From: Rhizobium leguminosarum
Lineage (GTDB): Bacteria; Pseudomonadota; Alphaproteobacteria; Rhizobiales; Rhizobiaceae
Direction of reading: 5' to 3'
Length of the DNA stretch: 64,000 nucleotides
Assembly: GCF_001679785.1 (NCBI RefSeq)
Contig: NZ_CP016286.1
Coordinates: 1,860,001-1,924,000, forward strand
How positions within the stretch are numbered: the stretch's first letter is position 1; each line of letters begins with the position of its first letter. Shown here piece after piece: positions 1-64,000 of this stretch. The notes under the pieces were generated by a model. It made no database searches. It was given only the letters and a program-made list of their open reading frames with translations, and was not told the DNA's origin. Both the position numbers and the translations under genes were made by a program.

Positions 1-4
1 CGCA

Positions 5-78
5 CGGCACGCCGATCAGCCCTCATCCTGAGGTGCGGAGGCCAGAGGCCGAAGCCTCGTAGGACGGGGCGGGTGACT
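5..78. repeat. Partial intergenic palindromic repeat downstream of the GH43 gene
   Basis: This noncoding stretch contains imperfect inverted arms: a CCTCATCCTGAGGTGC-type arm and a GCCTCGTAGGACG-type arm. That layout resembles short palindromic elements scattered between genes in rhizobial genomes. It follows the GH43 stop codon and may form a stem in the transcript. Assignment to a repeat family rests on memory of similar sequences, not on a search. Confidence 0.4.
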
Positions 79-91
79 TGGCGCCCGTCCC

Positions 92-1705
92 TCACAGCTC
101 GTCGTAATTGAACCAGTCGAAATCCGCAGCCTTCGCCCGACCTGACGTATCGAAGGCAAACACGCCGGCGAAGGCGCCGGTGAAGGAGCCGTGTTCGCCG
201 CGTCCGCCCTCGTCTGAGATCACGCCGGCATCGAGGACCGGGCCGATCGGTTGCCAGGCGCCCTTGCCTTCGGTCTGCCAGAAGAATTGCAGATCGTTCT
301 CCCGGATTTCCATGGCGAGCTGGACGCGGCCCTCGGCGGCAATCGCCACGCCGCTTTCGGCGGGAAAACTCAGGCGTCCGTTCGGGTAGTCGCCGTTGCA
401 GGAGAGGATCGTCACGCAGCGGCCGAGTGTTTCGTGCAGCGTCACCGCAACGGCGTGAAATTTATGGCGGTTGTAGTAGTGCGTCAGCCCCGCCACCTGC
501 TGATAGGTGTCGGGCGAGAATTCGACCACGGTCTCGGCGCGGAAACTGTGATGCTCCTGGCGGCGAGCGACCAGCGACTGTTCGAACCAGGAGCCGATGC
601 TTTCGCGCGCAATCAGGCGCAGATGGCCGGGACGATCCGCCAGGTTGAAGATGCGCGCGGGCTCCGGCGTGCGCAGCCATTGGAAATCGGCGGGCAGCGC
701 GCCACCATCGAAGCCGTATTCGCTGCGCATCGGCTTTTCCACCGGCACCGCGCCGAAAAGGCCGGGCACATCGACATCGGGCACTGAGGTGCCGTTTTCG
801 AGGTACAGCCAGTCGTCGTCGCGCCAGACGCACTTTTGCAGGGCGGTCTCGCGGCCCAGCGTGCAGCGCCGCTTTGGCGGCAGCGGCCGGCCGCAAAGAT
901 GGGTGTGATAGGCCTCGCCCTCGGGCGTTTCGACGTACTGGCCGTGCCCTGCCCGCTGCAGCACCGCGCCCGGATGGTCCTTCGAGGTAATCAGATGCAT
1001 GTTCGGATGCATCTCATAGGGTCCGTCGATATTACGCGACCGCGCCATGGTGACGGCATGGTCGTAGCCGGTGCCGCCCTCGGCGGTGGTCAGATAATAC
1101 CAGCCGTTACGTTTGAAGAGATGCGGACCTTCGACGAGGCCGAGCGGGCTGCCGGCGAAGATGTTCTTAATCGGCCCCTTCAGCGCCTTTGCCGCCGGGT
1201 CCCATTCCTGCAGCAGGATGCCGTCAAAGGCCGGCGATTTCGGCGAGCCGCCATAGCTTTCGGTCCGGTGGTTCCACTGCATGTTGACGAACCACTTGCG
1301 GCCGTCATCGTCGTGGAAGAGCGAAGGGTCGAAGCCGGAGGAATTGACATAGGCCGGCTCGGACCATTCGGCCTCGATCGTGGGTGCCGTGACGATGTAA
1401 TTCGGCGCATCCTTGAAATTGCCGTCGTAGCGCTTGACGTTGGTATAGACCAGCCAGAACTGCCCGTCGGCATAGGACAGGCACGGCGCCCAGATGCCGC
1501 AGCTATCGGGATTGCCGCGCATGTCGAGCTGCGATCTGCGCTCCAGCGGCCGGCGCACCAGCGTCCAGTTCACCAGGTCACGCGAATGGTGGATCTGCAC
1601 GCCCGGATACCATTCGAACGTCGAGGTAGCGATGTAATACTCCGCGCCGACGCGGCAGATCGACGGATCGGGATTGAACCCGGGCAGGATGGGATTGCGG
1701 ATCAT
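92..1705 (-). CDS. GH43 family beta-xylosidase / alpha-L-arabinofuranosidase
   Basis: A 537-residue glycoside hydrolase that should cleave terminal xylose (or arabinose) from short xylo-oligosaccharides. It has no signal peptide, so it probably acts in the cytoplasm on imported oligomers. The N-terminal five-bladed propeller begins with the GFNPDPS motif carrying the catalytic base Asp13. Asp126 in GFDPS is the likely pKa modulator and Glu192 in VEGPH the likely acid. The C-terminal 200 residues match the beta-sandwich of XynB-type GH43 enzymes. A GGAGGAGAC ribosome site precedes the ATG. It is the last gene of the minus-strand sugar locus, but a terminator-like hairpin just upstream suggests partly separate transcription. 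Confidence 0.93.
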   Translation of the reverse strand: MIRNPILPGFNPDPSICRVGAEYYIATSTFEWYPGVQIHHSRDLVNWTLVRRPLERRSQLDMRGNPDSCGIWAPCLSYADGQFWLVYTNVKRYDGNFKDAPNYIVTAPTIEAEWSEPAYVNSSGFDPSLFHDDDGRKWFVNMQWNHRTESYGGSPKSPAFDGILLQEWDPAAKALKGPIKNIFAGSPLGLVEGPHLFKRNGWYYLTTAEGGTGYDHAVTMARSRNIDGPYEMHPNMHLITSKDHPGAVLQRAGHGQYVETPEGEAYHTHLCGRPLPPKRRCTLGRETALQKCVWRDDDWLYLENGTSVPDVDVPGLFGAVPVEKPMRSEYGFDGGALPADFQWLRTPEPARIFNLADRPGHLRLIARESIGSWFEQSLVARRQEHHSFRAETVVEFSPDTYQQVAGLTHYYNRHKFHAVAVTLHETLGRCVTILSCNGDYPNGRLSFPAESGVAIAAEGRVQLAMEIRENDLQFFWQTEGKGAWQPIGPVLDAGVISDEGGRGEHGSFTGAFAGVFAFDTSGRAKAADFDWFNYDEL

Positions 1706-1761
1706 GACAGGGTCTCCTCCGACCGGCGGTGCTTTGCTGTACGTACATCAGATTATAGCAG

Positions 1762-1791
1762 AAAAAGGCCCGGAAGACTTGCCTCCGGGCC
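1762..1791 (-). terminator. Rho-independent terminator after the aldo/keto reductase gene
   Basis: On the minus strand an 8-bp perfect GC stem (GGCCCGGA/TCCGGGCC, extendable by one pair) is followed directly by TTTTT. It lies nine bases after the stop of the aldo/keto reductase gene and before the GH43 gene. GH43 may therefore depend on readthrough or on its own promoter; a TATAAT-like hexamer lies at about 1753-1758 on the minus strand. Confidence 0.75.
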
Positions 1792-1799
1792 TGAGATGA

Positions 1800-2831
1800 C
1801 TATTCGCGTTCGGCGGACTTGGCCCAGAGGTTGATGTCGGCCTCGCGGGCATAGACGTCGATCTCAGCAAGCTCCTCGACACTAAATTCGAGATTGTCGA
1901 GCGCCTTGACGCAATCCACGATCTGCGACGAGCGGCTTGCTCCGATCAGCGCGGAGGTCACGCGGCCGCCGCGCAGTACCCAGGCGATCGCCATCTGCGC
2001 CAGAGTCTGGCCGCGCCTTTCGGCGATCTCGTTGAGCTTGCGGATATTGTCGATGATCGAGGGGCGGATGTAGTCGCGCTTGAGAAAGTGGTTCTGCGCC
2101 GCGCGGCTGTCTTCGGGAATGCCGCCGAGATATTTCGTCGACAGCATGCCCTGGGCAAGCGGCGAAAAGACGACCGAGCCCATGCCGACCTCTTCCAACG
2201 TATCGAGCAGCCTGTCGTCCTCGACCCAGCGGTTGAGCATCGAATAGCTCGGCTGGTGGATCAGGCACGGTGTGCCGAGATCCTTCAGGATCTTTGCTGC
2301 TTCACGCGAGCGCTGCGAATTATAGGAGGAAATGCCGACATAAAGCGCCCGGCCGGAACGGACGATATGGTCGAGCGCGCCGCAGGTCTCTTCCAGCGGT
2401 GTTTCCGGGTCGAAGCGGTGTGAATAGAAGATGTCGACATAGTCGAGGCCCATGCGCTTCAGGCTCTGGTCGCAGGAGGCGATCAGATACTTGCGGCTGC
2501 CCCATTCGCCGTAAGGGCCGGGCCACATGTCGTAGCCGGCCTTGGAGGAGATGATCAGCTCGTCGCGAAGCCCGACGAATTCGGTGCGCATGATTTCGCC
2601 GAAAGCGGTCTCGGCGCTGCCGGGCGGCGGGCCGTAATTGTTGGCGAGGTCGAAATGGGTGATGCCGAGGTCGAAGGCCGTGCGGCACATATCGATTTTG
2701 CGGTCATGCGGCGTGTCGCCGCCGAAATTGTGCCAAAGGCCGAGCGAGACGGCCGGCAGCTTCAGGCCGGAACGGCCCGTGCGGTTATATTTCATTTTCG
2801 AATAACGGTCTGCGGCTGGTTGCCAGCTCAT
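1800..2831 (-). CDS. Aldo/keto reductase, YghZ / L-glyceraldehyde 3-phosphate reductase type
   Basis: A 343-residue NADPH-dependent aldo/keto reductase of the AKR14/YghZ group. The (beta/alpha)8 barrel shows FDLANNYG (Asp and Tyr of the catalytic tetrad), the lysine in SSKAGYDMWPGPYG, and the YVDIFYSHRFD segment with its histidine. The IGASRSSQI segment near the C terminus is the usual NADP phosphate-binding region. Within this sugar operon it probably reduces a sugar-derived aldehyde, but the substrate is not visible. The start ATG has a GGAGAGTCTC ribosome site. It is followed by a clear terminator. Confidence 0.92.
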   Translation of the reverse strand: MSWQPAADRYSKMKYNRTGRSGLKLPAVSLGLWHNFGGDTPHDRKIDMCRTAFDLGITHFDLANNYGPPPGSAETAFGEIMRTEFVGLRDELIISSKAGYDMWPGPYGEWGSRKYLIASCDQSLKRMGLDYVDIFYSHRFDPETPLEETCGALDHIVRSGRALYVGISSYNSQRSREAAKILKDLGTPCLIHQPSYSMLNRWVEDDRLLDTLEEVGMGSVVFSPLAQGMLSTKYLGGIPEDSRAAQNHFLKRDYIRPSIIDNIRKLNEIAERRGQTLAQMAIAWVLRGGRVTSALIGASRSSQIVDCVKALDNLEFSVEELAEIDVYAREADINLWAKSAERE

Positions 2832-2863
2832 GAGACTCTCCTTGATAAAAATATCTGTCTAGT

Positions 2864-2935
2864 CGTCATGCCCGGCCCTGTGCCGAGCATCTGCCATCCT
2901 GTTTGCAGATCCTCGGCACGAGGCCGAGGATGACG
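2864..2935. repeat. Palindromic repeat between operon genes
   Basis: A long imperfect hairpin: CGTCATGCCCGGCC and TGCCGAGCATCTGC pair with GCAGATCCTCGGCA and GGCCGAGGATGACG around a ten-base loop. It lies in the gap between the oxidoreductase and aldo/keto reductase genes. Similar GTCATGC...GGATGAC elements recur between genes in many alphaproteobacteria, which is recalled family knowledge. It may stabilise or attenuate the operon mRNA. Confidence 0.7.
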
Positions 2936-2984
2936 TTTCTGGCGGGGTGCCTCGCGATCCAGTGAGATCCCCGGCATCTTCTTA

Positions 2985-4118
2985 TCACTTCAAAAGCGCC
3001 TGCGCTTCTTCGATGCCGAGGGCGGCCGGTTGCGTGCAGGTTGTGGTCAGGTCGATGAAACGGCCCTCTTCGCCTGACTTTAGGATCGAGGTCATGACGT
3101 CGACGCCGTGCAGCGTGCGGTCGAGCGAGCAGCGCGCATCGCGGCCCTCGATCAGCGACATCGCCATGTCGGCCAAGCCGGCGGTGCGGTAGTTGGCGCG
3201 CGATCCGCTCGGGCTTTCCTGGTTGATCTTGCCGAATGGATGCTCCCAGGCATCGAGCGGCTTGATGTCCTTGTCACGGCCGCTTGCCTCGACCACGCCG
3301 CCGAAGAAGTTCGGATCCGGCACGTAGAGCGAGCCGTCGGTGCCGTAGAGTTCCATATTGGCATGGCGGTGCGACCACACGTCCCAGCTCGCCGTCAGCG
3401 TCACCGTGGCGCCGTTGACGAATTCGAGCAGCGCCTGGATCGTCGTCGGCGTCTTGACCGGGATGATTTCACCGTTGCGCGGCTGGCTGGTGATGGTGCG
3501 GGTCGGCGACGCCATCGAGGTCATGCCGCCGACACGTTTGACCGGGCCGATCAGGTTGATCAGGTTGGCGATGTAATAAGGGCCGAGATCAAGGATCGGG
3601 CCGCCGCCCGGCAGGAAGAAGAAATCCGGGTTCGGATGCCACATTTCCATGCCGGGGCTCATCACGTAGCAGGCGCCCGAGGTCACCCGGCCGATGCCGC
3701 CGTCGTCGATGAACTTGCGTGCGAGCTGATGGGCGCCGCCGAGGAACGTGTCGGGGGCGCAGCCGACGGCGAGGTTCTTTTCCTTGGCGATGCGACGAAG
3801 CTCCTCGCCCTCTTCGAGCGAAAGCACCAGCGGCTTTTCGGAATAGACGTGTTTTCCGGCCTCGAGGATCGCCTTCGATACCCGGAAATGCGCATCCGGG
3901 ATCGTCAGGTTGACAACAACGTCGATCTCGTCATTGACGAGAAGCTCGTCGATCGTCTGCGCTTTGACGCCATATTCCTTGGCGCGCGCCTCGGCCGCCT
4001 GCACGTTGATATCGGCGCAAGCCAGCACCTTCAGCCCCTTGAAGAGCGGTGCCAGCGAAAAGTAAGTGGTGGAGATGTTGCCACATCCGATGATGCCGAC
4101 GCCAAGTTCCCTGGTCAT
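2985..4118 (-). CDS. Gfo/Idh/MocA family oxidoreductase
   Basis: A 377-residue NAD(P)-dependent sugar or inositol dehydrogenase. The Rossmann motif VGIIGCGNIST is at residues 7-17, and the YSEKPL signature with the family lysine is near residue 95. The C-terminal alpha/beta domain is complete. It begins ten bases after the stop of the isomerase/epimerase gene, so the two are probably cotranscribed and act consecutively on an imported sugar. The exact substrate cannot be read from sequence. The ATG start has a TGAGGC ribosome site. Confidence 0.93.
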   Translation of the reverse strand: MTRELGVGIIGCGNISTTYFSLAPLFKGLKVLACADINVQAAEARAKEYGVKAQTIDELLVNDEIDVVVNLTIPDAHFRVSKAILEAGKHVYSEKPLVLSLEEGEELRRIAKEKNLAVGCAPDTFLGGAHQLARKFIDDGGIGRVTSGACYVMSPGMEMWHPNPDFFFLPGGGPILDLGPYYIANLINLIGPVKRVGGMTSMASPTRTITSQPRNGEIIPVKTPTTIQALLEFVNGATVTLTASWDVWSHRHANMELYGTDGSLYVPDPNFFGGVVEASGRDKDIKPLDAWEHPFGKINQESPSGSRANYRTAGLADMAMSLIEGRDARCSLDRTLHGVDVMTSILKSGEEGRFIDLTTTCTQPAALGIEEAQALLK

Positions 4119-4127
4119 GATGAAGCC

Positions 4128-4892
4128 TCAATAGGTCTGGAAGGATGCGATCGAGCGGCTGATATTGCGGTCGATGTCATTCGGGTTATCGTGTTCGACG
4201 ACGTAGTGCTTGGCCTTGGTGGCGCGCAATGCCGTCATCAGCCTGGCCCACTCAACCTTGCCGTGACCGACATCGGCCCAGCCGTCCTCGTCCTTCGCTT
4301 CGCCGGCCGGCGCGATGTCCTTGACGTGCACGGCGGTGATGCGGGACCCAAGCTTCTCGACCCAGACGAAGGGATCGGCGCCGCCGCGGATAACCCAGGC
4401 GATGTCGGCTTCCCAGGAAATATCGGGCGCGCCTTCGAAGATACGCTCGATCGGCCGCGAGCCGTCCTGCAGCTTGAAGAATTCGAAATCATGATTGTGC
4501 CAGCCGAATTCGTAGCCGGCAGCCTTGTAGGGCTTGGCTATCTCCTGCAGACGCTTGCCGAAGACGACCCAGCCGGCGGCGTCGGAGGGCCGCTGGTCAG
4601 CGGCCAGATGCGGCGCATAGATCGAATCCATGCCGAGAATCTTGGCAATGTTCAGCGACTTCTCGACTTCCTTCTCCAGAAAATCAGGGCTGAAATGGCC
4701 AGTCGCCATGACCAGGCCATTCTTGTCGAGGTCGGCGCGAAGGCTCTTCAGCCCGGCATCGTCGAGATCGGCATAGATGCCGCCGAAGCCCTCGACTTCG
4801 GCATAGCCAGCCTTGCCGAGCTTTTCGAAGATCGCCGAATAGGGCTGGAAGTTGCGGGCGCTATAGAGCTGGTAGCTGAGTTTCGTCATCAT
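4128..4892 (-). CDS. Sugar phosphate isomerase/epimerase (xylose isomerase-like TIM barrel)
   Basis: A 254-residue AP_endonuc_2/xylose-isomerase-like TIM barrel. It has the family's metal-site pattern: EVEGFGG near residue 40, the GWHNHDFEF segment with His and Glu, a W-E-x-D-I-A-W strand, and AVHVKDI near the C terminus. An AAGGAGAAC ribosome site supports the paired ATG codons at 4892/4889. It lies between the GH2 enzyme and the Gfo/Idh/MocA dehydrogenase, a pairing typical of sugar or inositol catabolic operons. The substrate is unknown. Confidence 0.9.
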   Translation of the reverse strand: MMTKLSYQLYSARNFQPYSAIFEKLGKAGYAEVEGFGGIYADLDDAGLKSLRADLDKNGLVMATGHFSPDFLEKEVEKSLNIAKILGMDSIYAPHLAADQRPSDAAGWVVFGKRLQEIAKPYKAAGYEFGWHNHDFEFFKLQDGSRPIERIFEGAPDISWEADIAWVIRGGADPFVWVEKLGSRITAVHVKDIAPAGEAKDEDGWADVGHGKVEWARLMTALRATKAKHYVVEHDNPNDIDRNISRSIASFQTY

Positions 4893-4926
4893 GTTCTCCT
4901 TGGGCCTCGTGCCCATTCTTGCAAGA

Positions 4927-7386
4927 TCAATCCGCCGACTGGCAGGAATACAGGTCGTAGAATCGGAACTCCGGAAGCGCGCCACGATCAAGCGGCCGTG
5001 CCGGGGTAAAGGTGATGCGGCGGCTCTCGCCGGCCGCAAGATCGAAGGCGTTGTCGGAATATTTGCCGTCTGTCTCGGTTTCGATCATCACGAAAAGCGC
5101 AAGTCCCCTAGCGGTGACGTTGATGTCGACGGAGCCATTCTCCTCAACATATTCGTGGGTGACTGTCAGCCCCGCAGGTTCCAGCTCCAGCGCCTTGTAG
5201 GTACCGTTGACATGGTGCCCCTCGCCGCCCGTGCCGTTCGATGCGGTGAAACGCCAGGCAAGCAACGTTCCCTCGGGAATATCGGAAACGTCGATGCTCG
5301 TGGCAGTGACGGCCGCATCCGGCGAACATATGGCCTGTACGTCTCTCAGGTGCCCGCGCTCGCCCTTCGTCGTCAGCAGCGATATCGAAAGGTCGACGCT
5401 GACATCGGCAAGCGTGTCGTTGACCAGCGAGAAGCGGATCGTCTTTCCGTCGTCGGAAGGAATGGCCGCGACCGCGACCGGCTGGAAGAAGCGCTTGACG
5501 AGATAGTGCATCGCCTTCCAGCGGCCGCCATAATCGAGGCTCGACCAGGAGGCGACCGGCCAGGTGTCGTTGAGCTGCCAGTAGATCGTGCCCATGCAAT
5601 GCGGTTTGAGCGACCGCCAGTATTCCACCGCCGTCTTGATCGCCAGCCCCTGCTGGATCTGAGAGAGATAGACGAAGTTCGGAAAATCCTTGGGAAATCG
5701 GAAATAACGGAACATCGTGCCGGCGATACGCTCGTTGCCGCCGGCATTCTTCTGGTGCAGCTCCATGACCGGGGAAGCGACGTTCATGTCTTTCGCCTCA
5801 GCATAGGTCTTGATCACAGGCAGCGACGTATAGGACTGGAAGCCGAATTCCGAGCAAAAGCGCGGACGCACCGAGCGGTAATTGTCGAACGACTTGTTCT
5901 CGTGCCAGACCGACCAGTAATGCATGTCGCCGGACCCGTCCGCATGCCAGGCATCGCCGAAATCGAGATAACCGGAAGCGGGGCTCGACGGCCACCACAG
6001 CGCGCCGGGCAGCGCCTTTTTCACTGCCTGCTCGATCGTGCGGTTGAGGCGATCATAGGAAACGAGATAGCGGTCGCGGTCCTTCCTCGATTCCTCGAAC
6101 CAGGTGAGCGCTCCGACCAGTTCGTTGTCGCCGCACCAGAGCACGATCGAGGGATGCGAGGAGAGCCGGCGCACCTGGTAATCGACCTCAATCGTCACAT
6201 TGTCGAGAAAGTCCTCGGTCGAGGGATAGAGGTTGCAGGCGAACATGAAGTCCTGCCAGACCATCAGGCCCAACCGGTCGCAGAGATCGTAGAAATGATC
6301 CTGCTCGTAGAAGCCGCCGCCCCAGACACGGATCATGTTCATGTTGGCGGCTTTGGCCGATTGCAGCAGGTCTTCGGTCTTCTCAGGCGAAGACAGCGAA
6401 AACAGCGCGTCGGCCGGGATCCAGTTGGCGCCGCGGCAGAAGATCTCGCGGCCGTTGACCTTGAAGGCGAAGCGGCTGCCTGATGCATCCGGCGTGGTGA
6501 TTAGCTCGACGCTGCGAAGACCGATCTGCTTGATCACCTCATCCGTCGGCAATTCGACGGAAAGCCTGTAGAGCGCCTGCTCGCCGCTGCCGGAGGGCCA
6601 CCAGAGGCGCGGATTGTCGATATGGAAGAGGTGGTTGACATGGGTCTCGCCATTGACGCCGACATCCAGGCGCACGCGCTCGCCATCGAGGTCGAAATAG
6701 ACCTGGGCAATATCTGGCCCCTTGGAAAACAGCGTCGCCGTCACTTTGAGATCGACCGAACCGTCATTATTGTGGGTCTGGCGGGTGACGACGTGTTCGA
6801 TGCGCGCCGTTTCGAGCTTTTTCAGCGCGATCGTCCCGTAAAGGCCGAGCGGGGCAATGGCAATGTTCCAGTCCCAGCCGAAATGGCACTGCGGCTTGCG
6901 CAGCATGTTGCCGTCGGGGATCGGCGAGTTGCCCGTGCTGTAGGGAATGTAGAAGGGCTGCTGCTTCTGTCGCGCAGCGCCGACAGCGATGTTGGAGGCA
7001 AAGACGATGCGGATGCTGTTGTCGCCTGATTTCAGCATGCTGGAGACATCGGGCCGGTAGCGGCGGAAGCTGTTGTCGGCTTCGAGCGCCAGAAAGCCGT
7101 TGACGTGGACGCTGGCGACCGTGTCGAGATAGTCGATATCGAGATACCAGTCGCCCTCGACCTCCTGAAGCGTGAAGCTGCGCTCGACCGCCCATTCGCG
7201 CTCGGCGACCCACTGCACCTTTTCCTCGTTGCGGCCGAAATAGGGATCGGGGATCAGCCCTGCCCGGTGAAGCGCCGTGTGCACGTCGCCCGGCAGCATG
7301 ATCGCGGTGCGGATCTCGCCGTCGACAGAGGCGAGCTGCCACGAACCGGAAAGGTCGATGTTGGGAGTAGTTGATCGATGCGTCAC
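4927..7386 (-). CDS. GH2 beta-mannosidase-type glycoside hydrolase
   Basis: An 819-residue glycoside hydrolase family 2 protein. It has an N-terminal jelly-roll sugar-binding domain, immunoglobulin-like domains and a TIM barrel. The WCGDNE segment (about residue 420) carries the expected acid/base Glu, and FCSEFGFQS (about residue 520) carries the nucleophile Glu. The opening pattern (SGSWQL, LPGDVHTAL, YFGRNE) is typical of bacterial and lysosomal beta-mannosidases. No signal peptide is seen. The first in-frame start is GTG at 7386. It sits downstream of the ABC transporter and probably hydrolyses imported beta-mannosides, although other beta-linked sugars are possible. Confidence 0.92.
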   Translation of the reverse strand: MTHRSTTPNIDLSGSWQLASVDGEIRTAIMLPGDVHTALHRAGLIPDPYFGRNEEKVQWVAEREWAVERSFTLQEVEGDWYLDIDYLDTVASVHVNGFLALEADNSFRRYRPDVSSMLKSGDNSIRIVFASNIAVGAARQKQQPFYIPYSTGNSPIPDGNMLRKPQCHFGWDWNIAIAPLGLYGTIALKKLETARIEHVVTRQTHNNDGSVDLKVTATLFSKGPDIAQVYFDLDGERVRLDVGVNGETHVNHLFHIDNPRLWWPSGSGEQALYRLSVELPTDEVIKQIGLRSVELITTPDASGSRFAFKVNGREIFCRGANWIPADALFSLSSPEKTEDLLQSAKAANMNMIRVWGGGFYEQDHFYDLCDRLGLMVWQDFMFACNLYPSTEDFLDNVTIEVDYQVRRLSSHPSIVLWCGDNELVGALTWFEESRKDRDRYLVSYDRLNRTIEQAVKKALPGALWWPSSPASGYLDFGDAWHADGSGDMHYWSVWHENKSFDNYRSVRPRFCSEFGFQSYTSLPVIKTYAEAKDMNVASPVMELHQKNAGGNERIAGTMFRYFRFPKDFPNFVYLSQIQQGLAIKTAVEYWRSLKPHCMGTIYWQLNDTWPVASWSSLDYGGRWKAMHYLVKRFFQPVAVAAIPSDDGKTIRFSLVNDTLADVSVDLSISLLTTKGERGHLRDVQAICSPDAAVTATSIDVSDIPEGTLLAWRFTASNGTGGEGHHVNGTYKALELEPAGLTVTHEYVEENGSVDINVTARGLALFVMIETETDGKYSDNAFDLAAGESRRITFTPARPLDRGALPEFRFYDLYSCQSAD

Positions 7387-7507
7387 GATATCGTTTCCGA
7401 TTTACGTTTTTGAAAAGGACGGCGTTTGGTCGTCGTCCGGTAGCTGTCGTTCGTTCAGGGGCCCTCCCGCCCACCCTCACTGTGCATGAGAGGCACTCAC
7501 CTCTCCT

Positions 7508-7640
7508 CCCTCATTCCTGTGCTCGTCACAGGAATCCAGCCACGGCGCGTCCGCGCCGTGAATAGAAGCGCTTCCAAAGAGTCTCCCGCGCCCAAGGACT
7601 TGGGCGCACTGGATTCCTGTGACAAGCACAGGAATGAGGG
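7508..7640. repeat. Long inverted-repeat element inside the sugar operon
   Basis: Two 32-base arms (7508-7539 and 7609-7640) are near-perfect inverted copies of CCCTCATTCCTGTG..., and each contains its own small dyad (CCTGTG/CACAGG). The centre adds two further palindromes, CACGGCGCG/CGCGCCGTG and GCGCCCAAG/CTTGGGCGC. The element fills most of the 342-bp gap between the ABC ATPase and GH2 genes. No open frame is supported there. It looks like a dispersed rhizobial palindromic element that folds in the operon transcript. Confidence 0.8.
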
Positions 7641-7728
7641 AGTATGGAGCATCGGTCGAATTCTTAGGCAACGGCCTTGCAGCAACGAAATAGCAAGGCG
7701 CCTTCAGACGCAGCCTCCCGACGGCCAA

Positions 7729-8820
7729 TCAAATCCTGTCCTCCGTTTCGGCATCGAAGACCGAGGCGACCGACATGTCGAAGCTGAGCTTCACCTTGGC
7801 TCCGACGTTGAAGCGGCGCGCGCCGTTGACGCGTACCGACATCGTGTGACCGGCATGTTTCAGCCACAGGAGATTGTCCGCGCCCATCGGCTCCTCGATA
7901 TCGACGGTGGCGTCATGTTCTTCGCCGCCGGTATTCTCGTTGACCTTGATGTGTTCTGGACGAACGCCGAGCACCACCTTGCGGCCGGGCTGCAGCGTCT
8001 CGCTAGCGTCGTAGGCAGCGAGCGAGAAAATGACGCCGTTGGCCGAAAAGGCAATGCCGTCGCCTGATTTGACCAGCTCGCCGTGCAGGAAATTCATCGA
8101 CGGCGAGCCGATGAAGCCGGCAACGAACAGATTGCGCGGCCGGTTGTAGATCGTCGTCGGGTCGTCGAGCTGCTGGATGATGCCGCTCTTCATGATGGCG
8201 ATGCGGTCGGCAAGCGTCAGCGCCTCGATCTGGTCGTGGGTGACGTAGATCATCGTGTTCTTCAGCGACTGGTGCAGGCGCTTGATCTCGACGCGAAGTT
8301 CCGAGCGCAGCTTGGCGTCGAGGTTGGACAGCGGCTCATCGAACAGGAAGACGTCGACGTCGCGCACCAGTGCCCGGCCGATCGCCACGCGCTGGCGCTG
8401 GCCGCCGGAAAGCTCAGCCGGCTTACGCTTCAGGAGGAGCTGAATCTGCAGGATTTCGGAGGCACGCGCCACCCGCTTGTCGATCTCTGCCTGCGGCACC
8501 TTGGCGACGCGAAGACCGAAGGACAGGTTCTTCTCGACGGTCATCTGCGGATAGAGCGCATAGGATTGGAACACCATTCCGATGCCGCGGTCCTTCGGCT
8601 CTTCCCAGGTAACGTTCTTGCCCTTGATGAAGATCTGCCCTTCCGAGGCGTCGAGCAGGCCGGCGATGCAATTCAGCAAGGTCGACTTGCCGCAGCCGGA
8701 CGAGCCGAGCAGAACCAGGAACTCGCCGTCGTTAATGTCGAGATTGAGATCCTTCAGCACGCTGACCGAGCCGAAGTTCAGGGACAGATCCTTGATGGAG
8801 ACGCTTGCATTCATATTCAT
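7729..8820 (-). CDS. ABC sugar importer ATP-binding protein, MalK/UgpC type
   Basis: A 363-residue cytoplasmic ATPase of a carbohydrate ABC importer. Walker A GSSGCGKST, the Q-loop VFQSYALYP, the signature LSGGQRQRVA, Walker B VFLFDEPLSNLD and the H-loop histidine in YVTHDQ are all intact. The C-terminal TOBE/OB regulatory domain is typical of MalK-like subunits (VLGVRPEHI). It ends the transporter block and is separated from the GH2 gene by a palindromic element. It should energise the two permeases encoded upstream. Confidence 0.96.
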   Translation of the reverse strand: MNMNASVSIKDLSLNFGSVSVLKDLNLDINDGEFLVLLGSSGCGKSTLLNCIAGLLDASEGQIFIKGKNVTWEEPKDRGIGMVFQSYALYPQMTVEKNLSFGLRVAKVPQAEIDKRVARASEILQIQLLLKRKPAELSGGQRQRVAIGRALVRDVDVFLFDEPLSNLDAKLRSELRVEIKRLHQSLKNTMIYVTHDQIEALTLADRIAIMKSGIIQQLDDPTTIYNRPRNLFVAGFIGSPSMNFLHGELVKSGDGIAFSANGVIFSLAAYDASETLQPGRKVVLGVRPEHIKVNENTGGEEHDATVDIEEPMGADNLLWLKHAGHTMSVRVNGARRFNVGAKVKLSFDMSVASVFDAETEDRI

Positions 8821-8824
8821 GAGA

Positions 8825-9769
8825 TCAACCCTTCACTGCGCCGGCGGCGATGCCGCGGACGAAAAGCCGTCCCGACACGAAGTAGACGATGAGCGGCACC
8901 AGACCGGTGAGGATCGTTGCCGCCATGTTGACGTTGTATTCCTTCACACCCTGAACGGAATTGACGATGTTGTTGAGCTGCACGGTCATCGGATAGGTAT
9001 CCGGCCGGGTAAAAACCACGCCGAACAGGAAGTCGTTCCAGATGCCGGTCACCTGCAGGATCATCGCGACGACGAAGATCGGCAGCGACATCGGCAGCAT
9101 GATCCGCAGGAATATCTGCCAGAAGCCCGCCCCGTCGACACGCGCCGCCTTGAACAACTCTTCCGGCAGCGACACGAAATAGTTGCGGAAGAGCAGCGTC
9201 AGGATCGGCATGCCGAAGATCGAATGGACGATGACGAGGCCGGTCAGCGTGCCGTAGATACCGATTTCGCGCAGGATAATGACGATCGGATAGATCATCA
9301 CCTGGTAGGGAATGAATGCGCCGATGATAAGGATCGAGAAGAAAAGCTCGGATCCCCTGAAGCGCCAGTTGGCCAGCGCATAGCCGTTCACCGAGGCGAT
9401 TGCGATCGAGATGATGACCGACGGCACTGTGATGCGCACCGAGTTCCAGAACCCACGCGATAGCCCATCACAGTTCAGGCCGGTGCAGGCCTGCGCCCAG
9501 GCCTTCACCCAGGGTTCGAAAGTGATCTCTACCGGCGGCGAGAAGATGTTGCCGAGACGAATTTCCGGCATGCCCTTCAGCGAAGTGACGACCATCACAT
9601 AGAGCGGCAGCAGATAGTAAAGGGCTGCGACGATCAGCGTACCGTAGAGCATGATGTTGCGCGCCGACAGCGCCGGGCGTGGCTTCGGGCCACTGGGGCC
9701 GTCGCCAAGCTTCCGCGCAACGGCGTCGATGCCGGCAGCAACGGTGTTGAGAGCTTCTATATTAGCCAC
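8825..9769 (-). CDS. Carbohydrate ABC transporter permease, MalG type
   Basis: An inner-membrane permease of about 314 residues with six predicted hydrophobic segments. The EAA loop (EELFKAARVDGAGFWQIFLRI) contacts the ATPase. A GGAGGG ribosome site favours a GTG start at 9769, which overlaps the preceding permease gene by eight bases; an in-frame ATG at 9784 is the alternative. It is the second half of the heterodimeric channel and is followed four bases later by the ATPase gene. Confidence 0.94.
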   Translation of the reverse strand: MANIEALNTVAAGIDAVARKLGDGPSGPKPRPALSARNIMLYGTLIVAALYYLLPLYVMVVTSLKGMPEIRLGNIFSPPVEITFEPWVKAWAQACTGLNCDGLSRGFWNSVRITVPSVIISIAIASVNGYALANWRFRGSELFFSILIIGAFIPYQVMIYPIVIILREIGIYGTLTGLVIVHSIFGMPILTLLFRNYFVSLPEELFKAARVDGAGFWQIFLRIMLPMSLPIFVVAMILQVTGIWNDFLFGVVFTRPDTYPMTVQLNNIVNSVQGVKEYNVNMAATILTGLVPLIVYFVSGRLFVRGIAAGAVKG

Positions 9770-10667
9770 GCTTGCGCCCTCCACCGAATTCCAGATAGGC
9801 CCACGGAACGATGATGATCGCGACAGTGACGAGCATCATGGTCGAGGCAGCAAAGCCCTGCCCCAGGTTCTGCGCCTGGAACATGTAGTCGTAGACATAT
9901 TTCGCCGGCACTTCAGAGGAAATGCCCGGTCCGCCTGAAGTCTGGGCGACCACGAGGTCGTAGACCTTGACGATGCCGGAGGCGATGATCACGATCGTGG
10001 TGATAAAGACCGGCCGCATCATCGGGATCACGATGAAGAGATAGGTCCTCCACATCGGAATGCCGTCCACGCGCGCCGCTTTCCAGATGTCCTCGTCGAT
10101 CCCACGCAGGCCGGCAAGCATCAGGCACATGACGAGACCCGTTCCCTGCCACAGCGCCGCGATCAGAATGCCGTAGATGACGATTTCAGGCGTATAAAGC
10201 GGATTGAAGGTGAAGCTCGTCCACCCGATCGATCGCACCACCGCCTGAATGCCGAAATCGGGGTTCAGAACCCATTGCCAGACCAGGCCCGTCACGATGA
10301 AGGACAGCGCGAAGGGATAGAGAAAGATGGTGCGGAAAGTGTTTTCGAAACGGATCTTCTGGTCCATCAGCGCGGCGAGCATGAAACCGATCACGAGGCT
10401 GAAGATCAGCGAGAGGATGCCGTAGACAGCCAGATTCTCGATCGCCGTCACCCAGCGGGGTGCCGCCCATAGGCGCTCGTACTGATCGAAGCCGACGAAG
10501 CTCAACCGCGGAAGCAGTTTGGAATTGGTGAAAGAATAAAAGATCGTCCAAAACGTGCCGCCGACAAAGATCACCAGCGCTGTCAGGATCATCGGGATAG
10601 ACGCAATCTTGGCATTCAGATTGCGCAGTAACTTGTTTGGCCGGCCTGCTCGCGCTTGACCCGTCAT
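9762..10667 (-). CDS. Carbohydrate ABC transporter permease, MalF type
   Basis: A permease of about 301 residues with six hydrophobic segments. The EAA motif (DEDIWKAARVDGIPMWRTYL) is near residue 200. The ATG at 10667 has an AGGAGAAG ribosome site eight bases upstream, so it is preferred to a GTG two codons earlier. It partners the MalG-type permease, which overlaps its end. Together they form the channel for the sugar delivered by the binding protein. Confidence 0.94.
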   Translation of the reverse strand: MTGQARAGRPNKLLRNLNAKIASIPMILTALVIFVGGTFWTIFYSFTNSKLLPRLSFVGFDQYERLWAAPRWVTAIENLAVYGILSLIFSLVIGFMLAALMDQKIRFENTFRTIFLYPFALSFIVTGLVWQWVLNPDFGIQAVVRSIGWTSFTFNPLYTPEIVIYGILIAALWQGTGLVMCLMLAGLRGIDEDIWKAARVDGIPMWRTYLFIVIPMMRPVFITTIVIIASGIVKVYDLVVAQTSGGPGISSEVPAKYVYDYMFQAQNLGQGFAASTMMLVTVAIIIVPWAYLEFGGGRKRG

Positions 10668-10801
10668 AAACACTTCTCCTCAATCGCAAATGCGACAGTA
10701 ACAAAACGGCAAGACGCCGCCTGTCGTCCCCACCTCCGAACCTTTGAAGATACCGGAGAGACGCCGCCAACCGCCGGACGATCACCGGCCGTCCGGACCG
10801 A

Positions 10802-10823
10802 TCCGGCCCCCATGGGAGCCGGA
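10802..10823 (-). other. Intercistronic stem-loop after the binding-protein gene
   Basis: The dyad TCCGGC-CCC / GGG-GCCGGA lies in the 179-bp gap between the binding-protein gene and the first permease gene. There is no T tract, so it is more likely an mRNA-stabilising or attenuating hairpin than a full terminator. Such hairpins often raise binding-protein levels over permease levels in ABC operons; that role here is inference. Confidence 0.5.
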
Positions 10824-10846
10824 CCGCAAGGCAGCAAGTCTGCCGA

Positions 10847-12082
10847 TCAGTCAGCAGAAGCGATGATCCCGGCGAAACGCTTCTGAGCGTCTTCCGGCGT
10901 CATCGACGGATTGGCGAAGAATTCGGAGAATAGGTCTTCCTTCTGCTTCTGGCTGTCGGCCGAAAGCAGCTGGTCGGTACCTTGGATCACGTTGCCCTTC
11001 TGAAGGATTTCGAGACCCTTCTTCATGCAATCGTTGGCGGCGGCGAGATCGACGTCGCTGCGAACCGGCAGCGAACCCTTCTTCAGGTTGAAGGCAACCT
11101 GGGTCTTGGGATCGAGCAGGGTCTTGGCGAGCACCGCCTGCGCCTTGGACTTTTCCTCGTCCTTCAGCAGCGGGAAGTAGAAGGCGTCGCCACCCGTCGA
11201 GATGATCTCGTTCACGCCGAGGCCCGGCAGGCAGGTATAGTCGGTGCCGGCCTTCTGACCGGCCAGCGCGAATTCGCCCTGCGCCCAGTCGCCCATGATC
11301 TGGCCGCCGGCCTTACCTGTGATAACAAGGTTGGTGGCTTGGTTCCAATCCTGGACGTTGCTGCCTTTGGCCATGCGCCGAGCATCGTCGGCGGCCTTGA
11401 ACACCTTGGCGATTTCAGGACCGGCAGCAACTTCCGCATCCTTGTCCTTGAAGACCTTGTTGAAGGTATCCTTGCCGGCAACCGCAACCATCAGCACGTC
11501 GAAGGCGCCTGTTGCCTGCCACGGCTGACCACCGACGGCGAGCGGAATGATGCCGGCCTTTTCGAGAGCCGGAGCCGCAGCGACGAATTCGTCCCAATTC
11601 TTCGGAACTTCGACGCCGGCCTTCTTGAAGGCGGCGTTCGAAAGCCACAACCACTGCCAGGAGTGGATGTTGACGGGAGCGCAGTAGATCTTGCCGTCGA
11701 TCGTGCAAGAATCGAGCAGGCTCGACGGACGAATGATGTCCTTCCACTTCTCGGCGGTCGCTACGTCGGTCAGATCGCGCATCAGGCCGGCCTGGACAAG
11801 TTCCTCGGCCTGGCGTCCATGGTTGAACTGGGTCGCGCCCATCGGGTCGCCGCCGGTGATGCGGCTGATCATGATCGGGCGAGCAGTGCCGCCGGAGCCG
11901 GCGATCGCGCCGTCGACCCAGTGGTTACCGGTGGCGTCGAATGACTTGGCCAACTCGGCGACCGCTGCAGCTTCGCCGCCAGACGTCCACCAGTGGGTGA
12001 CTTCAAGATCGGTGGCATTGGCGGCTCCCAGCGGAAGCGCGACCGAAGCGGCAAGCAGGGCTGCCATTAGACGGATTTTCAT
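10847..12082 (-). CDS. Periplasmic sugar-binding protein of the ABC importer
   Basis: A 411-residue extracellular solute-binding protein of family 1. The N terminus has a positively charged stretch, a hydrophobic core and an ANA|TD cleavage region near residue 23, so it is exported to the periplasm. LEVTHWWTSGGEAAAV opens the mature protein as in glucose/mannose-type binding proteins. It is the first gene of the locus, with a GGGAGGA ribosome site and a long upstream region shared with the divergent LacI gene. The ligand is not determined; mannosides, xylosides or the corresponding monosaccharides fit the neighbours. Confidence 0.95.
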   Translation of the reverse strand: MKIRLMAALLAASVALPLGAANATDLEVTHWWTSGGEAAAVAELAKSFDATGNHWVDGAIAGSGGTARPIMISRITGGDPMGATQFNHGRQAEELVQAGLMRDLTDVATAEKWKDIIRPSSLLDSCTIDGKIYCAPVNIHSWQWLWLSNAAFKKAGVEVPKNWDEFVAAAPALEKAGIIPLAVGGQPWQATGAFDVLMVAVAGKDTFNKVFKDKDAEVAAGPEIAKVFKAADDARRMAKGSNVQDWNQATNLVITGKAGGQIMGDWAQGEFALAGQKAGTDYTCLPGLGVNEIISTGGDAFYFPLLKDEEKSKAQAVLAKTLLDPKTQVAFNLKKGSLPVRSDVDLAAANDCMKKGLEILQKGNVIQGTDQLLSADSQKQKEDLFSEFFANPSMTPEDAQKRFAGIIASAD

Positions 12083-12099
12083 GAGTTTTCCTCCCTCAC

Positions 12100-12233
12100 T
12101 GAAACGTTGCCGGAAAAACTTAGATCAATCGATTTCCTCACGCAACTGCCCGCCTGCAAATTTTTCCGTGAGCACCACAGTTGCTACTTCTGCCTGTTGA
12201 AAGGCTGGCGTTCGCGTGCCTTGAATCGATTCT
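12100..12233. promoter_or_regulatory. Candidate LacI-family operators between the binding-protein and lacI-type genes
   Basis: Two dyads with the central CG typical of LacI-family operators are visible: TGAAACGTTGCC at 12100-12111 and TGAATCGATTCT at 12222-12233. A related AATCGATT lies at 12127-12134. They sit in the 456-bp divergent region between the ABC operon and its probable regulator. The rest of that region is AT-richer and holds no convincing gene. Operator function is inference. Confidence 0.45.
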
Positions 12234-12538
12234 CGACCACGCGCCACCGCACCTGCGTTTTCTGGTATAAATTGTTGAATTTAAACAGTATATTCAGAAC
12301 AATTCTTGCGTGCGGCCGATTATCCTTTTCGCAACTGCAGAAAAATGGGTCATAAATCGCCGATTCAACCTATGCGTAGCATCCCGCAATGCACACAAGA
12401 AAAAGTCCTCGACATTTCTACTGTATCGTTACAGATTGCGTTCCTTAGGGAGGCGCGATTTTGGCAGGTGGGCGGGCTTACCGCGCTTGAGAAAGCCTCT
12501 ATAAGCGACACCAATTCGCGCGAGGCAGGCTTACAGGG

Positions 12539-13582
12539 ATGGAAAACAAGGGAAATTTCGGGCAGGCCGCATCGGCACCGACGGCGCGCGAGCGCCCGAC
12601 ATTGAAGACGATCGCCTTCATGACCGGCCTTGGCGTGACGACGGTGTCACGCGCGCTGAAGGATGCGCCGGATATCGGGGCCGAGACCAAGGAGCGCGTG
12701 CGCATGGTCGCCCGCCAGCTCGGCTACCAGCCGAACAGGGCAGGTGTGCGCCTGCGCACTGGCAAGACCAACGTCATCGCCCTCGTCCTCAGCATCGACG
12801 AGGAGATCATGGGCTTTTCGAGCCAGATGGTCTTCGGCATCTCCGAGGTGCTGTCCGGCACGCCCTATCATATCGTCATCACGCCGCATTCCCACAGTAA
12901 GGACCCGATGCAGCCGGTGCGCTATATCCTCGATACCGGCTCGGCCGACGGCGTCATCATCTCCCGCATCGAGCCGGATGATCCGCGCGTGCGGCTGCTG
13001 ACGGAGCGCGGCATGCCCTTCGCTACGCATGGGCGCACCGATGCGGGTCTCACGCATCCGTTCCACGATTTCGACAACGAGGCCTTCGCTCATCAGGCGG
13101 TGGAAAAGCTCGTCAAGCGCGGCCGGCGCCGCATCGCCCTGCTGCAGCCGCCGAGCAAGCTCACCTACTACGCCCATATCCGCATCGGCTTCCAAACCGG
13201 CCTGCATGATTACGGCGCCGAGGAAGTGCCGCTGCGCGTCAACACCGACGCACCGCTCGCCGACATCCGCGACATCGTCGAGGTGATGATGCGCTCGGCC
13301 AACGCCCCCGACGGCATCGTCTGTTCGGCCGGTAGCGCGGCGATCGCTGTCAATGCCGGCATAGAAGCCGCCGGCAAGGCGCTCGGCCGCGATCTCGACA
13401 TGGTCTCCAAGCAATCGGTACCAATCCTGAACTGGATCCGCCCCGAGATCATCACCGCCCAGGAAGACGTGCGCCAAGCCGGCCGAGAAATGGCCAAAGC
13501 CGTCATCGCCCGCATCGATGGCGTCGAACCGGAACTGCTGCAGAGCGTAAGCCAGCCGACTTGGCCGGAGAGCGGCCGGTAG
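12539..13582 (+). CDS. LacI family transcriptional regulator
   Basis: A 347-residue repressor-type protein. Its N-terminal helix-turn-helix reads [20 protein letters not shown], followed by the hinge helix region [15 protein letters not shown]. Residues from about 75 on form the periplasmic-binding-protein-like effector domain. It is transcribed away from the ABC/GH operon and is its likely regulator. The inducer is probably the imported sugar or a catabolite. The gene converges on the leuS-like pseudogene 59 bases downstream. Confidence 0.93.
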
Positions 13583-13641
13583 GGCAGTCGATGGAGGAAA
13601 CCGACCGCCGGACTCAAATCCCGACGATCAGCTTTGGATCA

Positions 13642-16159
13642 TCATTGGTCTTCGACGACGAAATTCACCAGTCTCCCCGGGACAAGAACTTCCTTGATCA
13701 CCGTTTTGCCGTCGAGCAAGGCCATGACTGAAGGTTCGGATCGCGCCGCCGCAAGCAGCGCCTCGCCGAGATCGGTGGCGGCTTCGAAGCGGTGGCGAAC
13801 CTTGCCGTTGATCTGCACGACATATTCGCGGGTCTCCATCTCGATCATTGCAGGATCGAAGGTCGGCCAGGAAACCCATGTCAGTGTTTCCCCGTGACCA
13901 AGCTTGCTCCATAACTCCTCCGCTATGTGAGGCGCAAAGGGTGCAAGCAACAGCACGAATGTGTCCACCACTTCGCGCGGACGCGCTGCTTCCGCCGTCA
14001 GTGCGTTGGCCAGTTCCATCAGCCGGGAAACCGCGGTGTTGAACCGAATTGCTTCGATATCCGCCGTGACGGTCTTCACCGTCTGGTGGCGCAAGCGCAG
14101 AAGCTGCGGGCTGGGGGCCGCCTCCACCACCGCTGGAGACAATCCGTCGCTCTCGTCGCAGACAATGCGCCAGGCACGCTCCAGAAACCGACGCACGCCG
14201 ATCACGCCAGCGGTCTGCCAGGGTTTTGCCGCGTCCAGAGGTCCCATGAACATCTCGTACAGGCGCAAGGCGTCGGCCCCGAACTGATCGATGACATCGT
14301 CGGGGTTAACAACGTTCAGCCGCGACTTCGACATCTTCTCGACGGCGCGCTGCACTTCGGCCGATCCAGCCAACCATCTGCCCTCCTCTTCGACGACGGA
14401 AGACGGCTCGTAATACCGGCCCGCCGTATCGCGGTAAGAATGAGCGAGGATCATGCCCTGGTTGAACAGCCGGTGGAACGGCTCTTCCGTCGAAACGACG
14501 CCGATGTCGTAGAGAACCTTGTGCCAGAAGCGGGCATAGAGAAGATGCAGGACCGCATGCTCGGCGCCGCCGACATAGAGGTCGACCGGCATCCAATAGC
14601 GCTCGGCCTCGCGCCCAACAGGTTCGCTGATGTTTTCGGGATCGAGGAATCTAAGATAATACCAGCAGGAGCCCGCCCATTGCGGCATCGTATTAGTCTC
14701 CTGCCGTGCCGGAATGTCGGTACCCGGCACGATCGTTTCGACCCAGGCCTGCGCACGGGCAAGCGGCGGTTCGCCATCCGGCGTCGGAGCGTAGTCGTCC
14801 AGTTCAGGCGGCAGCAGCGGCAGGCATTCCTCGGGCAGCGGCATCACCGAGCCGTCCGCCAGATGCAGCACCGGTATCGGCTCGCCCCAGTAGCGCTGGC
14901 GGGAGAATAGCCAATCACGCAGGCGATAGGTGACCTTAGGCCAGCCCGCGCCGTTCGCCTGCAGCCAGGCGATGATGGCTTTCCTAGCCTCCGGCGAGGC
15001 CAGACCATTCAGGAAGCCCGGAATTGACCATCCTCCCCTCGCCCTCAAACGCCGCCTTTTCGATATCGTCCGCACTGTCGATCACGCGAATGATCGGCAG
15101 GCCCTGCGCGCAGGCAAAGGCGCGGTCCCGCGCATCATGGGCCGGCACCGCCATCAAGGCGCCGGTGCCGTAGCCAGCCAGCACGTAATCGGCCACCCAG
15201 ATCGGGAGCCGGGCGGCGGTGGCGGGATTGACGGCATAGGCGCCGGTGAAGACGCCGGTCTTCTCGCGTCCAGCATCGGCACGCATCGCTTCCTCCAATG
15301 CCTCGGCCTCGGCGATATAGGCGGCAACCGCCTCTCGGGCTTCCGGCGTAACGGTGGTGGCGACAGCGAGATGCTCCGGCGCGAGCACGATATAGCTTGC
15401 TCCGAACAGGGTCTCGGGGCGCGTCGTGAAGACGGTGATGCCCTCCGCGCCATTCTCGAGCGAAAACCGGATTTCGGCGCCCTCGGAGCGTCCGATCCAG
15501 TTGCGCTGCATGATTTTCAGGTTTTCGGGCCAGTCGAGGCCGTCCAGTCCCTGCAGCAGCCGATCGGCATAGGCCGTGATGCGCAGCATCCACTGACGCA
15601 TCCTGCGGCCAATGACGGGATCGCCGGTCTCGACATAACGCCCGTCCTTGACCTCCTCGTCGGCAAGCACCGCGTTCTGGGCCGGGCACCAGTTGACCGC
15701 GACCTCCGCCTGATAGGCGAGGCCCTTCTCGAACAGCTTCAGGAAGATCCACTGCGTCCAGCGCACATAGGCGGGGTCGGTCGTGGCAAACTCGCGACTC
15801 CAGTCATAAGAGAAACCCAGCCTCTGCACCTGCCCGCGAAACGTCTCGATATTGCGCTTCGTCGTGACATCGGGATGCACACCAGTCCGCATCGCGTGGC
15901 GCTCCGCCGGCAGCCCGAAACTGTCCCATCCCATCGGATGCAAGACATTGAGGCCGCACATGCGTTTGTAGCGGCACGTTATATCAGTGGCCGTATAGCC
16001 GAGAGGGTGGCCGACATGCAGGCCCGCACCGGAAGGATATGGGAACATGTCGAGTGCGTAGAATTTCGGTCTGGCCGGATCGATTTCCGCCCGGAAGATA
16101 TGGTGGTCGGCCCAATAGGCCTGCCACTTCGGTTCGATCGTCTTGGGATCATAAGGCAT
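13642..16159 (-). pseudogene. Second leucyl-tRNA synthetase gene (LeuRS paralogue) with a one-base frameshift
   Basis: The two halves together encode about 838 residues of class I LeuRS. The first frame (16159 down to about 15020) has the HIGH-type motif GLHVGHPLG, the Zn/CP1 region and the editing motifs TTRPET and [10 protein letters not shown]. The second frame (to 13642) has WYYLRF, EKMSKS and the anticodon-binding and C-terminal domains. The frame changes at about 15020: the sense strand reads TCCGGGCTTCC where one G fewer would give [13 protein letters not shown]. So this is either a very recent pseudogene or a sequencing error. No leucine biosynthesis or ribosomal genes are near, so it looks like an accessory LeuRS rather than the housekeeping copy. 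Confidence 0.85.
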
Positions 16160-16763
16160 GCATCACTCCTGGCGCCGGTCGGCTATGCGGCGGCGTGTCC
16201 TGAAAAATGGAGGCGTTCTTTGGTTCAGGAGCAGCTACGGCTGCCGGTGCTCCGGTGACGTCCGGCAGCCGCGGCCAAGTCGAAACGCACGCGGAGTTGC
16301 GGCACGGAATCTCAGTACCGCCTGCAGGACGGAAAAGGCACAATATGGCTTGGGAAACGATCTGATGTCCATGGATGGTAACTCAGGCAAATAAACGGAA
16401 AGCAAACGACAGCATTGACCCGGCTCCGATCAGGAGGCCGTGGTGATAAGTCGTGCACCGCTTCTGCGGGCAATTGGTGCTTGAGTTGCCATGGTCATAA
16501 GCCAAGAGTGCCCGATAAGATCGCTTATGCCAAGAGGGTATTTGTACGAAAGGCTCCGTTCAGATCCGCCAGCGCGTTCCTTACCAGCTGATCGGAGCAC
16601 CGCCGCGATCTTCGGGTGACTGCCTCGCCGCGCCGCGTCACGGCATGGATAGCGCGGTGGACGGATGGCGCCAGCGGCTTGACGATCAGGGTGTGCCGCA
16701 TCGGTTCGAAAAAAGCCAAGATTGCCCGCCATCTCAGAGACGAGCCACGGGGGATTCGACAGG
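16160..16763. other. Gene-free 600-bp stretch with a possible LysR remnant
   Basis: No intact gene is supported here. On the minus strand, 16525-16719 and a few codons upstream read like the tail of a LysR-type effector domain (FFEPMRHTLIVKPLAPSVHR). There is no helix-turn-helix and no complete domain, so it is at most a decayed fragment. The rest carries no clear repeat, RNA or motif and must include the promoter of the LeuRS-like gene. Confidence 0.3.
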
Positions 16764-17378
16764 ATGCAGCAGAGCGGCGTGCCCTATTTCAGCCAATGGG
16801 AAACACCGGGCATGACACTGCCGGTGCTTGCCGAGGGATCGCAGGCCTTGCTCAACGATCCGCTCTGGCGCTATTCGGGAGCCGGAACGATCGAGGAATA
16901 TGCGCGCTGGGCGGTCAATGTCTGCGGCATGGCCTGCCTGAAGATGATCCTTGCCGCCCGCGGCGAGATCCATCCGACACTCGAGCTTGCCCGCGCCTGC
17001 ACCGCCTATGGCGGTTATGTCGTCAACGAGATCGATGCCTCGATCAAAGGGCTGATCTACGCGCCCTTCGTCCGTTTCGCCGCCGAGCGTTTCGGCCTCG
17101 GCGCCGAGACGATCACCGGTGTCAAGACATCGGCCATTCCCGAGCATCTCGCGAAGCGCCGGTTCTTCATCGCCTCGGTGAACTCGGGCATCCGCTGGCC
17201 AGAGCGCGAGCCGCCCTCGAAAGGCGGACACTTGGTGCTGGTGACGGCAGCCAGCGATGAAACAATCCGTTTTCACAACCCGTCCGGTCATGACGAAGCG
17301 AGCCAGGCCGATGTGACACTGCCGCTTGCCGTCTTCGACCGTTTCTTCGCCAATCGCGGCATATCGGTCGACGCCTGA
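16764..17378 (+). CDS. C39-like peptidase family protein
   Basis: A papain-fold protein of about 204 residues resembling the Peptidase_C39_2 group. The candidate nucleophile is Cys54 in VNVCGMACLKM, and the His is in GGHLVLVTAAS followed by the FHNPSG segment. There is no signal peptide and no ABC-transporter fusion, so it is not a classical bacteriocin exporter peptidase. The gene lies 34 bases upstream of a D-Ala-D-Ala ligase gene in the same direction. Substrate and role are unknown; cleavage of a peptide or peptidoglycan-like bond is a guess from the neighbour. Confidence 0.75.
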   Translation: MQQSGVPYFSQWETPGMTLPVLAEGSQALLNDPLWRYSGAGTIEEYARWAVNVCGMACLKMILAARGEIHPTLELARACTAYGGYVVNEIDASIKGLIYAPFVRFAAERFGLGAETITGVKTSAIPEHLAKRRFFIASVNSGIRWPEREPPSKGGHLVLVTAASDETIRFHNPSGHDEASQADVTLPLAVFDRFFANRGISVDA

Positions 17379-17412
17379 CCCTTTTCAACACCAGATCGTT
17401 TCGGAGGCTTTC

Positions 17413-18489
17413 ATGACCCCATCCCCAAACAGGCTGCGCATTGCCGTGCTCTTCGGCGGCCGCTCGGCCGAGCATGAGGTTTCCGTGCTCTCGGCAACCA
17501 ATGTCATGGGCGCGCTCAAGCCCGAAAAATACGACGCCATCCCTGTTTTCATTACCCGCGAGGGGCAATGGCTGCTGAGCAGTTTCGAGGACGGTATACT
17601 GGCGACGCCTTCATCGGGCACGGAAATCTGCCTGGTGCCGGGTGGGCACGGCCGGGTGCTGGCGATCCCAGCTCATGGCGCGCCGCATGACCTAGCAAAG
17701 GTCGACATTCTGTTTCCTGTCCTCCACGGCCCGCATGGCGAGGACGGATCAGTGCAGGGCGCTGCAGCGGTGGCCCGCGTTCCACTCGCCGGTTGCGGCA
17801 TCCTCGGCTCCGCCGCAGCGCTCGACAAGGACATCGCCAAACGCCTGCTGAGGGCAGCGGGCCTGCCGGTGGCACGCGCGGTAACGATCCATGCGGGTGC
17901 CGCCCCTTCACTGGCAGCCTTGGAAGGCGAGCTCGGCCTGCCGCTCTTCATCAAGCCTGCGCGCCAGGGATCGTCGGTCGGCGTCGCCAAGGTCCATGCC
18001 AGCCAGGAATTTGCGCCCGCCCTTACTGAGGCCTTCCGCCACGATCGCACACTGCTCGCCGAGGAATTCGTGCGCGGCCGTGAGATCGAATTCAGCGTCT
18101 TGGAAGATGCGGCAGGAGAACTCTTCGTCTCCCGGCCGGGCGAGATCGTGCCGGCGGAAAGCCACGGCTTCTACAGTTACGATGCCAAATATATCGACGA
18201 GAAAGGTGCGGCGCTGAAAGTGCCGGCCGAACTGCCGCAGGAGGTCGAGACCGCCATGCGCGACGTGGCCGCAAGGGCCTTCCGGGCCGTCGGTTGCGAC
18301 GGCATGGCCCGCATCGACTTCTTCCTGACAGATGACATGCGGTTCCTCGTCAATGAAATCAACACCATCCCCGGCTTCACCGATATCAGCATGTATTCCA
18401 AGGCGATGGCGGCAAGCGGTGTCACCTACGCCGAAATCATCGACCGACTGGTGGACCACGGCCTGGCGCGCGCCCGACGGACCGCCTGA
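17413..18489 (+). CDS. ddl: D-alanine--D-alanine ligase
   Basis: A 358-residue ATP-grasp ligase that joins two D-alanines for peptidoglycan precursors. Seen motifs are FGGRSAEHEVSVLSA (N-terminal substrate loop), LHGPHGEDGSVQG, KPARQGSSVGV (ATP-binding) and EINTIPGFTDISMYSK (metal and D-Ala site). SYDAKY carries the tyrosine found in D-Ala-D-Ala rather than D-Ala-D-Lac ligases. The ATG at 17413 has a GGAGG site. It is of the longer DdlA type and is not beside mur/fts genes, so it may be an accessory ligase; that needs the rest of the genome. Confidence 0.93.
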   Translation: MTPSPNRLRIAVLFGGRSAEHEVSVLSATNVMGALKPEKYDAIPVFITREGQWLLSSFEDGILATPSSGTEICLVPGGHGRVLAIPAHGAPHDLAKVDILFPVLHGPHGEDGSVQGAAAVARVPLAGCGILGSAAALDKDIAKRLLRAAGLPVARAVTIHAGAAPSLAALEGELGLPLFIKPARQGSSVGVAKVHASQEFAPALTEAFRHDRTLLAEEFVRGREIEFSVLEDAAGELFVSRPGEIVPAESHGFYSYDAKYIDEKGAALKVPAELPQEVETAMRDVAARAFRAVGCDGMARIDFFLTDDMRFLVNEINTIPGFTDISMYSKAMAASGVTYAEIIDRLVDHGLARARRTA

Positions 18490-18504
18490 GACGGGAGCTT
18501 GATC

Positions 18505-19047
18505 ATGAACAGGTCGGTCTTGATTTCGGGATGTTCCGGCGGCGGAAAATCGACACTGCTTGCGGAACTTGCCGCCCGCGGTCATGCCGTCGTCGAAGAG
18601 CCCGGTCGGCGGATCGTCAGCCAAGAACTCGAGGGCGGCACGGCCCTGCCCTGGGTCGACATGGCGGCCTTTGCCCGCCGCGCGATCGAGATGGCGATGG
18701 CTGACCACACGGCGGCGCGTGAGCAGGCGGGCTGGACGTTTTTCGATCGTGGGCTGATCGATGCGGCGGCAGCGCTCCAACACCTCACCGGAGAACCGAT
18801 CCTGGAAAAATTGAGCGTCGCCCACCGCTATCACCAGAGGGTTTTTCTCACCCCGCCATGGCCCGAAATCTACACGACCGACCCCGAGCGGCGCCATGGC
18901 TTCGACGAGGCGGTCGCCGAATATGATCGACTTGCCGCCGTCTATCCGACGCTCGGCTACGACGTCTTCATGCTGCCGAAAATCGCGGTCGCCGACCGGG
19001 CGGATTTCATTCTCGACTGCCTCTCTCGGGAACCGAAGCAGCAGTAG
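18505..19047 (+). CDS. AAA_28-type P-loop ATPase/kinase
   Basis: A 180-residue nucleotide-binding protein with Walker A GCSGGGKST near the start and an FDRGLIDA segment about residue 78 resembling nucleotide or sugar kinases. It matches the small AAA_28 predicted ATPases. It follows ddl with 15 bases between them, so the C39-like gene, ddl and this gene may form one unit. No substrate is evident. Confidence 0.8.
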   Translation: MNRSVLISGCSGGGKSTLLAELAARGHAVVEEPGRRIVSQELEGGTALPWVDMAAFARRAIEMAMADHTAAREQAGWTFFDRGLIDAAAALQHLTGEPILEKLSVAHRYHQRVFLTPPWPEIYTTDPERRHGFDEAVAEYDRLAAVYPTLGYDVFMLPKIAVADRADFILDCLSREPKQQ

Positions 19048-19056
19048 ACGAGATCG

Positions 19057-19674
19057 TCAGTGCCGGCGAAAAACGCACCACTGGAACGACTGCCGGCCGC
19101 CGCCGGGTGTCGTATGTTCCTCCCGCCAGTCACTGTGAAGCGCGAAGGTAAACGAGAATTCAGTCGCAAGCGCCACCGCGTCGTAACGCTGGACCGGCAA
19201 GCCGCTGCACCGTTCCGGCCCGTCCGGCGCGAAGGTCGCGATGATCACGACGCTGCCCGGCGCCGTGCCGGTTTCGAGCGCGCGACGATAGGCCAGCCGC
19301 TGCTCCGGTTCGGTGAGGAAGTGAAAAACGGCGCGGTCGTGCCACACGTCGTAATGGCGGTCGGGCTGCCATGAAGTGACGTCGGCAACCACCCAGGCGA
19401 TGCGGGCGGCTTCATCCCGCAGCCGCGCCTTGGTGACCTCGAGCGCCGGCGCGGCGATGTCGAGGACGGTGAGGTCGGACCACCCGCGCTCGACAAGACG
19501 GTCGACAAGGCTCGATGCGCCGCCGCCCACATCGATCAGCGAGGCCGTGGCCGGCAGTTGCAGATCGTCAAGCGCCCGCAAGGAAGGCCCGGGCGTCGGC
19601 TGATACCAGCTGACGCTGTCGGCAGATTTCGTCCGATAGACCTCGTCCCAGTGTTCCCGCTTCTCGCCTGTCAT
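19057..19674 (-). CDS. Class I SAM-dependent methyltransferase
   Basis: A 205-residue methyltransferase. The SAM-binding glycine loop is LIDVGGGASSLVD near residue 47, followed by LTVLDIAAPAL (acidic ribose-binding residue) and the VWHDRAVFHFL motif near residue 110. It resembles the thiopurine/tellurite-type or Methyltransf_25 groups. The substrate is unknown. It converges with the P-loop ATPase gene, with only nine bases between the stops. Confidence 0.88.
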   Translation of the reverse strand: MTGEKREHWDEVYRTKSADSVSWYQPTPGPSLRALDDLQLPATASLIDVGGGASSLVDRLVERGWSDLTVLDIAAPALEVTKARLRDEAARIAWVVADVTSWQPDRHYDVWHDRAVFHFLTEPEQRLAYRRALETGTAPGSVVIIATFAPDGPERCSGLPVQRYDAVALATEFSFTFALHSDWREEHTTPGGGRQSFQWCVFRRH

Positions 19675-19778
19675 CCGATATCCCCATCTCTTGCAGAGCC
19701 CGATTCCCTAACCGATCAACATGTAGGGACTGAGACGTCTGCAACCAGTCGCAGTGTGCCCAGGACCATGTTCTCCGT

Positions 19779-20288
19779 TCAGGAAGCGAAGTGACGATAA
19801 ACCAGATCCTTAGGGTCATCTCTGGGTGCAGCAGGATCGAGGCGTGCGCCCAGCCGTTCGGCAACGGCAGCGGATGCAGCATTGCCGGGAGCAATATAGC
19901 TGACCAGCGACGGCAGCTTGAGCGTCGCGAAGGCCCAGTTGCGCAGCGCCAAGGCCGCTTCGGTCGCATAGCCTCTGCCCTCGTATTCCTCGTAGACGAA
20001 CCAGCCCAATTCCTTTTCGGGAAAGAGCGGTCCGTGATTGATCCCCACCTGACCGACGCATTCGCCGGTTTCGCCAAGCTCGACCGTCAGCGCTCCGTGC
20101 CCGAAAAGCTGCCACAGAGCGACGTCGTGACAGAACATCCCCCACGCCGCGCGCAGATCGAACGGACCACCCATTCCGATGGATCGCGGCGACGCCATGA
20201 TCTCAGCATAGGCGGCGAAATCGTTGATACCAGGCATGCGGAGCTTGAGACGCTCGGTTCGAATGGTCATCGCGCCCGCTTCGGACAT
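19779..20288 (-). CDS. GNAT family N-acetyltransferase, RimJ/RimL-like
   Basis: A 169-residue acetyltransferase. It shows the opening TERLKLRMP, typical of RimJ-type enzymes, and the GYATEAALAL acetyl-CoA-binding motif. An internal start at 20270 (MTIRTERL) is possible. The acceptor could be a ribosomal protein or a small molecule; nothing nearby decides this. Confidence 0.88.
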   Translation of the reverse strand: MSEAGAMTIRTERLKLRMPGINDFAAYAEIMASPRSIGMGGPFDLRAAWGMFCHDVALWQLFGHGALTVELGETGECVGQVGINHGPLFPEKELGWFVYEEYEGRGYATEAALALRNWAFATLKLPSLVSYIAPGNAASAAVAERLGARLDPAAPRDDPKDLVYRHFAS

Positions 20289-20344
20289 GTCGTCGCCTTC
20301 TCTGTCAGCTTGGGTTTGGAGTTTCGGCCGTTGAACGAAATATT

Positions 20345-20848
20345 CTAGCTTTCAAATGCCGGAGCGAATTGCAACGTCCCGCTCGGCGGAGATCCGCGAA
20401 AAACAATCCTCTGCACGAGCCGCGTATCGAGGTCGAGATACTTCAATTGTCCATCGCTGCTGAAACCGACACGGCTGTAGATCTCGGGATTGCCGATCAA
20501 GGCGCATCCGCTGGCGCCCATCTCGTTCAACAATTCGAGACCCCGTGCAATCATCGCCTTGCCGATGCCCTGTCGCTGTCTCTCCGGCTTGACCGATATC
20601 GGCCCCAGCCCGAACCAGCCGTCATGCGCGCCGTTGATCGTCACCGGCGAAAACGCCACATGCCCGAGAATCTCGCCGCCCTGCTCGGCCACCAGCGATA
20701 TCTTGAGATCGCCCGCCGCACGAAGTCTTCGGACAATCTCCGCTTCCGTACCGTCGCTGTAGGGCATCGGCTTGAAGGCGGTCGAGGTCAGATCATGAAT
20801 CGCATCGATATCATCAGGCGTTTCGTCTCGGATAAGCATCTCTGTCAA
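20345..20848 (-). CDS. GNAT family N-acetyltransferase, YhbS-like
   Basis: A 167-residue acetyltransferase related to predicted YhbS enzymes. GPISVKPERQRQGIGKAMI is the acetyl-CoA pyrophosphate-binding loop, followed by the IGNPEIYSRVGF segment characteristic of the group. Its substrate is unknown. It lies 57 bases from the preceding GNAT gene in the same direction. The upstream 240 bases to the VOC gene contain nothing recognisable. Confidence 0.88.
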   Translation of the reverse strand: MTEMLIRDETPDDIDAIHDLTSTAFKPMPYSDGTEAEIVRRLRAAGDLKISLVAEQGGEILGHVAFSPVTINGAHDGWFGLGPISVKPERQRQGIGKAMIARGLELLNEMGASGCALIGNPEIYSRVGFSSDGQLKYLDLDTRLVQRIVFRGSPPSGTLQFAPAFES

Positions 20849-21089
20849 TTCCTCAAGCGCGTTGTCGTCAGGGCTGCCCGTACAAACAATGTCTTATCCC
20901 ATTGAAACGAAGTGTCGTAGATCCCAGAAAAATCTCGCGGAGATTCCGCTACCCGCTCTTCCGAAGAGGATTCCGAGGCTATAGACCTAAGCTCGTGGGC
21001 ACCGTCCTGCTGATCGAAACATCGAAGCGTACCATCACTGTCGGCACCGTCCGGAGGGTGTTTGCGTCTTCGCAATCAGAGGTTCTGCG

Positions 21090-21467
21090 ATGAATGATAT
21101 CGCCGATCACGGTGTTCGTTTCGGACGAATTGCCGCCATGCTGCCGGTCAAGGACATGACCAAAGCCTATGATTTTTACGCCAATGTCCTCGGCTTCAAG
21201 AAAACATTCGAGAACGGCAATCCTGTCGGCTTCATGATCCTGAAGCGCGATCAGGGCGAAGTGCATCTCACCTTGCAGCCGAACCACAAGGCTGCGGACT
21301 TCAATGTTGCCCACCTGATGGTCGACAATGTCGATGCCTTGCACGCGGTTTGCCAGCAATATGGGCTGAGAATCATCAAGAGCCTTCAGGACAAGGACTA
21401 CGGATTGCGGGCCTTCGTGTTCGAAGACCCCGACGGCAACCGTATTGACGTTGGCCAGCGGATCTAG
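21090..21467 (+). CDS. VOC (glyoxalase/bleomycin-resistance) family protein
   Basis: A 125-residue protein of the vicinal oxygen chelate fold, with paired beta-alpha-beta modules: MLPVKDMTKAYDFYANVLGF near the start and VFEDPDGNRIDVGQRI at the end. Metal ligands resemble those of bleomycin-resistance-like members, but no substrate can be assigned. It is a single gene on the plus strand. Confidence 0.85.
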   Translation: MNDIADHGVRFGRIAAMLPVKDMTKAYDFYANVLGFKKTFENGNPVGFMILKRDQGEVHLTLQPNHKAADFNVAHLMVDNVDALHAVCQQYGLRIIKSLQDKDYGLRAFVFEDPDGNRIDVGQRI

Positions 21468-21539
21468 CCAGCCATGAGAAGTGGATGGGGATACAGTCCC
21501 CATCCAACTTTCGCACATTCCCGAATTCCGCAGTGCTCG

Positions 21540-22304
21540 TCATTTGAGTCGAGCCCCTGCATCTTGTCCATCACAGGGAAAGTCGAAGACCAGCAAGCCG
21601 AGCTCCTCCAGCGGGAGCTGCGCCACGACCTCCCCTTGCCGGTTCAGCACGGCCGTCGGTCCCCAGGCGATGCGCCCGTCGCGCTCGCCCGTTACGTCGG
21701 ACGATATCAGCCACAGGCCCGTTTCGCGGCATCTTTCACCGCGAACGGCATTGTGCAGCGGCTTGAATATTTCCGCCTTCTCCCGTGGCATCATGTTGTT
21801 GGACAGGCATAAGATCAGCGATGCGCCAGACGCAGCAACCTTTGCGGCTGCCTCCGGAAAATTGGTGTCGTAGCAGATATTGATCCCGAAGCGCAGGGCA
21901 CCGATCGCAAAGAGCGGACTGTCCTTTCCAGCCTCGAAAGCCCGTTCGCCGCGCAACAGGTGGGCCTTCCGGTAGCGGCCGAGGAGAACGCCGCGCTCGA
22001 CGACGACGGCGGTGTTGAACAATCGCCCGTCATCGATCTCGATCAACCCCATGACCAGCACCGGTCCCGACTTCGGCAACCGATCCAGGACCGCCGCGAA
22101 CTCGGCCGATGCGAGATCGAGGGCAACACGCCGCGCCGATCGTTCATCGGTCAGGTAGCCTTGCAGAAAACCTTCGGGAAAGACCAGCAGGGCAACGCCA
22201 TCAGCCTCGGCGAGCGCCGCGACCCTAACCGCATAATCCAAGGCCGCCCCAACATTCTCCCGAAATTCCGGCGTCTGCGCGGCGGCTATCCGAATGCTCG
22301 TCAC
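21540..22304 (-). CDS. Carbon-nitrogen hydrolase (nitrilase superfamily)
   Basis: A 254-residue amidase or nitrilase-like enzyme with the Glu-Lys-Cys triad: Glu in VFPEGFLQG, Lys in RYRKAHLL and Cys in INICYDTNFPE. The start codon is GTG. It may hydrolyse a small amide such as an omega-amide or carbamoyl compound. It lies downstream of gnd but is separated from it by a terminator. Confidence 0.9.
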   Translation of the reverse strand: MTSIRIAAAQTPEFRENVGAALDYAVRVAALAEADGVALLVFPEGFLQGYLTDERSARRVALDLASAEFAAVLDRLPKSGPVLVMGLIEIDDGRLFNTAVVVERGVLLGRYRKAHLLRGERAFEAGKDSPLFAIGALRFGINICYDTNFPEAAAKVAASGASLILCLSNNMMPREKAEIFKPLHNAVRGERCRETGLWLISSDVTGERDGRIAWGPTAVLNRQGEVVAQLPLEELGLLVFDFPCDGQDAGARLK

Positions 22305-22338
22305 CTAGATCTCCGGGTTCTCGGCTGCGGAATCTCAG

Positions 22339-22366
22339 CAAAAGGCCCGGCACTGTGGCCGGGCCT
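22339..22366 (-). terminator. Rho-independent terminator of gnd
   Basis: On the minus strand a nine-base perfect stem (AGGCCCGGC/GCCGGGCCT) with a six-base loop is followed by TTTT, about 20 bases after the gnd stop codon. Confidence 0.8.
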
Positions 22367-22387
22367 CTCCTTGAAAATCGGTAAACC

Positions 22388-23818
22388 TCAGAAGGTCGAG
22401 GCGCCGCTGCCCCAGGGGCCGTGGTGGAAAGCCTTACCATCAAGGCGGTCGAAACCGTGGGCGCCGAAGAAATCGCGCTGCGCCTGGATGAGGTTTGCCG
22501 TTCCCCTGCCCTGGCGGTAGGCGTCGAAATAGGTCAGGGCCGAGGTCAGCGCCGGCACCGGCAGGCCGGCGGCAATCGCGGCACCGACGACACGGCGCAG
22601 CGCCGGGATCGATTCCTTGACCATGTCGGAGAAGGCTGGCGTGACGATGAGGTTTGCAGCATCAGGCGCCTTGGTAAAGGCCGAGGTGATCTCGTCGAGG
22701 AACTGCGAGCGGATGATGCAGCCGGCACGCCAGATCCTGGCAATCGTCGGCATCGGCAGCGACCAGTTGAACTCGCGCGACGCTTCCGCCATCACCGCGA
22801 AGCCCTGCGCATAGGCGCCGATCTTGGCGGCAAACAGCGCCAGTTCCAGATCCTTGTTGAGCTCGGGGCCGTAAGCGATCGGGAAGGACACGACCTGCTT
22901 TCCGAAGATCTTCTCGGCGGCTTCGCGCTGCGATTTCATCGAGGAGAGGCTGCGGGCGGCGACTGCGGCTTCGATCGCCGTTGCCGGAATGCCCATATTC
23001 TGCGCCTCGATCGCCGACCACTTGCCGGTACCCTTCTGGCCGGCCTTGTCGAGGATCATATCGACCATCGGCCCGCCGGAAACCGGATCGGTTGCGGCAA
23101 GCACCTTCTCGGAGATTTCGATCAGGTAGGAGTTCAGCCGGCCCTTGTTCCATTCGCCGAAGATGCCGGAGATTTCGGAGGCACTCTTGCCGAGGCCGTC
23201 GCGCAGGATGCCGTAGATTTCGGCGATCATCTGCATGTCGGCATATTCGATGCCGTTGTGGATGGTCTTGACGAAATGGCCGGCGCCGTCATTGCCGAGC
23301 CAGGCGACGCAGGGCTCGTCATTGTAACGGGCGGCAATCGAGGTCAGCACCTTCTCGACGCGCTTCCAGGACTCTTCAGTGCCGCCGACCATGATCGACG
23401 GGCCGTGGCGCGCACCTTCTTCGCCGCCGGAAACACCCATGCCGATGAAGGTCAGATCGGTATTCTTCAGCCGATCGAAGCGGGCGACGGTGTCGCGGAA
23501 ATTGGCGTTGCCGGCATCGATCATGATGTCGCCCTTGGAGAGATGCGGGCGCAGCAGCTCCATCTGCTGGTCGACAGGCTCGCCCGCCTTGATCATGATG
23601 ATGATCGGACGCGGCGGCCGGATCGCATCGACGAATTCCTCGATAGTCTTGCAGGGAATGATCTGCTTCTTCAGATCGCCGGCGCTTTCGTAGAATTCGT
23701 CGGTTTTCTCCGGCGTGCGGTTGAAGACCGCGATTTTATTGCCTTTCTCCGCGATGTTGAGCGCCAGGTTGGAGCCCATGACCGCGAGGCCGATCAGTCC
23801 GATTTCTGCCTTTTCCAC
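22388..23818 (-). CDS. gnd: 6-phosphogluconate dehydrogenase, decarboxylating
   Basis: A 476-residue oxidative pentose-phosphate enzyme making ribulose 5-phosphate, CO2 and NADPH. It opens with the NADP-binding motif IGLIGLAVMGSNLALN and carries the family signature in the catalytic domain (GVSGGEEGARHGPSIM, then KTIHNGIEYADMQ, with Lys and His-Asn residues). The length is that of the long dimeric class. A GGAGG site supports a GTG start at 23818; the upstream in-frame extension is not homologous. It ends at a strong terminator. Confidence 0.96.
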   Translation of the reverse strand: MEKAEIGLIGLAVMGSNLALNIAEKGNKIAVFNRTPEKTDEFYESAGDLKKQIIPCKTIEEFVDAIRPPRPIIIMIKAGEPVDQQMELLRPHLSKGDIMIDAGNANFRDTVARFDRLKNTDLTFIGMGVSGGEEGARHGPSIMVGGTEESWKRVEKVLTSIAARYNDEPCVAWLGNDGAGHFVKTIHNGIEYADMQMIAEIYGILRDGLGKSASEISGIFGEWNKGRLNSYLIEISEKVLAATDPVSGGPMVDMILDKAGQKGTGKWSAIEAQNMGIPATAIEAAVAARSLSSMKSQREAAEKIFGKQVVSFPIAYGPELNKDLELALFAAKIGAYAQGFAVMAEASREFNWSLPMPTIARIWRAGCIIRSQFLDEITSAFTKAPDAANLIVTPAFSDMVKESIPALRRVVGAAIAAGLPVPALTSALTYFDAYRQGRGTANLIQAQRDFFGAHGFDRLDGKAFHHGPWGSGASTF

Positions 23819-24050
23819 GACAAACCTCCGATGTGTCATTTGGACCGGTGTTGTGGCACTGTCTCGGTCAAACGGCAAGTCTCGCAAGGGTCCAATCGGT
23901 TCGCAAAAACCAATGAAATGAGGCTTGCAATATCCCTGCTTGTCCGACAACCCACCAGCTGCCGCTTTAATCCGAAGCCACAAGTTTTTCGCGCGTTCTG
24001 CCCGTAATGCCCTATCTCATGTTATAATCAGTGCCTCGGGAGATATCGCA

Positions 24051-24845
24051 TTGGCATCGGGAAAACGAAAAGAAACGGCTCTCCTGGCGGCCCGCGCCGG
24101 CCGCTACCGCGAATATGCACCGCCGCCGACGCTGCGACGCCATTTCAGCCGCCTCTGGTCTCATGCGCTTCACAACGGACCGCCGGCAATGGTGGCGATC
24201 GTGCCGGATGGCTATTGCGATCTCCTCTGGATCGACGGCCGGCTGGTCGTCGCCGGCCCCGACAGGACGGCGGCCTTTCCCATCATCCGGCCGGGCGCGA
24301 CAGTCATCGGCGCACGCTTTGCGCCCGGCGCTGCAGCACCCTGGCTGAAGACGCCGATCTCGGCACTGGTCGGCTGCTCGGTGCCTCTTGCTGACATCGG
24401 CTGGAAGAACACGGCCGAATTCGAAGCGCGGCTTGCGGATTGTCCCGACCTCTCGGCCGCGATGGCGCTGTTTGGCCGCCTGCTCGAAGGGACCGCGCGC
24501 GATGCAGAGGAGCCCGCCCGCGACGCCGCCATGATCTTTGCCGCCGCCGCCGACGGCGGTCGCCCGGCATCCGGCCTGCTCGACCGGCTCGGCATAAGCG
24601 AAAGGCAGCTGCGCCGTCGCTGCCACCATCATTTCGGCTACGGCGCAAAGACGCTGGAACGGATCCGCCGGTTCCAGCGTTTCCTCGACCTCTGCCGCAA
24701 GTCGGGGACGATGCCGCTTGCCCGCCTTGCGCTGGAAGCGGGCTTTGCCGACCAGCCCCACATGACGCGCGAGGTCGGCGAGCTTTCGACGCTGACGCCC
24801 GCCGTCATTCTCGACCAGCTCGGCACGCGGAAAAGAGGCGACTGA
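24051..24845 (+). CDS. AraC family transcriptional regulator
   Basis: A regulator of about 264 residues with an N-terminal sensor domain of the kind preceding AraC DNA-binding domains (YREYAPPP, MVAIVPDGYCDLLW). The C-terminal double helix-turn-helix covers roughly the last 90 residues (GISERQLRRRCHHHFGY, then LALEAGFADQPHMTREV). A GGGAG site favours a TTG start at 24051, although an upstream ATG at 23925 keeps the frame open. The downstream SRPBCC and VOC genes on the same strand may be its targets. Confidence 0.85.
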   Translation: MASGKRKETALLAARAGRYREYAPPPTLRRHFSRLWSHALHNGPPAMVAIVPDGYCDLLWIDGRLVVAGPDRTAAFPIIRPGATVIGARFAPGAAAPWLKTPISALVGCSVPLADIGWKNTAEFEARLADCPDLSAAMALFGRLLEGTARDAEEPARDAAMIFAAAADGGRPASGLLDRLGISERQLRRRCHHHFGYGAKTLERIRRFQRFLDLCRKSGTMPLARLALEAGFADQPHMTREVGELSTLTPAVILDQLGTRKRGD

Positions 24846-24914
24846 CCGTTTTGTTCAAGACGCCGCCGGCCGGCTTGTTATTCTGACGAACTAAATGACA
24901 GGGACCTGCAAGCC

Positions 24915-25313
24915 ATGACGACAATGCCCGCGAAAATCATCCACCTGTCGATCGAGCGCGACTGGCGCGACGTCTATGAATTCGCGGGTAAGCCGGAGAA
25001 CATGCCGCTCTGGGCGTCCGGCCTTGCGACCGGACTCGAGCCGCACGGCGCCGACTGGATCGCCCACGGCGCTCTCGGCAGCGTCAAGGTGAGCTTCGTG
25101 CCTGCCAATGAATTCGGCGTGATCGACCATACGGTGACGATCGAATCCGGCCTCCGGGTCTATAATGCCCTCCGCATCGTGCCGAACGGCGATGGCTGCG
25201 AGGTCATGTTCACGCTGCTGCGTCTGCCCGGCATGACCGACGCGCAGTTTTCCGCCGATGCCGCCCATGTCGAGAAAGATCTCGCCATGCTGAAAGCCCT
25301 GATGGAGAGATAG
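24915..25313 (+). CDS. SRPBCC family protein (polyketide cyclase/START-like)
   Basis: A 132-residue helix-grip protein. HLSIERDWRDVYEFAGKPE is the typical N-terminal helix region, and the long amphipathic C-terminal helix closes the hydrophobic cavity. Such proteins bind small hydrophobic ligands, and the function here is unknown. The stop codon abuts the ATG of the following VOC gene, so the two are translationally coupled. Confidence 0.82.
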   Translation: MTTMPAKIIHLSIERDWRDVYEFAGKPENMPLWASGLATGLEPHGADWIAHGALGSVKVSFVPANEFGVIDHTVTIESGLRVYNALRIVPNGDGCEVMFTLLRLPGMTDAQFSADAAHVEKDLAMLKALMER

Positions 25314-25676
25314 ATGGCCGAGAAGACAGAAAACAACGACCGCCGCATCGACTATGTCGAATTCAACGTCGCCGACATCGCTGCCGCCAAAGCCTTTTAC
25401 GGCTCGGCCTTCGGCTGGCGTTTCACCGATTACGGCCCGAATTATTGCGAATTCGACGACGGCCGGCTGAAGGGCGGCTTTACCGATTTCGGACCGGTGC
25501 GGACAGGCGGCGGCCCGCTGGTCGTCGTCTATGCCAATGATCTGGAAGAAGTGCTGACCTCAGTCGAAAGAGCCGGCGGCACGATCTGCCGGCCGATCAC
25601 CGATTTTCCCGGCGGCCGTCGCTTCCACTTCCTCGACCGCGATGGTTACGAACTCGCCGTCTGGGCGGCTGCTTAG
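25314..25676 (+). CDS. VOC family protein
   Basis: A 120-residue glyoxalase-fold protein with two modules: YVEFNVADIAAAKAFYGSAFGW opening the first and RRFHFLDRDGYELAVW closing the second. It starts directly after the SRPBCC stop codon. It resembles the CFP32/PhnB-like VOC proteins of unknown role. The AraC-SRPBCC-VOC layout suggests a regulator with two small effector or enzyme genes. Confidence 0.85.
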   Translation: MAEKTENNDRRIDYVEFNVADIAAAKAFYGSAFGWRFTDYGPNYCEFDDGRLKGGFTDFGPVRTGGGPLVVVYANDLEEVLTSVERAGGTICRPITDFPGGRRFHFLDRDGYELAVWAAA

Positions 25677-25731
25677 CCAGACTACCCAAGGCAGCCGAGT
25701 TGGTCATGCTGCCTAAGGCTACCGACCGGGA

Positions 25732-26565
25732 TCAGGCAGCCTGCGACAGCCGATCGAGATCCTCCATGACGAGCAGGGCGCCAATCACCGTGCCGCCCGC
25801 ATCGCGCAGCGGCGACATGCGACAGCGCACCTGCCGCGACCCGCCGCTGCCGTCCGAACGCTCATAGGTATAGTCGATCTGGTCACCGGCAAAACAGGCG
25901 TCGAGCTTATGCTTGGCGCATTCGGCAAACCGCTCCTCGCCGATGAATTCGGAAAGGTGGCGGCCGATGAGCTCCATCGGCTTCCTGTTGAGATGGGCGC
26001 TGTTGGCCGGATTGGAATAGAGGTAGCGATAGTCCCTGGTCAGCACCGCCACGCGATCCGGCAGGCTTTCGAGGATCGCCGCGTTGAGGAACTGACCGTT
26101 ATCGGTATCCGGCACATAGGCCGGCGGCGGCTCGATGCGTACATCCTGCGGCGAAGGCACGCGCCAGTCCGGCCCATGCGCCGCGAGATAGCGGTCGAGC
26201 AGATAGGAGAGCACCGACGTGTGCTCCGTGACGCTGGCGCTGTCGTCGGCATCCTGGCTGATCAGGTGGCTCACGAACTGCAGCTGCATGTAGACTTCGA
26301 GCAGATTGGCTGCCCGGCAGGCGAGGATTGCCTCGACCAGCGGCTCGACATGACGGTCGAGCGCTGTGACGCGCTGGTCGTCGCCGACGCGTATGGCTTC
26401 CTCGATTTGCACGCAACGCAAAGAAAAAGCTCGAAAAAGCTCCAGCAAGACGCCTCCCACTCCCATTGTCACAAGAGACGAGTCCGAAACCTCACATGGC
26501 TGCATTTCCCAAAAATGCGCCTTCCGGTAGACATTATTCGCGTCTTGGTGGGTGACGGGTAACAT
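25732..26565 (-). CDS. PAS domain-containing protein
   Basis: A 277-residue protein. Its N-terminal half is largely helical and unrecognised. A C-terminal PAS domain spans about residues 165-275 (SLPDRVAVLTRDYRYLYSNPANSAHL, then IGRHLSEFIGEERF and the C-terminal VIGALLVMEDLD strand). There is no kinase, cyclase or DNA-binding domain, so it is a stand-alone sensor or adaptor. The ligand is unknown. It lies next to the lipid A operon but on its own transcript. Confidence 0.8.
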   Translation of the reverse strand: MLPVTHQDANNVYRKAHFWEMQPCEVSDSSLVTMGVGGVLLELFRAFSLRCVQIEEAIRVGDDQRVTALDRHVEPLVEAILACRAANLLEVYMQLQFVSHLISQDADDSASVTEHTSVLSYLLDRYLAAHGPDWRVPSPQDVRIEPPPAYVPDTDNGQFLNAAILESLPDRVAVLTRDYRYLYSNPANSAHLNRKPMELIGRHLSEFIGEERFAECAKHKLDACFAGDQIDYTYERSDGSGGSRQVRCRMSPLRDAGGTVIGALLVMEDLDRLSQAA

Positions 26566-26642
26566 GAAGCGCCCTCAGTTTCAATCCGAGAGCACCTGCC
26601 GCTTTTCACCGCTGATAAATGGGGGTGGACCTTTTTCAGAGT

Positions 26643-26682
26643 ATGATGCCGAAAAGTGTGAGCGGTTTTCGGGCGACATCAT
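26643..26682. repeat. 45-nt-class hairpin repeat, copy 1
   Basis: An inverted repeat ATGATG-CCGAAAA ... TTTTCGG-GCGACATCAT, with an AGTGTGAGCGG-like centre, lies just downstream of lpxXL. Two related copies are found at 31807-31851 and 63046-63089. It may also act as the 3' end structure of the lipid A operon. Confidence 0.7.
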
Positions 26683-26712
26683 GCTCCAACCATTCGTTTG
26701 GAGCATCCTATT

Positions 26713-27648
26713 CTAAGGCGCGAGCGTCTGCTTGATCTGCCAGCGGTCGTGGTACCAGAGCCACTGCTCCGGATATTCCCGCACCCAGCTTTCCACCTTG
26801 TCGTTGAGCAGCTGGGCGGCGGCCGGCAGGTCGAGATTGCCCTTGGCGTCGCGCGGCATGTCCAGCCGCGGCTCGATTTCCAGCCGATAGCGATTTCCGG
26901 GCAGACGGATGCAGCGCGCCGGATAGACTTCGCAGTCGAACTGGCGCACCAGCTTCGGCAGCAGCGGATTGGTCTTGACGTCGCGCCCGAAGAAGGTGCC
27001 CTTCAGCCCCTTGCGGAATTTCTGGTCGACCAGCACGCCCACCCCCTGGCCTGCTTCCAACTGACGGGCGAGCGCGAAGGACGAACCTGCATGCGAGGGC
27101 ACCAGCTTGCCCATGCGGGCGCTCCTGAAGTCGAACACCTTCTTGGCGACATAAGGATTATTCGGCGGACGAAAGAGCACGGTGACGTTGAGGCCGAAGG
27201 CGGCACCCGCCACCGGCAGCAGCTCGAAATTGGCGGTATGGCCGGTAAAGACGATGAAGGGGCGCGGATTGTCGCGCAGGTCGAGGAAGATCGGGACGCC
27301 CGACACCTCCACCCTGCCCGGCTCCGACTTTTCGGGATCATAGTCGAACAGCTGATCGAGGAAGACGTATTCGGCCGCAAGCCGGCCCATATTGCCCCAA
27401 CTGGCGAGCGCGATCTCCTCGATCTCGGCCTCGCTCTTCTCAGGGAAGGCGTTGCGCAGATTGGTCAGCATCAGTCTGTGTCGGCTGGTCAGCCGGCCGA
27501 GGCGGCGCATCATACTGTCGGCGAAGCGGATCGCGCCATCGGCCGGAAACAGCTTCAGGAAATTCATGAAGCCGAACATCAGCTGAGCCACCAGCCATTG
27601 CTGGAAATTCCTGAGCGCCAGAACGATCCGGGTGATGAACAGCTTCAC
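26713..27648 (-). CDS. lpxXL: Lipid A very-long-chain acyltransferase LpxXL
   Basis: A 311-residue membrane-associated acyltransferase of the LpxL/HtrB family. It transfers 27-hydroxyoctacosanoate from AcpXL to the lipid A precursor. The catalytic HX4E motif is GHTANFE (His137, Glu142), and an N-terminal hydrophobic segment anchors it at the inner membrane. The assignment as LpxXL rather than LpxL rests on its place at the end of the acpXL-fabZXL-fabF2XL-fabF1XL-adhXL operon, which is the conserved order in Rhizobiales. Confidence 0.93.
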   Translation of the reverse strand: MKLFITRIVLALRNFQQWLVAQLMFGFMNFLKLFPADGAIRFADSMMRRLGRLTSRHRLMLTNLRNAFPEKSEAEIEEIALASWGNMGRLAAEYVFLDQLFDYDPEKSEPGRVEVSGVPIFLDLRDNPRPFIVFTGHTANFELLPVAGAAFGLNVTVLFRPPNNPYVAKKVFDFRSARMGKLVPSHAGSSFALARQLEAGQGVGVLVDQKFRKGLKGTFFGRDVKTNPLLPKLVRQFDCEVYPARCIRLPGNRYRLEIEPRLDMPRDAKGNLDLPAAAQLLNDKVESWVREYPEQWLWYHDRWQIKQTLAP

Positions 27649-27652
27649 GCGG

Positions 27653-28681
27653 TCAATCCATCTTCAGGATGATCTTACCGAAGATCTGGCGCGATTCCAT
27701 CCGCTCCAACGCCCGGTCGATATCGCTGAAGCTGACTTCGGTATCGATGACGGGATGAACGAGCCCGCGGCCCATCTTCTGCATCGCATTCGCCATGTTC
27801 TCCATGCGGCAGCCGAAGGAACCGAAGAGCTTGAGTTGTTGCTGGAACAGCATCATCAGGTTCATCTCAGTGGAAACACCCGAGGTCGAGCCGCAGGTGA
27901 CGAGGCGCCCGCCGCGCTTCATGCAGAGCATCGAGCCTGCCCAAGTGTCCTTGCCGACATGTTCGAAAACGACGTCGACGCCCTTCTTCTTGGTGAGCTT
28001 GCGCACCACGCCTTCGAAACGGTCGGTGCGGTAGTTGATGACGTGATCCGCGCCGAGCGCCTTGGCCTTCTCGATCTTGTCGTCCGAACCGACCGTGGTG
28101 ATGACAGTGCAGCCGATCTTCTTGGCAAGCTGGATCGCCGCTGTGCCGATGCCGGAGCCGCCGGCATGGACGAGGATCGTCTCGCCCGGCTCAAGCTTGG
28201 CATTGTCGAACAGCATGTGCTCGACCGTGCCGAAGGTGACAGGAGCAAGCGCCGCGCCGATCGCGTCGACGCCGGGAGGGGCTGGCACCAGCAGGCGCGC
28301 CGGCAGGTTGACCTTCTCCTGCGCGAAGCCGTCGAGATGGAAGCCATGCACGCCGGAGACATGTTCGCAGAGATTGTCGCGGCCTTCGCGGCAAGGGCGG
28401 CAGAGGCCGCAGGTGCGCGCGCCGTAGATCGCGACGAGCTGGCCCGGCAGCACGTTGGCAACGCCCGGCCCGATGGCCTCGACGACGCCGGAGGCTTCGG
28501 CACCGATGACCAGCGGCATCTTGCGCTTGGCGAATGCCATGCCGCGCCAGCCCCAGACGTCGATATGGTTGAGCGCCACCGCCTTGACGCGCAGCGTCAC
28601 CTCGCCGGCACCAGGAACGTCCGGTTCAGGCAGGTCGGTGATCTCAAGCTTGCGGTCATCGATCAGTTGCAAAGCGCGCAT
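27653..28681 (-). CDS. adhXL: Zinc-binding alcohol dehydrogenase/quinone oxidoreductase-type protein AdhXL
   Basis: A 342-residue medium-chain dehydrogenase/reductase. An N-terminal GroES-like domain carries a structural-zinc-type cysteine set (CGLCRPCREGRDNLCEH), and the NADPH-binding Rossmann motif is HAGGSGIGTAAIQLAK. In the rhizobial VLCFA operon this protein is thought to act in elongation or hydroxylation of the C28 chain, possibly as an enoyl-reductase-like step; its exact reaction is not settled. The ATG at 28681 has a GAGGGA site. It is four bases upstream of lpxXL. Confidence 0.9.
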   Translation of the reverse strand: MRALQLIDDRKLEITDLPEPDVPGAGEVTLRVKAVALNHIDVWGWRGMAFAKRKMPLVIGAEASGVVEAIGPGVANVLPGQLVAIYGARTCGLCRPCREGRDNLCEHVSGVHGFHLDGFAQEKVNLPARLLVPAPPGVDAIGAALAPVTFGTVEHMLFDNAKLEPGETILVHAGGSGIGTAAIQLAKKIGCTVITTVGSDDKIEKAKALGADHVINYRTDRFEGVVRKLTKKKGVDVVFEHVGKDTWAGSMLCMKRGGRLVTCGSTSGVSTEMNLMMLFQQQLKLFGSFGCRMENMANAMQKMGRGLVHPVIDTEVSFSDIDRALERMESRQIFGKIILKMD

Positions 28682-28737
28682 GGCAAAATCCCTCGCCTTC
28701 AAGACGGTCTTCTTGTTTTGAAATTGTCGCGAACCGC

Positions 28738-30024
28738 TTAAGCCGGTTCGAGCGCCATGACAAGGCTGGCATTCTGCCCGCCGAAGCCGAAGGAGTTGGA
28801 AAGCACGGCTGAAACCTGTGCTTCCCGCTTCTTGTTCGGCACGACATCGAGAACGATCGACGGATCGGGGTTGTTGTAGTTGATGGTCGGCGGCAGCGTT
28901 CCGGTCAGCATCGTCTGCAGCGAGAACACCGCCTCGACGGCGCCCGCCGCCGTCAGCGTATGGCCGATCATCGACTTGTTCGACGACACGGGAATGCCGA
29001 CGAGCCGGTCGCCGAACACGGCCGACATCGCGCCATACTCCATCTTGTCGTTCTCCGGGGTCGAGGTGCCGTGCGCATTGATGTAGCCGATGCCACTCTC
29101 GTCGATGCCGGCATCGGCAAGGGCCGCGCGGATCGTCGCGATTGCCGGGCCGCCATCGGGCGACGACCGGGTGCGGTGGAAGCTGTCGGCCTTGTCGCCG
29201 GCGCCCTTCATGATGCCGAGCACCTTGGCGCCGCGGGCAACCGCTGATTCCAGCGATTCCAGCACCAGGGTCGCTGCACCTTCGGCGATGACGAAGCCGT
29301 CGCGATCCTTGCTGAACGGCTTGGAAGCCTTGGTCGGCGGATCGTTCTGCGTCGAAAGAGCTGACAGCAACGAGAAGCGGATCAGCGCTTCGGCACTCAG
29401 CGATCCGTCGGTTGCGACCGTCAATGCGCGATCCGTGCGGCCTTGACGGATCGCCTCGATGCCGAGCTGGATCGCCGTGACCCCGGAGGCGCAGGCGGTC
29501 GACAGCGTAACGGGAAGGCCGCGGGTGCCGAACCGGTCGGCAAGGCGCTCGGAAATCGCACCGAACAGGGCCGCCTCATGGAAGGCCGGATCCGGACGCT
29601 GACGCAGCGCCGTCAGGAAGCGCTCATAGGCATCCCCTGGATGGTCGGAAGCCGGCGAACGGTCCGCAAGCTCGAAGCGCGCGCTCCACTCCGGCTCGAT
29701 CGGCGGGGCGGCGAGGAACAGCGGGCCGTTGAAATCGCCGGAAAGGCCGGCATCGGCAAGCGCCTCGATCGTCGTTTCGCGGGCGAAGGCATAGGAGCGC
29801 TCGACGGCATTCGGCACCGGGATGCCGATAAAATCGACGGTGCCGGCGATCCGCGTCGACAGGCCCTCGGTCGGGAATCGGTTGATCTCGTGGATGCCCG
29901 ACGTGCCTGACGAAAGCGCTGCCCAGTTATCGCTGAGGCCCTGACCGAGCGAGGTGATGATGCCCATGCCGGTAACAGCCACGATCGGACGGCCGAGGTG
30001 ATCTCTATAAGCGGAAGCTGTCAT
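28738..30024 (-). CDS. fabF1XL: Beta-ketoacyl-ACP synthase FabF1XL
   Basis: A 428-residue condensing enzyme (KAS II type) that extends acyl chains on AcpXL. The full Cys-His-His triad is visible: STACASG (Cys178 from this start), NAHGTSTPEND, and SMIGHTLTAAGAVEA. A GAGGAG site supports the ATG at 30024. It follows FabF2XL, which lacks the Cys, so the two may pair as catalytic and non-catalytic subunits. It belongs to the VLCFA operon for lipid A. Confidence 0.94.
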   Translation of the reverse strand: MTASAYRDHLGRPIVAVTGMGIITSLGQGLSDNWAALSSGTSGIHEINRFPTEGLSTRIAGTVDFIGIPVPNAVERSYAFARETTIEALADAGLSGDFNGPLFLAAPPIEPEWSARFELADRSPASDHPGDAYERFLTALRQRPDPAFHEAALFGAISERLADRFGTRGLPVTLSTACASGVTAIQLGIEAIRQGRTDRALTVATDGSLSAEALIRFSLLSALSTQNDPPTKASKPFSKDRDGFVIAEGAATLVLESLESAVARGAKVLGIMKGAGDKADSFHRTRSSPDGGPAIATIRAALADAGIDESGIGYINAHGTSTPENDKMEYGAMSAVFGDRLVGIPVSSNKSMIGHTLTAAGAVEAVFSLQTMLTGTLPPTINYNNPDPSIVLDVVPNKKREAQVSAVLSNSFGFGGQNASLVMALEPA

Positions 30025-30036
30025 ATCTCTCACTCC

Positions 30037-31242
30037 TCACGCATCTGCGGAAAGAACGGCAACACCCTCGCCGCGCTGGTGTCCGACCGTGGTCACGACG
30101 GCGGCCGTGGCCCCTGCCCGCATCGGCGCCTCATGAGCGGCATCGAACGGCGGAACCTTGGCCTTGCCGTCGACGGCAAGGGCTGCAAGCGCTAGACCCA
30201 GCGTGAACTGCGTCTCGATCGTATGGCCGGTGACGCCGCCGAAGCCGCGGATCGCAACGTCGGGCAATTGATGTTCGAGCACGGCCCGCTCGCGAGCGGC
30301 AAGATCGTGCATGCCGGTCGATCCGGAAAAGATCGCCGTGCTCTCAGTGGCAAGCCCGGCAGCCGGCGCCAAAAGCCGCTCCAGCCGAACTTCGAGATTG
30401 CCGGAATTGCGGTTGCCGCGGTCGCCCTCGACCGCGTCGATGACAGCATAGATATGGGCGCCGCGGGCTTCAGCATGTTTGCGCGATTCGAGCACCAGGA
30501 AGGCGCCTGCCGAACCGGTGATCATGCCGCCGCCGTCGCTCGGCTTGCGCGACCAGAGCGGCACCCAGTCGCCGCGCGCATGGGCGCCGATCGCTTCGGT
30601 GAGCAGGATCATATCAGGCCGCTCAGCCGCGAAGGCGCCTCCAACAAGTGCATGCGAGGATTCGCCTGATTTGATGCGGTAGAAGGCGGTCTCGACGGCG
30701 GATATGCCGGCCGCTTCCTCGCCCATGAAGGTGCGCGACGAACCGGTGACCTTGTGCACGATCGAGATATTGCCGGCGAGCAGGTTGGACAGCTGGGCGA
30801 GGAACAGTGTCGGCCTCAGCTCGGTCGTCAGCTTCTCGTTGAGCAGCAACTCGCGGTCATTGCGCTTCAGCGCTTCGTCGACGATCAGTGTGTCGACATT
30901 GATGTCGCGCTCGCCGCCGCCGGCCGCCACGATCATGTCCATCGTGCCGCAGGCGTCGATATCATCCTTGAAACCGGCGTCATCGAGCGCAAGGCCGGCG
31001 GCGAAGACGCCGATGCGCTGCCAATTCTCCATCTGGCGCTGATCGCCGCGCTTGGCGATCTGCTGCGACCAGTCGATCTCGGGCAGCGGATGCACCGGAT
31101 AGGGCTTGAACTTCTCGGTCTCGACGATCGCCTTCGGGGTGCTCGCGGCCGAAAGCAGCGCGATATGCGCGTCCTTGCCGACGCCCTGACAGGTGACGAT
31201 GCCGATGCCCGAGATGACGACGTCGTTTGCAGCCTTGCTCAT
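30037..31242 (-). CDS. fabF2XL: Ketosynthase-like FabF2XL lacking the active-site cysteine
   Basis: A 401-residue thiolase-fold protein related to KAS II. At the place of the nucleophilic Cys it reads KVTGSSRTFMG, with Ser at about 168. The first catalytic His motif (HGT) is replaced by GSTGMHD, while GGVTGHT keeps the second His. It is therefore unlikely to condense on its own. It probably forms a heterodimer with FabF1XL, like a chain-length factor. Its start overlaps the fabZXL stop by four bases (ATGA), showing tight coupling. Confidence 0.9.
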   Translation of the reverse strand: MSKAANDVVISGIGIVTCQGVGKDAHIALLSAASTPKAIVETEKFKPYPVHPLPEIDWSQQIAKRGDQRQMENWQRIGVFAAGLALDDAGFKDDIDACGTMDMIVAAGGGERDINVDTLIVDEALKRNDRELLLNEKLTTELRPTLFLAQLSNLLAGNISIVHKVTGSSRTFMGEEAAGISAVETAFYRIKSGESSHALVGGAFAAERPDMILLTEAIGAHARGDWVPLWSRKPSDGGGMITGSAGAFLVLESRKHAEARGAHIYAVIDAVEGDRGNRNSGNLEVRLERLLAPAAGLATESTAIFSGSTGMHDLAARERAVLEHQLPDVAIRGFGGVTGHTIETQFTLGLALAALAVDGKAKVPPFDAAHEAPMRAGATAAVVTTVGHQRGEGVAVLSADA

Positions 31243-31721
31243 CCAATCACTCCCTGCGCCGCGATCGCTTCGAGAAGCCCGATCTCGCCGGCACGTTTCT
31301 TCACGATATCGCCGAGCGGCACCTCGGAAAACGGCATGGTGCGCAGTTTCAGCTGCGCATCGCAGACCTTCTTGCCGCCGCTGGTGATTTTAGCCTTGGT
31401 GACCGCGAAACCCGAACCGTCATGCTCCAGCACCGCCTCGATGTCGAGCACCGCTTCCGGTTCGACGAAGGTGCGCATCTTGGCGCCGTCGACCGTCATC
31501 AGGAAGGGCATGGCGGCAAAATTGGTGACGGCAAGCACCAGCATGCCGGAGGCCTGGGCCATGGTCTCGATCAGGAGCACGCCGGGAACGAGCGGCATGC
31601 CGGGAAAATGACCCTCGAAGACGGGGCTCTTCGCCGGCACGACGGATCGCGCCTTAAGCGTGCCCTTCTTCAGGTCCACCGCTTCGACGCGGTCAATCAT
31701 CTGGAAATATTCCAGCAGCAT
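31239..31721 (-). CDS. fabZXL: 3-hydroxyacyl-ACP dehydratase FabZXL
   Basis: A 160-residue hot-dog-fold dehydratase. The active-site region is EGHFPGMPLVPGVLLIETMAQ, with the catalytic His in GHFPG and the Glu in IET. It should remove water from 3-hydroxyacyl-AcpXL during synthesis of the C28 chain. It is the second gene of the VLCFA operon, overlapping fabF2XL by four bases, and is preceded by a 200-bp gap holding a hairpin repeat. Confidence 0.93.
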   Translation of the reverse strand: MLLEYFQMIDRVEAVDLKKGTLKARSVVPAKSPVFEGHFPGMPLVPGVLLIETMAQASGMLVLAVTNFAAMPFLMTVDGAKMRTFVEPEAVLDIEAVLEHDGSGFAVTKAKITSGGKKVCDAQLKLRTMPFSEVPLGDIVKKRAGEIGLLEAIAAQGVIG

Positions 31722-31806
31722 TCGGATCCTCCGGCCCGACAGGCCAGATCCGCCCGCCGGTGACGCCTAAAGCGCGTCTGGTTCGCACGTTAGGTCTTTG
31801 TTTTAT

Positions 31807-31851
31807 GCATGCCGTTGTCCCAAAACCGCTGCGCACTTTTGGGCCGCATGC
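31807..31851. repeat. 45-nt-class hairpin repeat, copy 2
   Basis: GCATGCCGTTGTCCCAAAA pairs with TTTTGGGCCGCATGC around a CGCTGCGCA-type loop, in inverse orientation to the copies at 26643 and 63046. It lies in the gap between acpXL and fabZXL, inside the VLCFA operon, and may alter the AcpXL-to-enzyme ratio. Confidence 0.7.
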
Positions 31852-31924
31852 ACTAGTTAGGAACGAAACCGCCCGGCCGCCATATTCAGGGCGGCAGGGC
31901 GTTCAAAAAAGACTGTTATATCGC

Positions 31925-32203
31925 TCAGGCCTTGGCTGCTTTGAGCTCGTCGATCTTGGCGCAGAGGTTCTTCAGCACGAAGTATTCTTCGGTGGAAACC
32001 TTGCCTTCGTTGACTTCCTGCGTCCACTTTTCGAGCGGGATCTTGATGCCGAATTCCTTGTCGATCGCAAAGACGATGTCGAGGAAATCGAGGCTGTCGA
32101 TACCGAGGTCGTCGATCGTATGGCTCTCCGGCGTGATCGTCGCGCGGTCGATCTCGCTGGTTTCTGCAATAATGTCGGCAACTTTATCGAATGTAGCGGT
32201 CAC
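31925..32203 (-). CDS. acpXL: Acyl carrier protein AcpXL
   Basis: A 92-residue specialised acyl carrier protein that holds the growing 27-hydroxyoctacosanoate chain. The phosphopantetheine site is GIDSLDFLD (Ser37). The known family length of 92 residues and a GAGG site support the GTG start at 32203; the extended upstream frame is not part of the family. It is first in the operon, followed by a hairpin repeat and the biosynthetic enzymes. Confidence 0.95.
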
Positions 32204-32470
32204 GCGCTGTACCTCATGAAATGACGATTTAAACCCCCTCATAGGCAAATCCATTTCAAAAGCCAATGCTTTCGTCCCGGCGTTGCGGCAATTTGCCGGC
32301 TGGGTGTTGCCTAAACAGCAATGGAATGCCGGCCTTTGCTGTCACCCAGGGCGCAAGGCGATGCCGCTTTAGAAAGCCCGCCCTGTCGGCGGGGCGAAGA
32401 AGCCATCCGAATCAAACCCGCGGGACGGCCTCTTCTCGGCGCTTCCAACAACTGCCAGCGCGCGGAAACT

Positions 32471-32516
32471 TTGATCTGGATCAGATCGCGATCCCGGCGA
32501 AATTGATAATCATCAA
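32471..32516 (+). promoter_or_regulatory. Two FNR/FixK-type anaeroboxes upstream of fnrN
   Basis: TTGATCTGGATCAG at 32471-32484 matches TTGATNNNNATCAA except at the last base, and TTGATAATCATCAA at 32503-32516 is a perfect match. The 32-bp spacing agrees with the published arrangement in R. leguminosarum, where the distal box activates and the proximal box represses fnrN. The remaining bases between acpXL and fnrN hold no gene. Confidence 0.9.
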
Positions 32517-32628
32517 GCCGCGCTGGAAGAAATCGGGATAGCCGAACCCGCAATCGCGGCGTAATCGTCTAGGGTATGCCCGGCATGCGCAGCCATACCG
32601 GCACAGGCGGTTTCGAAGGGATCAGGAC

Positions 32629-33351
32629 ATGGACGTCGCACGCAGTGAGGTTTCCGACGCCGGCACTCTCGTCGCCTGCCGTTCCTGCCAGGCGCGGCAC
32701 GGCGTCGTCTGCGGCGCGCTGTCCAGCAGCCAGCTCCGGGAGCTTGGCCGCCACTCGCTACGCCGCAAGGTCGATGTCGGCAGCGAGATCATCGCTCAAG
32801 GCTCGGAAAGCTCTTTCTATTCGAACATCATGCGCGGGGTAGTGAAACTCTGCAAGGTGATGCCGGACGGGCGCCAACAGATCGTCGGCCTGCAATTCGC
32901 CCCCGATTTCGTCGGCAGGCCCTTCGTGCGCGAAAGCACGCTGTCGGCCGAGGCTGCGACCGATTCCGAAATCTGCGTCTTCCCGCGCAACCTGCTCGAC
33001 CGCATGATATCGGAGACACCGGAACTGCAGCGCAGCCTGCACGATCAGGCGCTGAAGGAGCTGGATGCCGCGCGCGAATGGATGCTGACGCTCGGCCGCC
33101 GCACCGCCGAGGAGAAGGTCGCAAGCCTGCTCCACCTCATCGCCACCCACGCCGAACCGCAAACGGCCACAAGCACCGCCTTCGACCTGCCGCTATCCCG
33201 CGCCGAGATCGCCGATTTCCTCGGATTGACGATCGAAACCGTCAGCCGCCAGATGACCAGGCTGCGCAAGAGCGGCGTCATTCGCATCGAGAATTTCCGA
33301 CATATCATCGTCCCCGACATGGATGAACTGGAGCGGATGATCAGCGCATAA
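32629..33351 (+). CDS. fnrN: Oxygen-sensing Crp/Fnr regulator FnrN
   Basis: A 240-residue FNR-type activator. Three N-terminal cysteines (Cys17, Cys20, Cys28 in CRSCQARHGVVC) and an internal Cys116 (SEICVF) are the expected [4Fe-4S] ligands, so it should sense oxygen directly. A cAMP-receptor-like beta-roll is followed by a C-terminal helix-turn-helix (RAEIADFLGLTIETVSRQ) with the E-x-x-S-R pattern that recognises TTGAT half-sites. The double anaerobox promoter implies autoregulation. In rhizobia FnrN drives fixNOQP and other microaerobic genes. Confidence 0.94.
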   Translation: MDVARSEVSDAGTLVACRSCQARHGVVCGALSSSQLRELGRHSLRRKVDVGSEIIAQGSESSFYSNIMRGVVKLCKVMPDGRQQIVGLQFAPDFVGRPFVRESTLSAEAATDSEICVFPRNLLDRMISETPELQRSLHDQALKELDAAREWMLTLGRRTAEEKVASLLHLIATHAEPQTATSTAFDLPLSRAEIADFLGLTIETVSRQMTRLRKSGVIRIENFRHIIVPDMDELERMISA

Positions 33352-33381
33352 GAGGGATCATCGCGGCGCATAACCGTTCGG

Positions 33382-33813
33382 TTAGCGCGTAATGACCACG
33401 CGGGTATTGGCAAGGCCGGCCTGCCGCGTCAGCGAGAAGAATTGGGCGGCATTGTCGGGGTGCAGGCGAACGCAGCCATGCGAAGCCGGCCGGCCCAGGC
33501 GCTTCAGGTCGAAAGTCGCGTGAACGGCGTAACCGCCGTTGAAGAATACGGCGAAGGGCATCGGCGCATTGTCGTATTTGCGCGAGCGATGATCGCGTGA
33601 CAGCCACTTGGCGCTCCACGAACCGGTCGGCGTGACATAGCCGTTGCGCGCGGTCGAAACCTTCCAGCGATACTTGACAAAGCCGTTCTCGGAAACAGTC
33701 ATCGTCTGCTTGCCGATGCTGATATTGGCGACCAGCGTTGCTGCCTGAGCAGCAACAGGAGAAAACTGCAGCAATAAACTTGCGGCCGCAGCCGCCAAAA
33801 TCGTCTTCATCAT
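33382..33813 (-). CDS. L,D-transpeptidase (YkuD domain)
   Basis: A 143-residue exported protein with a signal peptide of about 24 residues (AAQAA cleavage region). A single YkuD catalytic domain ends in HATFDL...GRPASHGCVRL, with His112 and the nucleophile Cys114. It probably makes 3-3 cross-links in peptidoglycan or attaches proteins to it in the periplasm. The start has a GAGGGG site. It is a single gene converging on fnrN. Confidence 0.92.
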   Translation of the reverse strand: MMKTILAAAAASLLLQFSPVAAQAATLVANISIGKQTMTVSENGFVKYRWKVSTARNGYVTPTGSWSAKWLSRDHRSRKYDNAPMPFAVFFNGGYAVHATFDLKRLGRPASHGCVRLHPDNAAQFFSLTRQAGLANTRVVITR

Positions 33814-33949
33814 AACCCCTCTTCGAACTCGCGCAGCTTAATTGCGCCCTCACGAAAGAGAGACTACGGCAATCCTTATTAGATTGCTTTAATCTGAATG
33901 GTAATCACAATTTTAACGGCGCATGGCAGCAAGCGGGTGGGCCGCAGGC

Positions 33950-34150
33950 TTACTGAAGCTTGCGCTTCGCCCCAGCCTGATTGAGCCCTTGGTAGGCCTT
34001 GTTCATCTTCTCGCGGATCGAGGCCATGGTCCCGAGATTATGGCCGCAGGCGGCACAGGTGATGATGTCGGTCTCCCGGATCTCGGGACGCTCGAACTTC
34101 ATCTTGGTGCTCTTGCACTTTGGGCACGGTAATTCAACCTGAACTGTCAT
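33950..34150 (-). CDS. Small zinc-ribbon protein
   Basis: A 66-residue protein with two CxxC pairs (CPKCKSTKM and CAACGHN) forming a zinc ribbon of the type seen in TFIIS-like proteins. The basic C terminus (QAGAKRKLQ) could bind nucleic acid. No specific function is known to me. It stands alone between the L,D-transpeptidase and cobD. Confidence 0.75.
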   Translation of the reverse strand: MTVQVELPCPKCKSTKMKFERPEIRETDIITCAACGHNLGTMASIREKMNKAYQGLNQAGAKRKLQ

Positions 34151-34243
34151 CGCTCTGTTTCCGGTCTGGTAGGGTTATGAGGCGTTTCGCATAAACGTTT
34201 GAGTGGGAGCTGTCTACCGAGGCGTGGTCGTACCGTGCCGCGT

Positions 34244-35224
34244 CTACAGAAAACACAAGAAAAGCCCGAACGTCACACCGGCGAGCACCATGCAGCTGGC
34301 ATAGAATACCGATACGCCGTCCTCGATGTCGCCTGAGGTCGCCACGTCGCGGCCGGTGTCGTTGATCATCGGTTCACGCACGATGACGCCGCCGTAGATG
34401 CGCGGCCCGGCGAGCTGGACGTTCAGCGCACCTGCCATGGCCGCCTCCGGCCTGCCGGAGTTCGGCGAACGGTGCAGGGCCCCGTCGCGCATCGCCACGC
34501 GGATCGCCTCACGGCCGGCGCTTATTCCCCGCCGGATCCAGGCGCCGGCGGCAATCAGCAGGATTGATAGGCGCGCGGCCGGCCAGTTGGCGATATCGTC
34601 GAGTCGGGCGGCGGCCCAGCCGAAGTCGATGTATTTTTCCGACTTATGGCCGATCATCGAATCCGCCGTGTTCAGCATCTTGTAGGCGAAGAGCCCCGGC
34701 AGGCCGAAGATGGCATACCAGAGCGCCGGCGCCACGACGCCGTCGGAGAAATTCTCGGCAAGGCTTTCGATCGCCGCGCGGCAGACGGCAGGCTCGTCCA
34801 GCGTCTCGGGATCGCGTCCGACGATACGGGAAACGGCGGCCCGCCCGCCGGCAAGCCCCTCGTCGCGTAAGGCGACGGCGACGGCCGCGACGTGATCGGC
34901 AAGGCTCTTCTGCGCCAGGAAGATCGCCACCAGCCCGGTCTCCAGCAAGATGCCGACGAGGCCGAACAGCGCGAAGAACCGGTTGAACACGAAGCCTGCG
35001 GCTATCGCCACCAGAAGCAGCGCCAGGATGGCGGCGATACCGTTCATTCGGCGTTGCGAGCCGGTGAGACTTGCCGGGTTGAGCTGCCGGTCGGCATAGG
35101 AGATCGCCGCGCCGAACATGACGACGGGATGCGGCATCCGCGACCACAGCCATTGCGGATCGCCGGCGATCCGGTCGAGCAGCAGGGCCAGAAGCAGTAC
35201 GAGAAGCTTTTCGTCGATCGTCAT
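34244..35224 (-). CDS. cobD: Adenosylcobinamide-phosphate synthase CobD/CbiB
   Basis: A 326-residue integral membrane protein that attaches the (R)-1-amino-2-propanol arm to adenosylcobyric acid. It opens with the family pattern LLLDRIAGDPQWLWSRMPHPVVMFG and has several hydrophobic helices plus the ENFSDGVVAPALWY and NTADSMIGHK motifs. The start overlaps the cobC stop by four bases. It is the last gene of the cobA-cobB-cobC-cobD unit. Confidence 0.95.
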   Translation of the reverse strand: MTIDEKLLVLLLALLLDRIAGDPQWLWSRMPHPVVMFGAAISYADRQLNPASLTGSQRRMNGIAAILALLLVAIAAGFVFNRFFALFGLVGILLETGLVAIFLAQKSLADHVAAVAVALRDEGLAGGRAAVSRIVGRDPETLDEPAVCRAAIESLAENFSDGVVAPALWYAIFGLPGLFAYKMLNTADSMIGHKSEKYIDFGWAAARLDDIANWPAARLSILLIAAGAWIRRGISAGREAIRVAMRDGALHRSPNSGRPEAAMAGALNVQLAGPRIYGGVIVREPMINDTGRDVATSGDIEDGVSVFYASCMVLAGVTFGLFLCFL

Positions 35225-36306
35225 CGCTCAAATCTCTGAAGGGCTTCGCCAAGCCGCCTGTCTGCCGCCGGATCAGGCGGCAGCCCGAAACGCAGCCAAT
35301 CCGGCGCATAGTCGAACTTGCGGACGAGAATATGATGGCGGCAGAGATGCGTGTAAATGTCGCCGGCCCTCGCATCGGCGACAAGGGTGAAGAGCGCCGT
35401 CCCTCCGGAGATTTGCAACCCGGCGCCCCTCAGCACCGCATGCAGGCCGGCGTTGCGCTCATCGATGCGGCCGCGGATCGGAGAGACATCCGAGCGCAGC
35501 AGCGAACCTGCAATCGAAAGAGCCGGGCCGGAGACTGCCCAGGGACCGAGCCAGTCCTCGAAACGCTCGAGAATATCATCCCGCGCAATGGCAAAACCGA
35601 GCCGCAGGCCGGCAAGTCCGAAGAACTTGCCGAAAGAGCGGAAGATGATGAGGTTCGGAAGCTGCGGCGCCCGGAATGCGAGGCTGAGCGCCGGATCGGT
35701 ATCACCGAAGGCCTCGTCGACGACAAGAAACCCGTTTGCCGATTTCATCTTATCGTGCAGGGCAATCAGCGTTCCGGTCGGCCATATCAACCCATCGGGG
35801 TTGTTCGGATTGACGACGACGGTCAGCCGATGCTCGCTCCCGATCGCGGCAAGATCGTCGACCGCATCGACGGCAAAACCGGCAGAGGCGAAGGCACGCG
35901 CATATTCCCCATAGGTCGGCGATACCACGGCAACCTTGTTGTCCGTCACGGCGATCCTATCGTCCGTCACGGCAACCTTGTTGTCCGTCACAGCGACCCT
36001 GTTGTCCGTGACGCCAACCAGCCTACCCGCCTCGACGAGGCGTGGCAGAAGCTGGATCACCGATTGCGTGCCTGGCACCGGCAGCGGCAGGATCTCACCG
36101 CTGCCATAGTGATCGCGCGCCGCACGCCTCGCCTCGTCGACGAGGTGCCGGTCCGGCAGGCGGTGCCAGGCTCGCGCCGGAATGTCAGGCAGGGCGACAG
36201 GGCACGGATTGATGCCCGTGGAAAGATCGAGCCAGTCGTCCGGCCTGCCGCCGAAGGTAGCGGCAGCCGCGGTGATGCCGCCGCCATGGACGATCGGTGC
36301 GCTCAT
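35221..36306 (-). CDS. cobC: CobC, threonine-phosphate decarboxylase-like aminotransferase
   Basis: A 361-residue fold-type I PLP enzyme supplying the aminopropanol-phosphate arm of cobalamin. It shows LDLSTGINPCP, VVNPNNPDG and the PLP-lysine region RSFGKFFGLAGLRLGFA. Residues about 99-126 are four tandem copies of a seven-residue VTDNKVA-like unit, inserted just before the SPTYGEYA strand. The start ATG overlaps the cobB stop (ATGA). Confidence 0.93.
   Translation of the reverse strand: MSAPIVHGGGITAAAATFGGRPDDWLDLSTGINPCPVALPDIPARAWHRLPDRHLVDEARRAARDHYGSGEILPLPVPGTQSVIQLLPRLVEAGRLVGVTDNRVAVTDNKVAVTDDRIAVTDNKVAVVSPTYGEYARAFASAGFAVDAVDDLAAIGSEHRLTVVVNPNNPDGLIWPTGTLIALHDKMKSANGFLVVDEAFGDTDPALSLAFRAPQLPNLIIFRSFGKFFGLAGLRLGFAIARDDILERFEDWLGPWAVSGPALSIAGSLLRSDVSPIRGRIDERNAGLHAVLRGAGLQISGGTALFTLVADARAGDIYTHLCRHHILVRKFDYAPDWLRFGLPPDPAADRRLGEALQRFER
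35927..36010 (-). repeat. Four tandem 21-bp repeats inside cobC
   Basis: Four consecutive 21-base units (on the plus strand ACGGCAACCTTGTTGTCCGTC with 0-6 differences) start at 35927, 35948, 35969 and 35990. They encode seven-residue copies of VTDNKVA, so copy-number change keeps the frame. Units 1 and 3 are identical. Confidence 0.95.
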
Positions 36307-37613
36307 GCAGCCGTTGCTCCGGCTAGATCGATCAGATGCATGTAGGACCCCGCCACCTGCCCGCACCGGAGCCCGGCTGCACCCAGATCGGTCCCGAGCG
36401 CATCCTGCACCTGGAAAAGCCGTTTGCCCTCGCCCTCGGAGACGACGCTGGAATAGTGGAATTCATGGGCCGTCATCATCCGCGCGAAGAAGGCGCCGTC
36501 GAGCGGCACGACACGGCGATAGCCAAGATGGCGCTTTCGCTCGGCATAGCTGGTAACGACGGGCAGCAGGCCGAGCATCTGATGGCGCTTGCCCTCCGCA
36601 TCGATCAGCCCGTCGCCGAGCACCATGTAGCCGCCGCACTCGCCGTAAATCCTGACGCCGCGCGCCGCCGCGTCGAGCATGCCGGCGCGGAAATTCTGCG
36701 CCTCCGCGAGCCGTCCGGCATGCAGCTCAGGATAACCGCCAGGCAGATAGATCGCATCGGCATCGGTAGCTGGTGCCTCGTCGGCAAGCGGCGAGAAAAA
36801 GGAGAGCGCAGCACCCCGGCGGCGCCAGCCGAGCAGCATATGCTCGTAGCAAAAGGCAAAAGCGACATCGCGTGCCACGGCAATGCGTGTGCCCAGCGGC
36901 GGCAGCCGGTCGATATTGGCGGCCGACGGCCGGTTAAGCCCTTGCTTTGCAATGCGTAGCAGAAATTCGAAATTGCATTCCTCGGAAACCGCATCCGCCG
37001 CATTGTCGATGAAAGTGTCGAGGGTTGCATGTTCGCCGGCCTGGACGAGGCCGAGATGGCGCTCCGGCAGGGAAAGCGCCTTGTCGTTGCCGATCACGGC
37101 GATGACAGGCATGCGGATAGCCTCCAGCGCCTGTCGCAGCATCGCTTCGTGCCGGTCACTGCCGACCTTGTTGAGGATGACACCGGCAACGCGGACATTG
37201 GCGCGGAAGCCGGCAAAACCGGCAACCAGCGGCGCCACTGACTGCGACATGCGCGAGGCGTCGACGACGAGCACCACGGAAAGCCCCAGCTGGGCGGCGA
37301 GGTCGGCCGCCGTTCCCTTTCCGTCGGCCGCGCCGTCGAAAAGCCCCATCATCGCCTCGATGACGAGGATGCGGTCGCCGGAACGGTGAAGGGCGGCATT
37401 GGCCGAGATCAGTTCCGGGCGCATCGCCCAGGGATCGAAATTCAGGCAAAGCGTGCCGCTCGCGGCCGCATGAAAGGCAGGATCGATATAGTCGGGGCCG
37501 GCCTTGCCGGGCGCGACCGCGATGCCGCGCCGGCGAAGCGCTCGGAGCAGCCCGAGCGTCACCGTCGTCTTGCCGGCGCCGGAGGAAGGTGCTGCGATCA
37601 GGAGGCCGCTCAT
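36303..37613 (-). CDS. cobB: Cobyrinic acid a,c-diamide synthase CobB
   Basis: A 436-residue glutamine amidotransferase that amidates the a and c side chains of hydrogenobyrinic acid. The N-terminal ATP-binding P-loop is APSSGAGKTTV, and the C-terminal class I GATase-like domain has YGECGGYMVLG with the nucleophile Cys. The ATG at 37613 overlaps the cobA stop by four bases, so it is translationally coupled on both sides. Confidence 0.95.
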   Translation of the reverse strand: MSGLLIAAPSSGAGKTTVTLGLLRALRRRGIAVAPGKAGPDYIDPAFHAAASGTLCLNFDPWAMRPELISANAALHRSGDRILVIEAMMGLFDGAADGKGTAADLAAQLGLSVVLVVDASRMSQSVAPLVAGFAGFRANVRVAGVILNKVGSDRHEAMLRQALEAIRMPVIAVIGNDKALSLPERHLGLVQAGEHATLDTFIDNAADAVSEECNFEFLLRIAKQGLNRPSAANIDRLPPLGTRIAVARDVAFAFCYEHMLLGWRRRGAALSFFSPLADEAPATDADAIYLPGGYPELHAGRLAEAQNFRAGMLDAAARGVRIYGECGGYMVLGDGLIDAEGKRHQMLGLLPVVTSYAERKRHLGYRRVVPLDGAFFARMMTAHEFHYSSVVSEGEGKRLFQVQDALGTDLGAAGLRCGQVAGSYMHLIDLAGATAA

Positions 37614-38449
37614 GCCGTCACCTTGCCGGAACGGCGGAATGGATCGGGTTGCAGCCGCCGTCCGCCGAGGGCGCCGAGCCAATCGAGCGAGGCCCTGAGC
37701 CGCACCACCTCGCCAACGACGACCACCGCCGGCGGCTCCAGGCCGGAGGCAGCAACGGCCTCGATCGCCTCTCCAAGCGTCGTCTCCAGCACCTGCTGAC
37801 GGCCGGTGGCAGCATTGCAGACGAAGGCAACGGGCTCCGACGGCAGCCGCCCGGCAGCGATCAGATTGGCGCTGATCTCGGCGATATGTTTCATCGCCAT
37901 ATACATCACGATGACGGGCGAGCCCCGGCCGATCGCCTCCCAATTGATCCGCTCGGGGACGATGCCCGAGGAATCATGGCCGGTGAGGAAAGTGACAGCA
38001 TGGTTGATGTCGCGATGCGTCACCGGAATGCCGGCATAGGCGAGCCCGCCGATACCGGCGGTGATGCCGGGCACGATGCGGAAGGGGATATTGTGTTCGA
38101 CCAACATCAGCGCCTCTTCGCCGCCGCGACCGAAGACGAAGGGATCGCCGCCCTTCAGCCGCAGCACCCGCTTGCCGGCGCGCGCCAGTTCCACCAGCCG
38201 CAGCGAGATGTCGCGCTGTTTGGCCGAAGGCTTGCCGCCGCGCTTGCCGGCATATTCCACCAACGTTTCCGGCCGCGCCAGCGCCAGGCATTCTTCGTTG
38301 ACCAGCGCGTCGTGAACAATGACGTCAGCCTCGGAAAGCCCTTTGGCGGCGAGCAGCGTCAGAAGCCCGGGATCGCCGGGACCGGCGCCGACGAGCCAGA
38401 CGCTGCCCGGCTCAAGCGCCGGAAGATGGGAGAATGCGGCATCGATCAT
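37610..38449 (-). CDS. cobA: Uroporphyrinogen-III C-methyltransferase CobA
   Basis: A 279-residue SUMT that uses two SAM to make precorrin-2, the entry to cobalamin and siroheme. Motifs are VGAGPGDPGLLTL near the start, LKGGDPFVFGRGGEE, and GIPVTHRDINHAVTF. It is the first gene of the coupled cobA-cobB-cobC-cobD set. The upstream gap to the nucleoside hydrolase is about 190 bp and ends with a strong hairpin. Confidence 0.96.
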   Translation of the reverse strand: MIDAAFSHLPALEPGSVWLVGAGPGDPGLLTLLAAKGLSEADVIVHDALVNEECLALARPETLVEYAGKRGGKPSAKQRDISLRLVELARAGKRVLRLKGGDPFVFGRGGEEALMLVEHNIPFRIVPGITAGIGGLAYAGIPVTHRDINHAVTFLTGHDSSGIVPERINWEAIGRGSPVIVMYMAMKHIAEISANLIAAGRLPSEPVAFVCNAATGRQQVLETTLGEAIEAVAASGLEPPAVVVVGEVVRLRASLDWLGALGGRRLQPDPFRRSGKVTA

Positions 38450-38603
38450 GTTGCTGATCTAGGCCCCGTAAGGGGTAAGGTCAACGCCGTCAGCACCGCC
38501 TCACTCGAAGTTGCTGAGATGACCATGACTCACTTTGCGAGGGAGCGAATTCAAATCCTCGGGAAATCCGAATAACACTATGAATTATGGTCGTATTGTC
38601 GCG

Positions 38604-38630
38604 GAGCCGGCTGCGCCGCAGCCGGCTCCC
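38604..38630 (-). terminator. Strong GC hairpin after the nucleoside hydrolase gene
   Basis: GGAGCCGGCTGCG pairs with CGCAGCCGGCTCC (13-base arms around one base, which in practice fold with a small loop), seven bases after the stop codon. It has no T tract, so termination is possible but not certain. Confidence 0.5.
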
Positions 38631-38636
38631 AAGCGG

Positions 38637-39590
38637 TCAGGCTGCAAGCAGCGTGTTGCGGATGAGGTCGAGGACCTTTCTCGACTCAATGCCGGTGCAG
38701 ACCACCTGGCTCGGCAGGCCATCCCAGGCGCCGTCAGGTGGAAAACGCCGTCCGTCCGGCCTGACGATCGTCTGACCGTCGGCGATGCCGCCGCAGACGA
38801 CACGCACCGCACCCGATATCGACGAGAACAACTCCGGCGCCACGGCATAGACGCAAGCGCAGCTGTCATGCACCATCATGCCGTCTTCGACCGCATGCTT
38901 GTAGAAGTCGATGTAGGACTGCGAAAGTGCGTCGAGCTGCTTGACCGCCCTGTCACCCCTAGCTGCCATTTCACCGAGATAGCTGCGGCTCATCGTGGTG
39001 ATTGCAGTGACATCGAGGCCGATGACGGCCACCTTCCACGGCGCGGTCATGACGATGTCGGCAGCCTCGGGATCACCGTGGATATTGGCCTCGGCGACCG
39101 GCGAGACATTGCCCGGCACATAGAAATTGCCGCCCATGATGACGACGTCCTTCGCCAGCGTCGCAATCTCCGGGTCTTCCTTCAGCGCCAGCGCCAGATT
39201 GGTCATTCGGCCAACGGCGACGAGTCGCACTTCGCCCGGATGGGCGCGTACCGTGTCGATGATAAAGCGATGCGCCGGGCGCGGATCGAGCGGCAGGTCG
39301 ATCGTCTCCGGTACGTCGATATCGCCGAGACCGTTGTCGCCATGCACCATGGCCGGCCATGGCCGCTCCGCGCGCGAGGAATCGATGGTGACGCTGGCGC
39401 CTTTGGAAACGGGTGCCGGAATATTCCATTCGCGCTTGAGGAAGAGCGCATTGCGCGTCGTCGTCTCGACCGAGGCGTTGCCGAAGACCGTGGTGATGCC
39501 GAGAAGCTCGATTTCGGGATGACGATGCAGGAAGAGAAGCGCCATGGCGTCGTCGACGCCAGGGTCAGTGTCATAAATGACCTTGTGCAT
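38637..39590 (-). CDS. Inosine/uridine-preferring nucleoside hydrolase
   Basis: A 317-residue N-ribohydrolase with the calcium-binding signature YDTDPGVDDAMAL at the start, and the GGNFYVPGNVSP and MVHDSCACVYA segments expected for the family. It splits ribonucleosides to base and ribose, probably in the cytoplasm. It is oddly placed between cobE and cobA. It could salvage nucleosides, and a link to the lower base or nucleotide loop of cobalamin is only speculation. Confidence 0.93.
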   Translation of the reverse strand: MHKVIYDTDPGVDDAMALLFLHRHPEIELLGITTVFGNASVETTTRNALFLKREWNIPAPVSKGASVTIDSSRAERPWPAMVHGDNGLGDIDVPETIDLPLDPRPAHRFIIDTVRAHPGEVRLVAVGRMTNLALALKEDPEIATLAKDVVIMGGNFYVPGNVSPVAEANIHGDPEAADIVMTAPWKVAVIGLDVTAITTMSRSYLGEMAARGDRAVKQLDALSQSYIDFYKHAVEDGMMVHDSCACVYAVAPELFSSISGAVRVVCGGIADGQTIVRPDGRRFPPDGAWDGLPSQVVCTGIESRKVLDLIRNTLLAA

Positions 39591-39660
39591 GAGATATCCT
39601 CTAGATGTGAACCGTGAGGCTGCCGGACGGCGCCGTGAATTGGCGCCAACATAACGCCGA

Positions 39661-40080
39661 TCACGCTTTCTGCAACCCGCTGCGGGCAACTGCCGCCGTC
39701 GCATGTGCAGATTTGATCTTGGCGACAGCAAGCTCGGCATTCGGCCCCGCAGCGGCCAGCGCAGCTGCCTCGGAGACCCCATGGCAGCCGACGCGGGCAA
39801 AGACAATCGCGGAGGGATTCGCGAGCCGCGGCGTCTCCTCCTCCAGCCGCAGCGCGCCGAAGAACACGGCAGGCACGGAAAAATGCGCGGCAACGGCAAG
39901 GATCGCCGGCTCCAATCTTCGGCTGTCGATCGAGGCAATAGCTGTGAGTTCCGCCGCGCCGATAGCGGCTGCGTCGAGCGCCTCGATCGCAAGCGCCAGC
40001 ATCTCGGCAGGCGGCGTGCCGCGCTCGCAGCCGAGGCCGAGCACGTGGCGCCTCGCCGTATCGAAAGAGATATCGCTCAT
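39661..40080 (-). CDS. cobE: Cobalamin biosynthesis protein CobE
   Basis: A 139-residue protein of the CobE/GbiG (CbiG C-terminal) family. VLGLGCERGTPPAEML is the typical opening, and ASIDSRRLEPAILAVA follows. Its biochemical role in the aerobic pathway is unclear, but it is consistently found with cob genes. The preferred start is ATG 40080. It is divergent from the TauE/SafE-type gene and upstream of the nucleoside hydrolase. Confidence 0.9.
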   Translation of the reverse strand: MSDISFDTARRHVLGLGCERGTPPAEMLALAIEALDAAAIGAAELTAIASIDSRRLEPAILAVAAHFSVPAVFFGALRLEEETPRLANPSAIVFARVGCHGVSEAAALAAAGPNAELAVAKIKSAHATAAVARSGLQKA

Positions 40081-40139
40081 GGAAACCGTCAAATACGCCC
40101 TGCCCATGTCTTTGCAGACATTGCAGCTCGGGACGGCAA

Positions 40140-40967
40140 ATGCAACAAGGCCCTCCGAAATCCCTTGCCCGAAAGACCACCTTGCCCGATATCACATTCC
40201 ATCTGCTTCTGCTGCTCTGCGCGGCGGCTTTCTTTGCCGGGTTCGTCGATTCCATTGCCGGCGGCGGCGGCCTCATCACCGTCCCCGTCATGCTGATCGC
40301 AGGTTTTCCGCCGCTCCAGACCCTCGGCACCAACAAGGTGCAGTCCCTCTTCGGCGCGGCCTCGGCCACGATCGCCTATGCCCGCAAGGGCCATGTGCAG
40401 CTTGCGGAACAATTGCCGATGGCGCTGATGGCTGTCATGGGCGGTTCGCTCGGCGCGGCACTCGCCACGATCGTTCCAGGCCAGATGCTGCAGGCCATCA
40501 TGCCGGTGCTCCTGGTGGCGATCGCCATCTTCTTCGCCGTCAAGCCGAACCTCAACGACCTCGACACTTACCGCCGCATGACCCCCTTTACCTTCGGCCT
40601 GACCCTGGTGCCCATTATCGGCTTCTATGATGGCGTCTTCGGCCCCGGCACGGGCTCCTTCTTCATGCTGGCCTTCGTCACGCTCGCCGGCTTCGGCATG
40701 CTGAAGGCGACGGCCCACACCAAGCTTCTCAATCTTGGCTCGAATTTCGGCGCGCTGATCGTCTTCGCAAGCTTCGGCGCGATACTCTGGAAGATCGGCC
40801 TGTTGATGGGTGCTTGCCAGTTCCTCGGCGCGCAGCTGGGCTCGCGGCTAGCCATGCGCATCGGCGCAAAGCTCATCAAGCCGCTGCTCGTGATCGTCTG
40901 CGTCGCCCTTGCGGTAAAGCTGCTCGCCGACCCGGAAAATCCGCTGCGTGTCTGGCTCGGCGTCTGA
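40140..40967 (+). CDS. TauE/SafE (TSUP) family membrane transporter
   Basis: A permease of up to 275 residues with about eight hydrophobic segments and the family's two repeated glycine-rich motifs: GFVDSIAGGGGLITVP near the start and GFYDGVFGPGTGSFFM at mid-protein. A TTG at 40182 is a possible later start. TSUP proteins move sulfite, sulfonates or other anions. The location beside cobE raises the possibility of a role in cobalt or corrinoid physiology, but the sequence does not show it. Confidence 0.9.
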   Translation: MQQGPPKSLARKTTLPDITFHLLLLLCAAAFFAGFVDSIAGGGGLITVPVMLIAGFPPLQTLGTNKVQSLFGAASATIAYARKGHVQLAEQLPMALMAVMGGSLGAALATIVPGQMLQAIMPVLLVAIAIFFAVKPNLNDLDTYRRMTPFTFGLTLVPIIGFYDGVFGPGTGSFFMLAFVTLAGFGMLKATAHTKLLNLGSNFGALIVFASFGAILWKIGLLMGACQFLGAQLGSRLAMRIGAKLIKPLLVIVCVALAVKLLADPENPLRVWLGV

Positions 40968-41078
40968 CACGACCCCTCGACCCTCTTCCATTACCTCTGG
41001 CGTAATTGATAAGGTGCATCGCCTTCCCGCATGATCGGACTGCCTGGAACTGACGGGCGATCAAAAGGAGATGACCCG

Positions 41079-41444
41079 ATGAACGACGCAAACACCAACG
41101 CAGAGCGCTATCTCGCCATCTGGAACGAGACGGATGCCGCTCGCCGTCGCGCTCTCATCGCCGAGAGCTGGAGCAAAGCCGCGACCTATATCGACCCACT
41201 GATGCGCGGCGAAGGCCATGAGCAGATCAATTCGCTGGTCGAGGCGGTACAAAGCCGCTTCCCCGGCTTCCGCTTCGCCCTGATCGGGGCGGCCGACGGC
41301 TACGGCGACAACCTGCGCTTCTCCTGGGGCCTCGGCCCGGAAAACGGCGATGCGCTAATCAAGGGCACGGATTTCGCCGAGCTCGAAGGCGGCAAGCTGA
41401 AATCCGTCCGCGGTTTCATAGATTTGCTGCCGGAAGCCGCCTGA
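41079..41444 (+). CDS. NTF2-like (SnoaL-type) protein
   Basis: A 121-residue cone-fold protein (RYLAIWNETDAARRRALI, then SWSKAATYIDPLMRGEG) of the nuclear transport factor 2 superfamily. It may be a small enzyme or a ligand-binding protein. An AAAGGAG site supports the ATG at 41079. Its stop overlaps the ATG of the XRE regulator, so both are one unit. Confidence 0.82.
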   Translation: MNDANTNAERYLAIWNETDAARRRALIAESWSKAATYIDPLMRGEGHEQINSLVEAVQSRFPGFRFALIGAADGYGDNLRFSWGLGPENGDALIKGTDFAELEGGKLKSVRGFIDLLPEAA

Positions 41445-42238
41445 TGACGCCGACCGCCCGCTCCCTTGGAGACCATCTGCGCGAATGGCGCCAGCGCCGC
41501 CGCATGAGCCAGCTCGACCTCGCGCTGGAGGCAGAGATCTCGCAGCGGCATCTGAGCTTCATCGAGAGCGGGCGCTCGACACCGAGCCGCGACATGCTGC
41601 TGCATCTTGCCGAACGGCTCGACGTGCCCCTTCGCGATAGGAACCCGCTGCTGCTCGCGGCGGGTTTCGCTCCTGTTTTTGCCGAACGCGCGCTCGACGA
41701 TCCCGCATTGGAACCGGCCCGTCGCGCCATCGACATGGTGCTGAAAGGGCACGAGCCCTTCCCAGCAATCGCTGTCGACCGCCATTGGACACTCATCGCG
41801 GCCAATGCGGCCATCGCTCCGCTGCTCTCAGCCGTTGCCGACCAGTCTCTGCTCACGCCACCCGTCAACGTACTGCGCCTCAGCCTGCATCCACAAGGAT
41901 TGGCGCCCCATATCAAAAACCTTTCCGAGTGGCGCGCCCACCTTATCGGCAGGCTGCGCCAACAGCTCTCGGCTTCGGGCGATCCAATGTTGGACAAGCT
42001 TTTGAAGGAGTTGCTGTCCTATCCAACGCCTAAAACTGCTGGCGAGGTCCATACCGACTATGCCGGCATCGCCGTTCCCCTTCAGCTTTCGACCAAGGCC
42101 GGCTTGCTTTCCCTGATCTCGACAACGACTGTGTTCGGCACGCCTGTCGAAATCACTTTGTCGGAACTCGCGGTCGAATCCTTCTTCCCGGCAGATGAGG
42201 AAACGGCTGCCATCCTGCGCAGCCTCGCGCTCAACTGA
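41444..42238 (+). CDS. XRE family regulator with MmyB-like ligand-binding domain
   Basis: A 264-residue protein with an N-terminal Cro/C1 helix-turn-helix (RMSQLDLALEAEISQRHLSF, residues about 20-40). The C-terminal MmyB-like domain (about residues 100-260) often binds fatty acids or other hydrophobic ligands in actinobacterial relatives. It is coupled to the NTF2-like gene and probably regulates that pair. It converges with cobO. Confidence 0.88.
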   Translation: MTPTARSLGDHLREWRQRRRMSQLDLALEAEISQRHLSFIESGRSTPSRDMLLHLAERLDVPLRDRNPLLLAAGFAPVFAERALDDPALEPARRAIDMVLKGHEPFPAIAVDRHWTLIAANAAIAPLLSAVADQSLLTPPVNVLRLSLHPQGLAPHIKNLSEWRAHLIGRLRQQLSASGDPMLDKLLKELLSYPTPKTAGEVHTDYAGIAVPLQLSTKAGLLSLISTTTVFGTPVEITLSELAVESFFPADEETAAILRSLALN

Positions 42239-42242
42239 CGCC

Positions 42243-42878
42243 TCAGAACTCCACGCCCGGCTGGCCCTTGATGCCGGAGCGGAAGGGATGTTTGACGAGT
42301 TCCATCTCGGTCACCAGATCGGCGATTTCGATCAGTTCTTCCTTGGCGTTGCGCCCCGTCAGCACGACATGTGTCATGGCGGGCTTCTCGTTCTTCAGGA
42401 AAGTGACGACGTCGTTGATGTCGAGATAGTCGTAGCGTAGTGCGATGTTGATCTCGTCGAGCAGCACCATGGAATTGCGCTCGTCGCGGATCAGCTCCTT
42501 GGCCTTTTCCCAGGCGGCTGAGGCTGCGGCGACATCGCGGGCGCGGTCCTGCGTTTCCCAGGTGAAACCTTCTCCCATCGTGTGGAACTGGCAGAGATCG
42601 GAGAAATGCTTCTCGATCAGGTCACGCTCTCCGGTCCACATCGCACCCTTGATGAACTGCACGACGGCCGAAGGCTTGCCGTGGGCGATATGGCGGAAGA
42701 TCATCCCGAAGGCCGCCGAGGACTTGCCCTTGCCCTTGCCCGTATGAACGATGATCAGGCCCTTGCCATCGGTCTTGGTCGCCATGATCTTGTCGCGCGC
42801 GGCCTTCTTCTTCGCCATTTTCTCGGCGTGGCGCGCATCATCCTTGCCGGTTTCGTTTTCCGGGATCTCGTCACTCAT
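42243..42878 (-). CDS. cobO: Cob(I)yrinic acid a,c-diamide adenosyltransferase CobO
   Basis: A 211-residue CobA/CobO-type corrinoid adenosyltransferase that adds the 5'-deoxyadenosyl ligand. The P-loop is TGKGKGKSSAAFG (about residues 46-58), followed by VQFIKGAMWTGE and LLDEINIALRYDY. It starts three bases after the cobN stop and is the last gene of the riboswitch-led cobP-cobW-cobN-cobO operon. Confidence 0.96.
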   Translation of the reverse strand: MSDEIPENETGKDDARHAEKMAKKKAARDKIMATKTDGKGLIIVHTGKGKGKSSAAFGMIFRHIAHGKPSAVVQFIKGAMWTGERDLIEKHFSDLCQFHTMGEGFTWETQDRARDVAAASAAWEKAKELIRDERNSMVLLDEINIALRYDYLDINDVVTFLKNEKPAMTHVVLTGRNAKEELIEIADLVTEMELVKHPFRSGIKGQPGVEF

Positions 42879-42881
42879 AGC

Positions 42882-45800
42882 TCACCTCATTCTGTTGTTT
42901 GCAGCCAGATGGAACCGGGCCGAATTGCTGCGCGGCGTCCAGAGGCTGCGGTCGATCGCCTCGCACAGCCGCTCTCTCATTTCGTCGAATGCCGCAGGGT
43001 TCTTCTCGATCATGAAGTCGCGCACGCCGGCATCGGCGACAAAGGCTTGGTAGACGGCCTCGAAATGATGTTCGCCGACTGCGCCCGTCGTCGCCGAAAA
43101 GGCGAAGAGATAATCGACCGTAGCAGCGATCTCGGCAGCGCCCTTGTAGCCGTGGCGCATGACACCCGATATCCATTTCGGATTGACGACGCGCCCGCGC
43201 ACGACCCGGCCGATCTCCTCTTCCAGCGAACGGATCACCGGCTTTTCCGGCCTGGAATGGTCGTTGTGATAGATCTCGGGACGCGCACCAGTGAGCTGTC
43301 CGGCCGCCGCCGCCATGCCGCCCTCGAACTGGTAATAATCGTCGCTGTCGAGCAGATCGTGCTCGCGATTGTCCTGGTTCTGAATGACGGCCTGCACCGA
43401 GCGCAGCCGCTCCTCGAACAGACCGCGTTCGGCCTTGCCCTCCTCGCCGGCGCCATAGGCATAGCTGCCCCAGACGAGATAGGCCTCGGCAAGATCGGCG
43501 CGCCGCTCCCAGCCCTTCTCGTCGATCAGCGCCTGCAGGCCGGCGCCGTAAGCGCCGGGCTTCGAGCCGAAGACGCGGTAGCCCGCCCGCCGCGCTGCCG
43601 TCTTCTCGTCGAGACCCGCAGCCGCAAGCCGCGCCGCCTCGCCGCGCATGCGCTCGGCAATGGGATTGTCGGCAACATCCTCCTCCAGCGCGCCGACGGC
43701 GCGGATCGCCTTGTCGAACAGTGCGATCTGCTCGGGAAAGGCATCGCGGAAGAAGCCGGAAATGCGGAGCGTCACGTCGACGCGCGGCCGCCCGAGCATC
43801 GCCGGCGGAATGATCTCGTAGCCGGTGACCCGGCGCGAGCTCATGTCCCAGAGCGGCTTGACGCCGATCAGCGCCAGGGCCTGGGCGATATCGTCGCCGC
43901 CGGTGCGCATGTTCGAAGTGCCCCAGGCCGTCAGCCCGAAGGAGACAGGCCATTCGCCGTGATCCTGCACATAGCGGCGGATAAGCAGTTCCGCCGATTT
44001 CTTGCCGAGTTCGTAGGCGGCCGGCGTCGGGACGGCGCGGCTGTCGACCGAATAGAAATTCCGCCCGGTCGGCAGCACATCGGGCCGCCCGCGCGTCGGC
44101 GCGCCGGAAGGGCCGGGCGCCACGAAGCGGCCGTCGAGGCCTTTGAGCAGGCCGGCGATTTCGGCCGGGCCGGAGGCGAGGATGGAGGGCTTAAGACGGG
44201 TTTCGATCTCGGAGAGTACCGATCTGGCTTGGGACCAGAGGGTTGGACAATCCATCTCGCCGGAAACGAACTTCGCCGAGAGTAGTTCGATGCGCTCGAC
44301 GGTGTCTCCATTGGTTCGCCATGGAGCATCGAGGATATCGGCGAGAATCTCAGGTCGCGGGCCGGTCCAAACGGCGGCCATGTCACAATCGAGAGGGTCG
44401 AAGATGGAGGCCCCCCCTCTGTCCTGCCGGACATCTCCCCCACAAGGGGGGAGATCGAGGATGAGAGGCCCCGCTCAATCTCATGCTTCGAAGGTGCGGC
44501 ATCTTCAAACGGTTCTTTTTCGGGAAGCCCAAGCGACTTGCCGATCTCCCCCCTTGTGGGGGAGATGTCCGGCAGGACAGAGGGGGGTATCCCCCGCATG
44601 CCGCCGCCCAAGCCCGCATCCGCCGCGATCGCCCGCTGCAAGCTCGCATCCCCACCCTCACCCAGCCCGCGCGGCACCCGCGCCAGCGCCACGGTCAGGT
44701 CCGTCAGCAGCCGCCCCTCTGGCGACACACCGAACACATGCAGTCCATCGCGGATCTGCATTTCCTTGAGGTCGCAGAGATAGGCGTCGAGCTTCTTCAG
44801 AGCCTCGCCCTCGCTTTCGCCCTTCGCAATCCCGGCATCCCGGTCGAGGCCGATATCGGTCACGAGATCGAGGATCTGACGGCTGAGCAGACGAATGCGG
44901 CGGGGATCGCCGCCGGAGGCCTCGTAATATTCGTCGACCAGTGCCTCCAGATCCTTCAATGGCCCGTAGCTCTCCGCCCGCGTCAGCGGCGGTGTCAGGT
45001 GATCAATAATGACGGCACTGGCCCTGCGCTTGGCCTGCGTGCCCTCGCCCGGATCGTTGACGATGAAAGGATAGAGGTGCGGCAGCGGCCCGAGAATCGC
45101 TTCCGGATAACATGTCTCCGACAGCGCCAGCGACTTGCCGGGCAGCCATTCGAGATTGCCGTGTTTGCCCATGTGGATGACGGCATGAGCGCCGAATTTC
45201 TCGCGCAGAAAAGCATAGAAGGCGAGATAACCGTGCAGCGGCACGAGATCCGGCGAATGGTAGCTCTCCTTCGGATCGATATTGTAGCCGCGCGCCGGCT
45301 GGATGCCGACGAGCACCTCGCCGAAACGGGCGAACGGCAGAGCGAAGACGCCCTCGCGAAAATACGGATCGTCTTGCGGGCTGCCCCAGCGGGCTCTCAC
45401 CTCATCCTGAATCTTATTGGGAAGAGATTCCAGGAAGCTGTTGTAGCGACTCAGGGAAAGTGTCTCGCGAATGATCTTTCCGTCGGAACCGGAATTGGTC
45501 GGCCCTTCCATCAGGTGGCGGATCAGCGCATCGCCATCGGCGGGAATCTCGGCGACCGGATAACCCGCCGCCCGCATAGCCTTCAGCACCTCGATGGTGC
45601 CTTCAGGCGTATCCAAGCCGACGCCGTTGCCAAGCCGACCGTCGCGGTTCGGATAATTCGCCATGACGAGCGCGATGCGCCGGTTGTGCGCTGACGTCTT
45701 CCGCAGCCGTGCCCAATTGGCGGCAAGCTCCGCCGTATAGTGCACCCGGCCGGCATCGGCCTGGCTGGCGACGATATTGGTCTCGACGGCAGCATCGTAG

Positions 45801-47068
45801 CGCGCCGCCGTCTTGAACGAGATCGCCCGCGCCAGCACCCGGCCGTCGACCTCGGGCAGCGCCACGTTCATGCCGAGATCGCGCGCCGACAGGCCTTGTG
45901 AGGAAGAGAGCCATGCCTCCCTCGACGAGGCCGACAGGATCGCCTGCAGCACGATCGCCTCATTCGCCTCCAGCACCGTCGGCTGCCGGTCTGCACCTGG
46001 CGCGGAGACGGCAAAGCCCGTCGTGTTGATGACGACATCGGGTTTCAGCGTCGAAAACACGCTTTCGAGAATGCCTGTGGAAACCGGATCCTTGAGGCTA
46101 TAGGCAAAGACCGGCAGCGGCCGGAGGCCGAGTGTCGTCAGCGCCCCGACTAGAGCTTCGATCGGCCCGGTCTCGCCGCTTTGGACGAGGGCGCGGTAGA
46201 AGCTGATGGCGACTGTCGGGGGTTCAAATCCCTCCTCCGCTACCATTACCCGCACACCCCCCTCTGTCCTGCCGGACATCTCCCCCACAAGGGGGGAGAT
46301 CAGGGATGAGAGGCCTCGTTCCATCTCCTCGGACGAAAGTGCGGCATCCTCCGACGTTTCGTTTGTGGGAAGCCTCAGCGACTTGCCAATCTCCCCCCTT
46401 GTGGGGGAGATGTCCGGCAGGACAGAGGGGGGTATCTCGAGCTCTGCGGATAAGGCGGGCACCACACCCGAAGACACCGCGGCAACAGCAACCCGCCGCC
46501 ACTCCTCAACCCCGATCAACCCCCGCCCCGGCCACCAAATACCTGCCTTCATCAGCGGCACAGCCGGCGCCGGCTTCTCGGCGCCCGACAGCATCGCCTC
46601 GGCATAGTCAAGAAAAGCCTGCGCGTTGGCATCGCCGCCCTCGATCAGATAGGCCCAGAGCGCATTGAGATCGTCGAGATCAACATTGGAGAAAGGCACA
46701 AGCCCCGCATCCGGCCTGGCATCGCCCGGCAAGACCGCAATCAGTGCACCGGCGCGGGCCGCAGCCGCATGCAGCGCTTCCAGCGCATAGTGGAAATAGC
46801 TGGCACCGCCGAGAGCGCGCACGATAATCAGCTTGGCATGCCGCACCGTGCGCTCGACATAGGTATCAACAGACATCGGGTGCTTGAGGCTCATCAGGCT
46901 GGCGAGTCTCAGCGAAGGTGCCGCCCCGCGCTCGCGATGGGCGGTTGCGATCGCGGCAAGCTCGCTGTCGGCCGCCGACAGGAACAGGATATCGCCCGGC
47001 GTCTGCCCGAAGTCGATTGCCTCCTCGCCGTCGCTGATCGTTCCCTGTTGAACCAGAAGCAGATGCAT
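42882..47068 (-). CDS. cobN: Cobaltochelatase large subunit CobN, interrupted by two repeats and one frame change
   Basis: CobN is the large, corrin- and cobalt-binding subunit of the ATP-dependent cobaltochelatase (with CobS and CobT). From 47068 one frame reads typical CobN sequence (FYRALVQSGETGPIEAL, VHMGKHGNLEWLPGK, GEGTQAKRRASAVIID) down to about 44590. From about 44410 to 42882 a second frame continues it (DMAAVWTGPRPEILADIL, then YQFEGGMAAAAGQL). Two RIME-like repeats lie inside: one at 46255-46433, read through in frame with a tRNA-like tail, and one at 44411-44588, where the reading frames disagree. Removing both inserts leaves about 1,250 residues, the normal family size. The gene is either truncated, frameshifted during translation, or affected by a base error. 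Confidence 0.9.
44411..44588. repeat. RIME-like mosaic palindromic element, copy A (inside cobN)
   Basis: The outer arms CCCCCCTCTGTCCTGCCGGA... and its inverse TCCGGCAGGACAGAGGGGGG flank inner ACATCTCCCCC/GGGGGAGAT palindromes and a unique centre. The sequence strongly resembles Rhizobium intergenic mosaic elements, but it sits in coding sequence. This copy has seven C in its first arm where copies B and C have six. Confidence 0.9.
46214..46245 (+). other. tRNA 3'-end fragment (T arm, acceptor strand and CCA) inside cobN
   Basis: The plus strand reads a T arm GGGGG-TTCAAAT-CCCTC, then acceptor strand CTCCGCT, discriminator A and CCA. This fits the 3' end of a rhizobial tRNA, most like elongator tRNA-Met from memory. 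No D arm, anticodon arm or 5' acceptor strand precedes it. Read on the minus strand it encodes VAEEGFEPPT, the well-known peptide of antisense tRNA ends. Confidence 0.75.
46255..46433. repeat. RIME-like mosaic palindromic element, copy B (inside cobN)
   Basis: The same 45-base palindromic arms and a related centre as copy A. It is translated in frame within CobN as [17 protein letters not shown]...[12 protein letters not shown], adding about 60 residues, and abuts the tRNA-like fragment at 46214-46245. Confidence 0.92.
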
Positions 47069-47072
47069 CCGT

Positions 47073-48122
47073 CTATGCCAGCGCTTCGATCGCCGCCCTT
47101 ACCGCGTCCTGATCCATTTCGCGCAGGCCGATAACGACAAGGCGCGTGGCGCGCTTTTCGCTCGCGCCCCAAGCACGGTCGAAATAATGGTCGATACGGC
47201 TGCCGACGGCCTGGAGCTGCAGCCGCATCGGCTTGTCCGAGACATCGACGAAACCCTTGAGGCGCAGCACATCATGGGCTGAAATAACAGTCTTCAGCGA
47301 CTCAATGAAGCCGGCGGGATCGGCGACCGGGCCGAGCTCGACGACGAAGCTGTCAAATTCGTCATGGTCGTGCGGCGCACCGTCCTCCTGCTCCAGCTCG
47401 TGATGCGACTTGCGATTGGCAACATCGTCCTCCGTGCCGATGCCCAGGCCGAGCAGGATGCCGGCCGACACCTCCCCGTTCCGTGCCTCGATCATCACGG
47501 GCTTGCGCACCGTACGGGAGGCGACCTCGTCGCGCACCCTGATGAGGCCGGCAGCGTCGATCAGGTCGGTCTTGTTGAGCACGATGAGATCGGCGCAGGT
47601 CAGCTGATCCTCGAACAACTCCTCGATCGGGCTCTCGTGATCGAGCGACTCATCCTCGGCGCGGCGCGCGTCGACGGCATTATGGTCATCGGCGAAACGA
47701 CCGGCGGCAACGGCAGCACTATCGACCACCGTGATGACGCCGTCGACGGTCACCTGGGTGCGAATGTCGGGCCAGTTGAAGGCGGCGACCAGCGGCTGCG
47801 GCAGGGCAAGGCCAGAAGTCTCGATGACGATATGGTCGGGCCTCTGCTCGCGCTCGAGCAGCTTCGTCATCGTCGGAATGAAATCGTCCGCAACCGTGCA
47901 GCATATGCAGCCATTGGTGAGCTCGATGATGTCGTCCTCGGTGCAATTCTCCGCACCGCAGCCCTTCAGCACGTCGCCGTCGACGCCGAGATCGCCGAAT
48001 TCGTTGATGATCAACGCAATCTTCTTGCCACCGGCATTGGTGAGCAGGTTGCGGATCATCGTCGTCTTGCCGGCGCCGAGGAAGCCGGTGATGACGGTTG
48101 CGGGAATCTTCTGCTGGTTCAT
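47073..48122 (-). CDS. cobW: CobW, GTPase associated with cobaltochelation
   Basis: A 349-residue G3E-family GTPase. Walker A GFLGAGKTT is at residues 14-22, the metal-binding CICC motif of the COG0523 family is in LTNGCICCTV, and NKTD is the guanine-specificity motif. The CobW_C domain is at the C terminus. CobW is thought to deliver cobalt to CobNST. It lies between cobP and cobN with four-base gaps. Confidence 0.95.
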   Translation of the reverse strand: MNQQKIPATVITGFLGAGKTTMIRNLLTNAGGKKIALIINEFGDLGVDGDVLKGCGAENCTEDDIIELTNGCICCTVADDFIPTMTKLLEREQRPDHIVIETSGLALPQPLVAAFNWPDIRTQVTVDGVITVVDSAAVAAGRFADDHNAVDARRAEDESLDHESPIEELFEDQLTCADLIVLNKTDLIDAAGLIRVRDEVASRTVRKPVMIEARNGEVSAGILLGLGIGTEDDVANRKSHHELEQEDGAPHDHDEFDSFVVELGPVADPAGFIESLKTVISAHDVLRLKGFVDVSDKPMRLQLQAVGSRIDHYFDRAWGASEKRATRLVVIGLREMDQDAVRAAIEALA

Positions 48123-48126
48123 GGAC

Positions 48127-48636
48127 TTAACCCTTCATTTTCAGCGGCAGGCCTGCCGCGATGAAATAGACTTCAGCGGCCTTCGCCGCGATCGATTGGT
48201 GCAGCCGGCCGGCATGATCGCGAAAATCCCGCGCCATGCGATTGTCCGGCACGATGCCGAGACCCACCTCGTTGGAAACGAAAACGAGCCGCGCTTTCGC
48301 GGCGGGAAGGAAATCGGCAAGGGCGGCAAATTCCGTCGCCATATCGCGCTCCTCGATCATCAGATTGGTGACCCAGAGCGTCAGGCAATCGATGAGGACG
48401 ATGCGCCCCTCGCCGTCGATGGCGGTAAGCTTGCCGACGAGGTCGAGCGGCTCTTCATGCGTCGTCCAGGACGGACCACGATCGGCCTGGTGTTGGGCGA
48501 TGCGCGCCTGCATCTCCTCGTCCCAGGCGCGGCCGGTCGCGACATAGTGACGGTCGAGGCCGGTCGCGGTGACAAGGGCTTCGGCGAAGCGCGACTTGCC
48601 GGAGCGCGCGCCGCCCAGGATGAAGGTGGCGGTCAT
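48127..48636 (-). CDS. cobP: Adenosylcobinamide kinase/guanylyltransferase CobP (CobU)
   Basis: A 169-residue bifunctional enzyme that phosphorylates adenosylcobinamide and adds GMP. It opens with the P-loop [15 protein letters not shown] and has [28 protein letters not shown] and [21 protein letters not shown] site supports the ATG at 48636; the longer open frame upstream is repeat copy C, not protein. It is the first gene after the cobalamin riboswitch. Confidence 0.95.
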
Positions 48637-48713
48637 ATTCAAACGCCCCTCAGGGAGGGTGCGTAGCCGTGGCTTGCTCCGAGTGCATCTGTCTCGGTTA
48701 CTGAGGGTGTGAC

Positions 48714-48864
48714 ACCCCCCTCTGTCCTGCCGGACATCTCCCCCACAAGGGGGGAGATTGAATCGCCGAGAGCTTTTCTCCAAACAATTGATGTAGGACG
48801 ACGGTCGTGCTGCTTGCCGATCTCCCTCCTTGTGGGGGAGATGTCCGGCAGGACAGAGGGGGGT
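48714..48864. repeat. RIME-like mosaic palindromic element, copy C (riboswitch leader)
   Basis: It has the same outer arms (CCCCCCTCTGTCCTGCCGGA / TCCGGCAGGACAGAGGGGGG) as copies A and B but a different, shorter centre. It lies in the untranslated leader between the riboswitch and cobP. Confidence 0.92.
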
Positions 48865-49030
48865 ACCCAGCATTCGACATAAGCGGCCGAAAACACTCCT
48901 CCTGCAGCGCTGCTTGGAGGCGTGGCGTGCGCCGCACCAGGCCGCGCTGAATTCAATCGTTCAGCCAAGACAACCTCCGTGCTGGCAACGGGCATAGTGC
49001 CCAGGTGTGGGCTTCTCGCCCGGCACGCAT

Positions 49031-49380
49031 GGCAGGTCTCCTGGCTCGCGGTTATCGGCCGCGATCGGGGCAGACCGGAAACCGGTCGCCCTGATCGTGC
49101 CAGCGGATCATCCTCGCCTTCCCGGCTGCATCAGTGAAAAGGTGGACGATTCGTAGACTTGAGAGGCGTCCGACCCCGGTTGATCACCATGCATATCCAG
49201 TGGCTTTTCCGGCATGTCGTCCATCCCGCCCGCTTGCACTATTGCAAGCCGTCAGCCGAAAGGCCTGATGCCGGATGGAAGACCCTGACCGCTCTACAGT
49301 CGCGGGGTCGGCTGTGATGAAGGCGCCCGGCTTGGGTCCGCCCCGTCACATTCCCTTTTCATCCGGAGGGGCGCAACACC
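49031..49380 (-). ncRNA. Cobalamin (B12) riboswitch
   Basis: On the minus strand the B12 box GAGCCAGGAGACCTGCC (49047-49031) is preceded by CCGGGAAGG (49125-49117), CACTG, CCCCGCGACTGT (49307-49296), GAAAAGGGAA (49360-49351) and the 5' GGTG...GCGCC element (about 49380). All are conserved parts of the AdoCbl riboswitch. About 170 bases separate the CCCCGCGACTGT and CCGGGAAGG parts, longer than usual. It should repress cobP-cobW-cobN-cobO when cobalamin is plentiful. Confidence 0.93.
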
Positions 49381-49388
49381 GATCCGGA

Positions 49389-49438
49389 ACCATCCGTTAT
49401 GTCAGGATGGTCAGTCGACCATCCGTTATCCGGATGGT
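49389..49438. promoter_or_regulatory. Two tandem dyads upstream of the riboswitch
   Basis: ACCATCC-N9-GGATGGT (49389-49411) and ACCATCCG-TTATC-CGGATGGT (49418-49438) lie side by side, with their left half-sites 29 bases apart. They sit just 5' of the riboswitch, where the cob operon promoter should be, and 230 bases before the ClC gene. They may be operators or small hairpins. The rest of 49439-49668 is AT-rich and shows no gene. Confidence 0.6.
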
Positions 49439-49668
49439 TAGGCAAGCGCAGGGATGAAGTCAACCGGCCTTGGCGGCCGCCCAATCGCCAGTTCACAGGC
49501 GTGGCTACCAAAACACGACTTACCCCACCTAAAATATCGTCATTTATCAGAGACTTACGTCATCAAAATTTATTCCAACCGCCGGTTTTTCGCCGCAATT
49601 GCATCGCAAGCGGACTGTACGACCATCTCCGCCCTTGACCGGGCCTCTCCCCGCCTAGTTGTCTAGCC

Positions 49669-51459
49669 ATGCTTATGAAATTGGATCGGCGCCGTTTCCG
49701 CGCGCTGCGTGTTTTCTTCGATCCGGGACGCCTGCGGGCGCTGACCCGGCGCAGCGAGGTCGGCCTGTCGCTGGCGGGCGCCGTCGTCGGCATCATCTCG
49801 GGCCTCGCCGTCACCGGCATGAGCTATGTCTCCAATGAGTTGCATCAGCTGGTCTTCGGCATCGCCGACAGCGAACGGTTGAGCTCGTCCGAGATCGAGA
49901 GCAAGCTGCTGCTGCTCACCGCCCCCGTCATCGGCGGCGCCCTGCTCGGCCTGCTGCTTTTCGTGCTGGCGAAACGGCGCAAGAAACCGATGGTCGACCC
50001 GATCGAGGCCAATGCGTTGCATGGCGGCCGCCTGTCCCTGACCGACAGCATTATCGTTGCCGTCCAAAACCTGATCTCCAACGGTTTCGGCGCCTCCGTC
50101 GGCCTGGAGGCTGGGTATACCCAGCTTGCCGCCGGCCTCGCCTCAAAATTCGGCCTGAAGCTGCAGCTTCGCCGCTCGGACCTGCGCACCCTCGTTGGCT
50201 GCGGCGCGGCGGGCGCCATCGCCGCCGCCTTCAACGCGCCGTTGACCGGGGCCTTCTATGCTTTCGAGCTGATCATCGGCACCTATACGATCGTCTCGCT
50301 GACGCCTGTCGTCGTCTCCGCCCTTGTCTCCACCTTGGTCGCAAGGCTGCTCGCCGGCAGCGATTTCACCATCGATATCGGCAGCTTCGGCTCGGTCGTG
50401 CCGGCCGATTATGTCCCGGCGCTGCTGCTCGGTGCGTTCTGCGCCGGCGTCGGCATCCTGATCATGCAGGGCGTCGCCTTTGTCGAGGAACTGGCGCGCA
50501 AGAGCTCGATCGCCCCACCCTTCCGCCCGGCACTCGGCGGCATCATCGTCGGCCTCTTGGCGATGATCTCGCCGCAGGTGCTCTCGGCCGGCCACGGCGC
50601 GCTGCATCTCAACCTTTCCCATGAGGTGGCGATCCCAACGCTGATCGGCCTCTTCCTTTTGAAATCCTTCGCCTCGGCGATCTCGATCGGCTCCGGCTTC
50701 AGGGGCGGGCTGTTCTTCGCCTCGCTGTTCATGGGCGCCCTGCTCGGCAAACTCTTCGCCTATTGCGGCCCCTATTTCGCCGATGCGACGCTGACGCCCG
50801 TCATCTATGCCGTTGTCGGCATGAGTTCGCTTGCCGTCGCCGTCATCGGCGGGCCGCTGACCATGACGTTCCTGGCGCTCGAAATCACCGGCGATTTCCC
50901 GATCACGGCGCTGGTCCTCGCCGCCGTCATCACCTCCTCGCTCGTCGTGAGTTCGACCTTCGGCTACTCCTTCGCCACATGGCGCTTTCATCTTCGCGGC
51001 GAAAGCATCCGCAGCGCCCATGATGTCGGCTGGATCCGCAATCTGACGGTCGACAAGCTGATGCGCGCCGACGTCAAGACGGCAAGGGCGGGCATTTCTC
51101 TGGAGGAATTCAAGCAGGCCTTCCCGATCGGCTCGACCCAGCGCGTCATTCTCGTCAAGGAGAGCGACAAATATGCGGGCCTCGTGCTGGTGCCGGAGAT
51201 CTACGCCAATCCGACCGATGCGCAGGACGAGGGCAAGACGCTTGCCGATTTCATCCACTACCGCATTGATTTCCTGCAGCCGCAGATGAATGCCAGGCAG
51301 GCGGCGGCGATCTTCGACAAGAGCGAAAGCGAAGCACTTGCCGTCGTCAACAACCTGATCGAACGCAAGGTGATCGGCCAGCTGAGTGAAAGCTATACGC
51401 TGCGCCGCTACAGCGAAGAACTCGACCGCCGCCGCCGTGAAGTGTCAGGCGAGATCTAA
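49669..51459 (+). CDS. ClC family chloride channel/transporter with CBS domains
   Basis: A 596-residue membrane protein with a ClC core (about residues 20-440) and a tandem CBS pair at the C terminus (VDKLMRADVKTARAG onward). SVGLEAGYTQ corresponds to the family's GREGP filter and keeps the gating Glu. GSGFRGGLFFASLF stands at the GxFxP position. IGGPLTMTFLALEITGDF is a conserved late helix. It probably exchanges anions for protons; ion selectivity cannot be read here. It is divergent from the cob riboswitch. Confidence 0.93.
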   Translation: MLMKLDRRRFRALRVFFDPGRLRALTRRSEVGLSLAGAVVGIISGLAVTGMSYVSNELHQLVFGIADSERLSSSEIESKLLLLTAPVIGGALLGLLLFVLAKRRKKPMVDPIEANALHGGRLSLTDSIIVAVQNLISNGFGASVGLEAGYTQLAAGLASKFGLKLQLRRSDLRTLVGCGAAGAIAAAFNAPLTGAFYAFELIIGTYTIVSLTPVVVSALVSTLVARLLAGSDFTIDIGSFGSVVPADYVPALLLGAFCAGVGILIMQGVAFVEELARKSSIAPPFRPALGGIIVGLLAMISPQVLSAGHGALHLNLSHEVAIPTLIGLFLLKSFASAISIGSGFRGGLFFASLFMGALLGKLFAYCGPYFADATLTPVIYAVVGMSSLAVAVIGGPLTMTFLALEITGDFPITALVLAAVITSSLVVSSTFGYSFATWRFHLRGESIRSAHDVGWIRNLTVDKLMRADVKTARAGISLEEFKQAFPIGSTQRVILVKESDKYAGLVLVPEIYANPTDAQDEGKTLADFIHYRIDFLQPQMNARQAAAIFDKSESEALAVVNNLIERKVIGQLSESYTLRRYSEELDRRRREVSGEI

Positions 51460-51487
51460 GCACCGTCGCGCCGATCGGATCGACGCT

Positions 51488-52750
51488 TCAGGATACGGCG
51501 TCGGCGAGTTTGAACACCTCTGCCCGTTTCGAAACGCCACGCAATTCAAACGAACCCAGGTACTCGCAGGCCACGGCGCAAGTGGCCGCGAAGCTCTCCG
51601 ACATCAGCAGGTCCTGCTCAAGCGTGCCGCAGAGCTTTTCAAGCCGCGAGGCCTCGTTGACGGCGCTGCCGATGACCGTGAAATCAAGCCTGCCGCGCGC
51701 CCCGATATTTCCATAGAAGACCTCGCCGAGATGCAGCACGACATCGACGCCGATGTCAGGACCTCCACCGTTCCTCCGCTGACCGTTCAGCACCTTGTTG
51801 GCTTCCAGAATATTCCTTGCAGAAGCCAGTGCAGCCATGCACGCCTTTTGCTGGTCTTCGGCATCGGTCGGAAAGATCGCCAGCACGCTGTCGCCCATGA
51901 ACTTGAGGATCTCGCCGGAATTCTCCTCGACATGCCGGCCGATCAGCTCGAAATGCTCGTCCAGAAACCCGGCGATTTCGCCTGGCTGATAGACTTCGGT
52001 CAACGCCGTGAAATTCCTGAGATCCGCAAGCAGGATCGCAGCATTGATCGAGCCACCCTTTCCTCTCTGGATCTCGCCTGCAAGGATGCGTGCGCTTGTT
52101 TTGGCACCCGTGTAGACGGCGAGGATATCCGCAGCGGTTTTCGATGCCGCGATGCGGTAGCAAGCCAGCCCCAGCGCCGGGAAGAGCTTCGCGACGATCG
52201 CCAATTGGTCGTCAGAAAATCCGCCCGGCCTGTCGCTTGTGAGAGACAGACTGACCCCGCGCAGCGCAGCCTCCTTTGGGAATTCCAGCAGGCTGACCAG
52301 GTGATCCGTGCCGCCGCCATGCGCGAATTCCGCAAGCTGCGGATAGTCATCGACACCCTCACCCTTGGCGATGTTCCATCGACCTGACGTTTCGCCACGG
52401 CCCAAAAGAAAATAGATCGGCGTCTTCTCGAAATTCAGGACTGCCGCACTGCCATATTCGGCATTCTCGATCGTGGTTGCACCGCCGCGCAAGAAATTGG
52501 CCGAGACGCCGCCATACATGGGATGAATAGACGGCATCGCAATACTTCCCCGCCAGATCGGAAAGCCATCCGCGATCAGCCGATCGCACAATCCGGCTAT
52601 CAGCTCGCCAATATGCTCAGCTGTGATTCCATGTTCTATAAGCCACTGAATATTATTGTTAATTTCCGAACCTCCAAATGACCGACGCAGTTTATGGTCG
52701 GAAATCGGGCAAATGGACGGCGATGACCAACCGGGGCGTTGCCACATCAA
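51488..52750 (-). CDS. Class III adenylate/guanylate cyclase
   Basis: A 420-residue protein with an unrecognised N-terminal sensory half and a C-terminal class III cyclase domain from about residue 240. ILLADLRNFTALTE gives the first metal-binding Asp, KFMGDSVLAIFP the second metal segment, and LDFTVIGSAVNEASRLE the transition-state Asn and Arg. It should make cAMP in the cytoplasm in response to an unknown signal. Rhizobia commonly carry many such cyclases. Confidence 0.93.
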   Translation of the reverse strand: MMWQRPGWSSPSICPISDHKLRRSFGGSEINNNIQWLIEHGITAEHIGELIAGLCDRLIADGFPIWRGSIAMPSIHPMYGGVSANFLRGGATTIENAEYGSAAVLNFEKTPIYFLLGRGETSGRWNIAKGEGVDDYPQLAEFAHGGGTDHLVSLLEFPKEAALRGVSLSLTSDRPGGFSDDQLAIVAKLFPALGLACYRIAASKTAADILAVYTGAKTSARILAGEIQRGKGGSINAAILLADLRNFTALTEVYQPGEIAGFLDEHFELIGRHVEENSGEILKFMGDSVLAIFPTDAEDQQKACMAALASARNILEANKVLNGQRRNGGGPDIGVDVVLHLGEVFYGNIGARGRLDFTVIGSAVNEASRLEKLCGTLEQDLLMSESFAATCAVACEYLGSFELRGVSKRAEVFKLADAVS

Positions 52751-52915
52751 CCAATAGTCGAGTCAGGCAGATATTTCTAGCCATGGACTCCGGCTACGAC
52801 GACCACAAGCCAGGCTGAGCAAGTGATACCTGCCGTTACCGTCATTCACCTCCGACGAGAAGCAGTGGAGAGTGCCGCAGAAATGAAAGACGATGCCGCA
52901 GCGTCTGCGGATATC

Positions 52916-53686
52916 TCACATCCGGACCGTCATGCCGCCGTCCACTGTCAGTACGTGGCCGTTGACGAAGGAAGCGGCGTCGCTTGCAAGAAACAGCGCG
53001 GCGCCGGCGATCTCGTCCGGGCGTCCCCAGCGCTGGACCGGGATTCGTTGGCGCACGAACGGCATCAAATCCTCGTTCGAGGCCATCGCAGCGTTCGTCT
53101 CGGTGGCAAACCAGCCGGGCGCAATCGCATTGCTGGTGATGCCGTGCGGGCCGAATTCGACCGCCATGCCGCGCATCAGTCCGGTCAGTCCCTGCTTGGC
53201 TGCCGGATAGACGCAGTCGCCAGGCATGACGACATGGCCGCTGATCGAGGTTACAGCGATCAGGCGGCCGTGGTTGCGTCGCTTCATCAGCACGGCAGCG
53301 TCACGCGAAAGCGTCATCGCCGCCGCCAGGTCGGTGCGCAGCAGCTCGATGATCGCATCATCGTCGAATTCGGCCAGCGGCCGCCTGTCGCGGGCGCCGA
53401 CATTGTTGATCAGAATATCGAGACGGCCATGGATCTTGTCGATATCGGCCATCGCAGCACGTTGAGCCTCGCGGTCGGCGATGTCGAATGCAGCCGCCTC
53501 CGCCGTGCCGCCCGCGGCGCGTATGATCCTGACGGCATCTTCCAGCGTTGCCGCCGTGCGTCCGTTGACGATGACATGCGCGCCGGCCTCGGCAAGGGCG
53601 CGCGCAATCTCGAAGCCCAGACCACGGCCGCCGCCGGTCACGAGCGCCACCTGACCTGCCAGTGAAAATCTATCCAATATGCTCAC
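52916..53686 (-). CDS. Short-chain dehydrogenase/reductase, gluconate 5-dehydrogenase-like
   Basis: An NAD(P)-dependent classical SDR of about 256 residues. [12 protein letters not shown] is the cofactor loop, NNVG the stabilising motif, and the Ser...YPAAKQ catalytic residues are intact (VTSISGH, then YxxxK). PGWFATETN and a C-terminal GGMTV complete the fold. GTG at 53686 is preferred, with ATG 53725 an alternative. It resembles gluconate 5-dehydrogenases and related sugar-acid reductases; the substrate is uncertain. Confidence 0.9.
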
Positions 53687-53791
53687 AGTTTTCGTCGCTC
53701 TCAACCAGGCCCGCCGTCGCGACAATTAATGGACTCAGTCAACTAATTTGGCAATAGCCGAACGACGGCCGATGATGCTACGAGGTGCGGC

Positions 53792-55246
53792 CTAACCGAG
53801 CAGCCCGGCCAGCCAGCGCGGATCGAGATGACGTTCCAATTCTCCGGCGATCTCGTCGAGCGCCTGCTCGACGCTCTCGCGGTAATTCCGCTGCTCGCCT
53901 GATAGGCCGAAGCTTTGAAGCAGTCGAGCGCGGTAAGTGTCACTGCCGAAGAGGCCGTGCAGATAGGTGCCCATGATCCGGCCGTCGGCCGACAACGCAC
54001 CGTCGGGCGCGCCGTCGATGATCGCCGAAGGCCGATCGCAATCCGGGCCGCGGGTGATGCCGAGATGGATCTGGTAGCCGGCAAGCGGCGCGTCATATTC
54101 GGTCGAGCGAGCCTTGCTGTTGCGCACGGTCTTTTCCGGCGCCATCTCGGTCTCGATATCGAGCAGCCCAAGCCCCGGTGTCTCCAGCGTCCCGCCCTCG
54201 ATGCCGAGCGGATCGTGCACCATGCGGCCGAGCATCTGGTAACCGCCGCAGATGCCGATCACCCGGCCGCCGCGCCTGACATGCGCCTGGAGATCGCGGT
54301 CCCAGCCCTCAGCCCTGAAGTCGTCGAGATCCGATATTGTCGATTTCGAGCCGGGAAGTACGACGAGGCCCGCATCGGCAGGGATCCGCTCGCCTGATCG
54401 CACGAAGACCAGCTCGACATCCGGCTCGGTCCGCAGCGGGTCGAGATCGTCGAAATTGGCGATGCGCGGCAGCACAGGCACGGCGATTTTCAGCGCGCCC
54501 GCCCCGCCCCTCGCCAGCCGTTCGAGCACGACCGAATCTTCGGCCGGCAGGCGCGCAGCACCCGGCAGCCACGGCACGATGCCGAAACACGACCAGCCGG
54601 TAAAGCCTTCGATGGCGCGGATGCCGTCGTCAAACAGCGAGACGTCGCCGCGGAACTTGTTGATGATATAGCCCGCAATCGTCGCCCGGTCGCCCTCGTC
54701 GAGGATTGCATGCGTGCCGACCAGCGAGGCAATGACCCCGCCGCGGTCGATATCGCCGACGAGCACGACCGGCACGCCGGCACGCGTCGCAAAGCCCATA
54801 TTGGCGATATCGCCGGCCCTGAGATTGATCTCGGCCGGCGATCCGGCGCCCTCGACAATAACGAGGTCGGCCCCCGCAGCCACTTTTTCGAAACTTTCGA
54901 GCACGGCGCCGAGAAGCTGCGGCCTCAGCCGCTGGTAGTCTCGCCCCTTCGCCTGCCCGAACACCTTGCCCTGCACGATGATCTGGCTGCCATTTTCCGA
55001 TTGCGGCTTAAGCAGCACCGGGTTCATGTGCACCGAGGATGGCGTGCGCGCAGCCAGCGACTGCAGCCACTGCGCCCGGCCGATCTCGCCGCCGTCATCG
55101 GCGACCGCCGCATTGTTCGACATGTTCTGCGGCTTGAATGGTCGGACCGTCAGGCCACGATTGGCCGCCAGCCGGCAGAGGCCCGCAACCAGCACCGTCT
55201 TGCCGACATCGGAGCCGGTTCCCTGCAGCATGATCGCTCTTGCCAT
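53792..55246 (-). CDS. cobQ: Cobyric acid synthase CobQ
   Basis: A 484-residue amidotransferase that amidates the b, d, e and g side chains of adenosylcobyrinic diamide. The N-terminal P-loop is LQGTGSDVGKT, and KPQNMSNNA and VEGAGSPAEIN are family motifs. The C-terminal GATase has GICGGYQMLG with the nucleophile Cys and GTYLHGLF with the His. It is separated from the other cob genes by the ClC, cyclase and SDR genes, and no riboswitch is visible upstream of it. Confidence 0.96.
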   Translation of the reverse strand: MARAIMLQGTGSDVGKTVLVAGLCRLAANRGLTVRPFKPQNMSNNAAVADDGGEIGRAQWLQSLAARTPSSVHMNPVLLKPQSENGSQIIVQGKVFGQAKGRDYQRLRPQLLGAVLESFEKVAAGADLVIVEGAGSPAEINLRAGDIANMGFATRAGVPVVLVGDIDRGGVIASLVGTHAILDEGDRATIAGYIINKFRGDVSLFDDGIRAIEGFTGWSCFGIVPWLPGAARLPAEDSVVLERLARGGAGALKIAVPVLPRIANFDDLDPLRTEPDVELVFVRSGERIPADAGLVVLPGSKSTISDLDDFRAEGWDRDLQAHVRRGGRVIGICGGYQMLGRMVHDPLGIEGGTLETPGLGLLDIETEMAPEKTVRNSKARSTEYDAPLAGYQIHLGITRGPDCDRPSAIIDGAPDGALSADGRIMGTYLHGLFGSDTYRARLLQSFGLSGEQRNYRESVEQALDEIAGELERHLDPRWLAGLLG

Positions 55247-55258
55247 GGTGGCCCGCAT

Positions 55259-55883
55259 TCGCCTCTCGTTCAGGCGAGGCCTACAATGGGCGGCAATCCC
55301 AGGTCAAGACTTGGCCCGGGGCAAGACTTGGTTTGGGGCAGGTTTCCAAAACGCGAAAACCGCGCATGGCCTTGGCTCTGCGCGGTTTGCCGAAAAACTC
55401 AGGCGTCTTCGCCCTTACACGGCGAAGCTCGCTTTCTCCGGTACGCACTACCTGAACCGGAGAAGCGGCGGTCATTGCTGCCACGACCCAACTGATAACG
55501 GCACATTCTTACCGGAGAGTTATTGAAGGCTTACGCAAATGTTAATTTTGATCTTTTTTGACATTCTGGCCAAAATTTCTGCCGAAGATCCGCAGCCTGT
55601 CGCCGAGAGTGTGCTTTTCGCCCGAGAGCGCCAATTTCGGAATGCTGACATAAATTCTTCGAATTCAATAATTTAGTCACGCAACCATGAGCAGAAGATG
55701 GTTGATTTCTGCGAGCGAACGCGTAGGCTCCGTCATAACACGCCATTGTTGAACACGGCTTGCCCATGAACCGGAAAGCCTGTTGCGCTATCGCCCCGGC
55801 AGGCATTTTCCATTCGGGTGCCGGAGAGATTTGTCGGTGAATTTCAGAGCCTGCTGCACGTCCGCCTAAGAAGAATTCGGGGA
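55259..55883. other. 625-bp gene-free region between cobQ and the betaine-type binding protein
   Basis: A perfect ten-base stem AAACCGCGCA/TGCGCGGTTT lies at 55357-55388. An imperfect 18-base direct repeat (CAAGACTTGG...GGGGC) is at about 55304-55341. No B12 box, rRNA or tRNA signal and no convincing small gene is seen. The AT-rich part after 55500 probably holds the promoter of the binding-protein gene. Confidence 0.6.
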
Positions 55884-56885
55884 ATGACGATGAAGACGTT
55901 TCTGATTCCGGCCGTCTTTGCCGCGGCTCTTTCTACCGTCACGCCGGCCGAAGCCGCCGAATGCGGCAGCGTTTCGATCGCCGAAATGAAATGGGCCTCG
56001 GCAGGCATTGCGGCGAGTTTCGACAAGATCATCCTGGAAAAGGGCTACGGCTGCTCGGTCACCATCGTCGATGGCGACACCCTGCCGACCTTCGCCTCGA
56101 TGAATGAGAAAGGCATCCCGGACATCGCCTCGGAATACTGGATCAATTCCGTCAGGTCCCTGCTCGATCAGGCTGTCAATACCGGCCGGCTGGTACAGGG
56201 GGCCGAAATCCTGGCCGACGGCGCCGTCGAGGGTTGGTGGATTCCGAAATTTATCGCCGACGCCCACCCCGATATCCGCTCGGTCGAGGACGCGCTGAAA
56301 CATCCCGAACTCTTCCCCGCCGAGGACGACCCGTCGAAAGGCGCAGTTTACAACTGCCCTGCCGACTGGAGCTGTCAGATATCGACCACCAACCTGTTCA
56401 AGGCGCTTGCCGCCGACAAGAAGGGCTTCGAGCTCGTCGAGACCAGCAGTCCCGAACGGCTCGACGCCTCGATTGCCCGCGCCTTCGACAACAAGATCGG
56501 ATGGCTCGGTTATTACTGGGCGCCGACCGCCATCCTCGGCAAATACGACATGACGCGCCTGAGCTTCGGCGTCGGCCACAACAAGAATGAATGGGACCGC
56601 TGCACCGCGGTTGCCGGCTGTGCCCGACCTCAGCTCAATTCCTACCCGGTCTCGCGCGCCTTCACACTGATGACCAGGTCCTTCGCCAGCCGCGCCGAAC
56701 CTGTCACGGCCTATCTCAAGACCCGCAAATGGGACAATGCGACGATCAACCAGGTGCTCGCCTGGCAGGACGAAAACCGCGAAAGCAACGAGGATGCCGC
56801 GATCTATTTCCTTCGCAATTACGAGAGTCTGTGGACGAAATGGGTCCCGGTCGATGTAGCCGAGAAGGTCAAGGCGAGCTTATAA
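55884..56885 (+). CDS. Glycine betaine/proline-type ABC substrate-binding protein
   Basis: A 333-residue periplasmic protein with a signal peptide (AEAAE cleavage region near residue 24) and an OpuAC domain. WASAGIAASFDKIIL, SEYWINSV and a long C-terminal helix region are typical of ProX/OpuAC-like proteins. No permease or ATPase genes follow, so it is an orphan or shares a remote transporter. The ligand may be a quaternary amine or related osmolyte. Confidence 0.88.
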   Translation: MTMKTFLIPAVFAAALSTVTPAEAAECGSVSIAEMKWASAGIAASFDKIILEKGYGCSVTIVDGDTLPTFASMNEKGIPDIASEYWINSVRSLLDQAVNTGRLVQGAEILADGAVEGWWIPKFIADAHPDIRSVEDALKHPELFPAEDDPSKGAVYNCPADWSCQISTTNLFKALAADKKGFELVETSSPERLDASIARAFDNKIGWLGYYWAPTAILGKYDMTRLSFGVGHNKNEWDRCTAVAGCARPQLNSYPVSRAFTLMTRSFASRAEPVTAYLKTRKWDNATINQVLAWQDENRESNEDAAIYFLRNYESLWTKWVPVDVAEKVKASL

Positions 56886-56905
56886 CGGCCAAAACACGAT
56901 CAAGC

Positions 56906-57268
56906 ATGGACGATTCGATGACAGGCAATGTTCCCTTTCCCGACCGCGATACCGTTGCGGAAAAGCTCGCCGCCCTGTCGGAGACCGACAAGTCCTACCT
57001 GGCGCTGCTCATGGAAAACGCCGCCCAGGACGACAACCTGCTCGACGGCCTGCGGCGCCATCTCGATCTCGCCGCCGGATCGCGTTTCCTAAACTCGCTG
57101 AAGCTCGAAAATCTGGGAGTCTGGCTCGGAAGCCATGCGCCGGACCGGTTGCAGATTCGGCTGACGGAAACCGCCCGCTCCAGCCAGCACCCCGCCTACC
57201 AGGCCTTCCGGACCGGTCTCGACCGATCCGGCGGGCTGGAAAAGGTTTATCCCCCGGTCATCCGTTAG
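56906..57268 (+). CDS. Hypothetical protein, 120 residues
   Basis: Not recognised. It starts 20 bases after the binding-protein stop and is read in the same direction, so it is probably cotranscribed. It is helical and charged with no signal peptide (VAEKLAALSETDKSYLALL, then DGLRRHLDLAAG) and ends in a proline-rich tail. No motif suggests a function. Confidence 0.6.
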   Translation: MDDSMTGNVPFPDRDTVAEKLAALSETDKSYLALLMENAAQDDNLLDGLRRHLDLAAGSRFLNSLKLENLGVWLGSHAPDRLQIRLTETARSSQHPAYQAFRTGLDRSGGLEKVYPPVIR

Positions 57269-57346
57269 GATGATCCGGACCCCGCCAATAGTTGCGCGCC
57301 GGGTCAGCACCTGATCCGGCGATTCTAGCAGCGATCTGAACGGTCG

Positions 57347-57502
57347 CTACTTCTTCGCGGCGCGGTCGACTGAGCGGCCGGCGTCCTGCGTGGCGTTCAC
57401 GGTGTTTGCCGTATCTTTTCCTATGCCGCGGATCGTGTTGCCGCAGGAAGAAAGGGCAAGAAGAACTATCAAGGCTGCGGCAATTTTGGCCGTTGTCGTC
57501 AT
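57347..57502 (-). CDS. Entericidin-like small lipoprotein
   Basis: A 51-residue protein with a lysine, a hydrophobic stretch and the lipobox ALSSC (Cys20), followed by GNTIRGIGKDTANTVN, the hallmark of the entericidin A/B (EcnAB) family. It should be lipidated and membrane-anchored. Entericidins are linked to stress-induced cell-death antidote and toxin pairs in enterics; the role in rhizobia is not known. It is a single gene shorter than usual annotation cut-offs. Confidence 0.88.
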   Translation of the reverse strand: MTTTAKIAAALIVLLALSSCGNTIRGIGKDTANTVNATQDAGRSVDRAAKK

Positions 57503-57688
57503 CTCGGATATCCTTGTTTGAAATCAACCCCGAACGGCGACAATTGCCGTCCGCGCCGATAACGCACGACAAACCAAAAGGTTCACTGGTTGGAAGGATA
57601 CAAGCTAGCGCAAAGGACGCCCTATCACACCTCAATCGGCGCGTAATCCTTTCCCAAAAATTGAATCAGGTTTTCGGGGACTATGCGG

Positions 57689-58588
57689 CTAGGCGGCGAC
57701 CGCCTTCGCTCTCTCGGCAAAGGCGCCTCGAATGCTGTCGGCCACAGTCTCGATCGGCCCCGATACCTGCGAGGCGGTCAGCAAGCGAATATCGAAGGCG
57801 CCGAGCTCCGGCAGTCCTTCCTGAGGCCCGAGGATCGCCATGTCCTCGTTGACATAGGACAGCGGCAGCGGCGCAATGGCGAGATCGGACAGCACGGCGG
57901 CGCGCTGCGCCATCGTGTGGCCGCTGAGATAGGCGACGCGATAGTGCCGCTTGTTGCGTTCGAGCTGCGAGAGCGCCTCCTGGCGCCAGATGCAGCCGTC
58001 TTCCCAGATCGAGATCGGCAGCGGATCGCGGCGATGCGCCGAACCGCACTTGGCGCCGGCCCAGACCAGCCGCTCGCGGAACACCACCTCACCGCCCGTC
58101 GGGAACGGCCGTGTCGCACAGTTGATCAAGGCCAGGTCGAGCCGCTGCTCCTCCATGCGTTTCTTCAGCCCGATGCTCATGTCGATCGTCACGTCGACCA
58201 TGATGCCGGGATAGCTCTCGGCGAAACTCTTCAAGATGCTCGGCAGCAGCCGTTCGCCGATATCCTCCGGCGCGCCGAGCCGCACGACGCCGCTGAGCTC
58301 CGGCATGATGAAGCGCGACACCGCCTCGTTGGATAGCGCCAGGATGTTGCGGGCATAGGACAGCAACATCTCGCCGTGGCGCGTCAGCGATACCGAGCGG
58401 GCGTCGCGCAGAAAGAGCGTCGCCCCCAGTTGTTCTTCAAGCTTCTTGATCTGCATCGATACCGCCGACGGCGTGCGGAAGACAGCCTCTGCGGCGGTCG
58501 AAAAATTGCCTGTTTCGGCGATCGCCACGAAGGTACGCAGCACTTCGTTGTCAAGCAGCGGAATGGGACGGCGAAAGGGAATGCTCAT
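57689..58588 (-). CDS. LysR family transcriptional regulator
   Basis: A 299-residue regulator. The N-terminal winged helix-turn-helix reads NFSTAAEAVFRTPSAVSMQIKKL, followed by the long linker helix and a two-lobed effector domain. The ATG at 58588 gives the family's normal length; longer upstream starts are not needed. It is divergent from the DUF1127 gene and may control it. The inducer is unknown. Confidence 0.92.
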   Translation of the reverse strand: MSIPFRRPIPLLDNEVLRTFVAIAETGNFSTAAEAVFRTPSAVSMQIKKLEEQLGATLFLRDARSVSLTRHGEMLLSYARNILALSNEAVSRFIMPELSGVVRLGAPEDIGERLLPSILKSFAESYPGIMVDVTIDMSIGLKKRMEEQRLDLALINCATRPFPTGGEVVFRERLVWAGAKCGSAHRRDPLPISIWEDGCIWRQEALSQLERNKRHYRVAYLSGHTMAQRAAVLSDLAIAPLPLSYVNEDMAILGPQEGLPELGAFDIRLLTASQVSGPIETVADSIRGAFAERAKAVAA

Positions 58589-58703
58589 CGTCGCATCTTT
58601 CAATTTTTCTGATTTATAACCCCATATCATTTTGTTTGATTGAATGTCAATTGACACCCATATTTCGAGCGTCGGCAGCTAAATGCAGCAAAGGAGGCCC
58701 GAC

Positions 58704-58892
58704 ATGTCTCAAACAAGCATCTGGAATATCGTACAGGCCTTTTCCGCATTCAAGTCGCAGAGGCGCAGGGATGCGAACCATGAGCATGCGCTCCGGGAAC
58801 TAAGGCGTTTTCCGCCACATCTGCTGGCAGATTGTCAGCGCGAGATGGAGTTGACCGTCCCGGAGCGCCGCGCATGCGATGGGACGCGGTAG
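58704..58892 (+). CDS. DUF1127-type small protein
   Basis: A 62-residue basic protein ending in an arginine-rich helix (ALRELRRFPPHLLADCQRE), like the DUF1127 proteins common in Rhizobiales. Some members bind RNA or affect phosphate and stress responses. The start at 58704 follows a GGAGG site. It is divergent from the LysR gene. Confidence 0.75.
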   Translation: MSQTSIWNIVQAFSAFKSQRRRDANHEHALRELRRFPPHLLADCQREMELTVPERRACDGTR

Positions 58893-59002
58893 AGACGCTT
58901 CATCGCTTTGAATCCGCTCAGGATCTGGACAGATCGATGGCGGTCCACTTGCAACGTCCGCTTGACCTGCGCCGCAGCGGCCGACCGACAGCCGAACGGC
59001 GG

Positions 59003-59611
59003 TCACAACCCGCCCAGCAGCTTGAACGCTATGATCCACATCGTGAAAGCGACGAGCGTTTCCAGCATGCGCCAGGATGAGGGTTTCGAGAAGATCGGCC
59101 GCAACCGCTTCGCGCCATATCCGAGCGAAAAGAAGAACAGGAAGGACCCCGTCACCGCCCCTGCCGCAAAAGAAGCCTGCTCTCCCGGATATCGTGTCGA
59201 TATCGTGCCGAGCAGCACCACGGTGTCGAGATAAACATGCGGATTGAGCCAGGTGAGTGCGAGGCAAGTTGCCAGCGCCTGCCGAAAGCTCGATGGCTTG
59301 GCTTCCGCGGCCGTGAGAGCGGCGGACGACCGCAAGGCGGAATAGAGGCTTCTTGCCCCGTACCAGACCAGAAACATAGCTCCCCCGTAGCGCATGACGG
59401 GATCGAGCCAGGGCATGAACCTGGCGATTTGATGGAGGCTGGTCACGCCAAGCACGATCAGCGCGGCATCTGATACCGCGCATGCGAGGCAGACGGCGAA
59501 GTTATGTTCGTTGCGCAAGCCCTGACGGAGAATGAAGGCGTTCTGCGCGCCGATGGCGACGATCAGGCTGAGGCCCATCATCAGGCCGGTTCCATAGATC
59601 GAAAAATTCAT
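59003..59611 (-). CDS. LysE/ArgO family amino acid exporter
   Basis: A 202-residue inner-membrane exporter with about six hydrophobic segments. SLIVAIGAQNAFILRQGL at the start and LALTWLNPHVYLDTVVLLG in the middle are typical of ArgO/LysE, with the conserved GAQNAF and NPHxxLD motifs. It probably exports arginine or lysine. It is divergent from an ArgP-like LysR gene, the usual regulator of such exporters. Confidence 0.93.
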   Translation of the reverse strand: MNFSIYGTGLMMGLSLIVAIGAQNAFILRQGLRNEHNFAVCLACAVSDAALIVLGVTSLHQIARFMPWLDPVMRYGGAMFLVWYGARSLYSALRSSAALTAAEAKPSSFRQALATCLALTWLNPHVYLDTVVLLGTISTRYPGEQASFAAGAVTGSFLFFFSLGYGAKRLRPIFSKPSSWRMLETLVAFTMWIIAFKLLGGL

Positions 59612-59711
59612 CTCTTCGGCCAACGCCCCTCATTTCGGTGAGGTTGCGCTATCGCTATTTCGAGAATTAGGCTAATTAATCCAGCTTACCCAGATTAAGT
59701 GAAACTAATCC

Positions 59712-60605
59712 ATGCTCGACTATCCCGCTCTTCGCGCCGTCGCAACTATTGTCCAGACAGGCAGCTTCGAAAGAGCTGCGACCGCCTTGAACGTGACCCC
59801 TTCGGCCATTTCGCAGCGCGTGAAGCAGCTCGAGGAGCGTCTCGGCGTCGTCCTCATCGTCAGAGGCACGCCGTGCACGGCGACCGAAAAGGGAGAATGG
59901 CTCTGCCGCCATATGGAGAATGTCGGCATGCTCGAAGCAGAACTCTTCGGGCAACTGCCCGCCCTCGTCGATCCCGACGAACCACGCCAAAGGGTCACGC
60001 TTCAAATCGCGACGAACGCCGACAGCCTCGGAACATGGTTCGTCGAGGCCATGTCGAATTTTGCCAAAAGCTCTTCCTATCTGCTGAACGTCGCCGTCGA
60101 CGACCAGGACCATACCGCCGAATGGCTGCAGCGCGGACGGGTGATCGCCGCCGTCACCAGCCTGGAAAAACCGGTCCGCGGATGCCGGCGTTTTGCCCTC
60201 GGCGTTCTGCGCTACCATGCAACGGCAACCCCCGACTTCGTCACAAGCCATTTTCCGCAGGGCGTGACATCAGAGGCGATCCGCGACGCTCCGGCGCTGA
60301 CCTTCAATCAAAAGGACAGGCTGCAGAGCAGTTGGATCAGGCGAACATTCGGACGCGATCTCGATTATCCCACCCACTGGCTGCCGTCGCCGCAGAGCTT
60401 CGTCGAGGCGAGCCTTTCAGGCATGGGATGGGGAATGAACCCGACCCAGCTGACCCGCGAGCACCTCGCATCCGGACGGCTGATCGAGCTGGTGCCCGAC
60501 ACGCCACTCGATGTCCCGCTCTACTGGCAGATAAATCGCCTCGCCGCCGACCGCCTGGCGGATCTGACACGCGAAGTCGTCACCGTGGCCAAGCGCCGGC
60601 TTTGA
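59712..60605 (+). CDS. ArgP (LysG)-like LysR family regulator
   Basis: A 297-residue regulator. It opens with DYPALRAVATIVQTGSFERAA and VTPSAISQRVKQLEERLGV, the winged helix-turn-helix, then the effector domain. The similarity and the 100-bp divergent region with the LysE/ArgO gene mark it as the activator of amino acid export. Lysine and arginine are the expected effectors of this family. Confidence 0.92.
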   Translation: MLDYPALRAVATIVQTGSFERAATALNVTPSAISQRVKQLEERLGVVLIVRGTPCTATEKGEWLCRHMENVGMLEAELFGQLPALVDPDEPRQRVTLQIATNADSLGTWFVEAMSNFAKSSSYLLNVAVDDQDHTAEWLQRGRVIAAVTSLEKPVRGCRRFALGVLRYHATATPDFVTSHFPQGVTSEAIRDAPALTFNQKDRLQSSWIRRTFGRDLDYPTHWLPSPQSFVEASLSGMGWGMNPTQLTREHLASGRLIELVPDTPLDVPLYWQINRLAADRLADLTREVVTVAKRRL

Positions 60606-60652
60606 TGCATCACTCAAAATGCAGCATCATCCCGGTGAACGGGTCGCTTTTA

Positions 60653-60925
60653 TCAGATGTGAGCCGTGCGGCTGCCGAACTCGCTGGTCTCGTCAAAATT
60701 CGTCGTGCCGATACGCTCGCTTTCGCCGGAAAGTTCTTTCGGAGCGCCACCGGCAGGCTTCGATGCAGCAGCCGCCTGAGTTTGGCTGCTCTCGCTCGCT
60801 TCGATCTTGGCAATCTTCGCTTCCAGCGTCGCGATGGATTTTTCGATCGTAGCCTTCTCTTGCTCGTCCTGCGTTTCCGACAGGGCTGCCTGCTTTTCGG
60901 CAAGCTGCGCCTCAAAGAGAGGCAA
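60653..60925 (-). CDS. Hypothetical coiled-coil protein
   Basis: A 90-residue protein with an acidic, alanine- and glutamate-rich coiled coil (residues about 1-48: EAQLAEKQAALSETQDEQEK...IEKSIATLEAKIAKIE), followed by a low-complexity tail. It is not recognised and has no signal peptide. About 195 bases upstream of it are gene-free apart from a possible gene tail at 60931-60999 on the plus strand. Confidence 0.5.
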   Translation of the reverse strand: MPLFEAQLAEKQAALSETQDEQEKATIEKSIATLEAKIAKIEASESSQTQAAAASKPAGGAPKELSGESERIGTTNFDETSEFGSRTAHI

Positions 60926-61120
60926 GCTGATCCGACGAACTGGAAGACGAGGTTGAAGCGGCTGAACTCAAAATGGTGGATGCGAAACTGAAATTGCGCT
61001 GACCATGAGCATGACTTTCGATATGGAATGTCATCGTTCTAGCCACGGATGGTAAAGGTTCGATAAATAAAGTACCGGATAGTACCAAAATAATGAGCGG
61101 ACTACGCGAATAGAGCACTC

Positions 61121-61627
61121 CTATGCGATGGCGATGATCTCCAGTTCCTGGCCCCCTGTCTCCACCATATCCCCAACAGCCTTGCCCATCAGGAGCCGCG
61201 CCACCGGGGAGACATAGGAAATGGACCCGGCCTTCGGATCGGCCTCGTCCTCTCCGACAATGCGATAGGTCTGCACACGGCCATCATCACTACGGAAAGT
61301 CACCGTGCTGCCGAAGGCGACGGTATCGATTGACGTGGGGGCAGGCATGAGCTGCGCGGTGCGAAGTCTTGCGGCTAAGTAGCGAAGATCACGCAAGGGA
61401 TTGGCCGTCTGCCGCCGCCGTTCGTTCACGTCTTCGATGGGGCTCGCAGCATCATAGGCCTCGCGAGCCTGCCGGAACTGTAATTCCAGAGCCTTCAATC
61501 CCGCTTCCGTGATCAGGTTCGGATGCGGCGAAATCGGACGATCGGGCAGCAGGGTTTCCGAAGCGGTTTCGAAACTCTCTTCCTTAGTGAAGGCAACGGC
61601 CAATTGAAACTCCGTTTTAGACGCCAT
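61121..61627 (-). CDS. GreA/GreB family transcription elongation factor-like protein
   Basis: A 168-residue protein with a C-terminal GreA/GreB FKBP-like domain (VAFGSTVTFRSDDGRVQTYRI, then ISYVSPVARLLMGKAVGD). The preceding coiled-coil arm is modified, reaching about residue 70. Rhizobial paralogues of this kind may modify RNA polymerase during stress, and whether it retains transcript-cleavage activity is unknown. It begins the stress-type gene group. Confidence 0.85.
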   Translation of the reverse strand: MASKTEFQLAVAFTKEESFETASETLLPDRPISPHPNLITEAGLKALELQFRQAREAYDAASPIEDVNERRRQTANPLRDLRYLAARLRTAQLMPAPTSIDTVAFGSTVTFRSDDGRVQTYRIVGEDEADPKAGSISYVSPVARLLMGKAVGDMVETGGQELEIIAIA

Positions 61628-61848
61628 GCGCTCTTATGGTTGGTGGTGGGGAATAGTCCCCCGTTCGGAAGCATACACCGACCGCCGATAAACCGCCAAT
61701 ATTGCCGTCTGGGCAAACCTCCATGACCCCGAGGCAAAGGGAACGTCCTGGCCGGCATTGCGTTTATCTCATCCGGAGGCACTGTAGCGCAGGAGGAACG
61801 AATGCCCCGCCAGCAGCGAAGGAGCGGCAACACCGTCAGGATCAGACG

Positions 61849-62568
61849 ATGCCTTCACTCCTGACCGACGCGATGCCGCTGACACCGAGCTGGTGGGACA
61901 TCGCTTCACGGATCGTACTGACGGTGGTCGCCGGCGGCCTCATCGGTCTCGACCGCGAGCGCGGCGGTCATGCCGCAGGCTTCAGGACCACGATCCTGGT
62001 GGCGCTTGCCGCTTGCCTGGCAATGATCCAAGCCAATCTCCTTCTATCGACCTACGGAAAAACGTTCAACTTTTTCACGCAAATGGACGTGCTGCGCTTT
62101 CCCCTCGGCGTGCTCACGGGCGTCGGCTTCATCGGCGGCGGAGTGATCCTGAGGCGCGGCGACACGATGACGGGCGTCACGACGGCCGCGACCATGTGGT
62201 TCATGACCGTCGTCGGCCTCTGCTTCGGCGGCGGCCAGATCGTGACGGGGACGGTGGCTACCCTGGTGGCCTTCATCGTGTTGTCGCCGATGAAGCAACT
62301 GGACACGTGGCTACGGTCCGAACGCAAGGCAACGCTCGTTATCTACTGTCCGAACTCCGGTATTCCCGATCTGTCGGATGTGCTTAGCCCTCTCGAATGC
62401 AGCACGCTGTTCGGATCGCTGAAACGGACCGAGGACGGCCGCATCGGGGCGGCCTTCGAATTGCGCTGGCTCACGAAAGATCCAGACGCATCCGCCCGCG
62501 CAATCCTGGCCGCCGTCTCCGAGTCGCACGACGTCGCGGAATTTTCCATACAATCGACGACGACCTGA
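61849..62568 (+). CDS. MgtC/SapB family membrane protein
   Basis: A 239-residue protein with four to five membrane segments. GGLIGLDRERGGHAAGFRTTILV and GVGFIGGGVILRRGD are the diagnostic MgtC motifs, and the C terminus is an ACT-like domain. MgtC proteins help survival at low magnesium and in acid, and in some bacteria inhibit F-type ATPase. The start at 61849 fits the family length. Confidence 0.93.
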   Translation: MPSLLTDAMPLTPSWWDIASRIVLTVVAGGLIGLDRERGGHAAGFRTTILVALAACLAMIQANLLLSTYGKTFNFFTQMDVLRFPLGVLTGVGFIGGGVILRRGDTMTGVTTAATMWFMTVVGLCFGGGQIVTGTVATLVAFIVLSPMKQLDTWLRSERKATLVIYCPNSGIPDLSDVLSPLECSTLFGSLKRTEDGRIGAAFELRWLTKDPDASARAILAAVSESHDVAEFSIQSTTT

Positions 62569-62593
62569 GCCGGGGGCGCCATGATTTCGCCGT

Positions 62594-62779
62594 CTATTTC
62601 GAGGCGTGTTCCGGTTTGCCCTTTCTCTTGGTCGAGGCAAACTCTTCGAGCTGCTTTTCGCTCATGGACTCGACCATCTGCTTCGAAGCGCCCTTGAGCT
62701 CCTTCTTCGGCGTCTCGCCGCGCTTTGCCGAGAGCGCGGCACCCGCAGCCTTTTGCTGGGCTTTCGACTTGGCTGGCAT
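62594..62779 (-). CDS. DUF3008 family protein
   Basis: A 61-residue very basic protein (MPAKSKAQQKAAGAALSAKR, then KQMVESMSEKQLEEFASTKR) of the DUF3008 family, often found near stress genes. Function unknown, possibly nucleic-acid-associated. Confidence 0.85.
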   Translation of the reverse strand: MPAKSKAQQKAAGAALSAKRGETPKKELKGASKQMVESMSEKQLEEFASTKRKGKPEHASK

Positions 62780-62818
62780 ATTCGATCTCCTTGTACCTGA
62801 ATAAAGTGCCCGCGGTCG

Positions 62819-63028
62819 TCAGAGCTTCCTGAGTTCGTCGGGCTTGTGCGCGGCTCGCTTTCCCGATTTTTCGCTTTCGACGATATACTGCGGCTCTGCC
62901 ACCGTGGCCTTCACTGTGTGACCCTTGATCTTCGTCTGGCTGGTCTGCTTCCTAATCACGCTGCCCTTGGTCTTTCCCTGGCTGGTATTCCAGCTGACCT
63001 CATCGCCCCTCTTCAATTGCTTCGACAT
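62819..63028 (-). CDS. DUF2945 (hypervirulence-associated TUDOR domain) protein
   Basis: A 69-residue protein. KRGDEVSWNTSQGKTKGSVI and the following strands form a small SH3/Tudor-like barrel typical of DUF2945. The C terminus is basic (KSGKRAAHKPDELRKL). Function unknown. A hairpin repeat lies just upstream of its start. Confidence 0.82.
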   Translation of the reverse strand: MSKQLKRGDEVSWNTSQGKTKGSVIRKQTSQTKIKGHTVKATVAEPQYIVESEKSGKRAAHKPDELRKL

Positions 63029-63045
63029 GGCGGGTTCCTTTAAAA

Positions 63046-63089
63046 GCATGATGCCGAAAAGCGTGAACGTTTTTGGGACGACGTCATGC
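63046..63089. repeat. 45-nt-class hairpin repeat, copy 3
   Basis: GCATGATGCCGAAAA and TTTTTGGGACGACGTCATGC form a hairpin around a GCGTGAACG loop, the third copy of the element seen at 26643 and 31807. It is followed by another dyad GGCTGCGGC/GCCGCAGCC at 63112-63135. Confidence 0.75.
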
Positions 63090-63144
63090 CCTAATCATCC
63101 TGTTCGAAGGAGGCTGCGGCCCGCACGCCGCAGCCGACAGGCTG

Positions 63145-63378
63145 TCAGTTGATGGTAGCCCATTGGCTTCGGACATCTCTGGCGTTCTTCGACAGATGGA
63201 CGTGGGCATCCACGTGATCGACCCAATCGAGCGGGATCAAGTGGTGCTTTCCATCCCCCGAGTCGGTCTTCGTCAGTTTGATGCGGGTGGTGCCGTCGAG
63301 GTGATCGACCGTCCCGACATGGGTGCCGTCGGCAGCCCGAACTTCCATATGTTCACGAATCTGATCTGCGGAAATCAT
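63145..63378 (-). CDS. DUF2171 family protein
   Basis: A 77-residue PRC-barrel-like protein of DUF2171 (ISADQIREHMEVRAADGTHV, then HHLIPLDWVDHVDAHVHL). It is often linked to stress-resistance loci, with function unknown. The ATG at 63378 has an AGGAGGAAAC site. It is followed by a hairpin and repeat copy 3. Confidence 0.85.
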   Translation of the reverse strand: MISADQIREHMEVRAADGTHVGTVDHLDGTTRIKLTKTDSGDGKHHLIPLDWVDHVDAHVHLSKNARDVRSQWATIN

Positions 63379-63459
63379 CGTTTCCTCCTTTGCATCATTG
63401 CCAGATACGAAGCGGCAACGAGGTGGAGCGGACTTGGTTCCAGACATCCGCGACCGTGT

Positions 63460-64000
63460 TCAATCAGCAGTCACGTCCCAATTGTCACCCGGGTTGAAAG
63501 TCCTGACACCAGCAGCTATTTTTTCAGTCTCCCGGCCCAGATCGGCCTGGTAGACCGTACCGTTTGCGTTGACTGCGAATGTGTGCACGCCGGTTTCGCC
63601 ATATCGGATCGGCCAGGCGATCAGTGCAAATCCAGCGATCATATTGCCGTTGATCACATAATCGAACTCTCCACCCGCGATATTCGGCCCTTGGCCGTCG
63701 ATGATTCTGTAGCGATAGCCGTAGTAGCCCTCGCCGGCCTTGGCCTTATCAAGCGCCGCATTGTCTTCGAGAGCGTTGCCCGCCGGGCTATCTCCCTCGC
63801 CGAGATCAGGCGACCAATAGAGACCGTCAGTTTTGCCGTCGCCGCTGATCAGTTTCTGGGCATATTCCAGAACGCCGTCATCATCGTGGTCGGCGGAAGA
63901 ATATTCCTTTTGGGCATCGACATAGGCCTTCATCGTGTCGATGGTCTGCAATTCGTTCTCGCCGACGCGACGATTGATGATCTCCTCGAACCCGGCATAG
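63460..64000 (-). CDS. DUF2950 family protein (partial, runs off the window)
   Basis: The C-terminal 180 residues of a DUF2950 protein. The frame stays open to the end of the window (reading AGFEEIINRRVGENELQTIDT through base 64000), so the start lies beyond it. The KAYVDAQKEYSSADHDDDG and YGYRYRIIDGQGPNIAGGEF segments are family-typical. The function is unknown, and the protein is probably exported. Confidence 0.88.
   Translation of the reverse strand, partial: YAGFEEIINRRVGENELQTIDTMKAYVDAQKEYSSADHDDDGVLEYAQKLISGDGKTDGLYWSPDLGEGDSPAGNALEDNAALDKAKAGEGYYGYRYRIIDGQGPNIAGGEFDYVINGNMIAGFALIAWPIRYGETGVHTFAVNANGTVYQADLGRETEKIAAGVRTFNPGDNWDVTAD

Follow-up and report, generated by a model that had tools for sequence, protein, structure and literature searches.

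The Rhizobium-specific intergenic mosaic element (RIME) is a palindromic, mostly intergenic repeat of the rhizobial host group, and the attachment cores at tRNA genes often run from the T arm to the CCA end. RIME is named once in the accessible part of one paper (PMC5498481), and the integration of prophages and islands in tRNA genes is described as common in Sinorhizobium meliloti in the available extract of another (PMC11476347). As regards repeats that reside inside genes, the accessible sections of two studies report in-frame fusions of the Rickettsia palindromic elements (RPEs), with the suggestion that the like may have occurred in other prokaryotes (PMC10969869), and RPE, ERIC and other elements that lie in frame and have TA at their ends (PMC2229807). 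Additionally, the portion of a further study that was at hand places REPs of the GTAG and CGTC families inside ORFs in several species, and describes two Xanthomonas species that carry different REPs at roughly one position in recB (PMC3733652). In a literature search that left most subscription journals outside, no work was found that describes palindromes or tRNA ends in the cobN gene of rhizobia.

The DNA examined here, hereafter the window, is a stretch of 64,000 nucleotides (G000:C1:1860001-1924000) from a genome of 8.57 Mb in eight contigs, and is assigned to Rhizobium (leguminosarum complex). Its cobN gene contains two copies, A and B, of an element (R1) that is a long stem-loop palindrome, found between genes and also in frame in conserved genes of which insert-free homologues exist. 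In its similar size, its location both between and inside genes, its openness in frame and its tolerance by conserved enzymes, R1 resembles the RPEs as these are depicted in the accessible sections of PMC10969869 and PMC2229807; this likeness is one of size, placement and frame. The present case differs from the RPEs in that the hosts are free-living Rhizobiaceae, several repeat families reuse two positions of one protein, and tRNA ends occur at one of these positions. By analogy, the mechanism would resemble that of the RPEs. The original prediction, which had likened the copies to RPEs, was right in kind, but it understated the case, as both the recurrent use of the two sites and the tRNA end were missed.

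With the REPs, the elements share the presence of palindromes inside ORFs, as noted for several species in the part of PMC3733652 referred to above, but they are larger, with arms of 45–46 nt, and no match to the Y1 transposase (PF01797) was found in this genome by a search that was positive in 5 of 14 control genomes. The resemblance to RIME (host group, palindromic nature, mostly intergenic location) is one of general description. Of the features by which MITEs are recognized, terminal inverted repeats and TA at the ends are both present. Lastly, the tRNA fragments in CobN span the T arm to the CCA, as attachment cores often do, but the fragment here belongs to a protein-coding gene, with which it is translated.

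The cobN Gene and Its Reading Frame

CobN is a large enzyme that carries out cobalt insertion in vitamin B12 synthesis. In the window its gene is on the minus strand with its start at 47068 (Table 1), and it is the single cobN of this genome, both PF02514 matches from a genome profile search being at this locus. The named cobN loci closest to it are those of R. laguerreae FB206 (L001), R. leguminosarum (L002, L003) and R. sophorae (L004). The NCBIfam profile TIGR02257 (1226 positions) is matched by the N-terminal part at profile positions 193–729 (the best of two stretches) and by the C-terminal part at 739–1218. A search of Rfam over positions 40000–52000 of the window yielded a cobalamin riboswitch alone.

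Table 1. Positions of the cobN reading frames, R1 copies and tRNA end in the window.
Feature	Position	Strand	Remark
cobN N-terminal ORF as sequenced	43931..47068	-	CobN as far as copy A, out of frame beyond
cobN C-terminal ORF, 499 aa	42882..44381	-	Frame differs from that of the N-terminal part
Copy A of element R1, 176 bp	44412..44587	.	Inside cobN; reading frame shifts across the copy
Copy B of element R1, 178 bp	46256..46433	.	Inside cobN, in frame
Copy C of the element	48714..48864	.	Upstream of the next cob gene; centre unlike those of A and B
Exact copy of a tRNA-Met(CAT) 3' end, 32 nt, to CCA	46214..46245	+	Antisense to cobN; adjoins copy B

The complementary arms and the TIGR02257 matches bear out the earlier claim that copies A and B lie inside cobN, and copy B is, as predicted, translated within the ORF. 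However, the assumption that cobN is one open frame does not hold at copy A, where the site measures 257 bp from flank to flank in the window vs. 258 bp in L001; as this is one base short, the gene consists of two overlapping ORFs (47068–43931 and 44381–42882). The R1 insert at site A lies within open cobN frames in L001, L003 and L004. Other frame breaks are present in L005 (site B), L033 (site A) and L192 (site B), where both frames overlap across the insert. Since the inserts contain runs of G/C, slippage and sequencing error are both possible causes of these breaks, and the one-base difference at copy A of the window could be a true mutation or could stem from erroneous sequencing of a G run.

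Copies of the Palindromic Element in the Genome

The arms of copy A (44412–44457 and 44542–44587) and those of copy B (46256–46300 and 46389–46433) are each 100% complementary, and the two copies are 88% identical over 180 nt. When folded as RNA, copy B has an energy of -137.4 kcal/mol (z = -13.3 vs. 200 shuffles); this value, together with the dispersed nature of the element, indicates that the palindrome is not due to chance. The 88-bp centres of A and B have an identity of 0.76 in the window, whereas the identities of 19 other copies from the same genome to these centres range from 0.48 to 0.69, and the maximum for shuffled sequences was also 0.69. The shared centre proposed earlier is thus confirmed. 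In L003 and L007 the centre of copy B is inverted, yet the frame is open.

Within its own genome, the element gave 75 matching stretches (from 40 of 52 first-look candidates that were scored), which merged to 32 places. Of these, 29 were fetched and read together with the three window copies, 11 of the 29 being partial matches shorter than 70 nt. Few of the places are intragenic, in agreement with the earlier statement that the element lies mostly between genes. Another repeat family, F2, is also dispersed in this genome, with 26 matching stretches. In 21 copies, of which three are those of the window and 18 lie elsewhere in the genome, 58 of 126 frames were open, vs. a mean of 37.9 and a maximum of 51 in 200 shuffles; as the copies are related, this excess represents one property of the arms and not 21 independent tests. 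The dinucleotide TA was present just outside the arms in 74 of 114 cases in 80 cobN loci and in 15 of 41 cases in the own-genome stretches, and it was not among the eight commonest dinucleotides preceding 1139 control C runs. Because TA is its own reverse complement, the end of the repeat and a target duplication look alike here. No target consensus other than TA was observed at the ends.

Two Length-Variable Sites in CobN

To compare CobN among relatives, 80 cobN loci were fetched, and 76 of them with CobN frames of >1150 residues were aligned; L033 was excluded due to its frame break, and L006, L043 and L058 because their stretches start near or inside cobN. Internal length variation of >8 residues was observed at just two sites, A and B, each of which varied from 0 to 103 residues in the 76 frames. 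Elsewhere, internal variation was at most 8 residues, and that of the C-terminal end up to 19. The distance between the flanks, empty sites included, was a multiple of three in 72 of 74 cases for site A and in 70 of 71 for site B, the exceptions being L033 (which is truly broken) and L025 at A and L005 at B. An out-of-frame insert in L025 was rejected, as its ORF is open and the deviation reflects a slip of the anchor.

The sequences at the two sites were assigned to repeat families (R1, F2 and F3) by their alignment scores to reference units, using 77 rows (the 76 loci plus the window). The threshold of 28 was chosen after the scores had been seen, because the F3 and R1 references cross-match at 22–26; the maximum for shuffled linkers was 18.5. 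Sequences with no family match were designated "none" if shorter than 80 nt and "other" if longer. Site A was occupied in 52 of the 77 rows, in 50 of them with a family match and in two by long sequences without one (R1, 32; R1+F2, 8; F2, 7; F3, 2; R1+F3, 1; other, 2; none, 25). For site B the corresponding numbers were 38 of 77, 34 with a match and four without (R1, 24; F3, 6; R1+F3, 3; R1+F2, 1; other, 4; none, 39). The insertions are therefore present in many related strains, a check that the original prediction had proposed; however, A and B are not the mere two insertions that it described, but recurrent landing sites of several repeat families. In a rapidly built tree of the CobN core, the class changed at least 22 times at A and at least 25 times at B. 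As 20 of the 74 branches of this tree are open, and as allele exchange between strains would inflate the changes, these figures do not directly give the number of insertions.

The alignment also identified CobN homologues without the segments (e.g., L040, L041, L042, L064 and L080), as had been anticipated, and the solved CobN structure 9uk9 can be aligned end to end with the insert-free L077. The possibility that the inserts are an ancient part of CobN was rejected, as many relatives lack them. An assembly artefact was likewise rejected, because the inserts are common to many independent records.

Predicted Structure and Selection on the Inserts

The structure of residues 1–993 of CobN from L001 was predicted with AlphaFold2 using 58 sequences, and the model was of middling quality (mean pLDDT 68.7, pTM 0.69). 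In this model the inserts (208–275 and 819–882) have pLDDT values below 50, with blocks at 25–33, vs. 75–90 for the adjoining folded blocks; overall, 264 residues of the model fall below 50, about half of them outside the inserts.

The dN/dS ratio of insert A was 0.77–1.31 in 8 of 10 pairs and 0.35 and 0.12 in the remaining two, and that of insert B was 0.52–1.09 in three pairs, as compared to 0.07–0.13 in all 10 pairs for the core between the sites. These relaxed ratios suggest that the frame is kept while the peptide is nearly free to change. The dS values of the inserts (0.065–0.191) were lower than those of the core (0.243–0.504), and hence old age and neutrality do not suffice to explain the inserts; it is likely that the copies have been homogenised or that the inserts were recently replaced.

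tRNA 3' Ends at Site B

The tRNA end that adjoins copy B in the window is identical over its 32 nt to the 3' end of the gene for tRNA-Met(CAT) at C1:3210452-3210528 and ends exactly at the CCA; in CobN it is translated as EEGFEPPT. When up to two mismatches were allowed, a 28-nt part of it matched the genome at cobN and at this tRNA gene and nowhere else. A general pattern for tRNA 3' ends had 41 genome matches, of which 37 are at tRNA genes and the other four in cobN and at C1:1028472, C1:2561740 and C2:1142803. The sequence at C1:2561740 looks like a duplicate of the tRNA end found 11.6 kb away at C1:2550130, an arrangement that would be expected from an integrated element.

With the tRNA ends of the genome of the window as reference, scores at site B were at least 20 in 20 of the 77 rows and at least 17 in 25, and none of the 77 rows reached 17 at site A; the controls had maxima of 16 (shuffles, 1540 per site) and 17 (reversed tRNA ends), and in a separate run on slightly longer stretches one shuffle scored 19. 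The closest tRNA was Met in the window, L066, L074, L057, L055, L002, L030 and L016, and a second CAT tRNA, which ARAGORN calls Met and which we take to be perhaps tRNA-Ile2, in L024, L013, L019, L025, L027 and L021. It was Ser in L004 (27 of 27 nt), L017 and L003, whereas L028 has a Gly-like end, and Arg-like ends are found in L018 and, in sense orientation, in L014. The copies in the window and L066 (Met, 32 nt) and in L004 (Ser, 27 nt) are exact copies of different tRNA ends. For L074, the 26 nt of the copy used as a query are identical to a second place in the same genome. Three Ensifer genomes have TTCGAAT in the matching gene, whereas five Rhizobium genomes and one further Rhizobiales genome have TTCAAAT, these genes being taken as tRNA-Met by sequence. 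The CobN copies mirror the base of their genus, with G in all three from Ensifer and CAAAT in all five Met-type copies from Rhizobium, two of which (the window and L066) do so in full.

Occurrence of the Element in Other Genes

With a codon-score threshold of 15 applied to each flank, none of the 29 places and three window copies was flagged as intragenic. Following this strict threshold, ORFs were read at six places, and copy B of cobN and a copy in ribD (L140) were recognized by their equal flank frames and by homology; the ribD frame is the same on both sides and matches TIGR00326 with 293.6 bits. Copy A of cobN is also intragenic but frame-broken. L149, with the same frame on both flanks, was rejected as an intragenic copy, as it is positioned between two ORFs. 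In the best-matching 30 of 60 genomes, RibD has one internal length-variable site of 1–99 residues, and in 17 of these genomes the R1 arms could be read there by eye.

When 25 genomes were searched at the peptide level, 12 had matches (E up to 1e-6), and the long stop-free frames among these, judged by length or place, included cobN and ribD in several genomes. Of the long frames that were fetched, L192 proved to be cobN and L184 FtsY (TIGR00064), in which the insert is present in one genome. In total, 14 frames were read in 12 fetched stretches from relatives, and those besides cobN and FtsY are taken to be antisense or upstream of the likely start.

Origin of the Inserts and of the tRNA Ends

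We consider it probable (roughly 0.8) that the inserts represent nearly neutral insertions into tolerant linkers of CobN, filtered for frame. The CobN of Rhizobiaceae would have two disordered, length-tolerant linkers between its folded parts, and miniature palindromic elements scattered in the genomes would, presumably by transposition, land in many places, the intragenic survivors being the frame-keeping insertions where the fold is indifferent. In the window both linkers are filled by the same element family. The private centre of A and B indicates that one of the two was probably the source of the other, through recombination within cobN. The present variety may have arisen by subsequent exchange, by inversion of the centre between its arms, by deletion, and by the substitution of other repeat families. 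The reading frame across the inserts would be under purifying selection, and the inserted peptide probably has no sequence-specific role.

That both CobN sites, like that of RibD, are instead targets, reached via an insertion enzyme or by recombination between resident repeats, is unlikely: although the same two positions are reused by R1, F2 and F3, with mosaics such as R1+F2 in eight rows at A and a private centre common to A and B, unrelated families would need one target with no consensus other than TA, and a filter for tolerant positions, together with the disorder and the RibD and FtsY cases, is simpler. It is very unlikely that the inserts are functional, i.e., that they serve as extra linkers altering the assembly, activity or regulation of CobN. 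Their frequency at both sites, the low dN/dS in two pairs of insert A and a dS below that of the core could be so interpreted; however, many relatives lack the inserts, dN/dS is close to 1 in most pairs, and different families, orientations and peptides occupy the same place. Most improbable of all is that this strain has a cobN pseudogene in decay, with the inserts as debris, as might be supposed from the differing frames of its two parts and the lack of a second cobN. Apart from the break, the gene has an open frame and agrees with TIGR02257 along its whole length, and since the same inserts are in open frames in L001, L003 and L004, they predate any decay. Near neutrality with a filter for frame remains our preferred reading of the palindromic inserts.

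In the case of the tRNA ends, we tentatively suggest, at somewhat short of even odds, that an active process has repeatedly written the 3' ends of different tRNAs (Met, the second CAT tRNA, Ser, Gly-like and Arg-like) into the site B linker, where they are translated. Exchange by tRNA-directed integrases at attachment sites, or the joining at breaks of DNA copies of tRNA 3' ends, are candidate routes. A single ancient capture, followed by drift and allele exchange, is possible, though less likely than not; it agrees with the several decayed tRNA-Met ends (L002, L016 and L030) and with the shared orientation and nearly identical place of most ends, but not with exact copies of two different tRNA ends or with the one sense copy. 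Nor would one such capture with drift easily lead to CobN copies that carry the tRNA-Met base typical of their genus, an agreement that argues for repeated capture or conversion.

Significance

With many in-frame insertions at two positions of one enzyme, the tolerance of protein linkers, and likewise the manner in which selfish palindromes turn into protein, become readable from comparative data. These results add free-living rhizobia to the organisms in which palindromes code for protein. The 3' ends of tRNAs, for their part, would be a further source from which new protein sequence is supplied to one fixed position, and these ends may matter more than the palindromes.

Repeat copies in and near protein genes

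Within cobN, copy B of the palindromic element R1 is adjoined by an exact 32 nt match, in antisense orientation, to the 3' end of tRNA-Met(CAT), and in relatives the 3' ends of other tRNAs were found at the same place in this gene. The cobN frame is broken in three relatives (loci L005, L033, and L192), where both frames overlap across an insert; slippage, gene fission or sequencing error could each account for these breaks. The third element copy lies between a cobalamin riboswitch and the next downstream cob gene.

In-frame copies are also present in ribD of the same genome (locus L140), at a site that is likewise variable in the RibD of relatives, and in a relative's FtsY (L184), N-terminal of the SRP GTPase domains.

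Elsewhere on the contig (C1 of G000, the genome studied), a tRNA(CAT) gene and a second copy of its 3' end are located 11.6 kb apart, which suggests an integrated element.

Coordinates of the features described
Feature	Location	Strand	Bits
tRNA-Met(CAT) 3' end	window 46214-46245		
Third element copy	window 48714-48864		
Cobalamin riboswitch (RF00174)	window 49014-49409	minus	50.8
cobN, overlapping frames	L005 3306-4055 and 3952-7497		
ribD	L140 2291-3598		
Element in ribD	G000:C1:765771-765964		
ftsY	L184 1966-3621		
tRNA(CAT) gene to second 3' end	G000:C1:2550130-2561764
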